Shown piece after piece: positions 1 through 44,452 of a stretch of DNA of 44,452 nucleotides. Numbering within the stretch: the stretch's first letter is position 1; each line of letters opens with the position of its first letter. Position numbers and translations under genes: made by a program. The stretch comes from Oscillospiraceae bacterium (GTDB lineage: Bacteria > Bacillota > Clostridia > Oscillospirales > CAG-272), in NCBI GenBank assembly GCA_015064345.1, contig SVSK01000013.1, positions 1 through 44,452 on the forward strand. Reading direction: 5' to 3'. The notes below the pieces were generated by a model. The model had not been told where the DNA came from. It did no database searches and saw nothing but the letters and a program-made list of their open reading frames with translations.

Positions 1-2
1 CA

Positions 3-263
3 CGTATCACTTATCTTGCATATGCTCCTGAGATCGCAGCGGCTATGCTTCAGCGCCAGCAGGCATCTGCAATTATTGATGCACGCAAGATGATCGTTGA
101 CGGTGCTGTTGGTATGGTTGAGATGGCACTTCAGAAGATCAGCGAGGATCAGATATGCAATCTTGATGATGAACGCAAAGCACAGATGGTTGCAAATCTG
201 CTTGTTGTTCTCTGCGGCAACCGCGATGCTCAGCCTATCGTAAACACAGGATCGATTTATTAA
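3..263 (+). CDS. SPFH/band 7 domain protein, C-terminal fragment (5' end outside window)
   Basis: In-frame from nt 3: [43 protein letters not shown]...[20 protein letters not shown], which resembles the C-terminus of Firmicute SPFH proteins. Confidence 0.75.
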
Positions 264-264
264 G

Positions 265-441
265 ATGGCAGACAACGACAAGAAGCAGATTCCGCTAAGG
301 CTGTCAAAAACCCTCTACGAGGAGCTTGCGAGATGGGCAGAGGACGATTTTCGTTCAATTAACGGGCAGATCGAATACCTGCTTACGGAGGCTGTAAAGA
401 AGCGGAAAAGATGCACAAGCAAGAATCGCGAAGACAAATAA
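265..441 (+). CDS. Small (58 aa) Arc-like ribbon-helix-helix protein
   Basis: Manual ORF below the track cutoff: MADNDKKQIPLRLSKTLYEELARWAEDDFRSINGQIEYLLTEAVKKRKRCTSKNREDK. The IPLRLS strand plus two helices is RHH-like. The ATG follows the SPFH stop by 1 nt. Confidence 0.7.
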   Translation: MADNDKKQIPLRLSKTLYEELARWAEDDFRSINGQIEYLLTEAVKKRKRCTSKNREDK

Positions 442-443
442 AA

Positions 444-469
444 GAACGGGGAGCGATCCCCGTTTTTCT
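444..469 (+). terminator. Rho-independent terminator after the SPFH-RHH operon
   Basis: ACGGGGA-GCGA-TCCCCGT perfect stem followed by TTTTC. Confidence 0.85.
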
Positions 470-962
470 ATTTCAGTTGTCCTGTCATGATAACCAGCAC
501 GAATATCATCAGCGCGAGGTTTCCGCCGCATCTCAGCTCCACCCACAGTACAGCTGTCCACATAATTATGATCCCGACTGCGGATAATACCCCGCAGATG
601 CGCCACGCGGTGTCCGGCATGAATAAGCGGGAGAGAATGCACCGTGCAACACCGCCGCCGTCAAAGCCTTTTATGGGCAGAAGATTAACAAGTGCAAGAG
701 TTAAGGAAATACCGCAGAAATAATACGCGCGGCTGCCGTACATAATTACTGCCGTTAATGCGGATAACAGATTAAGTAGCGGACCCGAGAGATGCACAGC
801 CGCCTCGCGAAGATAGCTGCACGTGGAGAAGTCGTATGACATGACAGCACCGATACCGCGGGATCTGAGGGAGACAAGCCTTACACCGAATATTCCCGCC
901 GCTGCTATATGTCCGCACTCATGAAGAACTACAGCTACAGCAAAAATGATAATCTCCGTCAT
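468..962 (-). CDS. Small M50 family (site-2 protease-like) intramembrane metalloprotease
   Basis: HECGH (HExxH) in TM1, and NLLPIKGFDGGG (NxxPxxxxDGG) in a later TM. 164 aa, no CBS domain. Confidence 0.8.
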   Translation of the reverse strand: MTEIIIFAVAVVLHECGHIAAAGIFGVRLVSLRSRGIGAVMSYDFSTCSYLREAAVHLSGPLLNLLSALTAVIMYGSRAYYFCGISLTLALVNLLPIKGFDGGGVARCILSRLFMPDTAWRICGVLSAVGIIIMWTAVLWVELRCGGNLALMIFVLVIMTGQLK

Positions 963-1264
963 CTGTTACCAAAAATCAGCTCTGCAAACATCTCGCCGAT
1001 GTAGTCATATATTGACCACCGTTCATTGGCAGACGTATCCCTGTCAGGTTTATTGAGTTCTTCCCTTTCTTCGACCCCACTGCTCATCACCGGAACAGCA
1101 TCGTCATATGACATGTTTTCCGTTGATTTGCCATGCAGCATCGGTAACGACAGCATAACGCATATTACTGCTATCCCAAGTATAAAGAGACTGTTCCCTT
1201 CACGGCTATGATCTGTTGCATTTACTACTGTATCTCGTCTTTTCCCTACTGTCAGCTTGCTCAT
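959..1264 (-). CDS. Single-TM protein of unknown function, overlapping the M50 protease gene by 4 nt
   Basis: Start chosen at MSKLTVGKRR, preceded by GAGGTGG. One TM (SLFILGIAVICVMLSLPML) and an acidic extracytoplasmic region. The track ORF extends to 1327. Confidence 0.6.
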   Translation of the reverse strand: MSKLTVGKRRDTVVNATDHSREGNSLFILGIAVICVMLSLPMLHGKSTENMSYDDAVPVMSSGVEEREELNKPDRDTSANERWSIYDYIGEMFAELIFGNR

Positions 1265-1287
1265 ATCCACCTCATTCTCTGTTTCAC

Positions 1288-1316
1288 TTGACATGTGAGT
1301 GATCGTTATATATAAT
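1288..1316 (+). promoter_or_regulatory. Sigma-A type promoter for cysQ
   Basis: TTGACA (1288-1293) - 17 bp - TATAAT (1311-1316), just upstream of the ATG at 1345. Confidence 0.8.
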
Positions 1317-1344
1317 TTATTTATCAAAGTATCGGAGAAGTATT

Positions 1345-2172
1345 ATGTACATCGAAATTTTATCTCATATGGTCTCTGCCGCAATTTCCGCCTCAAATAA
1401 GATTTGTGAGATATACAACGGGCAGTTCAGCATTACTGAAAAAGAGGACAACTCTCCTCTGACAACTGCTGACATTGAGTCTAACAGGATAATTACCACC
1501 CACCTTCGCTCACGCTTTCCAGAATACGCGATTCTGACTGAGGAGGAGCACGACGATCTCTCGCGTCTGACAAATCCCTTTGGCGTGTTTATCGTTGATC
1601 CCCTGGACGGAACAAAGGAGTTTATCAAAAAGAACGGCGAGTTCTGCGTGTCCGTCGCCCTTGCAGTAAAGAATAAGATCGTTTGCGGTGTTGTTGCTGT
1701 ACCTGTACAGAAGGTGCTGTACTATGCCATAGAGGGTCACGGTGCATATAAATGTAATTTTGACGCTGTATCGTGCGGATTCACTTTTGGTGTCGGTAAA
1801 TGTCTTTCCGTTTCTTCGCGACGTGATAAAGTCATCGTTGCTCTTTCGCGCTCCCATGGCGATGAGAAGACTGAAAAGATGCTCGAGAGAAACGCGGTCA
1901 GAATACTTGAAACCGTTACAGTCGGAAGCTGTCTCAAGGGATGCATGATTGCCGAGGGTAAGGCTGACGTACATTACAGATTTGGCCCGGGCACTAAGGA
2001 ATGGGACACAGCCGGCATGCAGATCATTTGCGAGGAAGCAGGAGCGGTTTTTACCGATATTTATGGCGCGCCTTTGAAAGCTAATCGGGATGACCCTCGA
2101 AACCTTGACGGGTTCATTATTCTGAACCATCCAATCTCGGCTCTGGATATTGACGGTCTCGTGACACAGTAA
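1345..2172 (+). CDS. cysQ: 3'(2'),5'-bisphosphate nucleotidase CysQ / inositol monophosphatase family
   Basis: TEEEHDD, VDPLDGTKEF and KEWDTAGMQIICEEAGA metal-binding motifs. Confidence 0.85.
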   Translation: MYIEILSHMVSAAISASNKICEIYNGQFSITEKEDNSPLTTADIESNRIITTHLRSRFPEYAILTEEEHDDLSRLTNPFGVFIVDPLDGTKEFIKKNGEFCVSVALAVKNKIVCGVVAVPVQKVLYYAIEGHGAYKCNFDAVSCGFTFGVGKCLSVSSRRDKVIVALSRSHGDEKTEKMLERNAVRILETVTVGSCLKGCMIAEGKADVHYRFGPGTKEWDTAGMQIICEEAGAVFTDIYGAPLKANRDDPRNLDGFIILNHPISALDIDGLVTQ

Positions 2173-2203
2173 AATATATGTTATATAATAACCCAAAATG
2201 CAA

Positions 2204-2240
2204 AAAGATCCCCCAGCTTTATAGCCGAGGGATTTTTTTA
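2204..2240. terminator. Bidirectional terminator-like hairpin between convergent genes
   Basis: AAAAAGATCCC...GGGATTTTTTT, with A and T tracts on either side. Confidence 0.65.
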
Positions 2241-2885
2241 TATTGATTTTATTATTTCAAGCATCTCGTTCATATCAGCGACGATGTATTTAGCTCTTGC
2301 CGATTCAAACTCTTCTTTTGAGCCGTAGCCCCACAGCACACCGACTGCGTCGATTCCATGTACAGTAGCACCGTCGATGTCGTGGTGTCTGTCACCTATC
2401 ATCAGCACGTTTTCGGGTGAGCACCCTGTTTTATCAAGAGCATAGCGGATAACTGCATCCTTGGTGGATCTGCCCTCGTCCATTGAGGCTCCGCAGATCA
2501 TATCGAAATATTTCGAGAGATCGAAATGGTCGAGGATTCGCACAGCAAACTCTTCGGGCTTGGAGGTTGCAACGCAGAGCTTTTTACCTGCCGCTCTTGT
2601 TTGTGCAAGTGCGTCCGCGATCCCGTCGTAGGGTGTATTCTCAAACAGTCCGACAGTGCTGAAGCGTTCTCTGTACAGACGTATAGCCTCGCGAGCTTCA
2701 TCCTCAGTCATACTGAGATAATTCTGAAACGCATCAAGCAGCGGCGGACCAATAAAGCAATAAAGCGATTCGCGGGGTGGGATATCTTTACCCATTTTCT
2801 CGAGTGCGTGCATTATGCAGTTTGTGATACCCAGCGCCGGATCGGTCAGCGTTCCGTCAAGGTCAAAAAATACGTATTCAAGCAT
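2238..2885 (-). CDS. HAD family hydrolase, phosphoglycolate phosphatase-like
   Basis: FFDLDGTLTDP, ATSKPEEFA and MIGDRHHDIDGA HAD motifs. Confidence 0.85.
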   Translation of the reverse strand: MLEYVFFDLDGTLTDPALGITNCIMHALEKMGKDIPPRESLYCFIGPPLLDAFQNYLSMTEDEAREAIRLYRERFSTVGLFENTPYDGIADALAQTRAAGKKLCVATSKPEEFAVRILDHFDLSKYFDMICGASMDEGRSTKDAVIRYALDKTGCSPENVLMIGDRHHDIDGATVHGIDAVGVLWGYGSKEEFESARAKYIVADMNEMLEIIKSI

Positions 2886-2893
2886 GGTTTACC

Positions 2894-3625
2894 TCACATC
2901 ATGAAATAGTCTATAGCGTACAGAAGTACAAGGTGTGCGGGGTAGAAAATATAGAAGAAATACTTTAGTCGGTACTTACCGCGTTTGCCGTTGTACACGG
3001 CAAGAATCGGCACAGCGAGAAGGCTCCAATACTGTATCAAATTTCCCGCGCTTGTACTCACGAGGCACAGCGAAACAAGGCAAACGGAAAACGCGATGAG
3101 TCTCCGAGGCTTGTCGTCAAAAAACGAAGCAAATACGGGAAGCATTATGCCGAAGAAGCCGTAGTCTACCAAAACGAGTCTTGTCAGAACAAAGGCTGCA
3201 GCAATGGCGATTAGTGAAAGAGATGCTGAGAGGATAATGTCAGTCTTGCGTGACAGCTTCTTTCCGGTGATAGAGGAAACTGCTTTTGCCAATTTGCTCT
3301 CGCCGTCTTCTACCGCTGATTTGACGCAGCCGGTGAAATACATTATTACAAGAGATACGGAAAACGCGATAAGTATGCCGAGATACAGCGTGCCGTCGAC
3401 GATGGTATATACTATCTGGCACAAAGTACCGAGAATGAATATCTGCAGGAAATATTTCAGTCTGTTTCTCGTGTATCTGAATCCCTCAGCAATGCAATAC
3501 GCGTAAATTGGGAATGCAAGCCGCCCGATAATACGGAATATATCCATATGCGGAAACAGCATAAGTCCCATGTGGTCGATAAACATTGTAAGAGCGGCAA
3601 TTATCTTGATTACAAATGATGTCAC
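2894..3625 (-). CDS. TraX family membrane protein
   Basis: IKIIAALTMFIDHMGLMLFP...IIGRLAFPIYAYCIAEGFRYTRN...YIFYPAHLVLLYAI resembles the TraX family. Multiple TMs. Confidence 0.8.
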   Translation of the reverse strand: MTSFVIKIIAALTMFIDHMGLMLFPHMDIFRIIGRLAFPIYAYCIAEGFRYTRNRLKYFLQIFILGTLCQIVYTIVDGTLYLGILIAFSVSLVIMYFTGCVKSAVEDGESKLAKAVSSITGKKLSRKTDIILSASLSLIAIAAAFVLTRLVLVDYGFFGIMLPVFASFFDDKPRRLIAFSVCLVSLCLVSTSAGNLIQYWSLLAVPILAVYNGKRGKYRLKYFFYIFYPAHLVLLYAIDYFMM

Positions 3626-3693
3626 GGCGCACTCCTTTGTACTTTTTTCTTAATTATACAACATGAGGCGCACAATTTCAAGCGTAAGTGAAG

Positions 3694-4308
3694 TTAATAG
3701 TTAAATCCAAGCGCGTCTGACAATAATTCGAGAATTTTGAAGCGTATTTTGACCTTGCCGCTCTCTCCCGTTATCATTCTGTATTCTTCCGGTGTAAAGC
3801 CGGTGGCAACGTATTCGTCTCCCGCAGTAGCCTTTTCCGCAAATCCTGTGCATATTGTCGGAAACAGCACGCACCACCAATTTTTTCCTTCTCCGACACC
3901 AAGGGTTATACGCAAAGAATTATATACTCCCGCAGGTAATACTGCTCCGTCATACTCTCGCCTTGGATATTTTTCACGTCCAAGTTCAAGATTAACCGTA
4001 CAGTCAGCCCCGTTCTCCTGTACACAGGTGAGAGCCACTTCTGTTATCTCGTCGCGCATACTGTCGATGACACTATAAGCCTCGTCAAAGCTCTCGCAAT
4101 CGCTCACCATTGGGCTGACATATTCAAGCACAGCATCCCTCACCTTAAGCTTCAGCGCCTGATCCTCATCAGAATCCGACTCGGCGATAACGTGAAGTCG
4201 CAACACGTCATTATATATTTCCGCTTCCCCCCAAACGGGCAGAAGTGAGAGCACTGCAGTCGCAATCAGTACTGTTACCGAAAAAGTTACAAGATATTTC
4301 ACAAACAA
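3694..4308 (-). CDS. spoIIR: Stage II sporulation protein R
   Basis: LRLHVIAESDSDEDQALKLKVRDAVL and GEGKNWWCVLFPTICTG are characteristic SpoIIR segments. TTG start preceded by GGGAGAG. Confidence 0.93.
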   Translation of the reverse strand: MFVKYLVTFSVTVLIATAVLSLLPVWGEAEIYNDVLRLHVIAESDSDEDQALKLKVRDAVLEYVSPMVSDCESFDEAYSVIDSMRDEITEVALTCVQENGADCTVNLELGREKYPRREYDGAVLPAGVYNSLRITLGVGEGKNWWCVLFPTICTGFAEKATAGDEYVATGFTPEEYRMITGESGKVKIRFKILELLSDALGFNY

Positions 4309-4337
4309 AACTCTCCCATGTAAGAACTTAATGATTT

Positions 4338-4366
4338 ATTGTTCCCCACGGAAGAGCGATTTATTC
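4338..4366 (-). promoter_or_regulatory. Candidate sigma-F/G type promoter for spoIIR
   Basis: Minus strand GAATA - 15 bp - GGGAACAAT, compared with GYATA-N15/16-GGNNANANT. About 30-58 nt upstream of the spoIIR start. Confidence 0.45.
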
Positions 4367-5117
4367 AGTTATCAATCATTGTTTTTCTCGGAAGGTTTTT
4401 GGCTATCGAAACAGGAAGCACTTTTGCGGCGCCGTAGAAGTACAGAAGCTTTATTGCTGTCTCCATTGAAGCTCCCGTTGTAATCACATCGTCGAAAACT
4501 ATATATTTTCCCTCTGGCCTTATATGCCGCTTCATCGGCAGAATTGACTCCTCCGCGTTGATCCGTCGTTCTTCTCTTCCGAGCGACTTTTGTACAGTGC
4601 CGCCTGCTCCCCTGAAAAAGACTTTTTCAAATTTTATTCCAAGTCTGTTTGCAAGACGTTTTGCCACCTCTTCGCTCTGGTCAAATCCCTTTTCGCTGAA
4701 CTTTGCGACAGAACGCGGGATGTAGGTTGTCTGCCAGTCTTTGATATCCTCACCGTTTCGTGAAAACAGCGACAGTATCTCTCTTGCAAGCTCATCTGCA
4801 AAGAAAGATGCAAATTCACCTCTGTCCTTCAGTCTGTAGATCAGCTTTTCGCAAATTCTGTTCTTGGCTGTTTTATCATAAAAGGTGAGTGAGACAAATC
4901 TCTTGCCGCCAATTTCATCTTTAACGTGTTCTGAAAAACCAGCTCCGCAGTAACACCCTGCAACAGATTTATCACATATCGGACATCGTGTAAATGCCTC
5001 ACGGATGAACTCTTCTTTGCACTTATCACACAGCTCGTCTCCGCCGTTTACTCTCTCACCGCATATGCTGCAATTCCCCGGAAACAGTAGATAAGTAATC
5101 CTTTCAATCAGACTCAT
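4365..5117 (-). CDS. comF: ComF family amidophosphoribosyltransferase-like protein
   Basis: N-terminal CxxC zinc-finger pairs (CSICG, CDKC, CPIC) and a PRPP-binding loop IVFDDVITTGASM. Confidence 0.88.
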   Translation of the reverse strand: MSLIERITYLLFPGNCSICGERVNGGDELCDKCKEEFIREAFTRCPICDKSVAGCYCGAGFSEHVKDEIGGKRFVSLTFYDKTAKNRICEKLIYRLKDRGEFASFFADELAREILSLFSRNGEDIKDWQTTYIPRSVAKFSEKGFDQSEEVAKRLANRLGIKFEKVFFRGAGGTVQKSLGREERRINAEESILPMKRHIRPEGKYIVFDDVITTGASMETAIKLLYFYGAAKVLPVSIAKNLPRKTMIDN

Positions 5118-5192
5118 ATAACACCTCCCGTAATCATATTAGGTGTATTTTATCATGGTGCTCGACAAAAATCAACAATTATACCCAAATTA

Positions 5193-5675
5193 TCAAAGAA
5201 GTCTGATGCTGAAGATAATAAAATATATCTGAAAAACCTCTATTATGATGATAATAGCAAGGAGCAGGTACAGAGTCCTTCTCATAAGTATAAATACAGT
5301 CCCCAGCAGTAAGACCGAACAGGCCAGTAATATAAGCGGAAATACAGTCAGCCGCGTGCAGAAGAACACGGCATACCACGAAAGCATGAGAAGATACGAC
5401 AGCATAACAAGTGCAAAAGCTCTGACGCACCGTTTGTCACGCAAAATTCCCGATTTGCAAATTATTCCGATCAGTGCAAGCAACACCCCAACAAGGCCGT
5501 AGCAGATAAGCCACATCACAAATGCGCCAACAAGCGACAGCGTAGGTTCTGAACCCACACCAACTCTCATTATGAACCACGAGCTTCCACCGCTTACCCA
5601 CAGCAGTATTCCGCCAACACAGCATAGGAATGCGGACAGACCCACAAGCGGAATATTTTCTCCAATTATCTTCAT
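5193..5675 (-). CDS. TspO/MBR-like membrane protein
   Basis: Five predicted TMs. EPTLSLVGAFVMWLICYGLVGVLLALI and SWYAVFFCTRLTVFPLILL fit the TspO pattern. The track ORF starts at 5717, inside a terminator hairpin, so the start is uncertain. Confidence 0.5.
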   Translation of the reverse strand: MKIIGENIPLVGLSAFLCCVGGILLWVSGGSSWFIMRVGVGSEPTLSLVGAFVMWLICYGLVGVLLALIGIICKSGILRDKRCVRAFALVMLSYLLMLSWYAVFFCTRLTVFPLILLACSVLLLGTVFILMRRTLYLLLAIIIIIEVFQIYFIIFSIRLL

Positions 5676-5694
5676 TTCACATTTTAATCGTCTG

Positions 5695-5732
5695 AACAAA
5701 AAATCACCCCATATCATTGTATGAGGTGATCT
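5695..5732 (-). terminator. Rho-independent terminator of the PBP gene
   Basis: Minus strand GATCACCTCAT-acaatgat-ATGGGGTGATTTTTTG. Confidence 0.75.
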
Positions 5733-5751
5733 TTGATTTTATTAGACTATA

Positions 5752-8538
5752 TTACAGGAACCAGTCAGCTTCGTCGTCCCCGTTTTCCTCTTCATCGCCG
5801 TAGATATCATTCTCGTCGGGAGGTAGTGCGTCGGGGTCGTCATAATTGTAGTCGTAATCCGAATCAGGTGGCGTGTATCCGCTGTATTCAGCAGGCGGGT
5901 TTCCACCCCACGGTCTGTAGTCGCAGTGCTTATAGCAGTATGCGTTGTACGGAGTTTCTACATAGGTTGATCCGCAGTATTCGCCCTCTTCAAGCATATT
6001 TGTGAAATAGGGCACGCCCCACCATCCGCCAGGCTTGACAGATTCAGGCATTTCTCGGTAAACGTACTGTGCGTCCTCTACATAGATCTGAACCGGGAAG
6101 CTTCTGTCCTCAACTCGGATAAGCGCAACGCTTGTGCAATCCTTGGGATTACAGTTGGCAGATGCAATAAGGCCTGTTGAATTATCCCGCAGAACAACAA
6201 CGTGTGTGTCGCAGTATTCCGTAGGAGCAGACTCGCGAGTAAAGTAACCTGTCTCTGCTCTGTTTCCGCGAGGGTCAAGTGCACAGGCATCGGTGCAAAG
6301 CTTACCTGAATCCTTGCAGTAAGTTGCAGTAATTACACCGGGAGCTGTAGTAAATGTCTTGAGCGGTTCTCCGCCTGCGTTAGCTTCGTCAATATATTGC
6401 TGGTGAAGCATTGTCATTACCTTATCCCAGATAACGAGAGACGGGCTTGTTGTGAACATGCTGAGCGACTGGGGATAGTCGTACCCTGTCCACACGCCAC
6501 CAACATAGTACGGTGTATAACCAACAAAGTAACGGTCGAAGTCTGTACTTGTTGTACCTGTTTTACCTGCTACGTTTACGGTGTATCTGAGTGTACAAGC
6601 TGTAGCAGTACCCTGGTTTACTACGTTTTCCAGCATCTTTGTCATGATTGAAGCAGTTTCTTCGCTGATAACGATCCTGCTTTCGTCTTCCTTGCCGACA
6701 GTTACGTTATCGCGTGTACCGATTACGAGGTTTCCATTTGCATCTTCAACGTAAAGGTACAGGTTTGGTGTATTGTAAACGCCGTTATTCTGGAAGATAC
6801 AGTATGCGGAGGTCATCTCTAGAAGAGTTACACCCTTGTTAGGCTGACCGAGAGCAAGTGCCGCAAGACCGCGGTCCGTATATGTCTGTCCGCTTGAGTT
6901 TGTTGCAGACTCGATAAGGCTGTCAAATCCAAGCTGCTGCTTCATGAAGTCGAAGGAATAGTCTACTGTGATACGCTGCAGCACTTTCATGGCTACCGTG
7001 TTAACAGAACGGGTCACCGCGCTGTTTACGGTTGTCAGGCCTCTGAAAATATTGGGATAGTTATATGGGTACGGTGTGTAAGAATATACTGCCTCTGTAT
7101 CAGCCGTTGCCTCAACTTGAAGCTTTTCGTTGAACATCACGGGAGTATCGTCAATAACCGAGCCATATGAAATCAGTCCGAGATCAAGGGCGGGTGCGTA
7201 GACTGAAAGAGGCTTAATGGACGATCCCGGAGGTCGTACCGATACAGTAGCGCGCTCTGTTCCGCGGTTGATAAGCTTTTCTCCGCGTCCACCCACAAGA
7301 CCGAGAACGTCTCCCGTGTATGGGTCGCAAATAACCATTGCCGACTCCGGTTTCAAGCCGGATGAAACGCTCGGGAAGTATTCGTCGTCATTTTCGTAAA
7401 CAAGCTCTATGGTTTCCTGGACTGTGGGGTCCATGGGGATATAGATCTTGTATCCGCTGAAGAAGATCATGTTCCAAGCGGTAGTAGCATCAACGCCATA
7501 CAGCTCCATAAGGTCATCCTGAAGCTGTGTGAGCATTGCCTCAGTATACCAGTTATAAATGGTAAGTCCCTCTTCTACAGTTCCCTCTTCGTCAGTTGAA
7601 TACACGATATCCAGCTGCACAATGGCCTGTGCTTCACGGCATTCCGCCTCGGTAATGAAGCCGTTATTCTTCATCTCCTCAAGGACTACCCAGCGGCGCT
7701 CGTAGTTACCGATCTTTTCGACTTCCTTACCGTTCACTATTGTGGTGAAGTTGTCGTTGTGATACTTGGGCTCATACTGAGAAGGGTTCTTTACGATGGC
7801 TGCAAGAGCCGCACATTCAACGAGAGAAAGTTCTGAAACGTCTTTATCAAAGTAGAAGTTTGCTGCAGCCTGGACACCGTAGCATCCGTTTCCAAGGTAG
7901 ATAATGTTGAGATATGCTTCCATGATCTCTTCTTTACTCTTGATTTTCTCAAGATTGATCGCACGGAAGATCTCTTCAACCTTACGCTGAATGGTAACCT
8001 CTGACTCCTGTGTTACGTTCTTGATAAGCTGCTGGGTGATAGTAGATCCACCGCCCGATCCGCCTGTGAAGAACTTGAAGAATGATTTTACAGTCGTGAT
8101 CCAGTCAACGCCGTTGTGAGAATCGAAGCGCTTGTCCTCAATAGCAATAAATGCGTTGATCAGATCCTTGGGAAGCTGACTGTAGGACACAGCAAGAGAG
8201 TTGTCAGTCGAATACAGTCGTTGGTCAACTATCTCAACAGGTGTTCCGTCACGGTTGATTCTGTCTTCCACTGTATCATACTGCATATAGTAAATACGTG
8301 TAGTGGAGTCCTGTGTGACGGTTACGATAGTATTTGCATCTATCTCCAAATCAAGATGCTGATTAATATACACAGCAAATACCGATGCAACGATAATACC
8401 GGTTATCAGTCCGATAAGCAGCACCGTCAGGAATATATTTATGAAATAAGACAGAATTCTGAGCAAAACCTTGCCAACTATGCGAAGCACGTTCAGCACC
8501 TCTTTGCCCCAATTCACTTGCCTTTTCTGTTTATCCAT
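5752..8538 (-). CDS. Class A penicillin-binding protein (transglycosylase/transpeptidase, PBP1A-like)
   Basis: GT51: IEDKRFDSHNGVDW, GGSTITQQLIKN. Transpeptidase: PPGSSIKPLSVYAPAL, SVNTVA, AGKTGTT. Start set at MDKQKRQ with an AAAGGCGG RBS; the track ORF extends to 8622. Confidence 0.93.
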   Translation of the reverse strand: MDKQKRQVNWGKEVLNVLRIVGKVLLRILSYFINIFLTVLLIGLITGIIVASVFAVYINQHLDLEIDANTIVTVTQDSTTRIYYMQYDTVEDRINRDGTPVEIVDQRLYSTDNSLAVSYSQLPKDLINAFIAIEDKRFDSHNGVDWITTVKSFFKFFTGGSGGGSTITQQLIKNVTQESEVTIQRKVEEIFRAINLEKIKSKEEIMEAYLNIIYLGNGCYGVQAAANFYFDKDVSELSLVECAALAAIVKNPSQYEPKYHNDNFTTIVNGKEVEKIGNYERRWVVLEEMKNNGFITEAECREAQAIVQLDIVYSTDEEGTVEEGLTIYNWYTEAMLTQLQDDLMELYGVDATTAWNMIFFSGYKIYIPMDPTVQETIELVYENDDEYFPSVSSGLKPESAMVICDPYTGDVLGLVGGRGEKLINRGTERATVSVRPPGSSIKPLSVYAPALDLGLISYGSVIDDTPVMFNEKLQVEATADTEAVYSYTPYPYNYPNIFRGLTTVNSAVTRSVNTVAMKVLQRITVDYSFDFMKQQLGFDSLIESATNSSGQTYTDRGLAALALGQPNKGVTLLEMTSAYCIFQNNGVYNTPNLYLYVEDANGNLVIGTRDNVTVGKEDESRIVISEETASIMTKMLENVVNQGTATACTLRYTVNVAGKTGTTSTDFDRYFVGYTPYYVGGVWTGYDYPQSLSMFTTSPSLVIWDKVMTMLHQQYIDEANAGGEPLKTFTTAPGVITATYCKDSGKLCTDACALDPRGNRAETGYFTRESAPTEYCDTHVVVLRDNSTGLIASANCNPKDCTSVALIRVEDRSFPVQIYVEDAQYVYREMPESVKPGGWWGVPYFTNMLEEGEYCGSTYVETPYNAYCYKHCDYRPWGGNPPAEYSGYTPPDSDYDYNYDDPDALPPDENDIYGDEEENGDDEADWFL

Positions 8539-8664
8539 TATGGCATTCCGCCTTTCATATTTTGCTGAACTTTCAGCCAATGGTAGAATTATACTCTTAA
8601 TTTTTGAATCAGATATTAACACCGAATGATTTTACCGAAAAAATCAGGTGAAAAGCCCGTGTTT

Positions 8665-11600
8665 TTATCGCACAACCAGGTTATCCTCCCCCACGATCTC
8701 GGCAAGCTCGTTAAGAACGAACTCTTTCGGATCTATCATCATCTGCGGCTTCAGATATTCTCCGCCCTCAACTGAGTAGAAAACTGCAGGAATATATCCC
8801 TCAAAAATTCCACATACAGCCTGCGCACGTCTGAATTCCGACGATTCGGTTGAGGGTACGCGAATAAACACCTTGCGAGTCTCTTTTTTGATTTCTTGCT
8901 TTACTGCCTTCGCAGCCTTTTGCTCGTATCTTGAATATGAAAGTGTCTCAGCGTTTTCCAGATCTTCTGTTTGGGAATCCGCTACAAGTCCGATGATTCT
9001 GTCAACAAGTATCTTAACGTCCTCGTCTTCTCTGACACTCACGTTTCCCGACACCGCGATTACGGAATCATAATTCAAAAGATGACCGAATTTTGCAAGT
9101 ACCTTCGGGAATATAAGCAGTTCAATGGATGAAGTTCTGTCTTCAAGCATAACAAACGCCATCTGCTCACCGCTTTTGGTGTTTTTATTGGTTCGTTTTG
9201 ATACAGCACCCACAAGAGTCACACGAGTTCGCGGATTATCATTCTTTGCGGGTGCTTTTTCTGCACTTGCCTGCTCGTCTATGCTCTCTTCTGCCTCTTC
9301 CTTGAAAGCGGCGCGGATTTCCGAGATCTTTGACGGCTTCAGCTTTTCCGTATGCAACGTGTAATCGTCAAGCACGTGACCAGTGAGGTAGAGTCCACAG
9401 CTTTCCTTTTCCATAGCAAGCTTTTTCCTTGCGCTGAACTCGGGTATATCGGGAAAAGCAATACGCTCTGCCTTTGGAAGCTCTGCCTTTGGGGCTATGT
9501 CAAACATTCCGATCTGTCCGTCCACAACGGATGTGGAAATAAGCTTTTTATCAAGGAGTGATTCGTACACCGCCATAAGCTGACTTCTGCGCACACCGAG
9601 TGAGTCAAGCGCGCCTGACTTTATCAGCGTTTCAAGTTGACGCTTGTTGATATCCGTCTCGCGTACTCGCTCAATGAAGTCGTCTACATCGACAAATTCG
9701 CCGCCGCGGTTTCGCTCGTCAACGATTCGTGCAATGAGTGAGCCGCCGATGCTCTTCAGCGCAGTGAGTCCAAAGCGTATTGAATCACCTTCAACTCGGA
9801 AGTCTCCCCTGCTCTTGTTTATGTCGGGGGGCAGGATCTTTATGTTCTGCTTTGCACAGTCTGCGATGTATTCCGCAAGCTTATCGGTGGACGACATTAC
9901 GGAGGTGAGAAGTGCGCTGACGTACTCTCTGGGGTAATGTGTCTTCAGATATGCAGTTCTGAATGACAGCACCGCATATGCCGCCGCGTGGCTCTTATTG
10001 AATGCATAGTTTGCAAAGCTGACTATATCCTCAAACAGCGCCACTGCTTCGCTTTCCTCGATTCCCTGTGCTACAGCACCGTCGATGAATGCCTGACGTT
10101 CACCGTCAAGTACGCTTTGCTTCTTTTTCGATATTGCTCTACGCACCACATCAGCATGACCGAAAGAATATCCCGCTATCTCACGGAATATCTGCATTAC
10201 CTGCTCCTGATACACTATACAGCCGTATGTTACGTCAAGAATCGGTGCAAGCTTTGGCGTGCAGTAGTGGATTTTCGATGGGTCGTGCCGCGCTTCGATG
10301 TATTTGGGGATAGAATCCATGGGTCCCGGTCTGTACAGTGCGATCGCGGCGATGATGTCGTCCAGGCATCGGGGCTTCAGCTGTGTGAGCATCTGTCTCA
10401 TACCTGCAGATTCAAGCTGGAACACGCCGTCACACTTGCCTCGTGATATAGCTTCGTATGTGGCACTATCGTTTATATCAACCTTTGTCAGGTCAAAGTC
10501 GGGGTTATTTTCACGGATCTGCAACTCGGCATTGTTGATTATCGTAAGATAACGTAGCGCGAGAAAGTCAAACTTGAGAAGACCAAGCTCCGCGATCGTA
10601 TCCATGTCAAACTGTGTTACGGTAACACCGTTGTTCACAGCAATGGGAACGTAGGTAGTTAGGGGATTTTCGGTTATGACCACGCCTGCCGCATGAGTAG
10701 ACGCGTGTCTCGGCATACCTTCAAGAGCGGCAGCCATGTCGATAAGCTTACGGATCTCGGCATCTCTGTCGTACATTTCCTTAAGCTCACCAACCCGCAT
10801 AGCCTTTTCAAGAGACATACAAAGCTCCTGGGGTATCTGCTTTGCCACCGCATCAACGTCGCCGTAAGACATTCCCAGTGCTCGTCCAACATCACGAACA
10901 GCGGCACGGGCGGCAAGTGTACCAAATGTAACGATCTGTGCAGTATGATCCTCACCGTACTTTTCCCTGACATAAGAGATCGCTTCGTCACGTCTGTCGT
11001 AACAGAAGTCGATATCAAAGTCGGGCATGCTTACTCTCTCGGGATTGAGGAATCGCTCAAACAGCAGATCAAATTTTATTGAGTCTACGTCGGTTATGCC
11101 CACAAGATATGCAACAATACTGCCCGCGCCCGAGCCTCTTCCGGGACCGACGGGGATTCCCTTGCTCTTTGAATAGTTTACAAAATCCCATACAACGAGA
11201 TAGTACTCGCTGTAGCCCATTTTGGAGATAACGGAAAGCTCGTACTCTATTCGCTCTTCATAGGATTTGCGGTCGTGCTTTTCGTCGAACACGATGTGAC
11301 CGCGATTTATTCTTGATTCAAGGCCCTCGTATGCAAGCTTTTTCAGATATTCATCGGGATCTGAGCCGTCCTCCGGCTTGTATCTCGGAAGCCTTGTCTT
11401 GCCAAACTCAAAATCGAACTCGCACATATCCGCGATCTTCTGGGTGTTTTCACACGCACCTTCGTAGTCGCGGAACAGCTTTTCCATCTCTACCGTATTT
11501 TTATAATAGAACTCGTCCGTTTCAAATCCGATAGGTCTGCCGTCTGTGATAACGTTGTTAGTCTGGATACACATGAGTATCGCCTGTGTTTCGGAGTCGG

Positions 11601-12237
11601 CTTTTTTGATGTAGTGAACGTCGTTTGTAGCAACCATCGGGATACCCGTCTTCTCGGATATCTGACGCACTCCTGCGTTGACAACATCATCGTCACTCAG
11701 TCCGTGATCCTGAATTTCAAGGTAGAAATTACCTCTGCCGAATGCTTTATCAAGTCGGAGCGCGTATTCTTCGGCCTTGTCGTATTCACCCGCAACGATG
11801 CAACGCGGAATATACCCCGCAAGACAAGCTGAAAGACAAACAAGCCCTTCGGTATGCTTTTCCAGCAGATCTGTGTCTATTCGCGGTTTGGAGTAGAATC
11901 CATCGGTATATGCCTTAGATACGAGATAGATAAGATTATTCCATCCCGTTTGATTCTTCACAAGCAGAACAAGGTGTGAGCTACCCGCATCGTACTCTTT
12001 TTCTCTATCGTACATACTGCGGCGCGCAACGTACACCTCACAGCCGATGATTGGCTTTATACCCTCCGCTTTGCAGGCTTTGTAAAACTCCACAACGCCG
12101 TACATAACACCATGGTCAGTTATTGCAACGGAATTGTGGCCAGCCAGCTTGGCAGCCTTTGGTATATCGGAAATACGGCAAGCTCCGTCAAGCAGGCTGT
12201 ATTCACTATGAAGATGCAGATGAACGAAGTTTCCCAT
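8665..12237 (-). CDS. dnaE: DNA polymerase III subunit alpha
   Basis: 1190 aa. PHP domain (FVHLHLHSEYSLLDGACR), GPGRGSGAGSIVAYLVGITDVD, PDFDIDFCYDRRDE, C-terminal OB fold. Confidence 0.97.
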   Translation of the reverse strand: MGNFVHLHLHSEYSLLDGACRISDIPKAAKLAGHNSVAITDHGVMYGVVEFYKACKAEGIKPIIGCEVYVARRSMYDREKEYDAGSSHLVLLVKNQTGWNNLIYLVSKAYTDGFYSKPRIDTDLLEKHTEGLVCLSACLAGYIPRCIVAGEYDKAEEYALRLDKAFGRGNFYLEIQDHGLSDDDVVNAGVRQISEKTGIPMVATNDVHYIKKADSETQAILMCIQTNNVITDGRPIGFETDEFYYKNTVEMEKLFRDYEGACENTQKIADMCEFDFEFGKTRLPRYKPEDGSDPDEYLKKLAYEGLESRINRGHIVFDEKHDRKSYEERIEYELSVISKMGYSEYYLVVWDFVNYSKSKGIPVGPGRGSGAGSIVAYLVGITDVDSIKFDLLFERFLNPERVSMPDFDIDFCYDRRDEAISYVREKYGEDHTAQIVTFGTLAARAAVRDVGRALGMSYGDVDAVAKQIPQELCMSLEKAMRVGELKEMYDRDAEIRKLIDMAAALEGMPRHASTHAAGVVITENPLTTYVPIAVNNGVTVTQFDMDTIAELGLLKFDFLALRYLTIINNAELQIRENNPDFDLTKVDINDSATYEAISRGKCDGVFQLESAGMRQMLTQLKPRCLDDIIAAIALYRPGPMDSIPKYIEARHDPSKIHYCTPKLAPILDVTYGCIVYQEQVMQIFREIAGYSFGHADVVRRAISKKKQSVLDGERQAFIDGAVAQGIEESEAVALFEDIVSFANYAFNKSHAAAYAVLSFRTAYLKTHYPREYVSALLTSVMSSTDKLAEYIADCAKQNIKILPPDINKSRGDFRVEGDSIRFGLTALKSIGGSLIARIVDERNRGGEFVDVDDFIERVRETDINKRQLETLIKSGALDSLGVRRSQLMAVYESLLDKKLISTSVVDGQIGMFDIAPKAELPKAERIAFPDIPEFSARKKLAMEKESCGLYLTGHVLDDYTLHTEKLKPSKISEIRAAFKEEAEESIDEQASAEKAPAKNDNPRTRVTLVGAVSKRTNKNTKSGEQMAFVMLEDRTSSIELLIFPKVLAKFGHLLNYDSVIAVSGNVSVREDEDVKILVDRIIGLVADSQTEDLENAETLSYSRYEQKAAKAVKQEIKKETRKVFIRVPSTESSEFRRAQAVCGIFEGYIPAVFYSVEGGEYLKPQMMIDPKEFVLNELAEIVGEDNLVVR

Positions 12238-12254
12238 ATTTCCCTCCTTATGTT

Positions 12255-12995
12255 TTAGTTTTCAGTATTTTCGAAAGATATTCCGGTTTTTTTGGCAAGT
12301 TCAAGTATTCTTTCAAGTCTGTGCCGCACACCGGATTTCGATACCGGCGGGTTCATCAGCTTGCCAAGATCTGTCAGTGAAAGCTGATCATTCTCAATAC
12401 GCAACATTGCAGTCTCTTTCAGATCGGCAGGTAGAGAGTCAATCTTTCCAGAGTCGATGAGCGCGCTGATTGCATCTGTGTATTTTTTTACTGCCTGAAG
12501 CTGTTTTTCTATATTAGCCGTATCGCAGTTTACCTGACGGTTTACGGAGTTGCGGAATTCGTGTACGATTTTCGAGTTCATTACGTCAAACGCCGCACCG
12601 TGTGCTCCCATATAAACGAGAAAGTCCTCAATCACCGCGCTGTCCTTAACGTACATGATGTACTTGTTTTTGCGAACTGACGGGCGGAATTCAAAGCCTG
12701 TGTCAAGAAGCATTTCCATTACCGAGTCTCTCACATCTTCATGGTAGAATGAAAACTCCATGTGATAGGACTTTTCAGGGTCGGTAACAGATCCGTATAC
12801 TGTAAAAAGTGTACGCCAAAATACCTCTCTGCAAACGTCGCAGCGGCATTTTCTGTAAATTTCTCCAAGCAACTGTGCCGAATCTGCCTTTTTATCAAGG
12901 TCGGATAGTGCCACCGAGGTGAATTTACAGCATTTTTTCTTGATTTCTACAGCTTCAAGCTGATTTTTTACTTTTTTTGAAAATGATTCTGTCAT
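12255..12995 (-). CDS. whiA: WhiA-like sporulation/cell-division regulator, shortened N-terminal region
   Basis: GSVTDPEKSYHMEF, GAHGAAFDVMNSKIVHEFRNSVNRQVNCDTANI and LTDLGKLMNPPVSKSGVRHRLERI. 246 aa versus about 310 for typical WhiA. Confidence 0.88.
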   Translation of the reverse strand: MTESFSKKVKNQLEAVEIKKKCCKFTSVALSDLDKKADSAQLLGEIYRKCRCDVCREVFWRTLFTVYGSVTDPEKSYHMEFSFYHEDVRDSVMEMLLDTGFEFRPSVRKNKYIMYVKDSAVIEDFLVYMGAHGAAFDVMNSKIVHEFRNSVNRQVNCDTANIEKQLQAVKKYTDAISALIDSGKIDSLPADLKETAMLRIENDQLSLTDLGKLMNPPVSKSGVRHRLERILELAKKTGISFENTEN

Positions 12996-13918
12996 TCTAC
13001 GTATATAACTTCTCGCTCAATGGCGCAACCGAATTTTTCAAGTATGGCTTTCTGAATGTGAGAAATAAGATCTTTAACATCCTTGGCTGTTGCGTCACCG
13101 ATGTTGATGATAAATCCGGCGTGCTTTTCCGACACCTGTGCTCCGCCGACCGTGTAGCCTTTCAGCCCTGCTTCGTCTATCATCTGAGCGGTAAACCTAC
13201 CCGGATAACGCTTGAACACGCTTCCCGCGCTGGGATATTCAAGAGGCTGCTTTGTGACACGGCGATTCATAAAGTCGTTCATCATCTCGGTGATCTCGTC
13301 GCTATTGCCCGGCTTAAGCTCGAACTTTGCAGACAGAATGATGCGGTTTGTGTGCTTGTATATGCTGTCGCGATAGCCGAAATTATGCTCGTCAAGCGTG
13401 ATGGTGTGCACTGTCAGATCATCAAGATCAAGATATGTACTTTCACGGAGCACGAATGCAACCTCGCCGTTGTATGCACCTGCGTTCATGTAAACTGCAC
13501 CGCCTACAGTACCGGGTATTCCGTTTGCAAATTCAAGTCCTGTGAGAGAGTTATCACGTGCTACCTTTGAGAGTGCAGTAAATGAATGACCCGCCTCTGC
13601 AAAGACTATATTATCCTCGCATTTCACTCCGCGCAAGGCACAAAGAGACACCACCGCACCGCGATATCCTTCATCGTCAAACAGCACGTTACTTCCGTTT
13701 CCGAGGAAGTAGTTGCGGACGCCTGTTTCCTTGATCATGCCGCAAAGATCCGTGAGAGACTGAATGTTCAGCGGGGTTATATATAAATCAGCAATGCCGC
13801 CAATACGAAAAGTTGTATGACGGCTCATAGGCTCATTATATTCTATTTGTATGCTGTCTGTGTGGGTTTTGTTGTACTCATTTACGAGTTCACACAGCTT
13901 TGTTAAATTATCAGTCAA
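12992..13918 (-). CDS. murB: UDP-N-acetylmuramate dehydrogenase
   Basis: HTTFRIGG, NYFLGNGSNVLFDD, GLEFANGIPGTVGGAVYMNAGAY, PSAGSVFKRYPG. Confidence 0.96.
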   Translation of the reverse strand: MTDNLTKLCELVNEYNKTHTDSIQIEYNEPMSRHTTFRIGGIADLYITPLNIQSLTDLCGMIKETGVRNYFLGNGSNVLFDDEGYRGAVVSLCALRGVKCEDNIVFAEAGHSFTALSKVARDNSLTGLEFANGIPGTVGGAVYMNAGAYNGEVAFVLRESTYLDLDDLTVHTITLDEHNFGYRDSIYKHTNRIILSAKFELKPGNSDEITEMMNDFMNRRVTKQPLEYPSAGSVFKRYPGRFTAQMIDEAGLKGYTVGGAQVSEKHAGFIINIGDATAKDVKDLISHIQKAILEKFGCAIEREVIYVE

Positions 13919-13933
13919 GTTGACCTCCGATAA

Positions 13934-14632
13934 TTATATAATTTCAAAAAGATCCGTGAGTTTACTAATATTATATGTCAATATCCGACCTTTGTCAGGC
14001 TGATTCTTCGGGTTGAATCTGCAGATATCAAGCCCGTATGCTATTGCTCCGTCGCAGTCCGATGTGAGAGAGTCACCGATAACAAGATAAGCTGACCTGT
14101 CGCTGTCTCCCACCGCGTTCAAAACGTAGTCAAAGTAGCCTTTGTCAGGCTTTGTATAACCGATATTCTCGGAAATGAACATTTTTTCAAAATAAGGCTC
14201 AAGTCCCGATATAGCAAAGCGGGAGATCTGAATATCGGCAATACCGTTTGTTACGATGAACATGCGGTATTTCTTCGAGAGAGCCGCGCACACCTCAACC
14301 GCATTCTCTATAAGGCAACCCTGCTGACCGAGAGCACGGATATACTCCTTCTTCATTGCAACAGCAAGCGCCTCACGTTCGTCATTGTCCCCGTGTCCGA
14401 GTCTACCGAGCAGAAGTCTGAATCGCTCTGTCTTAAGTGCCTCAAGAGTTATAGTACCGACCTCAAGTCTCTTCCAAAGAGAGTCGTTGATCTCGGAGTA
14501 GTCCGCGTACAGCTCTTCACTGTACACAAGTCCGCAGTTTTCAGCCGTTTCCCGAAAGGCCAAATACTCTGCCCGAGAAAAGTCGAGCAAAGTATTGTCC
14601 ATATCGAAAAGTATATACTTATATTTTGCCAT
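13934..14632 (-). CDS. YjjG family noncanonical pyrimidine nucleotidase (HAD)
   Basis: ILFDMDNTLLDFSRAE, IVTNGIADIQISR, VIGDSLTSDCDGAIAYGLDICRFNP. Confidence 0.85.
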   Translation of the reverse strand: MAKYKYILFDMDNTLLDFSRAEYLAFRETAENCGLVYSEELYADYSEINDSLWKRLEVGTITLEALKTERFRLLLGRLGHGDNDEREALAVAMKKEYIRALGQQGCLIENAVEVCAALSKKYRMFIVTNGIADIQISRFAISGLEPYFEKMFISENIGYTKPDKGYFDYVLNAVGDSDRSAYLVIGDSLTSDCDGAIAYGLDICRFNPKNQPDKGRILTYNISKLTDLFEII

Positions 14633-15855
14633 TATCTTACTACCTTGTGGTAGGTCTTCTTACCCTTCTTAACGATAACGCCGTCGCCGTCAAACTTGTC
14701 AGCCTCAACAGCCATATAAACGTCAGTTACCTTTTCATCGTTAACAAGGATACCGCCCTGCTGAACAAGACGTCTTGCTTCGGACTTGGATGCGCACAGG
14801 CCTGCCTTAACAAGCAAATCCATCACACCGATCTTGCCATCAACAAAGTCTGCGTCAGTGAGAGTTGTTGTGGGCATGTTTTCAGTAATTCCGCCGCCTG
14901 CGAACAGAGCCTTTGCAGCGGTCTGAGCCTTTGTAGCTTCTTCTTCGCCGTGTACAAGCTTTGTAAGCTCGTATGCGAGAATTTCCTTAGCGGTGTTAAG
15001 CTGACTGCCTTCCCAGCTGTCCATTGCGTCGATCTCTTCGAGGGGGAGGAATGTGAGCATACGGATGCACTTGAGTACGTCGTTGTCGGATACGTTTCTC
15101 CAGTACTGGTAGAAGTCGAAGGGACTTGTCTTGTTGGGATCAAGCCAAACAGCACCGGAAGCAGTCTTACCCATCTTCTTGCCTTCGGAGTTAAGAAGGA
15201 GAGTGATAGTCATTGCATGAGCGTCCTTACCAAGCTTACGTCTGATCAGCTCTGTACCGCCGAGCATATTGGACCACTGGTCGTTACCACCGAACTGGAA
15301 GTTGCAGTCGTAGTTCTTGTAGAGGTAGTAGAAGTCGTAGGACTGCATGATCATATAGTTGAATTCAAGGAAAGAGAGACCCTTTTCCATTCTCTGCTTG
15401 TAGCATTCAGCGCGAAGCATGTTGTTTACGGAGAAGCATGCGCCAACCTCACGAAGTACGTCAACATAGTTTAGGTCGAGAAGCCAGTCAGCGTTGTTTA
15501 CCATCTGTGCCTTGCCTTCACCGAATTCAATGAAGCGCTCCATCTGCTTCTTGAAGCAATCACAGTTGTGCTGGATAGTCTCGCGTGTCATCATGGAACG
15601 CATATCTGTTCTGCCGGAAGGGTCGCCGATCATTGCTGTACCGCCACCGATAAGGGCGATGGGACGGTTGCCTGCCATCTGAAGTCTCTTCATAAGGCAA
15701 AGCGCCATAAAATGACCTACATGGAGGGAGTCCGCTGTGGGGTCAAATCCGATATAGAAAGTAGCCTTACCGTTGTTGATTAGGTCCTTGATCTGTTCTT
15801 CGTCAGTCATCTGCGCGATCAGACCACGCGCTTTAAGTTCGTCAAAAATAGTCAT
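14632..15855 (-). CDS. tyrS: Tyrosyl-tRNA synthetase
   Basis: YIGFDPTADSLHVGHFMAL (HIGH region), GNDQWSNMLGG, GKKMGKTASGAVWLD (KMSKS-like), C-terminal S4 domain. Confidence 0.97.
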   Translation of the reverse strand: MTIFDELKARGLIAQMTDEEQIKDLINNGKATFYIGFDPTADSLHVGHFMALCLMKRLQMAGNRPIALIGGGTAMIGDPSGRTDMRSMMTRETIQHNCDCFKKQMERFIEFGEGKAQMVNNADWLLDLNYVDVLREVGACFSVNNMLRAECYKQRMEKGLSFLEFNYMIMQSYDFYYLYKNYDCNFQFGGNDQWSNMLGGTELIRRKLGKDAHAMTITLLLNSEGKKMGKTASGAVWLDPNKTSPFDFYQYWRNVSDNDVLKCIRMLTFLPLEEIDAMDSWEGSQLNTAKEILAYELTKLVHGEEEATKAQTAAKALFAGGGITENMPTTTLTDADFVDGKIGVMDLLVKAGLCASKSEARRLVQQGGILVNDEKVTDVYMAVEADKFDGDGVIVKKGKKTYHKVVR

Positions 15856-15885
15856 TGGTATTGTGCTCCTGTGTTTTATTTGATG

Positions 15886-17580
15886 TTATTTGTTATTCTT
15901 GTTTAGCATTTCGCGAGCCGCGGCTTTTTGCTTCTCGGTAACGTCTATGCCACCGATGATTCGTGCGATTTCAGCCGTTCTCTCGTCTCCCGTAATCTCA
16001 CGAACGCTGCTTTCCGTTCTGCCGTCAATCTCCGACTTTTCTATGAGCAGGTGGCAGTCTGCAATGGATGCAATTTGGGACGAGTGAGTTACGGAAATAA
16101 CCTGTGCGGCCTTTGACAGCTTGTCGAGCATCATTCCTATCCGCTCTGACGTACCGCCGGAGACACCAGCGTCGATCTCGTCGAACACGATAGTGCCCGA
16201 ATCATTCTTCCCTGCAAGGGCAGATTTTATTGCCAGGGTAATCCTTGATAGCTCACCGCCGGATGAAACCTTACCGAGAGACTGGAGTTCTTCACCCGTG
16301 TTAACGGAAATGAGGAGGTCTACGTCGTCGATACCGTCAGCTTTGAAGAGGGGCTTTGCTCCGTCCTTCATCGGCATAACGGATATTCTGAATCTTACCT
16401 TTGGCATGTCAAGGAATTTCAGTGATTCTATAATCTCCGCTGAAAGTCGCTCTGCCGCCGTCTGCCTCTTCGATGTGATCTCGCGGGCAACGGCATACGC
16501 TTTATCTTCGGCTTCGGAAAGCTGCTTTTCAAGTTCGCTTATACGGAAATCCCCGTCTTCAAGATCAGCGATCTGCGATGCTATCTCAGTTCGTTTTGCT
16601 TTGATCTCAGCTATAGTCTCGCCGTACTTTTTCTTCATTCGCTCGATTACAGTGAGTCGTGACTCGACTTGTGTAAGCTTTGCCGCAGGATCTCCGATGT
16701 CACCGTCATCAAGGGCGTCCTTTACCCTCTCCGCTATGTCGATAATTTCGTACCGATAGCTTCTGAGGCGGGAGATCATGTCGTCTGCGTCCTCAACAAC
16801 GTCGGAAAGTTGTTCCAGCGCCGCTTCTGCTCGCTCCATTAGATATGCCGCAGTTGCACCCTTTTCGCTGTAAGCAAGTGCTTTTGATACAACTGAAGAA
16901 TACTTTGACACCTTCTCGATACTGCGAAGCTTTGTGCGGAGGCGGATAAGCTTTTCTTCTTCGTCGTCGGCACTGAGCTTTGCGGAGTCGATCTCCTTCT
17001 TCTGATACTTCAAAATATCAAGCATCATTTCACGCTGTGTCATGGCCTTCTTGAGGTTGGCGATCTGTCCGCGAAGGTCTGTCAGGCTATCATAATGAGT
17101 CTTATATTCGGACAGCAGCTCTTCCGCATCCGAAAAAGAGTCGAGAAGCCCTGTGTACGTGCTGCGGTCTGCAAAATCGTTGCGCTCGCTCTGTGTCTGT
17201 ATGCTTATAAGAGCGGGGGCAATATCTCTGAGCACGGAAAGCGGAACTGTTCTGCGGTTGATCTTCGCAGTTGATCTTCCGTCTGCACCGATAGCGCGGG
17301 ACAGCTCTATCTCACCGTTTTCGTCAGGCTCATACCCAAGCTCAGCAAGCTTTGACTTTGCCGCATCATTCACGGAGAATATGGCAGACACCAGTGCGCG
17401 ATCCTCACCGCTTCGGATGAGCTCTTTCGCATTCTTAGCACCGCACAGAAGCAGTAAGCTGTCAATAATGATCGACTTACCTGCACCTGTTTTTCCCGTC
17501 AGCACGGTAAATCCGTCTCTGAACTGTATCTCAAGCTGCTTTGCAACGGCGATATTTTCAATATACAAGTTCCAAAGCAT
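15886..17580 (-). CDS. recN: DNA repair protein RecN
   Basis: LTGKTGAGKSIIIDSLLLLCGAK (Walker A), SSGGELSRITLAIKSA, TIVFDEIDAGVSGGTSERIG (Walker B). Confidence 0.97.
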   Translation of the reverse strand: MLWNLYIENIAVAKQLEIQFRDGFTVLTGKTGAGKSIIIDSLLLLCGAKNAKELIRSGEDRALVSAIFSVNDAAKSKLAELGYEPDENGEIELSRAIGADGRSTAKINRRTVPLSVLRDIAPALISIQTQSERNDFADRSTYTGLLDSFSDAEELLSEYKTHYDSLTDLRGQIANLKKAMTQREMMLDILKYQKKEIDSAKLSADDEEEKLIRLRTKLRSIEKVSKYSSVVSKALAYSEKGATAAYLMERAEAALEQLSDVVEDADDMISRLRSYRYEIIDIAERVKDALDDGDIGDPAAKLTQVESRLTVIERMKKKYGETIAEIKAKRTEIASQIADLEDGDFRISELEKQLSEAEDKAYAVAREITSKRQTAAERLSAEIIESLKFLDMPKVRFRISVMPMKDGAKPLFKADGIDDVDLLISVNTGEELQSLGKVSSGGELSRITLAIKSALAGKNDSGTIVFDEIDAGVSGGTSERIGMMLDKLSKAAQVISVTHSSQIASIADCHLLIEKSEIDGRTESSVREITGDERTAEIARIIGGIDVTEKQKAAAREMLNKNNK

Positions 17581-17601
17581 ATTTATGCTCCGTCCTACAA
17601 A

Positions 17602-18054
17602 TTAAGAATTGATAAGCTTTGTTATTCTGTGAGCGATCGCAACAGCCGCATCAGCGTCACGGGTTACGATGATAATGCAGTCGTCTCCCGCTACACAGCC
17701 GAGAATGTCAGCCTCGTGGAGGGAGTCAACACCTGCCGCAACTGCCTGTGCCATACCGGGATATGTCTTGATAACGATATCGTTATATGAGGAATCAACA
17801 CTCTTGATAGAGCTTGCGATTGCGCGGCTGTAAACATGCTGATTTTCGTTCACGTTATTCTTCGGCACTACGTACTTGTATGTACCCATGTCGGACATCT
17901 GCTTGAGCAGCTTCAGTTCTCTGATGTCACGGGACACTGTTGCCTGAGTAACGTCAAATCCTGCCAGCTTCAGCTTTGAGATAAGCTCCTCCTGTGTTTC
18001 AATGTTGTAGTTCTCGATGATCTCAAGAATTTTGTTGTGTCTTTTAACTTTCAT
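17602..18054 (-). CDS. argR: Arginine repressor
   Basis: NIETQEELISKLKLAGFDVTQATVSRDIRELKLLK winged helix and a GCVAGDDCIIIVTRD C-terminal domain. Confidence 0.96.
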   Translation of the reverse strand: MKVKRHNKILEIIENYNIETQEELISKLKLAGFDVTQATVSRDIRELKLLKQMSDMGTYKYVVPKNNVNENQHVYSRAIASSIKSVDSSYNDIVIKTYPGMAQAVAAGVDSLHEADILGCVAGDDCIIIVTRDADAAVAIAHRITKLINS

Positions 18055-18113
18055 AATGTTCCTTTCACCGGCTTCCCCGGGTTGGATGTATTTGAAATTT
18101 TATATTTTACTTA

Positions 18114-18986
18114 TCAATTTCCTGACAACTTCGCGTTGAGCACGCTGAGAAATCCGTACCGCTTGAACCGAACAAGCTTAACCTTATATTCGGACTTAGC
18201 TATGGATATGCTGTCACCCTCATTTATATGGATAACATCACGTCCGTCTGCGTTGAGATAAACGGAAGAGTTATTATTATTTATGTCTCTGATAACTATA
18301 CTCGAATCGCCTCTGAAAACAACCGGTCTACTGCCAAGTGTGTGCGGACAGATAGGAGTAAAGCAAATTCCCTCAAGGGTTGGGTCGAGCACAGGTCCGC
18401 CGGCCGAAAGAGAGTAAGCAGTGCTTCCCGTAGGAGTGGCAACAACTGCACCGTCCGAACGGCAGGTCTGCACCTTGACTCCGTCACAGTACACATCAAA
18501 CGTTATGAGTCTTGCAACGGGACCGTTTGTGAGCACCAGATCATTGAGAACCGTGTACCGCACTCTTTCTTTGCCGTCTCTGTCAAGCACCGCCGCATCA
18601 AGCATCATTCGCTCGTCAGTGGTGTACTCTCCGAGCAGAAGACGGTCTATGAGTTCAAGCTCGTTTATCTCCAGCGCCGACATGAATCCCACATGGCCAA
18701 AGTTTATGCCGACTATCGGAATATTGTACGGCATGATCCTGTGCGCCGCATCAATAATTGAGCCGTCACCGCCAAGGACAACCGCCATCTGGCAGGTCGA
18801 GAGTTCTGATACATCTTCAAGTGTATAGACAAGCTCGCAGAGATGTTCCGTCATATGAACAGCGTCTTTCAGGACTCCGATTCTGCAGCCTCCGTCATGA
18901 AGTCTCTTTACCAAAGAATAAAGCTTTTCTTCGTCAATCTTTTTTGTTGTATTTGGTATCAGGACAAGGTTCTTTATCTTATTCAT
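18114..18986 (-). CDS. nadK: NAD kinase
   Basis: VVLGGDGSIIDAAH, GINFGHVGFMSAL, VVATPTGSTAYSLSAGGPVLDP. Confidence 0.96.
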   Translation of the reverse strand: MNKIKNLVLIPNTTKKIDEEKLYSLVKRLHDGGCRIGVLKDAVHMTEHLCELVYTLEDVSELSTCQMAVVLGGDGSIIDAAHRIMPYNIPIVGINFGHVGFMSALEINELELIDRLLLGEYTTDERMMLDAAVLDRDGKERVRYTVLNDLVLTNGPVARLITFDVYCDGVKVQTCRSDGAVVATPTGSTAYSLSAGGPVLDPTLEGICFTPICPHTLGSRPVVFRGDSSIVIRDINNNNSSVYLNADGRDVIHINEGDSISIAKSEYKVKLVRFKRYGFLSVLNAKLSGN

Positions 18987-19752
18987 TTACAACCTCCCTG
19001 ATGTGATTATCGCTTACATTCGGCACGCCGCCGAGAGTTGCGTAAAACAGAAATTCTGTATTTCCGTCTCCGCCTTTGATGGTGGACTTCATCAGCCTTT
19101 GCGGTGCAAGTCCATACTGCATTGCTGAAGAAAGCACCCGTCTTATTGCCGCGATATGCTGTTTCTTATCCTTGACAATACCGCCCTTGCCTATTGCATC
19201 CCGTCCGCACTCAAACTGTGGCTTGATAAGTGCCACATATATACCGCCGTCTTTAAGGATATCTGACACAGCGGGAATAATGAGCGTCTGAGATATAAAA
19301 GATACGTCGCATACGGCGCATTCGCATTTTTCGGGAATAACTGTCTCGTCGAGATATCTTGCGTTGCATCCCTCGATATTGGTAACTCGCGGATCGCTCC
19401 TCAAGCTTTCGTCAAGCTGGTCGCGACCTGAGTCCACTGCATACACATGTGATGCACCACGCTTTAACAGGCAGTCAGTAAAGCCACCTGTGGAAGCACC
19501 AATGTCGGCACAGATAAATCCGTCAACGTTTAGCCGAAACCTATCAAGCGCACCGTCAAGCTTCATTCCGCCCCGTCCGACAAATCCGTGCTCCTCTCCT
19601 GTGACCTTAACATCCATTGACTCTGTCACGTCAAAGGATGGCTTGGTTATAACCTTGCCGTCTACCGTGACAAACCCGTTCCCAATCAGTTCGGATGCAC
19701 GGTTTCTGCTTTTTGCAAGTCCGCTTGTTGACAGGTAAAGGTCCAGTCTCAT
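18979..19752 (-). CDS. tlyA: TlyA family rRNA methyltransferase / S4 domain protein
   Basis: S4 domain at N-terminus, GRGGMKLDGALDRF, ADIGASTGGFTDCLLKRGASHVYAVDSGRDQL. Confidence 0.93.
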   Translation of the reverse strand: MRLDLYLSTSGLAKSRNRASELIGNGFVTVDGKVITKPSFDVTESMDVKVTGEEHGFVGRGGMKLDGALDRFRLNVDGFICADIGASTGGFTDCLLKRGASHVYAVDSGRDQLDESLRSDPRVTNIEGCNARYLDETVIPEKCECAVCDVSFISQTLIIPAVSDILKDGGIYVALIKPQFECGRDAIGKGGIVKDKKQHIAAIRRVLSSAMQYGLAPQRLMKSTIKGGDGNTEFLFYATLGGVPNVSDNHIREVVNE

Positions 19753-20645
19753 TTACGTCTCGAAAGAAGCCAAAGGGCAAGATTGCACAGGTTTTCACTG
19801 CCCGCGTATTCGGAGATAACCTCAACTGCAAGGAGTGTGAGCAGCGTTTCCTCGTCCTCCGCTTCGTTCATCTTGAGGAAGGAGAGTACAGTCTTTTTAT
19901 GATTCTTTGCGTCACTTCCAACGCTCTTGCCAAGAGTCTGTGTATCGCTCTTTACGTCAAGAATGTCGTCATGTATCTGGAACGCAAGACCGATTGCCTC
20001 TGCGTACAGCTTGATGTTGTCCATATCCTTTGCCATTGGCTTATCAACCGCCGCGAAATATCCCAGTAAGCAAGCCGCACGAATGAGCGCACTTGTTTTC
20101 TTTGAGAAGATCTTGCGAAGCTGTGCATATGACTCAACCTCGTTCTGAAGGTCAAGAGTCTGACCGCCGACCATACCCATAGCACCTGCCTCATGTGCAA
20201 GAGTTGCAACGGCATAGCGCACGGATTTGTGAGAAACGTATTTATTGGACGCGCAGATCTCGAATGCAAAGGTTAAGAGTCCGTCACCGGCAAGAAGTGC
20301 CTCGGCCTCGCCAAACTGAATGTGGCAGGTAGGCTTACCGCGGCGCAGATCATCGTCATCCATGCAAGGAAGGTCGTCGTGTATGAGCGAATAGGCATGG
20401 ATGCACTCAAGAGCACAGGCAAAAGGCATAGCAGCCTCTTCCTTGCCGCCGAACAGCTTACAGAATTCAAGCACAAGAAATGCGCGAATTCTCTTTCCGC
20501 CGCCAAGCACCGAATAACGCATTGCCTCGGTGGTAACGGTATCTCCCGCAAATTCCTCTGCGAGGTATCTTGAAAGCTCGTTTTCCACCTTCTCTGCTGC
20601 TTCAAGAAGGATGTCTTCTACCTTATTTGCAACTAAATTTTCCAT
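19749..20645 (-). CDS. ispA: Polyprenyl synthetase (farnesyl/geranylgeranyl diphosphate synthase)
   Basis: GGGKRIRAFL, HAYSLIHDDLPCMDDDDLRRGKPTCH, AFQIHDDILD. Confidence 0.95.
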   Translation of the reverse strand: MENLVANKVEDILLEAAEKVENELSRYLAEEFAGDTVTTEAMRYSVLGGGKRIRAFLVLEFCKLFGGKEEAAMPFACALECIHAYSLIHDDLPCMDDDDLRRGKPTCHIQFGEAEALLAGDGLLTFAFEICASNKYVSHKSVRYAVATLAHEAGAMGMVGGQTLDLQNEVESYAQLRKIFSKKTSALIRAACLLGYFAAVDKPMAKDMDNIKLYAEAIGLAFQIHDDILDVKSDTQTLGKSVGSDAKNHKKTVLSFLKMNEAEDEETLLTLLAVEVISEYAGSENLCNLALWLLSRRK

Positions 20646-20693
20646 AATGCACCGGTCTTTCTGTTTGTAATCACTTTATATTGTCGCGTTGGG

Positions 20694-20927
20694 TCAGTTC
20701 ATATCCGTTTCTGCAAGTGTGCCGTCGGGTGTAGCTGTAAGTATCTTTACCTTCTGCTCTGCTGTATCAAGGCGGCTGTTACACAATTTTACAAGTGCAA
20801 CTCCCTCTTCAAAGAGAGCGAGAGACTTATCAAGAGGCGCGCTGCCACTTTCAAGTGCACGTACGATCTCCTCAAGACGCGCGATGGCAACTTCAAAGGT
20901 CATTTCTTTTTCATTCATATCATTCAC
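20694..20927 (-). CDS. xseB: Exodeoxyribonuclease VII small subunit
   Basis: 77 aa; MTFEVAIARLEEIVRALESGSAPLDKSLALFEEGVALVKLCNSRLDTAEQKV. Confidence 0.95.
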   Translation of the reverse strand: MNDMNEKEMTFEVAIARLEEIVRALESGSAPLDKSLALFEEGVALVKLCNSRLDTAEQKVKILTATPDGTLAETDMN

Positions 20928-20946
20928 CGTATGTTATTAATTCAAA

Positions 20947-22194
20947 TTAAGCGTTCTTTTTGATCTCATCGACCGTGCAGGCAACCTGGCCGCCGATGGT
21001 CTTAAACTCTATTTTGTCGCCTATCTCAACATCGTTTACGCTTTTAACAAGCTTACCGTCGTCCTTATATACCGCACTGTAGCCACGAGAGATTACAGAT
21101 AACGGATTGAGCGCACTGAGCTTTCCGGCCTCTTTTGCCATTTCCGCCTTCTTAATCTGAAGATTGTTCTCTTCCGCACGGACAAGTCTGTCGTAAAGCT
21201 GATCTGCAATGACCCGTCTGTCGTCAATGAAGTTCATTGGGTCTGTCATGGCTCTCGTCCTGGAGAGCGAAGCAAGTCTGTCACGTCTGATGTTCAGCAT
21301 ACCGCGGATTACGTCTGCCTCACGAGTGACGATATTCTGTATCTTTCTTTTAAGCTCTGCCGTGTCGGGTACTGCAAGCTCTGCTGCGGCTGATGGTGTG
21401 GGGGCACGTCTGTCAGCCACAAAATCGCAGATGGTGAAGTCAGTCTCATGCCCCACCGCAGAGATAACGGGTATCTGTGATGCGGCTACTGCGCGAGCAA
21501 GACCTTCATCGTTGAATGCCCAAAGGTCCTCTATTGAACCGCCGCCACGTCCGATAATAATAACGTCTACGCTTTTTGTTGCGTTGAAATACTGCATACC
21601 TGAAATAAGCTGCGGCGGCGCGTCCGGTCCTTGCACAAGCGTGGGAAACAATACAAGCTTTGCATATGGGAATCGTCTGCCACACACGTTTATCATGTCA
21701 CGAATTGCCGCACCTGTAGCTGATGTGATTATGCCGACTCTGGTAGGTATCTTCGGCAAGGGACGCTTCCCGGACGGATCAAACAGTCCTTCCATCTCAA
21801 GTTTTCTCTTGAGCTGCTCATAGGCAATGTAAAGCGCACCGACACCGTCAGGCTCCATTGAATCACAATACAGCTGATATGTGCCATCCCGAACAAATGA
21901 GGATATACGCCCGTGGGCTGTTACCTTCATGCCATCCTCGGGAATGAATTTCATTTTTACGGCGGCAGATTTGAACATTACAGATTTAAGCTGACCGCCT
22001 TCGTCTTTCAGGGTAAAGTAATAGTGTCCCGTGCTGTAGTGATTCTTGAAGTTAGATATCTCGCCTTTAACGTACACGTCAGTAAGCTGCGGTGTTGTGT
22101 CGATCACTCGCTTTACAAACTCGTTGAGCTGTGTAACCGTTAGCGCTCCGGGAAACTTCCCTTCAGTCTGTCTGTTATATTCATTATCGTTCAT
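20947..22194 (-). CDS. xseA: Exodeoxyribonuclease VII large subunit
   Basis: VYVKGEISNFKNHYSTGHYYFTLKDE, VGIITSATGAAIRDMINV, GRGGGSIEDLWAFNDE, VISAVGHETDFTICDFVADRRAPTPSAAAE. Confidence 0.97.
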   Translation of the reverse strand: MNDNEYNRQTEGKFPGALTVTQLNEFVKRVIDTTPQLTDVYVKGEISNFKNHYSTGHYYFTLKDEGGQLKSVMFKSAAVKMKFIPEDGMKVTAHGRISSFVRDGTYQLYCDSMEPDGVGALYIAYEQLKRKLEMEGLFDPSGKRPLPKIPTRVGIITSATGAAIRDMINVCGRRFPYAKLVLFPTLVQGPDAPPQLISGMQYFNATKSVDVIIIGRGGGSIEDLWAFNDEGLARAVAASQIPVISAVGHETDFTICDFVADRRAPTPSAAAELAVPDTAELKRKIQNIVTREADVIRGMLNIRRDRLASLSRTRAMTDPMNFIDDRRVIADQLYDRLVRAEENNLQIKKAEMAKEAGKLSALNPLSVISRGYSAVYKDDGKLVKSVNDVEIGDKIEFKTIGGQVACTVDEIKKNA

Positions 22195-23168
22195 TATTTC
22201 AGTAAATCCCGTTTATATAATTCTGCACTCAGCAGTGCTGTTCCTACGGCATTGTCTGACGAATACTGTGCATCCGCAAACATTCCGTATTTACCAAGAA
22301 TTTTTCTTATATACTGTGAACTCATAACCCCACCTGCGTATATAACAGGAAGGTCACCTTGTTCCAGAAGTACGTTTTGCGTTATCTTTTCAAGTGTTCT
22401 GCCGATAAAGCTGAGGGTATATGCGGACACCTCTGCTATATCTCCCGTCTCACGGTAAAGCTTCTCCGCTTTATTTTCAAGGCCCGACAGATTGCACCAT
22501 GTTTCCTTGACGGAGAGAGGATCCTTACGAACCTTTCCCACAAATCCAAGAGCGGCTTTGTCCATTTCCGCTCCGCACGGGAAAGAAAGTCCCATCACAA
22601 CGCCCGTTCTGTCAATTGCCTGACCGCCATTGATATCCTTTGTGCCGCCGATTTGAGTAATTTTGAATATTCTGTCCTCATCCGGTTCGCACAGCAAAAC
22701 GTCAGTCGTTCCGCCGGAAACGTGAAAGGCAACAAAGCGATTGTTCATCATGCTCTCACGGCTGATTCCGTTATTGTCACATGCGGAAGCGAGAGCCGCC
22801 ATGATATGCCCCGCCTGATGAGAAAACTTATACAGCGGTACGCCCAATGCAGCCGAAACAAATTCCGCAGAGGCAATACCTGAGAGGAAGCAAGGCATGT
22901 ATGAGCCTTCCATGTCTCTCGGAGCATATGAGCATCCGACTGCTGTGAGGCTTCCCTCAACGGTTGACAGTGTATTCTTTACCGCAGCCGCGCACTGAGG
23001 CAGATTCTTCGTGTGATGGAACACTGCGTCGCTTTGTCTCAGGCCGCGCTCACCTTCTTTTACTGGAAGCGGAACCTTGGAGTTGAGCAGTATCTGTCCA
23101 TCCTCGTCGCAGATGGCGGAAGAAGTAGTATAGTTGCTGGTGTCGATGCCAAGAAACAACCGTCTCAT
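22194..23168 (-). CDS. TsaD/Gcp-like (M22, COG0533-type) paralog
   Basis: FLGIDTSNYTTSSAICDEDG, FHHTKNLPQ, FSHQAGHIMAAL, HVSGGTTDVLL, VIYAGGVMSSQYIR. Start set at MRRLFLGID; the track ORF extends to 23282. Confidence 0.82.
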   Translation of the reverse strand: MRRLFLGIDTSNYTTSSAICDEDGQILLNSKVPLPVKEGERGLRQSDAVFHHTKNLPQCAAAVKNTLSTVEGSLTAVGCSYAPRDMEGSYMPCFLSGIASAEFVSAALGVPLYKFSHQAGHIMAALASACDNNGISRESMMNNRFVAFHVSGGTTDVLLCEPDEDRIFKITQIGGTKDINGGQAIDRTGVVMGLSFPCGAEMDKAALGFVGKVRKDPLSVKETWCNLSGLENKAEKLYRETGDIAEVSAYTLSFIGRTLEKITQNVLLEQGDLPVIYAGGVMSSQYIRKILGKYGMFADAQYSSDNAVGTALLSAELYKRDLLK

Positions 23169-23169
23169 T

Positions 23170-23601
23170 TTATTCAGCATCCTTGATGAGGCCGTGATTG
23201 CGTGCGATCTTGTTAAGGATACCGTTAACAAATGCAGGTGCGGTCTCGTCGTCGTACACCTTGATGATTTCAAGAGCCTCATTAAGCACTACCTTTGCGG
23301 GCACGTCGATCTTTGTCATTTCATAAACCGCAAGACGAAGAATTGTGCGGGTTGCGGTTGACATACGGGACATCTTCCACTTGATGGAGCATTCCTCGAT
23401 CTCAGAATCTATCTCTGTGGCATATTCACAAACGCCCAGAAACACATTCTTCACGTATTCCGCGGTAGGCTCTTCAGTAATTTCTATATATGTTTCGTAA
23501 TATTCGTTCGGATCCGCTTCCTTATCAAATGCCTTTGCGAAAAGAAGCTTGAATATCAGCTCACGGCACTGGTGTCTTGTAAGCTTTGTTTTTGATGACA
23601 T
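23170..23601 (-). CDS. nusB: Transcription antitermination factor NusB
   Basis: RHQCRELIFKLLFAKAFD and MSTATRTILRLAVYEMTKIDVPAKVVLNEALEIIKVYDDETAPAFVNGILNKIA. Confidence 0.95.
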   Translation of the reverse strand: MSSKTKLTRHQCRELIFKLLFAKAFDKEADPNEYYETYIEITEEPTAEYVKNVFLGVCEYATEIDSEIEECSIKWKMSRMSTATRTILRLAVYEMTKIDVPAKVVLNEALEIIKVYDDETAPAFVNGILNKIARNHGLIKDAE

Positions 23602-23661
23602 TGTTGTTACTCCTGTTGATTTTACGCATATTTATCTGTGTGGATATTCGCATACAGTATA

Positions 23662-23690
23662 ATTATAATATATTATTCCATTTCTGTCAA
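23662..23690 (-). promoter_or_regulatory. Sigma-A type promoter for the nusB operon
   Basis: Minus strand TTGACA (23690-23685) - 17 bp - TATAAT (23667-23662), upstream of nusB. Confidence 0.8.
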
Positions 23691-23877
23691 TGGATAACAC
23701 GATGAATATTCATAATATTTATACATTTATGCAATAAAATAGCGGAGAAAGTGGATTTTATGCACTGCACAAAGGTTTTGACGAAAAACTGATGCAAACT
23801 TTTTTGTGAAATTAGGTTTATTTATTCATTAATTTATGATATTATGGTTGTAACAAATATTAGCGAGGAATGACTTA

Positions 23878-24336
23878 ATGAAAAAAACGAATAAACTAAA
23901 TAAGATCATCTCTGACGGTTGCGTTATCAACACCGTTTTACTTATCGTTTTCTATATCATAGGCGTGTCCCTTGATCCGAATTTCATCCCCACCCTCTCC
24001 CGTGTTTTCGGGATACTCATCTATTCCTTAGCGCTCTCAGCAGCCAACTCTTTCCTCTTCTCTTCAAAGATGAAGCTGTTTTCCCGCCTTGCTCTTCACT
24101 TTATCTTTACCGCTTTGGTTTTCTTTATCTGCTTTGTTTTCATCGGCGGATATAAGGCGAATCTCGGCTCGGTTTTGGTTATCGTCGGTTTGTATCTTGT
24201 TATTTATGCGGTAGTCGGCGGAGCTGTAGCCCTTATTCGCTCTATCCTCAAGGCTGACGAGAACGACAAGAAGGAATACAAGAAGGTTTACGAAAAGAAG
24301 CAAGACTACAATTCTCTCTTCGGCGGTAAAAAGTAA
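23878..24336 (+). CDS. Four-TM membrane protein, DUF3021-like
   Basis: 152 aa, four TM segments, charged C-terminus EYKKVYEKKQDYNSLFGGKK. Preceded by GCGAGGAA. Confidence 0.55.
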   Translation: MKKTNKLNKIISDGCVINTVLLIVFYIIGVSLDPNFIPTLSRVFGILIYSLALSAANSFLFSSKMKLFSRLALHFIFTALVFFICFVFIGGYKANLGSVLVIVGLYLVIYAVVGGAVALIRSILKADENDKKEYKKVYEKKQDYNSLFGGKK

Positions 24337-25034
24337 TGGAACTTTTGCTCAGACCTATTGCAAAAATTCACACTGATCTGCCCGATAAGTTCGGTCTCCC
24401 ACGTCAAAGCGGGATCGTTCCCTCTCTGTGCGGTACTATCGTTTTCGAGAAAGAATATCAAAATCCCGATGCCCTGCGCGGACTTGAGGGGTATTCTCAC
24501 CTATGGCTCATCTGGGGATTTTCTCTCGGATTTGCGTCGGCTACTGAAGATCGAGCATGGTCACCCACAGTTCGCCCTCCACGACTTGGCGGTAACACCA
24601 GAGTGGGTGTCTTTGCAACGCGCTCACCAAACAGGCCCAATCCAATCGGTCTGTCTGTTGTAAAAATCGAGAGAATTGAAACAACTGCAGAGAACGGTAC
24701 TGTCATTCACGTCTCCGGTATTGACATGGCTGACGGAACGCCGTTATATGATATAAAGCCGTATCTTCCACATGTTGACTCTGTAGAATCAGCAATCGGG
24801 GGATTTGCCTCGGAGGTTGTCGGTGCGAAGCTTACTGTAAGTGACCCGAATGGGTTCATTTCCCTTCTTCCCAATGATAAGAGAGACGCGCTCGTTGCTT
24901 TACTGGAAGAAGACCCGCATCCCTCATACAAAAACGATTCAGAGCGAGTTTACGGATTCCCATATGCCGGTTACGAAATATCGTTCAAAACGGACGGAGA
25001 GCTGCTGACCATCGTATCAATTGAGAAAATATAA
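24336..25034 (+). CDS. trmO: TsaA/TrmO family tRNA methyltransferase
   Basis: LRPIAKIHTDLPDKFGLPRQSG, LEGYSHLWLIWGFS, GVFATRSPNRPNPIGLSVVKIE, GIDMADGTPLYDIKPYLP. Confidence 0.92.
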   Translation: MELLLRPIAKIHTDLPDKFGLPRQSGIVPSLCGTIVFEKEYQNPDALRGLEGYSHLWLIWGFSLGFASATEDRAWSPTVRPPRLGGNTRVGVFATRSPNRPNPIGLSVVKIERIETTAENGTVIHVSGIDMADGTPLYDIKPYLPHVDSVESAIGGFASEVVGAKLTVSDPNGFISLLPNDKRDALVALLEEDPHPSYKNDSERVYGFPYAGYEISFKTDGELLTIVSIEKI

Positions 25035-25042
25035 AACGCCCT

Positions 25043-25082
25043 TAGGTGTGCCTGGATATAAAACAGGTACGCCTATTTAATT
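25043..25082 (+). terminator. Rho-independent terminator-like hairpin after trmO
   Basis: AGGTGTGCCTG-gatataaaa-CAGGTACGCCT stem (with G-U pairs), then ATTTAATTATT. Confidence 0.5.
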
Positions 25083-25099
25083 ATTCAGCGTTTTTCGTC

Positions 25100-25128
25100 A
25101 AGACAAACAGAAATAGCCGTGATATAAT
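25100..25128 (+). promoter_or_regulatory. Candidate promoter for the AraC-family gene
   Basis: AAGACA (25100-25105) - 17 bp - TATAAT (25123-25128). Confidence 0.5.
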
Positions 25129-25179
25129 ATTTGCGTAAGCAGGAGGCCTACCGCTTAATTATCTATCTAAGGAGAAAAA

Positions 25180-26403
25180 ATGGAAAATAGAGACTTGATA
25201 AAAAATGCTGTGAAATACATAAATAACTTGGGAGCCAATTCGACAAATATTGATGAAGTCGCGAAAAAAGCCGGATTTTCAACTGATTACTTCAATCGCA
25301 TTTTCCGGAATTACACGGGGTTCAACGTTATGGAATACGTTAAATTTAGAAAACTGAATCGTGCCGCTCGCATGCTTCGTACTTCTCCTGGTCGCGACAT
25401 TTTATCTATCGCATTGGACTGTGGGTATGAAAGCCATGAAGGATTTACCCGTGCGTTCAAGGAGCAATACGGTAAAACGCCAAGTGAATACCGAGAAAAT
25501 ATGAAAGATAAGCCGCTTGTGTGGGCTGACAATGAGCTTAACGCTACCGCAGTTAGTGAATTCCGCCATGTTCTGTCTGACTTTTCTGAGAAAGATGCCG
25601 ATGAAGCTATTGACTGGCTTCTGGAAAAAGATGCAAAGCGTTTTGGATATACGGCGGTTACCATTGCAATTAACGGCTCAAAAATCGTTTCGGACAAAGA
25701 TTCTTTTGAAGGTGGTTTTGTAACGGTAGATAACTTCTATGAAAATCCTCATTTAACTCTTATTCTTGCGGATCTGTCCGATCTGCGGAATTATATTGAC
25801 AAGCTTATTCTTTTTAGGCCTGCACATATTAATTGCATATTCCAAAAAGACGTGTCTTTTGACGATGTAAAAGCCTCGCTTGGCGGTGTAAACTTCAAGA
25901 GCATAAAAGAAATTAACGAAACAATGTATTTCGGAGAGCCGTTTGTTCTGCCGGAGGAATCAAAGAAGTATGATATTCATTTGCTCGAGTTCCGAGATCT
26001 TGACGCAGTGGAGGAATTTATCAACTGTCACAACGATATGGTGTTTAGAAGAACAGGCGGTTACGGTCTGAAAAACCTGCTCCTAAAGCCCATAGAAGAA
26101 AGACCTCTCTCCCAGCCCTTCGGCGTTTTTGACGGCAAAAAACTGCTTGCCGTATCTTATGATGCACCGCAAAGCACCCACGGATTTTGCCTGAATAACT
26201 GCGTTTCCACTCCGAATCTGCCTGACACCCCGAATGATGCGATCAAATATCTTTATCTCACGGCAACAAATGCAGCTATGGGGAAAGGATATATCCCGTT
26301 TGAGGATTCTCAGTTTGACAATTATGCAAAAGAGCACGGCGGATTTGACGCATTTGAGTTGGGATTCGAAAGAGTAAATTCTGTGTATTCCATTGGTTTT
26401 TGA
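25180..26403 (+). CDS. AraC family transcriptional regulator with a large C-terminal domain (possibly GNAT-like)
   Basis: N-terminal double HTH: SIALDCGYESHEGFTRAFKEQYGKTPSEYRE. C-terminal about 290 aa includes IKYLYLTATNAAMGKGYIPFEDSQFDNYAKEHGGFDAFELGFERV. Confidence 0.85.
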   Translation: MENRDLIKNAVKYINNLGANSTNIDEVAKKAGFSTDYFNRIFRNYTGFNVMEYVKFRKLNRAARMLRTSPGRDILSIALDCGYESHEGFTRAFKEQYGKTPSEYRENMKDKPLVWADNELNATAVSEFRHVLSDFSEKDADEAIDWLLEKDAKRFGYTAVTIAINGSKIVSDKDSFEGGFVTVDNFYENPHLTLILADLSDLRNYIDKLILFRPAHINCIFQKDVSFDDVKASLGGVNFKSIKEINETMYFGEPFVLPEESKKYDIHLLEFRDLDAVEEFINCHNDMVFRRTGGYGLKNLLLKPIEERPLSQPFGVFDGKKLLAVSYDAPQSTHGFCLNNCVSTPNLPDTPNDAIKYLYLTATNAAMGKGYIPFEDSQFDNYAKEHGGFDAFELGFERVNSVYSIGF

Positions 26404-26428
26404 CCCAATTAATTAATTTACGACATAA

Positions 26429-26460
26429 AGAAAACGCCCCACTAAGGAGCGTTTTTTCTT
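26429..26460. terminator. Bidirectional terminator between convergent genes
   Basis: AAAACGCCCC-actaa-GGAGCGTTTTTT. Confidence 0.75.
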
Positions 26461-26475
26461 TGTCTGTTATGCAAA

Positions 26476-27873
26476 TTATGCTATTTCAAGCTCGCTGTCA
26501 TATATTCTGTCGTCAAGCGCGTAGAGTGAAGCAATGGTGTATGCGATATATACAGCCACGGTCACAACGTATAGCGCACCTGCCGCCTGAGTTGATATTG
26601 CGGTGTAGTGATATATTCCGCCAAATACCATTGCAATTACCGCAAACACCATCGAAGCGATCAGTCGAGTCTTCACGGACTTGTAGGTTTCGGCATCTTT
26701 GTTCTTTTTGCTGTACTGCACAGTTTCCGCAACGATACCGCAGAGGGATATGTGTTCCTTAGCTGTTTTAAGAAGGAGGACAATGAACAATATTGCGATC
26801 ACTGCTGCAAATACAAACTCGATAAGTCGCAGAACTGCCATGCTATCGTACATCGCCTTGGCTTCCTCTACCCAGTATATTGCCTCGATCTCTCTGTGCT
26901 CCGCGTAATATTTGTCATTGAAGATATTGTTATATATCGTCAATCCGCAATTTATGACGGAAAGCGGAATTACCGCATATGTCAGTTTATTATACTTCGC
27001 CATAAGTATAGCCGCGGCAGACAAGAAGGCACAACCGAAAACGGCAGTTCCGTATCCGATTATATCAAGGTCGCGGAAGATGAGGGTGATAAGTGAAAGT
27101 CCGAACAGGATAAGCACAAGCTTCATTCTCTTTGCGATGAAGAGAGTGGTTCTCGGCTTGATCTCGCGCTCAAATCTTTCCTCAATAGATGAGATAAAGG
27201 TCTTATCTTTTCCGATTTTTCCGAGTGTGCGGCAAACCTTAACAATATTAACCACCGACAGGATCAGAACGAAAAGAATACTGAAGATGTATAAGGTTCT
27301 CTTGAAGTCCGCAAGATACACGCCACCTGAGCGAATCGTTCCGTCGTCGAGTGATGTAAGCTCGGGAAGCACAGATGCGCATATGCGGAGAATATAGAAT
27401 ATGATTATGAAGTCGCGAGTTCCTGTAAGGGCGCTTTTTTCGGTTTCTACCATTGTTTTGGCACCTGTTAATGGATCTCTCACAACTCTCTTTACCTTCT
27501 TTACTGCAAAGAGAGAGTTATCAGAAAACGCAATGCCGTTATCATATATTCCGTCGAAGAGATGTACAACGGCAGGAATGAAGAAAATCAGCTCTACCAC
27601 ACCAATGGAAAACGCAAGAAGCAGTGCCATCGTCGCCTGGTCCGACTCATATGTTACAGCAACTATGGGGAAAGCAAACAGATTCACCGCTTCAACTATA
27701 AGCAGCTTCTGAAACAGCACTCTTGCTCTGTCAATTTTACCAACGAGATATGAAGATTTGGTAAGGGCGATAATGATAAGTGCAACACCGATAACGTCTG
27801 GCAAAACGTCGATGAGATATATTACGGGGTTACACAGCATTATAAAGCCTGCAATAAGCATACCTATTCTCAT
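26476..27873 (-). CDS. Polytopic membrane protein of unknown function
   Basis: 465 aa, about 10 hydrophobic segments. N-terminus GMLIAGFIMLCNPVIYLIDVLPDVIGVALIIIALTK. Confidence 0.75.
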   Translation of the reverse strand: MRIGMLIAGFIMLCNPVIYLIDVLPDVIGVALIIIALTKSSYLVGKIDRARVLFQKLLIVEAVNLFAFPIVAVTYESDQATMALLLAFSIGVVELIFFIPAVVHLFDGIYDNGIAFSDNSLFAVKKVKRVVRDPLTGAKTMVETEKSALTGTRDFIIIFYILRICASVLPELTSLDDGTIRSGGVYLADFKRTLYIFSILFVLILSVVNIVKVCRTLGKIGKDKTFISSIEERFEREIKPRTTLFIAKRMKLVLILFGLSLITLIFRDLDIIGYGTAVFGCAFLSAAAILMAKYNKLTYAVIPLSVINCGLTIYNNIFNDKYYAEHREIEAIYWVEEAKAMYDSMAVLRLIEFVFAAVIAILFIVLLLKTAKEHISLCGIVAETVQYSKKNKDAETYKSVKTRLIASMVFAVIAMVFGGIYHYTAISTQAAGALYVVTVAVYIAYTIASLYALDDRIYDSELEIA

Positions 27874-27891
27874 ATGTCAGCCTCCTATGCT

Positions 27892-28620
27892 TTATTTTTT
27901 CTTCTTCTTGATATGGGGATGTTTTTTCGCTTTTTCGGCGGCGATTCTGTCAGCTTCCTCCATTGCAAGACGCATGGACTCTTTGCGGTACTCGTTTTTC
28001 TTGGCTTCTATTTCGTCAAATTTGTCGTTGATCTTGTTGACGATCTCAAACCTGGATCTCTTTACCTCATCTTCATCCTCATCCGCAGGACACAGCTTTC
28101 CAAAGCAGCTGTAGAACAGCACAAGGTTGATGACGATACAAAGAAGCCAATAGAAATACACGCTCAGTCCGAGAGTGAACGACAGGTCTGCCGGAATAAC
28201 CGATGAAAGCAAAACCAATAGAATTGATGAAACGTAGTACACCATTGTCATCACGAGATTTCTGCCTGCGCGGTTTGCAATGTTCGGGTTTTCTGCGCCA
28301 AGAGCAATTCCCCTGATTCCGAGAAATACGAAAACGTGCATCACTGCCGCGAATACCAGTTTGGCGATATCCACAGCCATATCCACAGGACCCGTCATGC
28401 TATAAAGCTCGAACATGAGGGAGGCAGCATTCGTTCCGCACATCACCAGAAATCCGAGACACGATACGCTGGCAGCAACAAAGTATCGGTTATATTCCGC
28501 CAGCTTCGAGAATGCAAAGAGCATCACGACAGCACCAACTATATCCGCAAAGAAATAATACTGCGAAATGGAGAACGCGAAGGAGAGAAAATATCCGAAT
28601 ATCAGTATTCCGAATCCCAT
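27892..28620 (-). CDS. Polytopic membrane protein of unknown function, translationally coupled to secA
   Basis: Start set at [11 protein letters not shown], whose ATG overlaps the secA stop (TAATG). Multiple TMs, then a charged C-terminal helix ending IKKKKK. The track ORF extends to 28659. Confidence 0.75.
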   Translation of the reverse strand: MGFGILIFGYFLSFAFSISQYYFFADIVGAVVMLFAFSKLAEYNRYFVAASVSCLGFLVMCGTNAASLMFELYSMTGPVDMAVDIAKLVFAAVMHVFVFLGIRGIALGAENPNIANRAGRNLVMTMVYYVSSILLVLLSSVIPADLSFTLGLSVYFYWLLCIVINLVLFYSCFGKLCPADEDEDEVKRSRFEIVNKINDKFDEIEAKKNEYRKESMRLAMEEADRIAAEKAKKHPHIKKKKK

Positions 28621-31382
28621 TATTCTTCGCCCTCGCCCGCGGCACTTGCACCGCAACACTTTTTATACTTCTTTCCGCTTCCGCAAGGACAAGGATCGTT
28701 ACGTCCTACCTTGGGAGTCTTATTTACAACGGGAGCCTTCTTCTGGGCAGGTTTTCCGCCACCGCCCGCAAAGCCCTCGGAAACAACCTTTGCTACCTCA
28801 ACACGCTTTACTTCCTGCTGAGGCTTAGGAACAATGGACATTACCATTCTTGCTGTATCGTCGCGGATGTTCATTACCATTTCGTCAAACATATCCGCAC
28901 CGTAGAGACGGTATTCAGCAATAGGATTTCGCTGTGCGTATGCCTGAAGTCCGATAGCTTCCATAAGGGAATCCATGGCTTCAAGGTGATCCATCCACTT
29001 TTTGTCAACGTTCTGAAGGAGAACAACGCGCTCAACCTCACGCATCTGCTCTTCCCCGAACAATTCTTCCTTCTTCTGATAGAGCGCATCTGCTCTTTCA
29101 AGGAGTGTGTCGGTAATTTTCTGTCTTACCTCAGCCGCTGTTCCGTCAATATCCTTGAAATCAGCAGGGGCTGTGAGCATACCGAGATACTTGGAACGGA
29201 GTCCGTCGATATCCCACTGAGTCATATCCTCATCGTGGAGGAATGTTCCGACTGCATCGGTTACGGTGTCGCTGATCATGGACTTGATCTTATCCTTGAG
29301 GTCGGCGTTGTCAAGAACTTCGGATCTCTGCTTATAGATAACACTTCTCTGCTGGTTCATTACGTCGTCATACGCAAGGACGTTCTTACGTCTGTTGAAG
29401 TTCTGACCCTCGAGATGCTTTTGAGCGTTCTCAATTGATCCGGAGAGCATCTTTGCATCAATAGGCATATCCTCGTCCATTCCAAGGCGTTCTACCATAC
29501 CGATTATTCTGTCAGATCCGAAGAGTCTCATGAGATCGTCCTCAAAGGAGAGGAAGAATCTGGATTCACCCGGGTCGCCCTGACGTCCGCTTCGACCGCG
29601 GAGCTGGTTGTCGATACGTCGGGACTCGTGACGCTCTGTACCGATAACGAACAAACCACCTGCCGCGCATACCTTTTCAGCTTCAGGTCTGATAACTTCC
29701 TGATATTTCTTATAAAGTTCTCTGAAATGGTCACGCGCCGCGAAAATTTCCTCGCTTACGTTCTGTGATGAACCTGTAGCAAGTGCGATAACGGATTCCT
29801 CGTAGCCTTCCTTACGCATTTCGGACTTTGCGAGATATTCTGCATTACCGCCGAGCATGATGTCAGTACCACGTCCCGCCATGTTAGTGGAGATGGTTAC
29901 CGCACCGAACTTACCTGCCTGTGCAACTATATCCGCTTCCATTTCGTGATATTTAGCGTTGAGGACTGTGTGAGGGATGCCGGCGCCTTTAAGCTTTCTT
30001 GACAGTTCCTCAGACTTCTCGATGGAAACTGTACCGACAAGCACGGGCTGTCCCTTTTCGTGGCATTTCTTGATCTGCTCGATAATAGCTCTGTCCTTAC
30101 CTGCTTTTGTACGGTATACAACGTCCGGATGGTCCTTTCTGATCATGGGCTTGTTTGTAGGAACCTCTACAACGTCAAGCATGTAAATTTCACGGAACTC
30201 GTTTTCCTCGGACAGTGCTGTACCTGTCATACCGGAGAGCTTATTGTACATTCTGAAGTAGTTCTGGAAGGTGATTGTTGCAATAGTGCGATTTTCACGC
30301 TGGATCTTTACGCCTTCCTTGGCTTCAATAGCCTGGTGGAGACCGTCGGAATAACGTCTGCCGGGCATGATTCGGCCTGTGAAGGAGTCAACGATAAGGA
30401 CTTCATTGTTCTTTACAACGTAGTCTGTATCTCTGAACATTGTGCCATGAGCCTTAAGCGCCTGGTAAACATGGTGAGAGATATTTGCGTTTTCGGGATC
30501 GGAGAAGTTCTCAATTCCGAAATACTTTTCAGCCTTGGCGATACCTGATGCTGTAAGAGTGGTGCTCTTCGCCTTTTCATCAACGATATAGTCAGCATCA
30601 ATATCGTCCATGTCTTCTTTTGCGTCTACTTCCTTGACCACGTATTTTCTGAGAGTACGTGCAAAGCGGTCAGTCATGTCATAAAGAGCGTCAACCTCAG
30701 AACCCTGACCGGAGATAATAAGAGGAGTTCTCGCCTCGTCGATCAGGATGGAGTCAACCTCGTCGACGATAGCAAAGTTGTGGCCTCTCTGAACGCGGTT
30801 TTCCTTATAAAGTACCATGTTGTCACGGAGATAGTCAAATCCGAACTCGTTGTTCGTGCCGTAAGTGATGTCGCAGTTATATGCCTCCTGCTTCTCCGCG
30901 CGAGTCTGCCCGTGAACGATAAGACCGGTGGTGAGACCGAGGTACTCATGGATTCTGCCCATTTCCTCACAGCCGAGTCGTGCAAGGTAATCATTTACTG
31001 TTACAACGTGAACGCCTTTGCCCTCAAGCGCATTGAGGTAAGATGGCAGAGTCGCAACGATAGTTTTACCTTCACCTGTTTTCATTTCGGTGATTCTTCC
31101 CTGGTGCAGGAGAATACCACCCATGATCTGCACGTCAAAGGGGCGCTTTCCGAGAATTCTGTCGCCTGCTTCACGAACGCACGCAAAAGCCTCGGGAAGA
31201 ATGTCATCAAGTGTTTCTCCTGCCGCGAGACGCTGCTTGAACAAGTCGGTCTGCGCTCTCATTTCAACATCCGACATGGCCTTATATTTATCTGCAAGCG
31301 CATTTACACGCTTTACGAGAGGCATGATCTTTTTGATCTGTCTGTCACTGTAAGTTCCGAAAATTGATGTTACTAAACTCAT
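28620..31382 (-). CDS. secA: Preprotein translocase ATPase SecA
   Basis: [56 protein letters not shown], and SEC-C metal-binding tail [19 protein letters not shown]. Confidence 0.98.
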
Positions 31383-31536
31383 TTATCCTCCAACGGTTGT
31401 CAGTACAACCTTCGTAATATTTTCAGTAGTCATTATTATACGAATATCATTATAACCTATTTCGTCTCGGGTTTGTAGTACAAAATGTAAATTTATTGAA
31501 AATGCAGACAAAAATGCAGATATTTTTGCTCAAATA

Positions 31537-31565
31537 TTGATATTTGCACCGATATCATGTATAAT
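31537..31565 (+). promoter_or_regulatory. Sigma-A type promoter for trmL
   Basis: TTGATA - 17 bp - TATAAT, 28 nt upstream of the ATG at 31594. Confidence 0.8.
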
Positions 31566-31593
31566 ACGGGTACATTCACCGAAAGGAAGCACA

Positions 31594-32109
31594 ATGAAAG
31601 ACATAAACATTGTACTGCACGAGCCGGAAATACCGCAGAACACGGGAAACATTGCAAGAACCTGTGCCGCCACCGGTGCTGCTCTGCACATCATTAGGCC
31701 CATGGGCTTTGAGATAGATGACAGAAAGCTCAAGCGCGCGGGGCTCGACTACTGGCATCAGCTTGATATAACCTATTACGATAACTTGGACGATTTCTTC
31801 TCGAAGAATCCGAGTTGCAACTTCTACTGTTTTACCACGAAGGCGCCGAGATGCTATACTGACGTGGAATATAAAGCTCCCGTCTTTCTCTTCTTCGGTA
31901 AGGAGACAAAGGGGCTGCCCGAGGACTTACTCTCCGCAAATCTTGACCGATGTGTGAGACTCCCGATGCGTGAAACTTTGCGAAGCCTCAACCTTTCAAA
32001 TGCCGTTGCTGTGGGAGTTTATGAGGTACTTCGCCAGAGCGGTTTTAAGGGTCAGCAGAATGAGAGCGAGTATTTAACTGACATTAACAACAACTATTAT
32101 GAAAAATAA
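31594..32109 (+). CDS. trmL: tRNA (cytidine(34)-2'-O)-methyltransferase TrmL (SPOUT)
   Basis: MKDINIVLHEPEIPQNTGNIARTCAATGAALHIIRPMGF, FLFFGKETKGLPEDLL, LRSLNLSNAVAVGVYEVLRQ. RBS GAAAGGAAG. Confidence 0.94.
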   Translation: MKDINIVLHEPEIPQNTGNIARTCAATGAALHIIRPMGFEIDDRKLKRAGLDYWHQLDITYYDNLDDFFSKNPSCNFYCFTTKAPRCYTDVEYKAPVFLFFGKETKGLPEDLLSANLDRCVRLPMRETLRSLNLSNAVAVGVYEVLRQSGFKGQQNESEYLTDINNNYYEK

Positions 32110-32119
32110 GGAGAGAAAA

Positions 32120-32737
32120 ATGAAAGTAGTATTTCTTGGTGACAGCATTACGGATGCAGGCAGACGTACTGACGAAAACGGAATGGGCAACGGCTATGCA
32201 TTCTACGCTTCTAAGATAATAAAAAGCCGACACCCTGTAACGGAATTTGAGTTTATTAATCGCGGCATAAACGGTGACAAAATCATTATGCTTGCTGAGA
32301 GAATGCAGGAGGACTGCATAGATTTACAGCCTGACGTGGTTTCGATTCTCATTGGTATTAACAACACCGCCTGCAGAGAGGACACCCTCAACTGGTACAC
32401 AAGTGAGCATTTCGAAGGTGCATACCGCCAGATCCTTACAGATATTAAGACAAAGACAAATGCAAAGATTATTATTCTTGAAGAGTTTCTCTTCCCCGTT
32501 CCCGGAAAAGATCATTGGAGAGTAGATGTTGACTCAAAAATCGGTATAACACGAAAGCTGGCAAGAGAGTTCGCCGATGTTTATGTACCGCTTGACGGTC
32601 TGCTTCACGCACACTGCCTTGACGCTTATCCTGTTGCATGGTCTCATGACGGTGTTCATCCTACTGAAGCTGCAGCTCGTATTATTGCAGGTTACTATGC
32701 CGACGCTTTTGAGAAGGTATTTGCAAAGCTCAACTAA
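32120..32737 (+). CDS. SGNH/GDSL hydrolase family protein
   Basis: FLGDSITDAGRR (block I), RGINGDK, LIGINNTA (block III), HDGVHPTEAAARII (block V Asp-His). Confidence 0.9.
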   Translation: MKVVFLGDSITDAGRRTDENGMGNGYAFYASKIIKSRHPVTEFEFINRGINGDKIIMLAERMQEDCIDLQPDVVSILIGINNTACREDTLNWYTSEHFEGAYRQILTDIKTKTNAKIIILEEFLFPVPGKDHWRVDVDSKIGITRKLAREFADVYVPLDGLLHAHCLDAYPVAWSHDGVHPTEAAARIIAGYYADAFEKVFAKLN

Positions 32738-32741
32738 ACAC

Positions 32742-32785
32742 AAAAAAACTCCATTGCCTACTTCGGTAACGGAGTTTTATTTTTC
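32742..32785 (+). terminator. Rho-independent terminator after the SGNH hydrolase
   Basis: AACTCCATTGCC-TACTTC-GGTAACGGAGTT followed by TTATTTTT. Confidence 0.75.
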
Positions 32786-32788
32786 ACT

Positions 32789-32823
32789 TAAAAAGACCCG
32801 CCTAACAGACGAGTCTTTTTTCT
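32789..32823 (-). terminator. Rho-independent terminator of the solute-binding protein gene
   Basis: Minus strand AAGACTCGTCTG-tta-GGCGGGTCTTTTT. Confidence 0.75.
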
Positions 32824-32830
32824 TTATGGA

Positions 32831-34495
32831 TTAATATGCGCCCTGCTGCCACTTAGTGTAGTAGCTGATAAGGGAATCGTCGTCCTCTTCGTCAAGAAGC
32901 TTCTGAATAACCTCGTTACTCTGTAGCTCGGCAAGAATTTCCTTGATTTCGGCATTGAAGTTCTCACTGCTTACGTTAAGGATTCTTTCCTTATATTCCT
33001 CGCAAAGAGCCTCATACTCTTCGAGAAGATCGAGGTTGCCGTTTTCTTCACTGAAGTAGTTGGGCATCTTGATGTAGGGACTGGAAACAGCCTCCTGGTT
33101 CTGAATAAGGTACTTATCCCAGTATTCCATGGAGATACCTTCTCCGGGATATGTCATGAACACGTTACCAGTTTCAGAGAGTTCCATCTTATAGTCATCG
33201 CTTATGATAGAGATGGTTTCCTTGGTATCGGGATCATCATATTCCCAGTGGATTCCTTCAACGCCGTACTGGAGAACAGTTCTGAGTTCCTTGTCTGTAT
33301 TAATGCAAGTAATGATTTCCATAGAACGGGAGACGTCCTTGGAATACTCGGACACAGCAAACATGGATTCGTAAATTGTTTCTTCGTCAAATACAGGGTT
33401 AGAATAAACGCTGATGTAATAGTCCTCTTCATACTGTGCAATGGAAACAGGGTCACCGGAAATTACGCCTACTGCGAATCTCTGACCTTCCTCAAGAGTT
33501 CCGTCGCCAACGTAGCCGAGAGCCTGAAGTTCCTTAACCATCTTGAAGGTACTTACATATGTAGAGTCAAGAAGAAGTTCCGGAGGAAGAGAATCACTGT
33601 ACTTTGTTTCGCTGGAAAGAACAGAGCAAATGAGTGACCATTCTTTGCTTACTCCGTCAGCACCCCAGTAAACGATACCTGCGGTGTCAACAGGACCGAG
33701 AAGCGGAATTACATCCTCAAGACCCTGGTTACCGATATCAATGATAAAGTTCTTAGATCTGAGGAAGGATGAAAGATCGCTGTAGTTGTAGTCGTATACA
33801 TCTACAAGCTCCTTATTGATGAGAAGGTACTGATACTCGCCTACAGGACGGTTGTTCGGAATACCGAATGTGCCGTAGTCATAGATAGGCTTAAGGAATG
33901 TGGGGTAAATATAGGACTTAAGAATCTTTGAGTTTCCGCTGAGTTCTCCGTCAAGAGCCGCAGCGATATCGCCCCAAGCATATTCGCAGTATGCATCATA
34001 GCCGCTGATATAGAAAATGTCAAACTGTGTATCAACAACGTCGGGGTATGTCTTTACAGCAATACCGAGTTCGTCGATGGTGGTCTCTTCCGGAGGATTT
34101 GTTTCAACAGTTTCTTCCACCTTCTGACCCTTATTCTTGAGGGCCTTCTTTCTTGCTTCTTCAGCGGCCTTCTTGTCAGCAGTAGCCTGCTTTACTTCAG
34201 CGATCTTTGCGTCAACCGTTTCCTTGTACTCATCGCGAGGAATCAGGTGAAGCTCGATAGCAGTGTCATACTTCGCCTGTGTGATCTTATTTACAGCAGC
34301 TTCTACCTGTTCGGCAGCCTCGTCTGTGGTGCTCGGATCTGTAGGGAGCCACAGAGAAAGTGTCATCGCAACACGCTTGCTGTCCTGTGTATCTGCAGTC
34401 TCGTCGCCTGGGTCTTCTTCGTCCTTAGAGCAGCCTGCGAACATGCCGAGCACTATTACCATTGCAAGCAATAAGCTGATAAGCTTCTTAATCAT
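32831..34495 (-). CDS. Extracellular solute-binding lipoprotein (ABC-type SBP)
   Basis: Lipoprotein signal MIKKLISLLLAMVIVLGMFAGC. SBP-like body (TLSLWLPTDPSTTD..., FDIFYISGYDAYCEYA...). Confidence 0.8.
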   Translation of the reverse strand: MIKKLISLLLAMVIVLGMFAGCSKDEEDPGDETADTQDSKRVAMTLSLWLPTDPSTTDEAAEQVEAAVNKITQAKYDTAIELHLIPRDEYKETVDAKIAEVKQATADKKAAEEARKKALKNKGQKVEETVETNPPEETTIDELGIAVKTYPDVVDTQFDIFYISGYDAYCEYAWGDIAAALDGELSGNSKILKSYIYPTFLKPIYDYGTFGIPNNRPVGEYQYLLINKELVDVYDYNYSDLSSFLRSKNFIIDIGNQGLEDVIPLLGPVDTAGIVYWGADGVSKEWSLICSVLSSETKYSDSLPPELLLDSTYVSTFKMVKELQALGYVGDGTLEEGQRFAVGVISGDPVSIAQYEEDYYISVYSNPVFDEETIYESMFAVSEYSKDVSRSMEIITCINTDKELRTVLQYGVEGIHWEYDDPDTKETISIISDDYKMELSETGNVFMTYPGEGISMEYWDKYLIQNQEAVSSPYIKMPNYFSEENGNLDLLEEYEALCEEYKERILNVSSENFNAEIKEILAELQSNEVIQKLLDEEDDDSLISYYTKWQQGAY

Positions 34496-34520
34496 TTAAG
34501 GATCCTCCTAAAATTACCTT

Positions 34521-34536
34521 TGGGAATACATTCCCA
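34521..34536. repeat. Perfect palindrome (candidate operator) in the SBP leader
   Basis: TGGGAAT-AC-ATTCCCA between the -10 element and the SBP start codon. Confidence 0.6.
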
Positions 34537-34551
34537 TAATATGCTTTTATA

Positions 34552-34580
34552 ATTTTACACGAAAATGCCTCATATGTCAA
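34552..34580 (-). promoter_or_regulatory. Sigma-A type promoter for the solute-binding lipoprotein
   Basis: Minus strand TTGACA (34580-34575) - 17 bp - TAAAAT (34557-34552). Confidence 0.75.
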
Positions 34581-34656
34581 GCATTTTGTGCGCTTCTATT
34601 TGTAAATAAACGTATTATTAGCTCTTTATTTTCAAATATCGTGCCTGACGGGCATC

Positions 34657-35781
34657 TTATTCAAGATAGTCCTTCAGTCTCTTCGATCTGCTGGGATGAC
34701 GCAGCTTGCGAAGAGCCTTTGCTTCGATCTGACGGATTCTCTCTCTTGTGATGTTGAACTCTTTACCAACCTCCTCAAGAGTACGAGTTCTGCCGTCCTC
34801 AAGGCCGAATCTCATCTTAAGTACCATCTCTTCTCTGGGAGTCAGAGTATGAAGGACCTCATTAAGCTGTTCACGGAGAAGCTGATATGATGCCGCCTCA
34901 GCAGGTGTGGGGGTGTTATCATCAGGAATGAAGTCACCGAGATGGCTTTCATCTGCTTCACCGATAGGTGTTTCAAGAGACACGGGATCCTGGGATATCT
35001 TGATGATCTCGCGGACCTTTTCCTCACTCATGCCGATGTCAGCAGCGATTTCCGCCGAAGTTGCTTCTCTTCCAAGCTTTTGCAGAAGCTGAAGCTGGCT
35101 GCGGGACACCTTATGTATTGTTTCAACCATATGAACGGGAATACGGATCGTTCTTGACTGATCTGCGATGGCGCGGCTGATAGCCTGTCTGATCCACCAC
35201 GTTGCATATGTTGAGAACTTATATCCCATTGTGTAGTCGAACTTCTCTACAGCCTTCATAAGGCCGAGGTTGCCTTCCTGGATAAGGTCGAGGAAGTAGA
35301 TTCCCTTGCCTACGTAGCGCTTTGCAATGCTTACAACAAGTCTGAGGTTTGATTCAACCAGCTTGTTCTTTGCATACTCGTCGCCATCTGCCATTTTCTT
35401 GGCGTAGTATGTCTCCTGCTCGCTGTCAAGAAGCGGAATGGAGCCAATTTCCTTAAGGTACATTCTTACAGGGTCGTCTACCATCAGACCCTCCTGTGAA
35501 AGTACCTTTTCCATGTCATCTGCGCTGTCAAGCTTTTCAACATCACTATCGATGTCGTCAAGGTCTCCTGCGTCGATAAGCTTTGTAACGTCCTCAGGCT
35601 CAATTTCCATAATGTCCATCAGATCCTCTTCAGTGGGCCCCTCGGGCTCTGCTATGTCCGTATCGTCAATTACGGCAAATGAGTCGTCTGTTACCGTGAT
35701 CACAGATTCTTCGTCCGTGATCTCATTTTCAATGTCGTTTCTTTTCATTTCCGGGTCTATACCGTACATTATTTCCTCCAA
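34657..35781 (-). CDS. rpoD: RpoD-type sigma-70 factor, second (downstream) copy with non-canonical N-terminus
   Basis: [74 protein letters not shown] and [38 protein letters not shown]. Confidence 0.95.
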
Positions 35782-35842
35782 AAAAATATCGAATTTGCGG
35801 TGATAAGGTATTTACGCGGAGTCTTGCGTGTTGCGATAAAAA

Positions 35843-36943
35843 TTAGTTTATATCGTTAAGAAATCCTTTAAGGATCTTAGAACGGCTTTGGTGTCTAAGC
35901 TTACGAAGTGCTTTTGCTTCGATCTGACGGATTCTCTCTCTTGTGATGTTGAATTCCTTACCAACCTCTTCAAGAGTTCTTGTGCGTCCGTCATCAAGTC
36001 CGAAGCGAAGCTTGATAACCATTTCCTCACGGGGAGTAAGAGTGTGGAGCACTTTATTGAGCTGTTCCCTAAGAAGCTGATAAGAAACTGCTTCTGCAGG
36101 GGTGGGGGTGGAATCATCGGGGATAAAGTCGCCAAGATGGCTGTCGTCCTCTTCTCCGATAGGTGTTTCAAGTGAAACGGGATCCTGTGCTGTCTTCATG
36201 ATATCGCGAACCTTCTCGGGGCTCATTCCGAGCTTTTCGGCGATCTCGTCTATAGTAGGCTCGCGTCCATACTCCTGAAGAAGCTGACGCGAGGTTCTTG
36301 ATACTCGGTGGATTGTTTCAACCATATGGACCGGTATACGAATCGTTCTTGCCTGGTCCGCAATTGCACGGGTAATTGCCTGTCTGATCCACCACGTTGC
36401 GTATGTGGAGAACTTATAGCCCTTAGTATGGTCGAATTTTTCAACCGCTTTTATAAGGCCGAGGTTTCCTTCCTGAATCAGATCAAGGAAGTACATTCCC
36501 TTTCCAACGTATTTCTTTGCGATACTGACCACAAGTCGAAGGTTTGCCTCAACAAGCTCGTTCTTAGCGAATTCGTCTCCCTCTGCAACCCGCTCTGCAA
36601 GATAAGTTTCTCTCTCGGAGGAAAGGAGCGGTATCTTTCCTATATCTTTGAGATACATTCTGACCGGGTCGTCAACTGCAACACCGTCATCAGACAGATA
36701 TTTCTCAAGATCCGCACTGTCTTCAAGCTCGTCAGCTGCATCGTCATCGTCAAATACGTCATTCTCGATATAATTAACGACTTCAATTCCGCTTTGCTCC
36801 AAAGTTTCGTAGATCTTCTCGATCTGGTCAACATCGTACCCGCAAAATTCTACTGCTTCCATAATCTCACTGCCTGAAAGGGATCCCTGACTTTTTCCCT
36901 TCTCGATCAGGCCCTGCATGTCGACCTTTTTTTCATTTTCCAT
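35843..36943 (-). CDS. rpoD: Primary sigma factor RpoD/SigA with canonical region 1.1
   Basis: Region 1.1 [45 protein letters not shown] plus full regions 2-4. Directly downstream of dnaG. Confidence 0.97.
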
Positions 36944-36990
36944 AATGAACCTCGTGTATGTGCTGTGTTTCTCTGTTTTCCTTATTCTTT

Positions 36991-38736
36991 TCAGTTGTTG
37001 CCGCGCTTCTTTTTGAGGATATCCTCAAGTGACAGTTCCCCATCGCGGGCGTTTGTGCTCTCATCCCGCATTGACTTAACGTAAATGTCAAAGGATTTTT
37101 CATCATTACCCGACAATTCGCTTCTCTCTGCGATCATGCGAGATACTCTTGACACCTCGTCAGAAGTAAAGCTTTCGTTAAGCATTCCGATTGAGAAGCC
37201 GCCTGCATCGTGCCGCTCTTTTGCGAACTCGAACAGTTTTTTGCCGAGAGTCGTGACAAAATCATCTGCCGCGAGTTCCCTGCCGTCTATCTTTCTGGTG
37301 AAATACTCGCTTCTGATAAAGAGCATTCCGAGCACTGCCTCTTCTATTCTCGCGCCCTTAGGCTGCTTCGCAAAGTCGGGGTTGACTCTGTCGCTGAGTC
37401 CAGAGGTGATTCTGATAAGCTCGCCCTTGCGTTTTTTGCTGTTTTCATATTGAGCGCGTCTTCGCTTTGCATCAACATCGGCACGAATGCTCTTTAGGTC
37501 AACCGAAAACTCCCGTGCTGTCTTGTCAATGTAGATATCCCTCTCAACGCTTGACTGTATTCCTGCTATATAAGCGCAAATTTCTGACAATGCTTTTATC
37601 TTTGAGTCAGATATGCTCATATCATACTTTGAACGAATTCCGTCAAGCATAAATTCGAATTTGCCGCGGCTTGCCTCGATTAGCTCTCTGAACTTGTCTG
37701 CGCCGTATTTCTTTATGTATTCGTCAGGGTCCTTTGCTCCCTGCATACGAAGTACCTTCGCGTCAATTCCCGCTTCCTCAAGCAAGGTGATAGCTCTGTT
37801 TGCCGCTTTCTGACCCGCCTCGTCGCTGTCGTAGGAGATGATCACACGGTCCGTGTATTTTTTCATCATCCTCGCCTGCTCTGAGGTTATTGCAGTGCCG
37901 AGTGTTGCAACCGCCATACCAAATCCCGCATCGTGGAGAGTTATTACGTCCATGTATCCTTCGCAAAGGATGAAATATCCCGCATCCGAATTTTTGGCAT
38001 AGTTAAGAGCAAACATATTTTTACTCTTTTTGAACGCGGGGGTGTCTGAAGTGTTCAGATACTTCGGCTTTGAATCGTCAAGCACGCGTCCGCCGAATGC
38101 TATTACGTTGCCTGACACGTCGATGATCGGGAACATTACTCTTCCGCGGAAATAGTCGTAGTAGCCTCGCTCATTCTTTCCCGCAAAGTATGCAGTGCGT
38201 ATCTCCTCATGCTTGAATCCGAGGGATGTAAGGTGTTTCAACATTGATCCGCCCGACGGAGGTGAGTAGCCAAGTCCGAATCGCTTGATGGATGCCATGG
38301 ACAGTCCGCGATCGGTGAAATACTTTCGTCCGGGTGCGCCGATATTATCGTCAAAAAGCATCTTACGGTAATATTTCGCCGCTTCAAGGTTCATCTGCAG
38401 AACTCTCGAGCGCGATACCGTATCAGGTCTGCCACTGTTTGAGTCAAAGTCCGGAAGTGCTATACCCGCGCGCTTGGCAAGAGTCTCAACCGCTGCCACG
38501 TAGTCGAGATTCTCCGTACGCATGACGAAGTTGATAACGTCTCCGCCTGCACCGCAACCGAAGCAGTAAAAGCTCTGTGTACCGGGATATACCGTGAATG
38601 ACGGGGTCTTCTCGCTGTGGAACGGACAAAGTCCCTTAAGATTCGATCCCGCTCTTTTGAGTGTCACATAAGTAGAGATCACGCTCTCAATATCACAGCG
38701 ATATCTGATATCTTCAATTACACTTGCCGGTATCAT
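36991..38736 (-). CDS. dnaG: DNA primase
   Basis: Zinc finger ([36 protein letters not shown]), [41 protein letters not shown]. Confidence 0.97.
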
Positions 38737-38763
38737 GCGCGTCCCTCCTTAGTTTACTGCTTA

Positions 38764-39792
38764 TTATAACTCCATTGGAGTTTCCCATACATGGGGGATG
38801 AAAAGATCCTTGTAGAGATCGATTGCGTATCTGTCAGTCATGCCTGAAATGTAGTCACATACGCATCTCTCGACAGATTCGTTTCTTGTGTTATTGTAGT
38901 ACAAGGCAGGCATCTTCTTCGGATATTTTACAAAGTAATCGAAGAGGTTTTTAAGAAGCTCCATTGCCTTAACTTCCTCGCGCTTTGCCTTGGGATTGTA
39001 GTACACGTTATCGAAGAGGAATTTGCGAAGCTCGTTTGTTGCCTTGCCGACTTCCTCAGTCATTTTGATTTCGTTTGAATTGCGACTTCCCTCGATAATT
39101 GAGGAAACCATGGTATTAACGCGCTCGCTGTGTCCCCTGCCCAGTATATCAAGCAAGTGCTTCGGAATATCGTCCAATGTGATAATACCGCCGCGAATGG
39201 AGTCGTCGATATCGTGATTTATGTATGCAATTCTGTCGGCGTACTTGATAATAACACCCTCGAGAGTGGATGCGAGATGGCTTCCCGTATGGTTTACGAT
39301 ACCGTCGCGTACCTCCCACGTAAGGTTGAGACCCTTGCCGTCCTTCTCCAGCTTCTCAACTACTCGCAGACTCTGCTTGTAGTGGGTGAAGTCGGATGAG
39401 TAGCACATCTGCATGACTACTTCACCTGCGTGACCGAAAGGAGTGTGTCCAAGGTCATGGCCAAGTGCAGCCGCTTCGCAAAGGTCCTCGTTAAGCATAA
39501 GTGCGCGGGCTATAATTCGTGCAATCTGCGTTACCTCAAGGGTGTGAGTCAGACGTGTTCTGTAATGCTCGTCCGAGGGGAACAGGAACACCTGAGTCTT
39601 GTGCATGAGACGTCTGAAAGACTTACAGTGAAGTATTCTGTCTCTGTCACGCTGGAACTCTGTTCTGTTTACACACTCTGTTGCAGGAAAATCTCGTCCG
39701 CGTGTATTCTCACACAGGAACGCATAAGGTGAGAGTGTCTGTCTCTCGCGTTCGTAGAATATTTCGCGTACAGTCTTTATTTCATTTGCCAT
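38764..39792 (-). CDS. dGTP triphosphohydrolase-like HD domain protein
   Basis: FRRLMHKTQVFLFPSDEHYRTRLTHTLEVTQIARIIAR, AAALGHDLGHTPFGHAGE, KYADRIAYINHDIDD. Start set at MANEIKTV. Confidence 0.93.
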   Translation of the reverse strand: MANEIKTVREIFYERERQTLSPYAFLCENTRGRDFPATECVNRTEFQRDRDRILHCKSFRRLMHKTQVFLFPSDEHYRTRLTHTLEVTQIARIIARALMLNEDLCEAAALGHDLGHTPFGHAGEVVMQMCYSSDFTHYKQSLRVVEKLEKDGKGLNLTWEVRDGIVNHTGSHLASTLEGVIIKYADRIAYINHDIDDSIRGGIITLDDIPKHLLDILGRGHSERVNTMVSSIIEGSRNSNEIKMTEEVGKATNELRKFLFDNVYYNPKAKREEVKAMELLKNLFDYFVKYPKKMPALYYNNTRNESVERCVCDYISGMTDRYAIDLYKDLFIPHVWETPMEL

Positions 39793-39870
39793 GTGCGTTC
39801 CTCCTTTATGCATACTTAATTGCTTTATATAATATACGCAAGAATTCTCTTTTTTTCTTTTTTCGACCTT

Positions 39871-40533
39871 TTATTCAATTCTTGAAGCTCTTTCCTCAAA
39901 TCCCAGCAGTTCTACCCCGCCCTTGCCGTATGTCAGCTCTGATACAGTTGTCGGGATAAGCTCCATGCGCGCTTTTTCTATTGCCGCGATGACAGTTACC
40001 CCTTCGCCGAAGTCAACGTGATCTTCTTCAGCGTTGATTCTGCCAAGAGCTACGGTAAGGCGCTGATAATCGGAGTACGTCACGTCGATTTTATATACGG
40101 CGTAGTCCTCAAATGATGCAAATCCTGCCGCGTCGATGGCCTGTTTAGCTGATGCGGAATACGCGCGAACAAGTCCGCCGGCACCGAGAAGAATTCCGCC
40201 AAAATAACGTGTAACTACAACACAGAGGTCAGTGGCACCTGACATTTTGAGTACGTTAAGAACAGGCATACCAGCTGTTCCCTGCGGTTCGCCATCGTCG
40301 GAATAGCGTGCGATACCGTTCTCAGACAGCATATATGCATACACATTGTGTCTCGCATCGTGATATTCTTTTTTCTTTGCTTCAATGAACGCACGCGCCT
40401 CGTCCTCACTTGATATTGGTGTTGCATGTCCGATGAAGATGGATTTTCTCTCCTCCATCTCGACTGACACAGCACTTGCAAGCGTGATTCGCTTCTGAGG
40501 CACTGCTATATCGTTACTGTCTTTCTTCTTCAT
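39871..40533 (-). CDS. YigZ/IMPACT family protein
   Basis: ARHNVYAYMLSENGIARYSDDGEPQGTAGMPVLNVL and VVVTRYFGGILLGAGGLVRAYSASAKQAI. Confidence 0.93.
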   Translation of the reverse strand: MKKKDSNDIAVPQKRITLASAVSVEMEERKSIFIGHATPISSEDEARAFIEAKKKEYHDARHNVYAYMLSENGIARYSDDGEPQGTAGMPVLNVLKMSGATDLCVVVTRYFGGILLGAGGLVRAYSASAKQAIDAAGFASFEDYAVYKIDVTYSDYQRLTVALGRINAEEDHVDFGEGVTVIAAIEKARMELIPTTVSELTYGKGGVELLGFEERASRIE

Positions 40534-40543
40534 TACACTTCAC

Positions 40544-41848
40544 TTATTCTTCAATGATGTACTTTTTAATCTTCGCGTACAGCTTGTCGTCTACAACGCA
40601 TTTGCAGTATATACCGTCCTCGCGGTAGTCCATGTCAACGTCGTCCGCATCTTTGTATATAAGTCCCGTAACTGCTCCGTCCTGTGGAGGGATAAGAAGC
40701 GTTACTCTATGCTTTCCGCTTGCCGCCATTCGCTCGATGACTTCAACAAGTGTGTTGCAACCTGCGCCTGTTTTAGCGGAGATAAACACAACCTCGGTAT
40801 TTGATCCTGCCGCCAATGTTTTCATGTGTATGAGCGCGTCACGGTCTGTGCAGGCATCACATTTGTTGAACACGTAAACAGTGGGCTTGCCGCTTGCTCC
40901 GAGCTCTTCAAGAAGATCTGCCGTTACCTTGGTCTGACTGATGAATTCGGGGTCGGACGAGTCAACAACGATGAGAAGGATATCGGAATACACCGCCTCG
41001 TCAAGAGTGGACTTGAACGCCTTTATAAGGTGGTGAGGCAGGTTGCGGATAAATCCTACGGTGTCCGTAAGCAGAAGCTTCGTTCCATTAGGTGTGGTAA
41101 ACTGACGTGTGGTAGGGTCGAGGGTTGCAAAAAGCTTGTTCTCCGCCAGAATTCCCGCGCCTGTGAGATAGTTGAGAAGCGTGCTCTTCCCCGCGTTGGT
41201 GTAGCCAACAATGCCGCACTTTGTGAGCCCCGATCTGTCACGCTGGCTTCTCATAACAAGGCGATTCTGCTCAACCTTTTCCAGTTCTCTTTCAAGGGCA
41301 GTTATCTTTTCGCGCACACGTCTGCGGTCAATTTCAAGCTTTGTCTCACCCGGACCTCTCGCGCCAACGGAACCTGAGGAAGCAGTACCGCCTTGACGGG
41401 AAAGGATCTTACCGCGGCCCACAAGACGGGGGGATGTATATCTGAGCTGTGCAAGCTCTACCTGAAGTCTACCTTCGCTTGTTCTTGCGTGGTCGGCAAA
41501 GATATCAAGAATGAGCATGCTGCGGTCGATAACTGATACGTCGGTTTCAATGTCGTCCTCGATAGCTTTGATCTGTGACGGGCTGAGCTCGCAGTCAAAA
41601 ATAACAAGCTCCGCTTCAAGATTCTTGCAAAGTTCGGACAGCTCCTGTACCTTTCCGCTTCCAAGTACGGAACGAACATCAGGCTTTTCTCTCTGCTGTG
41701 TCAGAGTAGCCACCACTTCGCACTCGGCGGTATCGGCAAGTCTTTCAAGCTCACCAAGGGAGATATGGCATTCCGCTTCCTCTCCCTGTTTGTATATAGC
41801 ACAAAGTATTACTTTGGTCTTTTCAATTTCAGTATTATTGTTTATCAC
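40544..41848 (-). CDS. hflX: GTPase HflX
   Basis: GVGARGPGETKLEIDRRRVREKI type motif, GYTNAGKSTLLNYLTGA (G1), LLTDTVGFIRNLPHHLIKAFKSTLDEA (G3), FNKCD (G4). Confidence 0.96.
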   Translation of the reverse strand: MINNNTEIEKTKVILCAIYKQGEEAECHISLGELERLADTAECEVVATLTQQREKPDVRSVLGSGKVQELSELCKNLEAELVIFDCELSPSQIKAIEDDIETDVSVIDRSMLILDIFADHARTSEGRLQVELAQLRYTSPRLVGRGKILSRQGGTASSGSVGARGPGETKLEIDRRRVREKITALERELEKVEQNRLVMRSQRDRSGLTKCGIVGYTNAGKSTLLNYLTGAGILAENKLFATLDPTTRQFTTPNGTKLLLTDTVGFIRNLPHHLIKAFKSTLDEAVYSDILLIVVDSSDPEFISQTKVTADLLEELGASGKPTVYVFNKCDACTDRDALIHMKTLAAGSNTEVVFISAKTGAGCNTLVEVIERMAASGKHRVTLLIPPQDGAVTGLIYKDADDVDMDYREDGIYCKCVVDDKLYAKIKKYIIEE

Positions 41849-41879
41849 AAGTACCTCCTGTGGGTATGTAACTCACGCA

Positions 41880-41946
41880 ATTTGAAAAGAAAAAGCCGGA
41901 CAGGATTCTAAAGCCGCAGCTTCGCTTATCCTGTCCGACGACTTTT
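41880..41946 (-). terminator. Rho-independent terminator of rpmE
   Basis: Minus strand CGGACAGGAT ... ATCCTGTCCG (10-bp perfect stem with an inner hairpin), then GCTTTTTCTTTTC. Confidence 0.85.
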
Positions 41947-41972
41947 CTCGGACAATTTTCCCTTTAGGTAAC

Positions 41973-42191
41973 TTATTTGCCGCTCTGTTCAAGACGCTTC
42001 TTGAACTTGTCAACACGTCCACCAGCATCAACGAACTTCTGCTTACCAGTGAAGTAAGGATGGCACTTGGAGCAGATATCTACACGGAGTTCACCGTTAG
42101 CATCGCTCTTTGTGGAACGGGTAACAACAGTTTCGCCGCATGCGCAACGGATGGTTACCTCTTTGTATTCGGGATGGATTTCTGTTTTCAT
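41973..42191 (-). CDS. rpmE: 50S ribosomal protein L31, zinc-binding type
   Basis: [28 protein letters not shown]...[30 protein letters not shown], with CxC and CxxC. Confidence 0.97.
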
Positions 42192-42230
42192 TGTTTTTTC
42201 ACCTCTTCATACAGATACTCACGTCGAATT

Positions 42231-42259
42231 ATTATAGCATATCAAATTCTAAATTGCAA
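42231..42259 (-). promoter_or_regulatory. Promoter for rpmE
   Basis: Minus strand TTGCAA - 17 bp - TATAAT. Confidence 0.7.
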
Positions 42260-42328
42260 TACTTTTCGAGAATTTTTTTGAACAAATCAGCACATATTTT
42301 TCGTATTTTTTCTATCTTTTGCACAAAA

Positions 42329-43060
42329 TCACACTTTCCTCTCGATCTGCTTGCGTAATCGTGCGATTATTCGCTTCTCAAGGCGGGAAATGTACGACTG
42401 GGAAATGCCGAGCTTGTCTGCTACCTCCTTTTGGGTCAGCTCCCGTCCTCCGCCAAGTCCGTATCTCAGCTCAATTATCTCACGCTCACGCTCATCAAGT
42501 CCCGCAACTGCCTCTCTGATGGTACGCTCGTCCTCAAGTCGCTCAAGGTTCTGCCCCACCGGTCCTTCTCCCGACTCAAGCACGTCGGACAGGAGTAGCT
42601 CGTTCCCGTCCCAGTCGATGTTTAGCGGCTCGTCTATGGACACCTCTCCCTTATGAGATGCGTTCTTCCGTATGTACATGAGTATCTCGTTCTCTATACA
42701 ACGCGATGCGTAAGTGGCAAGCTTTATTCCACGCTCTGTTTTGTAGGTGTTGATCGCTTTGATCAGGCCTATGGTTCCAATAGAGATAAGGTCCTCAATT
42801 CCTGTTCCGCACCCCTCAAATTTCTTTGCGATATATACAACCAGTCTGAGATTGTGCTTAATAAGTATGTCGGCAAGGGATCTGTCATCGTCAAATCTCT
42901 TTAATATCTCTGCTTCTGCCTCGGGTGAGAGCGGTGGCGGCAAAACATCTGTACCGTTTATATAGTAAGTCTCCCCACCGCCGCAAAACGCAAGCATCAT
43001 CCTGCCAATTGTTGCCTTAAAATCACTAATCATCTCTATCACCGACACTCCAATTTTCAT
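42329..43060 (-). CDS. sigE: Sporulation sigma factor SigE precursor (pro-sigma-E)
   Basis: N-terminal hydrophobic pro-sequence then [25 protein letters not shown], plus [33 protein letters not shown] and [20 protein letters not shown]. Confidence 0.95.
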
Positions 43061-43079
43061 ATTACACCTCTTTAGGTTT

Positions 43080-43880
43080 TTAATTCTTTTTACAGAGCAT
43101 GAGAGGAACTATTGCTGTGTGCTCCGCGAATGTTCCCCTATTTTCGTCTATTGCCACAACAGCCGATACATCCCTTCCATCAACCTCAATTTTGTCGGGA
43201 ATGAATCCGTACATCAAGCTCTCTCCGCCAATTCCTTTAACAGGGATCATTCTAAGTCTAAGTGAGCATTCACCTGAATGCAGCTCATCAGAAATTCCGG
43301 GTAAAGAGTAAGACTTAGCTATTATCACGGGAAGACCAGATATAGGCTCTACGGCAAATGATCCGCTGTCGCAAAGAGCACTGAGTGAGTATGAGGTTGA
43401 CGCGGCAGTTATCCTGATTTCCACCGACCTCCTGCTTCCTCTTGCTGTAAACAAGCGCACAGCAAACACAGCAGCCACGGCAACAACTGTAAATGCAAGC
43501 GTAAAGTTCGGCTTTTCTACGGAAATCATCGGCTCACCCATTGACAGAACAATCGACATAATACCACCGATAAGCGCACCGCTACCCCAGAGCATTACGC
43601 TATCTCGAATCAGCATCGCAACTCCCGTCGGTTTATCAAATGCAATGCGTGTCATTATTATGGAAATACCAACGCCTACAATAATGTTTAATATCCCGCT
43701 CAACCTGCTTCCACCAAACGGAAACAGTGTCATGGTAGTAGCGGCAGTTGCTCCAACTAATGCAGAACAGGCGATTCTCCCACTTGTCATTTTTTTGTGA
43801 CCGGTGCTCCCTACTATGTAGAGACAAAGTATATCCATTGATAGATTCACAAGCAAGAGTACATCGGCATAAATAATCAT
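43080..43880 (-). CDS. spoIIGA: Sigma-E processing peptidase SpoIIGA
   Basis: [24 protein letters not shown], about 5 TMs, then an aspartic protease-like [22 protein letters not shown]. Immediately upstream of sigE. Confidence 0.92.
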
Positions 43881-43900
43881 CGCTTCACCTCGCTGGTCTA

Positions 43901-43933
43901 ATTATACTCGGCCGTACATTGTTTTTTTGTCAT
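43901..43933 (-). promoter_or_regulatory. Candidate long-spacer promoter of spoIIGA-sigE
   Basis: Minus strand ATGACA (43933-43928) - 21 bp - TATAAT (43906-43901). Confidence 0.4.
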
Positions 43934-44035
43934 TTGGAGGCGGACAGATTTATTTCCCATTTCACGCACGAGACGTACGATTTATGTTAGTGCAAAAATA
44001 ATCAAAAAAATTATGAAAAAATTTGTATAAAAGGG

Positions 44036-44064
44036 TTGACAAGTGCAAAGTAAAGTGATATAAT
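44036..44064 (+). promoter_or_regulatory. Sigma-A promoter of tRNA-Pro
   Basis: Perfect consensus TTGACA - 17 bp - TATAAT, 25 nt upstream of the tRNA. Confidence 0.88.
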
Positions 44065-44089
44065 ACAAAGGCTGTCAAGCGACAGGTAT

Positions 44090-44165
44090 CTGGGTGTGGC
44101 GCAGTTGGGAGCGCGCTACCTTGGGGTGGTAGAGGCCGCAAGTTCAAGTCTTGTCACTCAGACCA
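44090..44165 (+). tRNA. tRNA-Pro (anticodon GGG)
   Basis: Acceptor CTGGGTG/CACTCAG, D-arm GCGC/GCGC, anticodon stem-loop CTACC-TTGGGGT-GGTAG, T-arm GCAAG-TTCAAGT-CTTGT, encoded CCA. Confidence 0.93.
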
Positions 44166-44166
44166 G

Positions 44167-44202
44167 GAAAACGGGAGATAAAAACTTCCGTTTTCTTTTT
44201 TT
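44167..44202 (+). terminator. Rho-independent terminator of tRNA-Pro
   Basis: GAAAACGGGAG-ataaaaa-CTTCCGTTTTC followed by TTTTTTT. Confidence 0.88.
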
Positions 44203-44289
44203 ATCTCGTTTTTTCTCTGTTTTTCGCCATTGTAACGAGATTTGGCCTCTACACTTTTTATTTTCAAAATCGAGGCGAAAACGGGTTTT

Positions 44290-44311
44290 GTGCATAGTTT
44301 GTGCATAGTTT
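44290..44311. repeat. Tandem direct repeat, 2 x 11 bp
   Basis: GTGCATAGTTT GTGCATAGTTT, exact. Confidence 0.8.
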
Positions 44312-44363
44312 CTTTTGGAGTGCTGTATCAGCCGATTGAAATGAAAAATTTTAGGAGGCTTTT

Positions 44364-44452
44364 ATGGCAAACATCACGAAACGAGCAAACGGTACATACC
44401 TTATCCGCGTATCCTGCGGTCTTGACGAAAACGGAAAACCGATTCAGCGGTC
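44364..44452 (+). CDS. Site-specific (tyrosine) integrase, N-terminal fragment (runs off window)
   Basis: RBS AGGAGG at 44353 and MANITKRANGTYLIRVSCGLDENGKPIQR, which resembles the N-terminal arm-binding domain of Tn916/phage-type integrases. Next to a tRNA 3' end. Confidence 0.75.
   Translation, partial: MANITKRANGTYLIRVSCGLDENGKPIQR

Follow-up and report, generated by a model that had tools for sequence, protein, structure and literature searches.

Left edge of a genomic island integrated at tRNA-Pro(GGG) in an Oscillospiraceae contig, with a complete sister copy in another genus

The last 287 bases of the contig analysed here represent, with a probability of about 0.93, the left end of a genomic island integrated by a tyrosine recombinase into the 3' part of a tRNA-Pro(GGG) gene. 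The stretch of DNA studied, termed the window, is 44,452 nt long and is the entire contig C26 of a 2.02 Mb MAG consisting of 84 contigs and ∼79% complete; these final 287 bases are the part of the island present in it. The feature is a tRNA-targeted genomic island, a well-known kind, seen at its left edge. Its interest lies mainly in recent transfer of the island among gut Clostridia of different genera, at a single tRNA gene, in the defence genes carried by a sister copy and in a recurrent paired-integrase module. The left boundary of a tyrosine-recombinase element had been placed at this tRNA by a first-pass annotation made from the window alone, and that placement is borne out by a reciprocal homology junction, an attR in the sister copy (genome G164) and a full catalytic domain in the integrase of that copy.

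Results

The tRNA gene and the homology junction

The features at the contig end are listed in Table 1.

Table 1. Features at the right end of the window.
Feature	Position	Strand	Remarks
Sigma-70-type tRNA promoter, TTGACA-17 nt-TATAAT	44036-44064	+	consensus match 12/12
tRNA-Pro(GGG), complete	44090-44165	+	ARAGORN; Rfam RF00005, 58.8 bits
tRNA nt 32-76	44121-44165	+	part duplicated as attR in the orthologous G164 element
Terminator hairpin with T run	44166-44196, T run to 44206	+	closes the tRNA transcript; element-borne
Direct repeat TTTGTGCATAG x 2.3, 11-bp period	44287-44311	+	candidate integrase arm-type site
Ribosome-binding site of int, AGGAGGC	44353-44359	+	just ahead of the ATG
intA 5' end (tyrosine recombinase gene), cut by the contig end	44364-44452	+	identical to the start of the G164 integrase

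The tRNA call, the perfect promoter match and the stability of the hairpin (-14.7 kcal/mol, z = -4.45, with no shuffled sequence equally stable) uphold the earlier description of a complete tRNA-Pro with its own promoter and terminator. The promoter is on the host side and has the same place upstream of the tRNA in the relative G005, and the terminator hairpin is common to the window and the G164 element. The tRNA gene is the attachment site (attL) of the island, with the encoded 3' CCA and all DNA beyond it most likely derived from the element. A short tandem repeat, an 18-bp unit present 2.1 times, is also found at window positions 24104-24141.

Comparison with relatives at the same site, as proposed in the first pass, located the junction inside the tRNA. 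The nearest relative in the genus, G005, is 92% identical to the window over 44005-44162, up to tRNA nt 73, and then diverges; its own tRNA-Pro does not encode CCA. Thirteen full-length tRNA-Pro(GGG) genes found in the genus likewise match the window only up to nt 73, after which the sequence in G005, G006, G008 and G015 is unrelated to the window, these genomes having the same site and no island. In the window and a few others, CCA is followed by the hairpin and short direct repeats. Conversely, G164 belongs to another genus of the same family; its contig is JAFUIQ010000032.1 in the named collection, a Clostridia MAG of roe-deer rectum origin. Of the 287 bases following the tRNA it has 283 in common with the window, including all of the last 175, whereas its sequence upstream of the tRNA is unlike that of the window and its tRNA shows differences in the D-loop and T-arm. 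Because G005 matches upstream only and G164 downstream only, the homologous partner changes inside the 3' end of the tRNA, where the island has restored a complete gene. Such a switch is exactly what integration at this position produces and is hard to explain otherwise.

Two hints bear on the position of the crossover. Comparison of the window, G164 and G005 favours nt 64-76, as the T-arm follows the host, and attR fragments beginning at nt 28-32 favour the anticodon loop. At a further locus, L171 (G267:C13:554-809), a full tRNA-Pro is followed 161 bp on by a copy of nt 57-76 only and then by an IntA element; this copy is possibly the footprint of a crossover near the junction of T-arm and acceptor.

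The truncated integrase gene and a complete sister element

An ORF at 44364-44450 on the + strand, starting 199 bp past the tRNA and open at the contig end, encodes MANITKRANGTYLIRVSCGLDENGKPIQR. Searched alone against Pfam, its 29 residues matched no model, and the presence of only 29 integrase residues in the window counts against the island reading. The ORF is called an integrase because these residues are the first 29 of the 398-aa G164 integrase, with identical DNA across 89 coding bases. The integrase-like ORF reported ∼200 bp past the tRNA on the same strand is thus recognised through the G164 N-terminus and not from the window alone.

The sister element occupies ∼26.7 kb of G164 (G164:C30 100151-126806) and comprises the tRNA, integrase, cargo and attR, with a GC content of 43.8% versus 56.4% in the left flank. 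The earlier annotation had made its reading depend on two predictions, both borne out in this orthologous copy. The full integrase contains the Phage_integrase catalytic domain (PF00589, E = 5e-32) with R, K, HxxR, H and Y all present, in addition to PF14659 (E = 3e-9), and the tRNA 3' repeat expected within ∼200 kb downstream is found as a displaced 3'-half copy, tRNA nt 32-76, ∼26.6 kb downstream of the tRNA (attR, L091:7851-7906 = G164:C30:126751-126806). The repeat at window 44287-44311 has the heptamer GTGCATA as its unit. In the sister element this heptamer is found twice within ∼140 bp of attL and four times in the 225 bp next to attR, with just one further occurrence on the same strand. 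Tyrosine integrases usually have their arm-type sites in repeats close to the two element ends, and the placement of GTGCATA suggests that it serves as such a site here. Genome G013, from the genus of the window, holds the right 4 kb of the G164 element at 88-93% identity, ending at tRNA nt 73 and encoding proteins 94-99% identical; the element therefore circulates in the window's genus as well.

Gene order in the sister copy, read from attL, begins with IntA and a convergent unit in which a 175-aa protein is paired with the second integrase, IntB (410 aa, PF00589). These are followed by an AAA_25 ATPase related to DnaB-type helicases, a DUF6076 protein and a radical SAM/SPASM protein, then by an Avs2-like STAND NTPase (PADLOC E = 2.5e-22) and a T5orf172 protein, a type IIG restriction-methylation protein (PADLOC 1236 bits) with a second methyltransferase, and a Fic protein. 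DUF3990, VWA, ArsC-like and macro-domain proteins and an AAA_14/DUF4143 ATPase complete the cargo, which by its annotation appears largely defence-like (type IIG R-M, Avs2-like NTPase, Fic). Immediately beyond attR, G164 also encodes a CBASS-type pair, a CD-NTase with an HNH-SAVED effector (L091:9017-11618 = G164:C30:127917-130518), located in a second, tandem element-like segment with two further integrases (L091 ∼13490-15738).

The window's copy may carry cargo similar to that of G164, although it could differ, and the element might instead be a prophage or conjugative element (ICE) rather than a defence-type genomic island. The integrase does match phage integrase families (PHROG 1), and integrases of this type occur in all of these element types. 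However, no relaxase or type IV secretion gene was detected among the Pfam-scanned proteins of the sister copy, which comprised all but a few ORFs <140 aa, nor any phage structural or packaging gene among the proteins scanned against Pfam and PHROG. Viral contigs and phage records contained no near relative, no phage record matched the left end, and plasmid records yielded only integrases of <60% identity. We consequently consider a prophage or ICE improbable and retain the genomic island as the preferred interpretation.

The contig end and the source genome

The remainder of the island was not recovered from the source MAG. In this 79% complete assembly, whose contig stops inside the element, no attR was detected at ≤3 mismatches and no other pieces of a G164-type element were found. 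Neither of the integrases on contigs C44 and C61 (a 385-aa integrase and a XerC/D-like protein) continues the window ORF, and a match on C12 is just a 25-bp promoter-like match.

A contig end so near the tRNA could in principle reflect a misjoin, the 287 bases of an element from another species in the same gut sample having been joined through the conserved tRNA during assembly or binning. Termination of the contig 287 bp past the tRNA is consistent with such a chimera, as is the near identity of the element end in another genus, and in the genus relatives G001, G002 (C57), G013 (C51) and G019 contig ends likewise fall in the first 300 bp downstream of the tRNA and never in the 300 bp preceding it. 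However, the T-arm of the window (AAG..CTT) matches its own clade, G005-G008, and not the TGG..CCA of G164, and only ∼13 identical bases span the junction with the G164 copy, given two mismatches within the first 20 bases past the tRNA. A very similar right end is moreover present within the same genus, in G013. Together these observations make a chimera very unlikely. An equally slim chance attaches to a dead remnant, in which deletion of an old element spared only its left end: no other part was recovered from the MAG, but the sequence stops at a contig end and not at a deletion junction, and it is 99% identical to the intact copy in the other genus with no differences in 89 coding bases. 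This identity and the unchanged coding bases indicate that the island arrived recently.

Contigs of five genomes in the genus, including the window (44452), end ≤300 bp downstream of tRNA-Pro(GGG) and none ends ≤300 bp upstream (L045, G002:C57 end; L043, G001:C131; L057, G013:C51; L025, G019:C239). This suggests that assembly breaks at polymorphic or shared islands, and that in metagenomes such islands tend to be cut by contig ends just past their boundary, with the result that their cargo is missing from MAGs.

The integrase family and its site preference

IntA relatives occupy the corresponding position at 25 other loci, on the same strand and 199-294 bp downstream of tRNA-Pro(GGG) or, in tandem arrays, of its 3' fragment. 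These loci span many genera and some other families of the order and include a few near-duplicates; for G267 the distance is measured from a second tRNA fragment, and in G096 the Pro tRNA call has the anticodon CGG. At nearly all of the 25 a hairpin lies immediately 3' of the tRNA and an 8-14-bp direct repeat with 11-12-bp spacing follows ∼95-150 bp past the tRNA, or further in a few; repeats equivalent to that at window 44287-44311 are present at nearly all family loci. The preference for tRNA-Pro(GGG) is thus family-wide, and is as a rule not shared by remoter integrases (<∼40% identity).

At three related loci the integrase is in the opposite orientation, and two of these are complete elements of ∼8 kb with tRNA and attR, in which the related integrase faces the tRNA (L166:580-9109 in G178 and L165:4697-12537 in G262). 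The G178 element encodes a 590-aa primase/helicase-like protein and Fic-like proteins, as judged by eye. At L222 and L227 (G325:C37 and G359:C73), IntA relatives lie away from an intact tRNA-Pro and near degenerate tRNA fragments, 84-94% over nt 32-68 or 32-63, which are possibly decayed attachment sites.

A recurrent module of two integrases and a winged-helix protein

IntA, a protein of 153-176 aa and IntB co-occur in at least 12 genomes. In the tree the two integrases fall into distinct groups with 99/98 support. IntA and IntB distances correlate across loci (Mantel r = 0.78, p = 0.0006), a correlation that common descent of the host lineages could also give. The small protein matches nothing in Pfam or PHROG. 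Its structural model (mean pLDDT 77) contains two copies of a strand-helix-helix-strand-strand-helix arrangement, a tandem winged-helix, for which the best fold matches were the double winged-helix TraN and, per domain, the excisionases RdfS and Pukovnik Xis, none being significant by E-value. From the modelled fold, a role as directionality factor, equivalent to Xis, is plausible.

Obligate partnership of the integrases is weakened by IntA without IntB in G262, G178 and G741 and by IntB with the winged-helix protein and without IntA in G045, and their pairing appears common and not obligatory. The G045 element (L226/L169 = G045:C9:60395-76638) extends 16 kb from tRNA to attR; IntB and the winged-helix protein lie towards its right end, and IntA was not detected. 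Open-licence papers yielded no description of this two-integrase arrangement. That these loci represent a so far undescribed group of tRNA-Pro(GGG) elements of gut Clostridia moving by a paired system, consisting of a tRNA-adjacent IntA and a convergent winged-helix/IntB unit whose IntB lineage is separate but co-inherited, is a speculative and rather doubtful proposal. If it held, one recombinase might serve integration and the other excision, or each might act at its own end, attL or attR; the recurrent arrangement offers a concrete, testable case of two-recombinase island control.

Discussion

The island has moved recently between gut Clostridia of different genera at a single tRNA gene, and the following mechanism is proposed for its integration. 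The attP of the island would carry a copy of the tRNA 3' half, such that integration rebuilds an intact tRNA, to which the island here would additionally supply the encoded CCA and its own terminator. The terminator would stop the tRNA transcript ahead of int, which has its own ribosome-binding site. The N-terminal domain of the integrase probably binds the GTGCATA repeats at both ends as arm sites while the catalytic domain would act at the tRNA core. The sister copy of ∼26.7 kb has two integrases, a replication-type ATPase, defence-like cargo and a tandem winged-helix protein, which may act as the directionality factor. The island may still be mobile today.

In Islander-class tRNA-targeted genomic islands, an intact tRNA and a displaced 3' fragment bracket the integrase and cargo (PMC4383910). 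The present island shares this organization, including restoration of the tRNA by the island, with an intact tRNA at one end and a tyrosine integrase inside (29 residues here, full length in the sister copy). It differs in that the 3' fragment, expected in the same orientation and 2-200 kb from the tRNA, is seen in the sister copy only (at ∼26.6 kb) and that CCA and a terminator are also supplied.

Integrases of the lambda Int and Tn916 Int type are tyrosine integrases with an arm-binding domain. The sister-copy integrase resembles them in having an N-terminal domain, a SAM-like core-binding domain (PF14659) and a catalytic domain (PF00589), with direct repeats near both element ends; unlike in those systems, arm-site function is here suggested by repeat placement alone.

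The module invites comparison with GInts, the ginABCD islands, in which a single operon encodes three integrases together with a small helix-loop-helix protein (PMC5385486). Both have several tyrosine recombinases and a small putative DNA-binding protein at one end, together with variable cargo; the sister copy, however, has two convergent integrases and a tandem winged-helix protein located at a tRNA, and so falls outside the GInt definition. IMEs (PMC5704250) similarly combine site-specific integration with the lack of a transfer apparatus of their own, differing from the sister copy, in which no relaxase was found.
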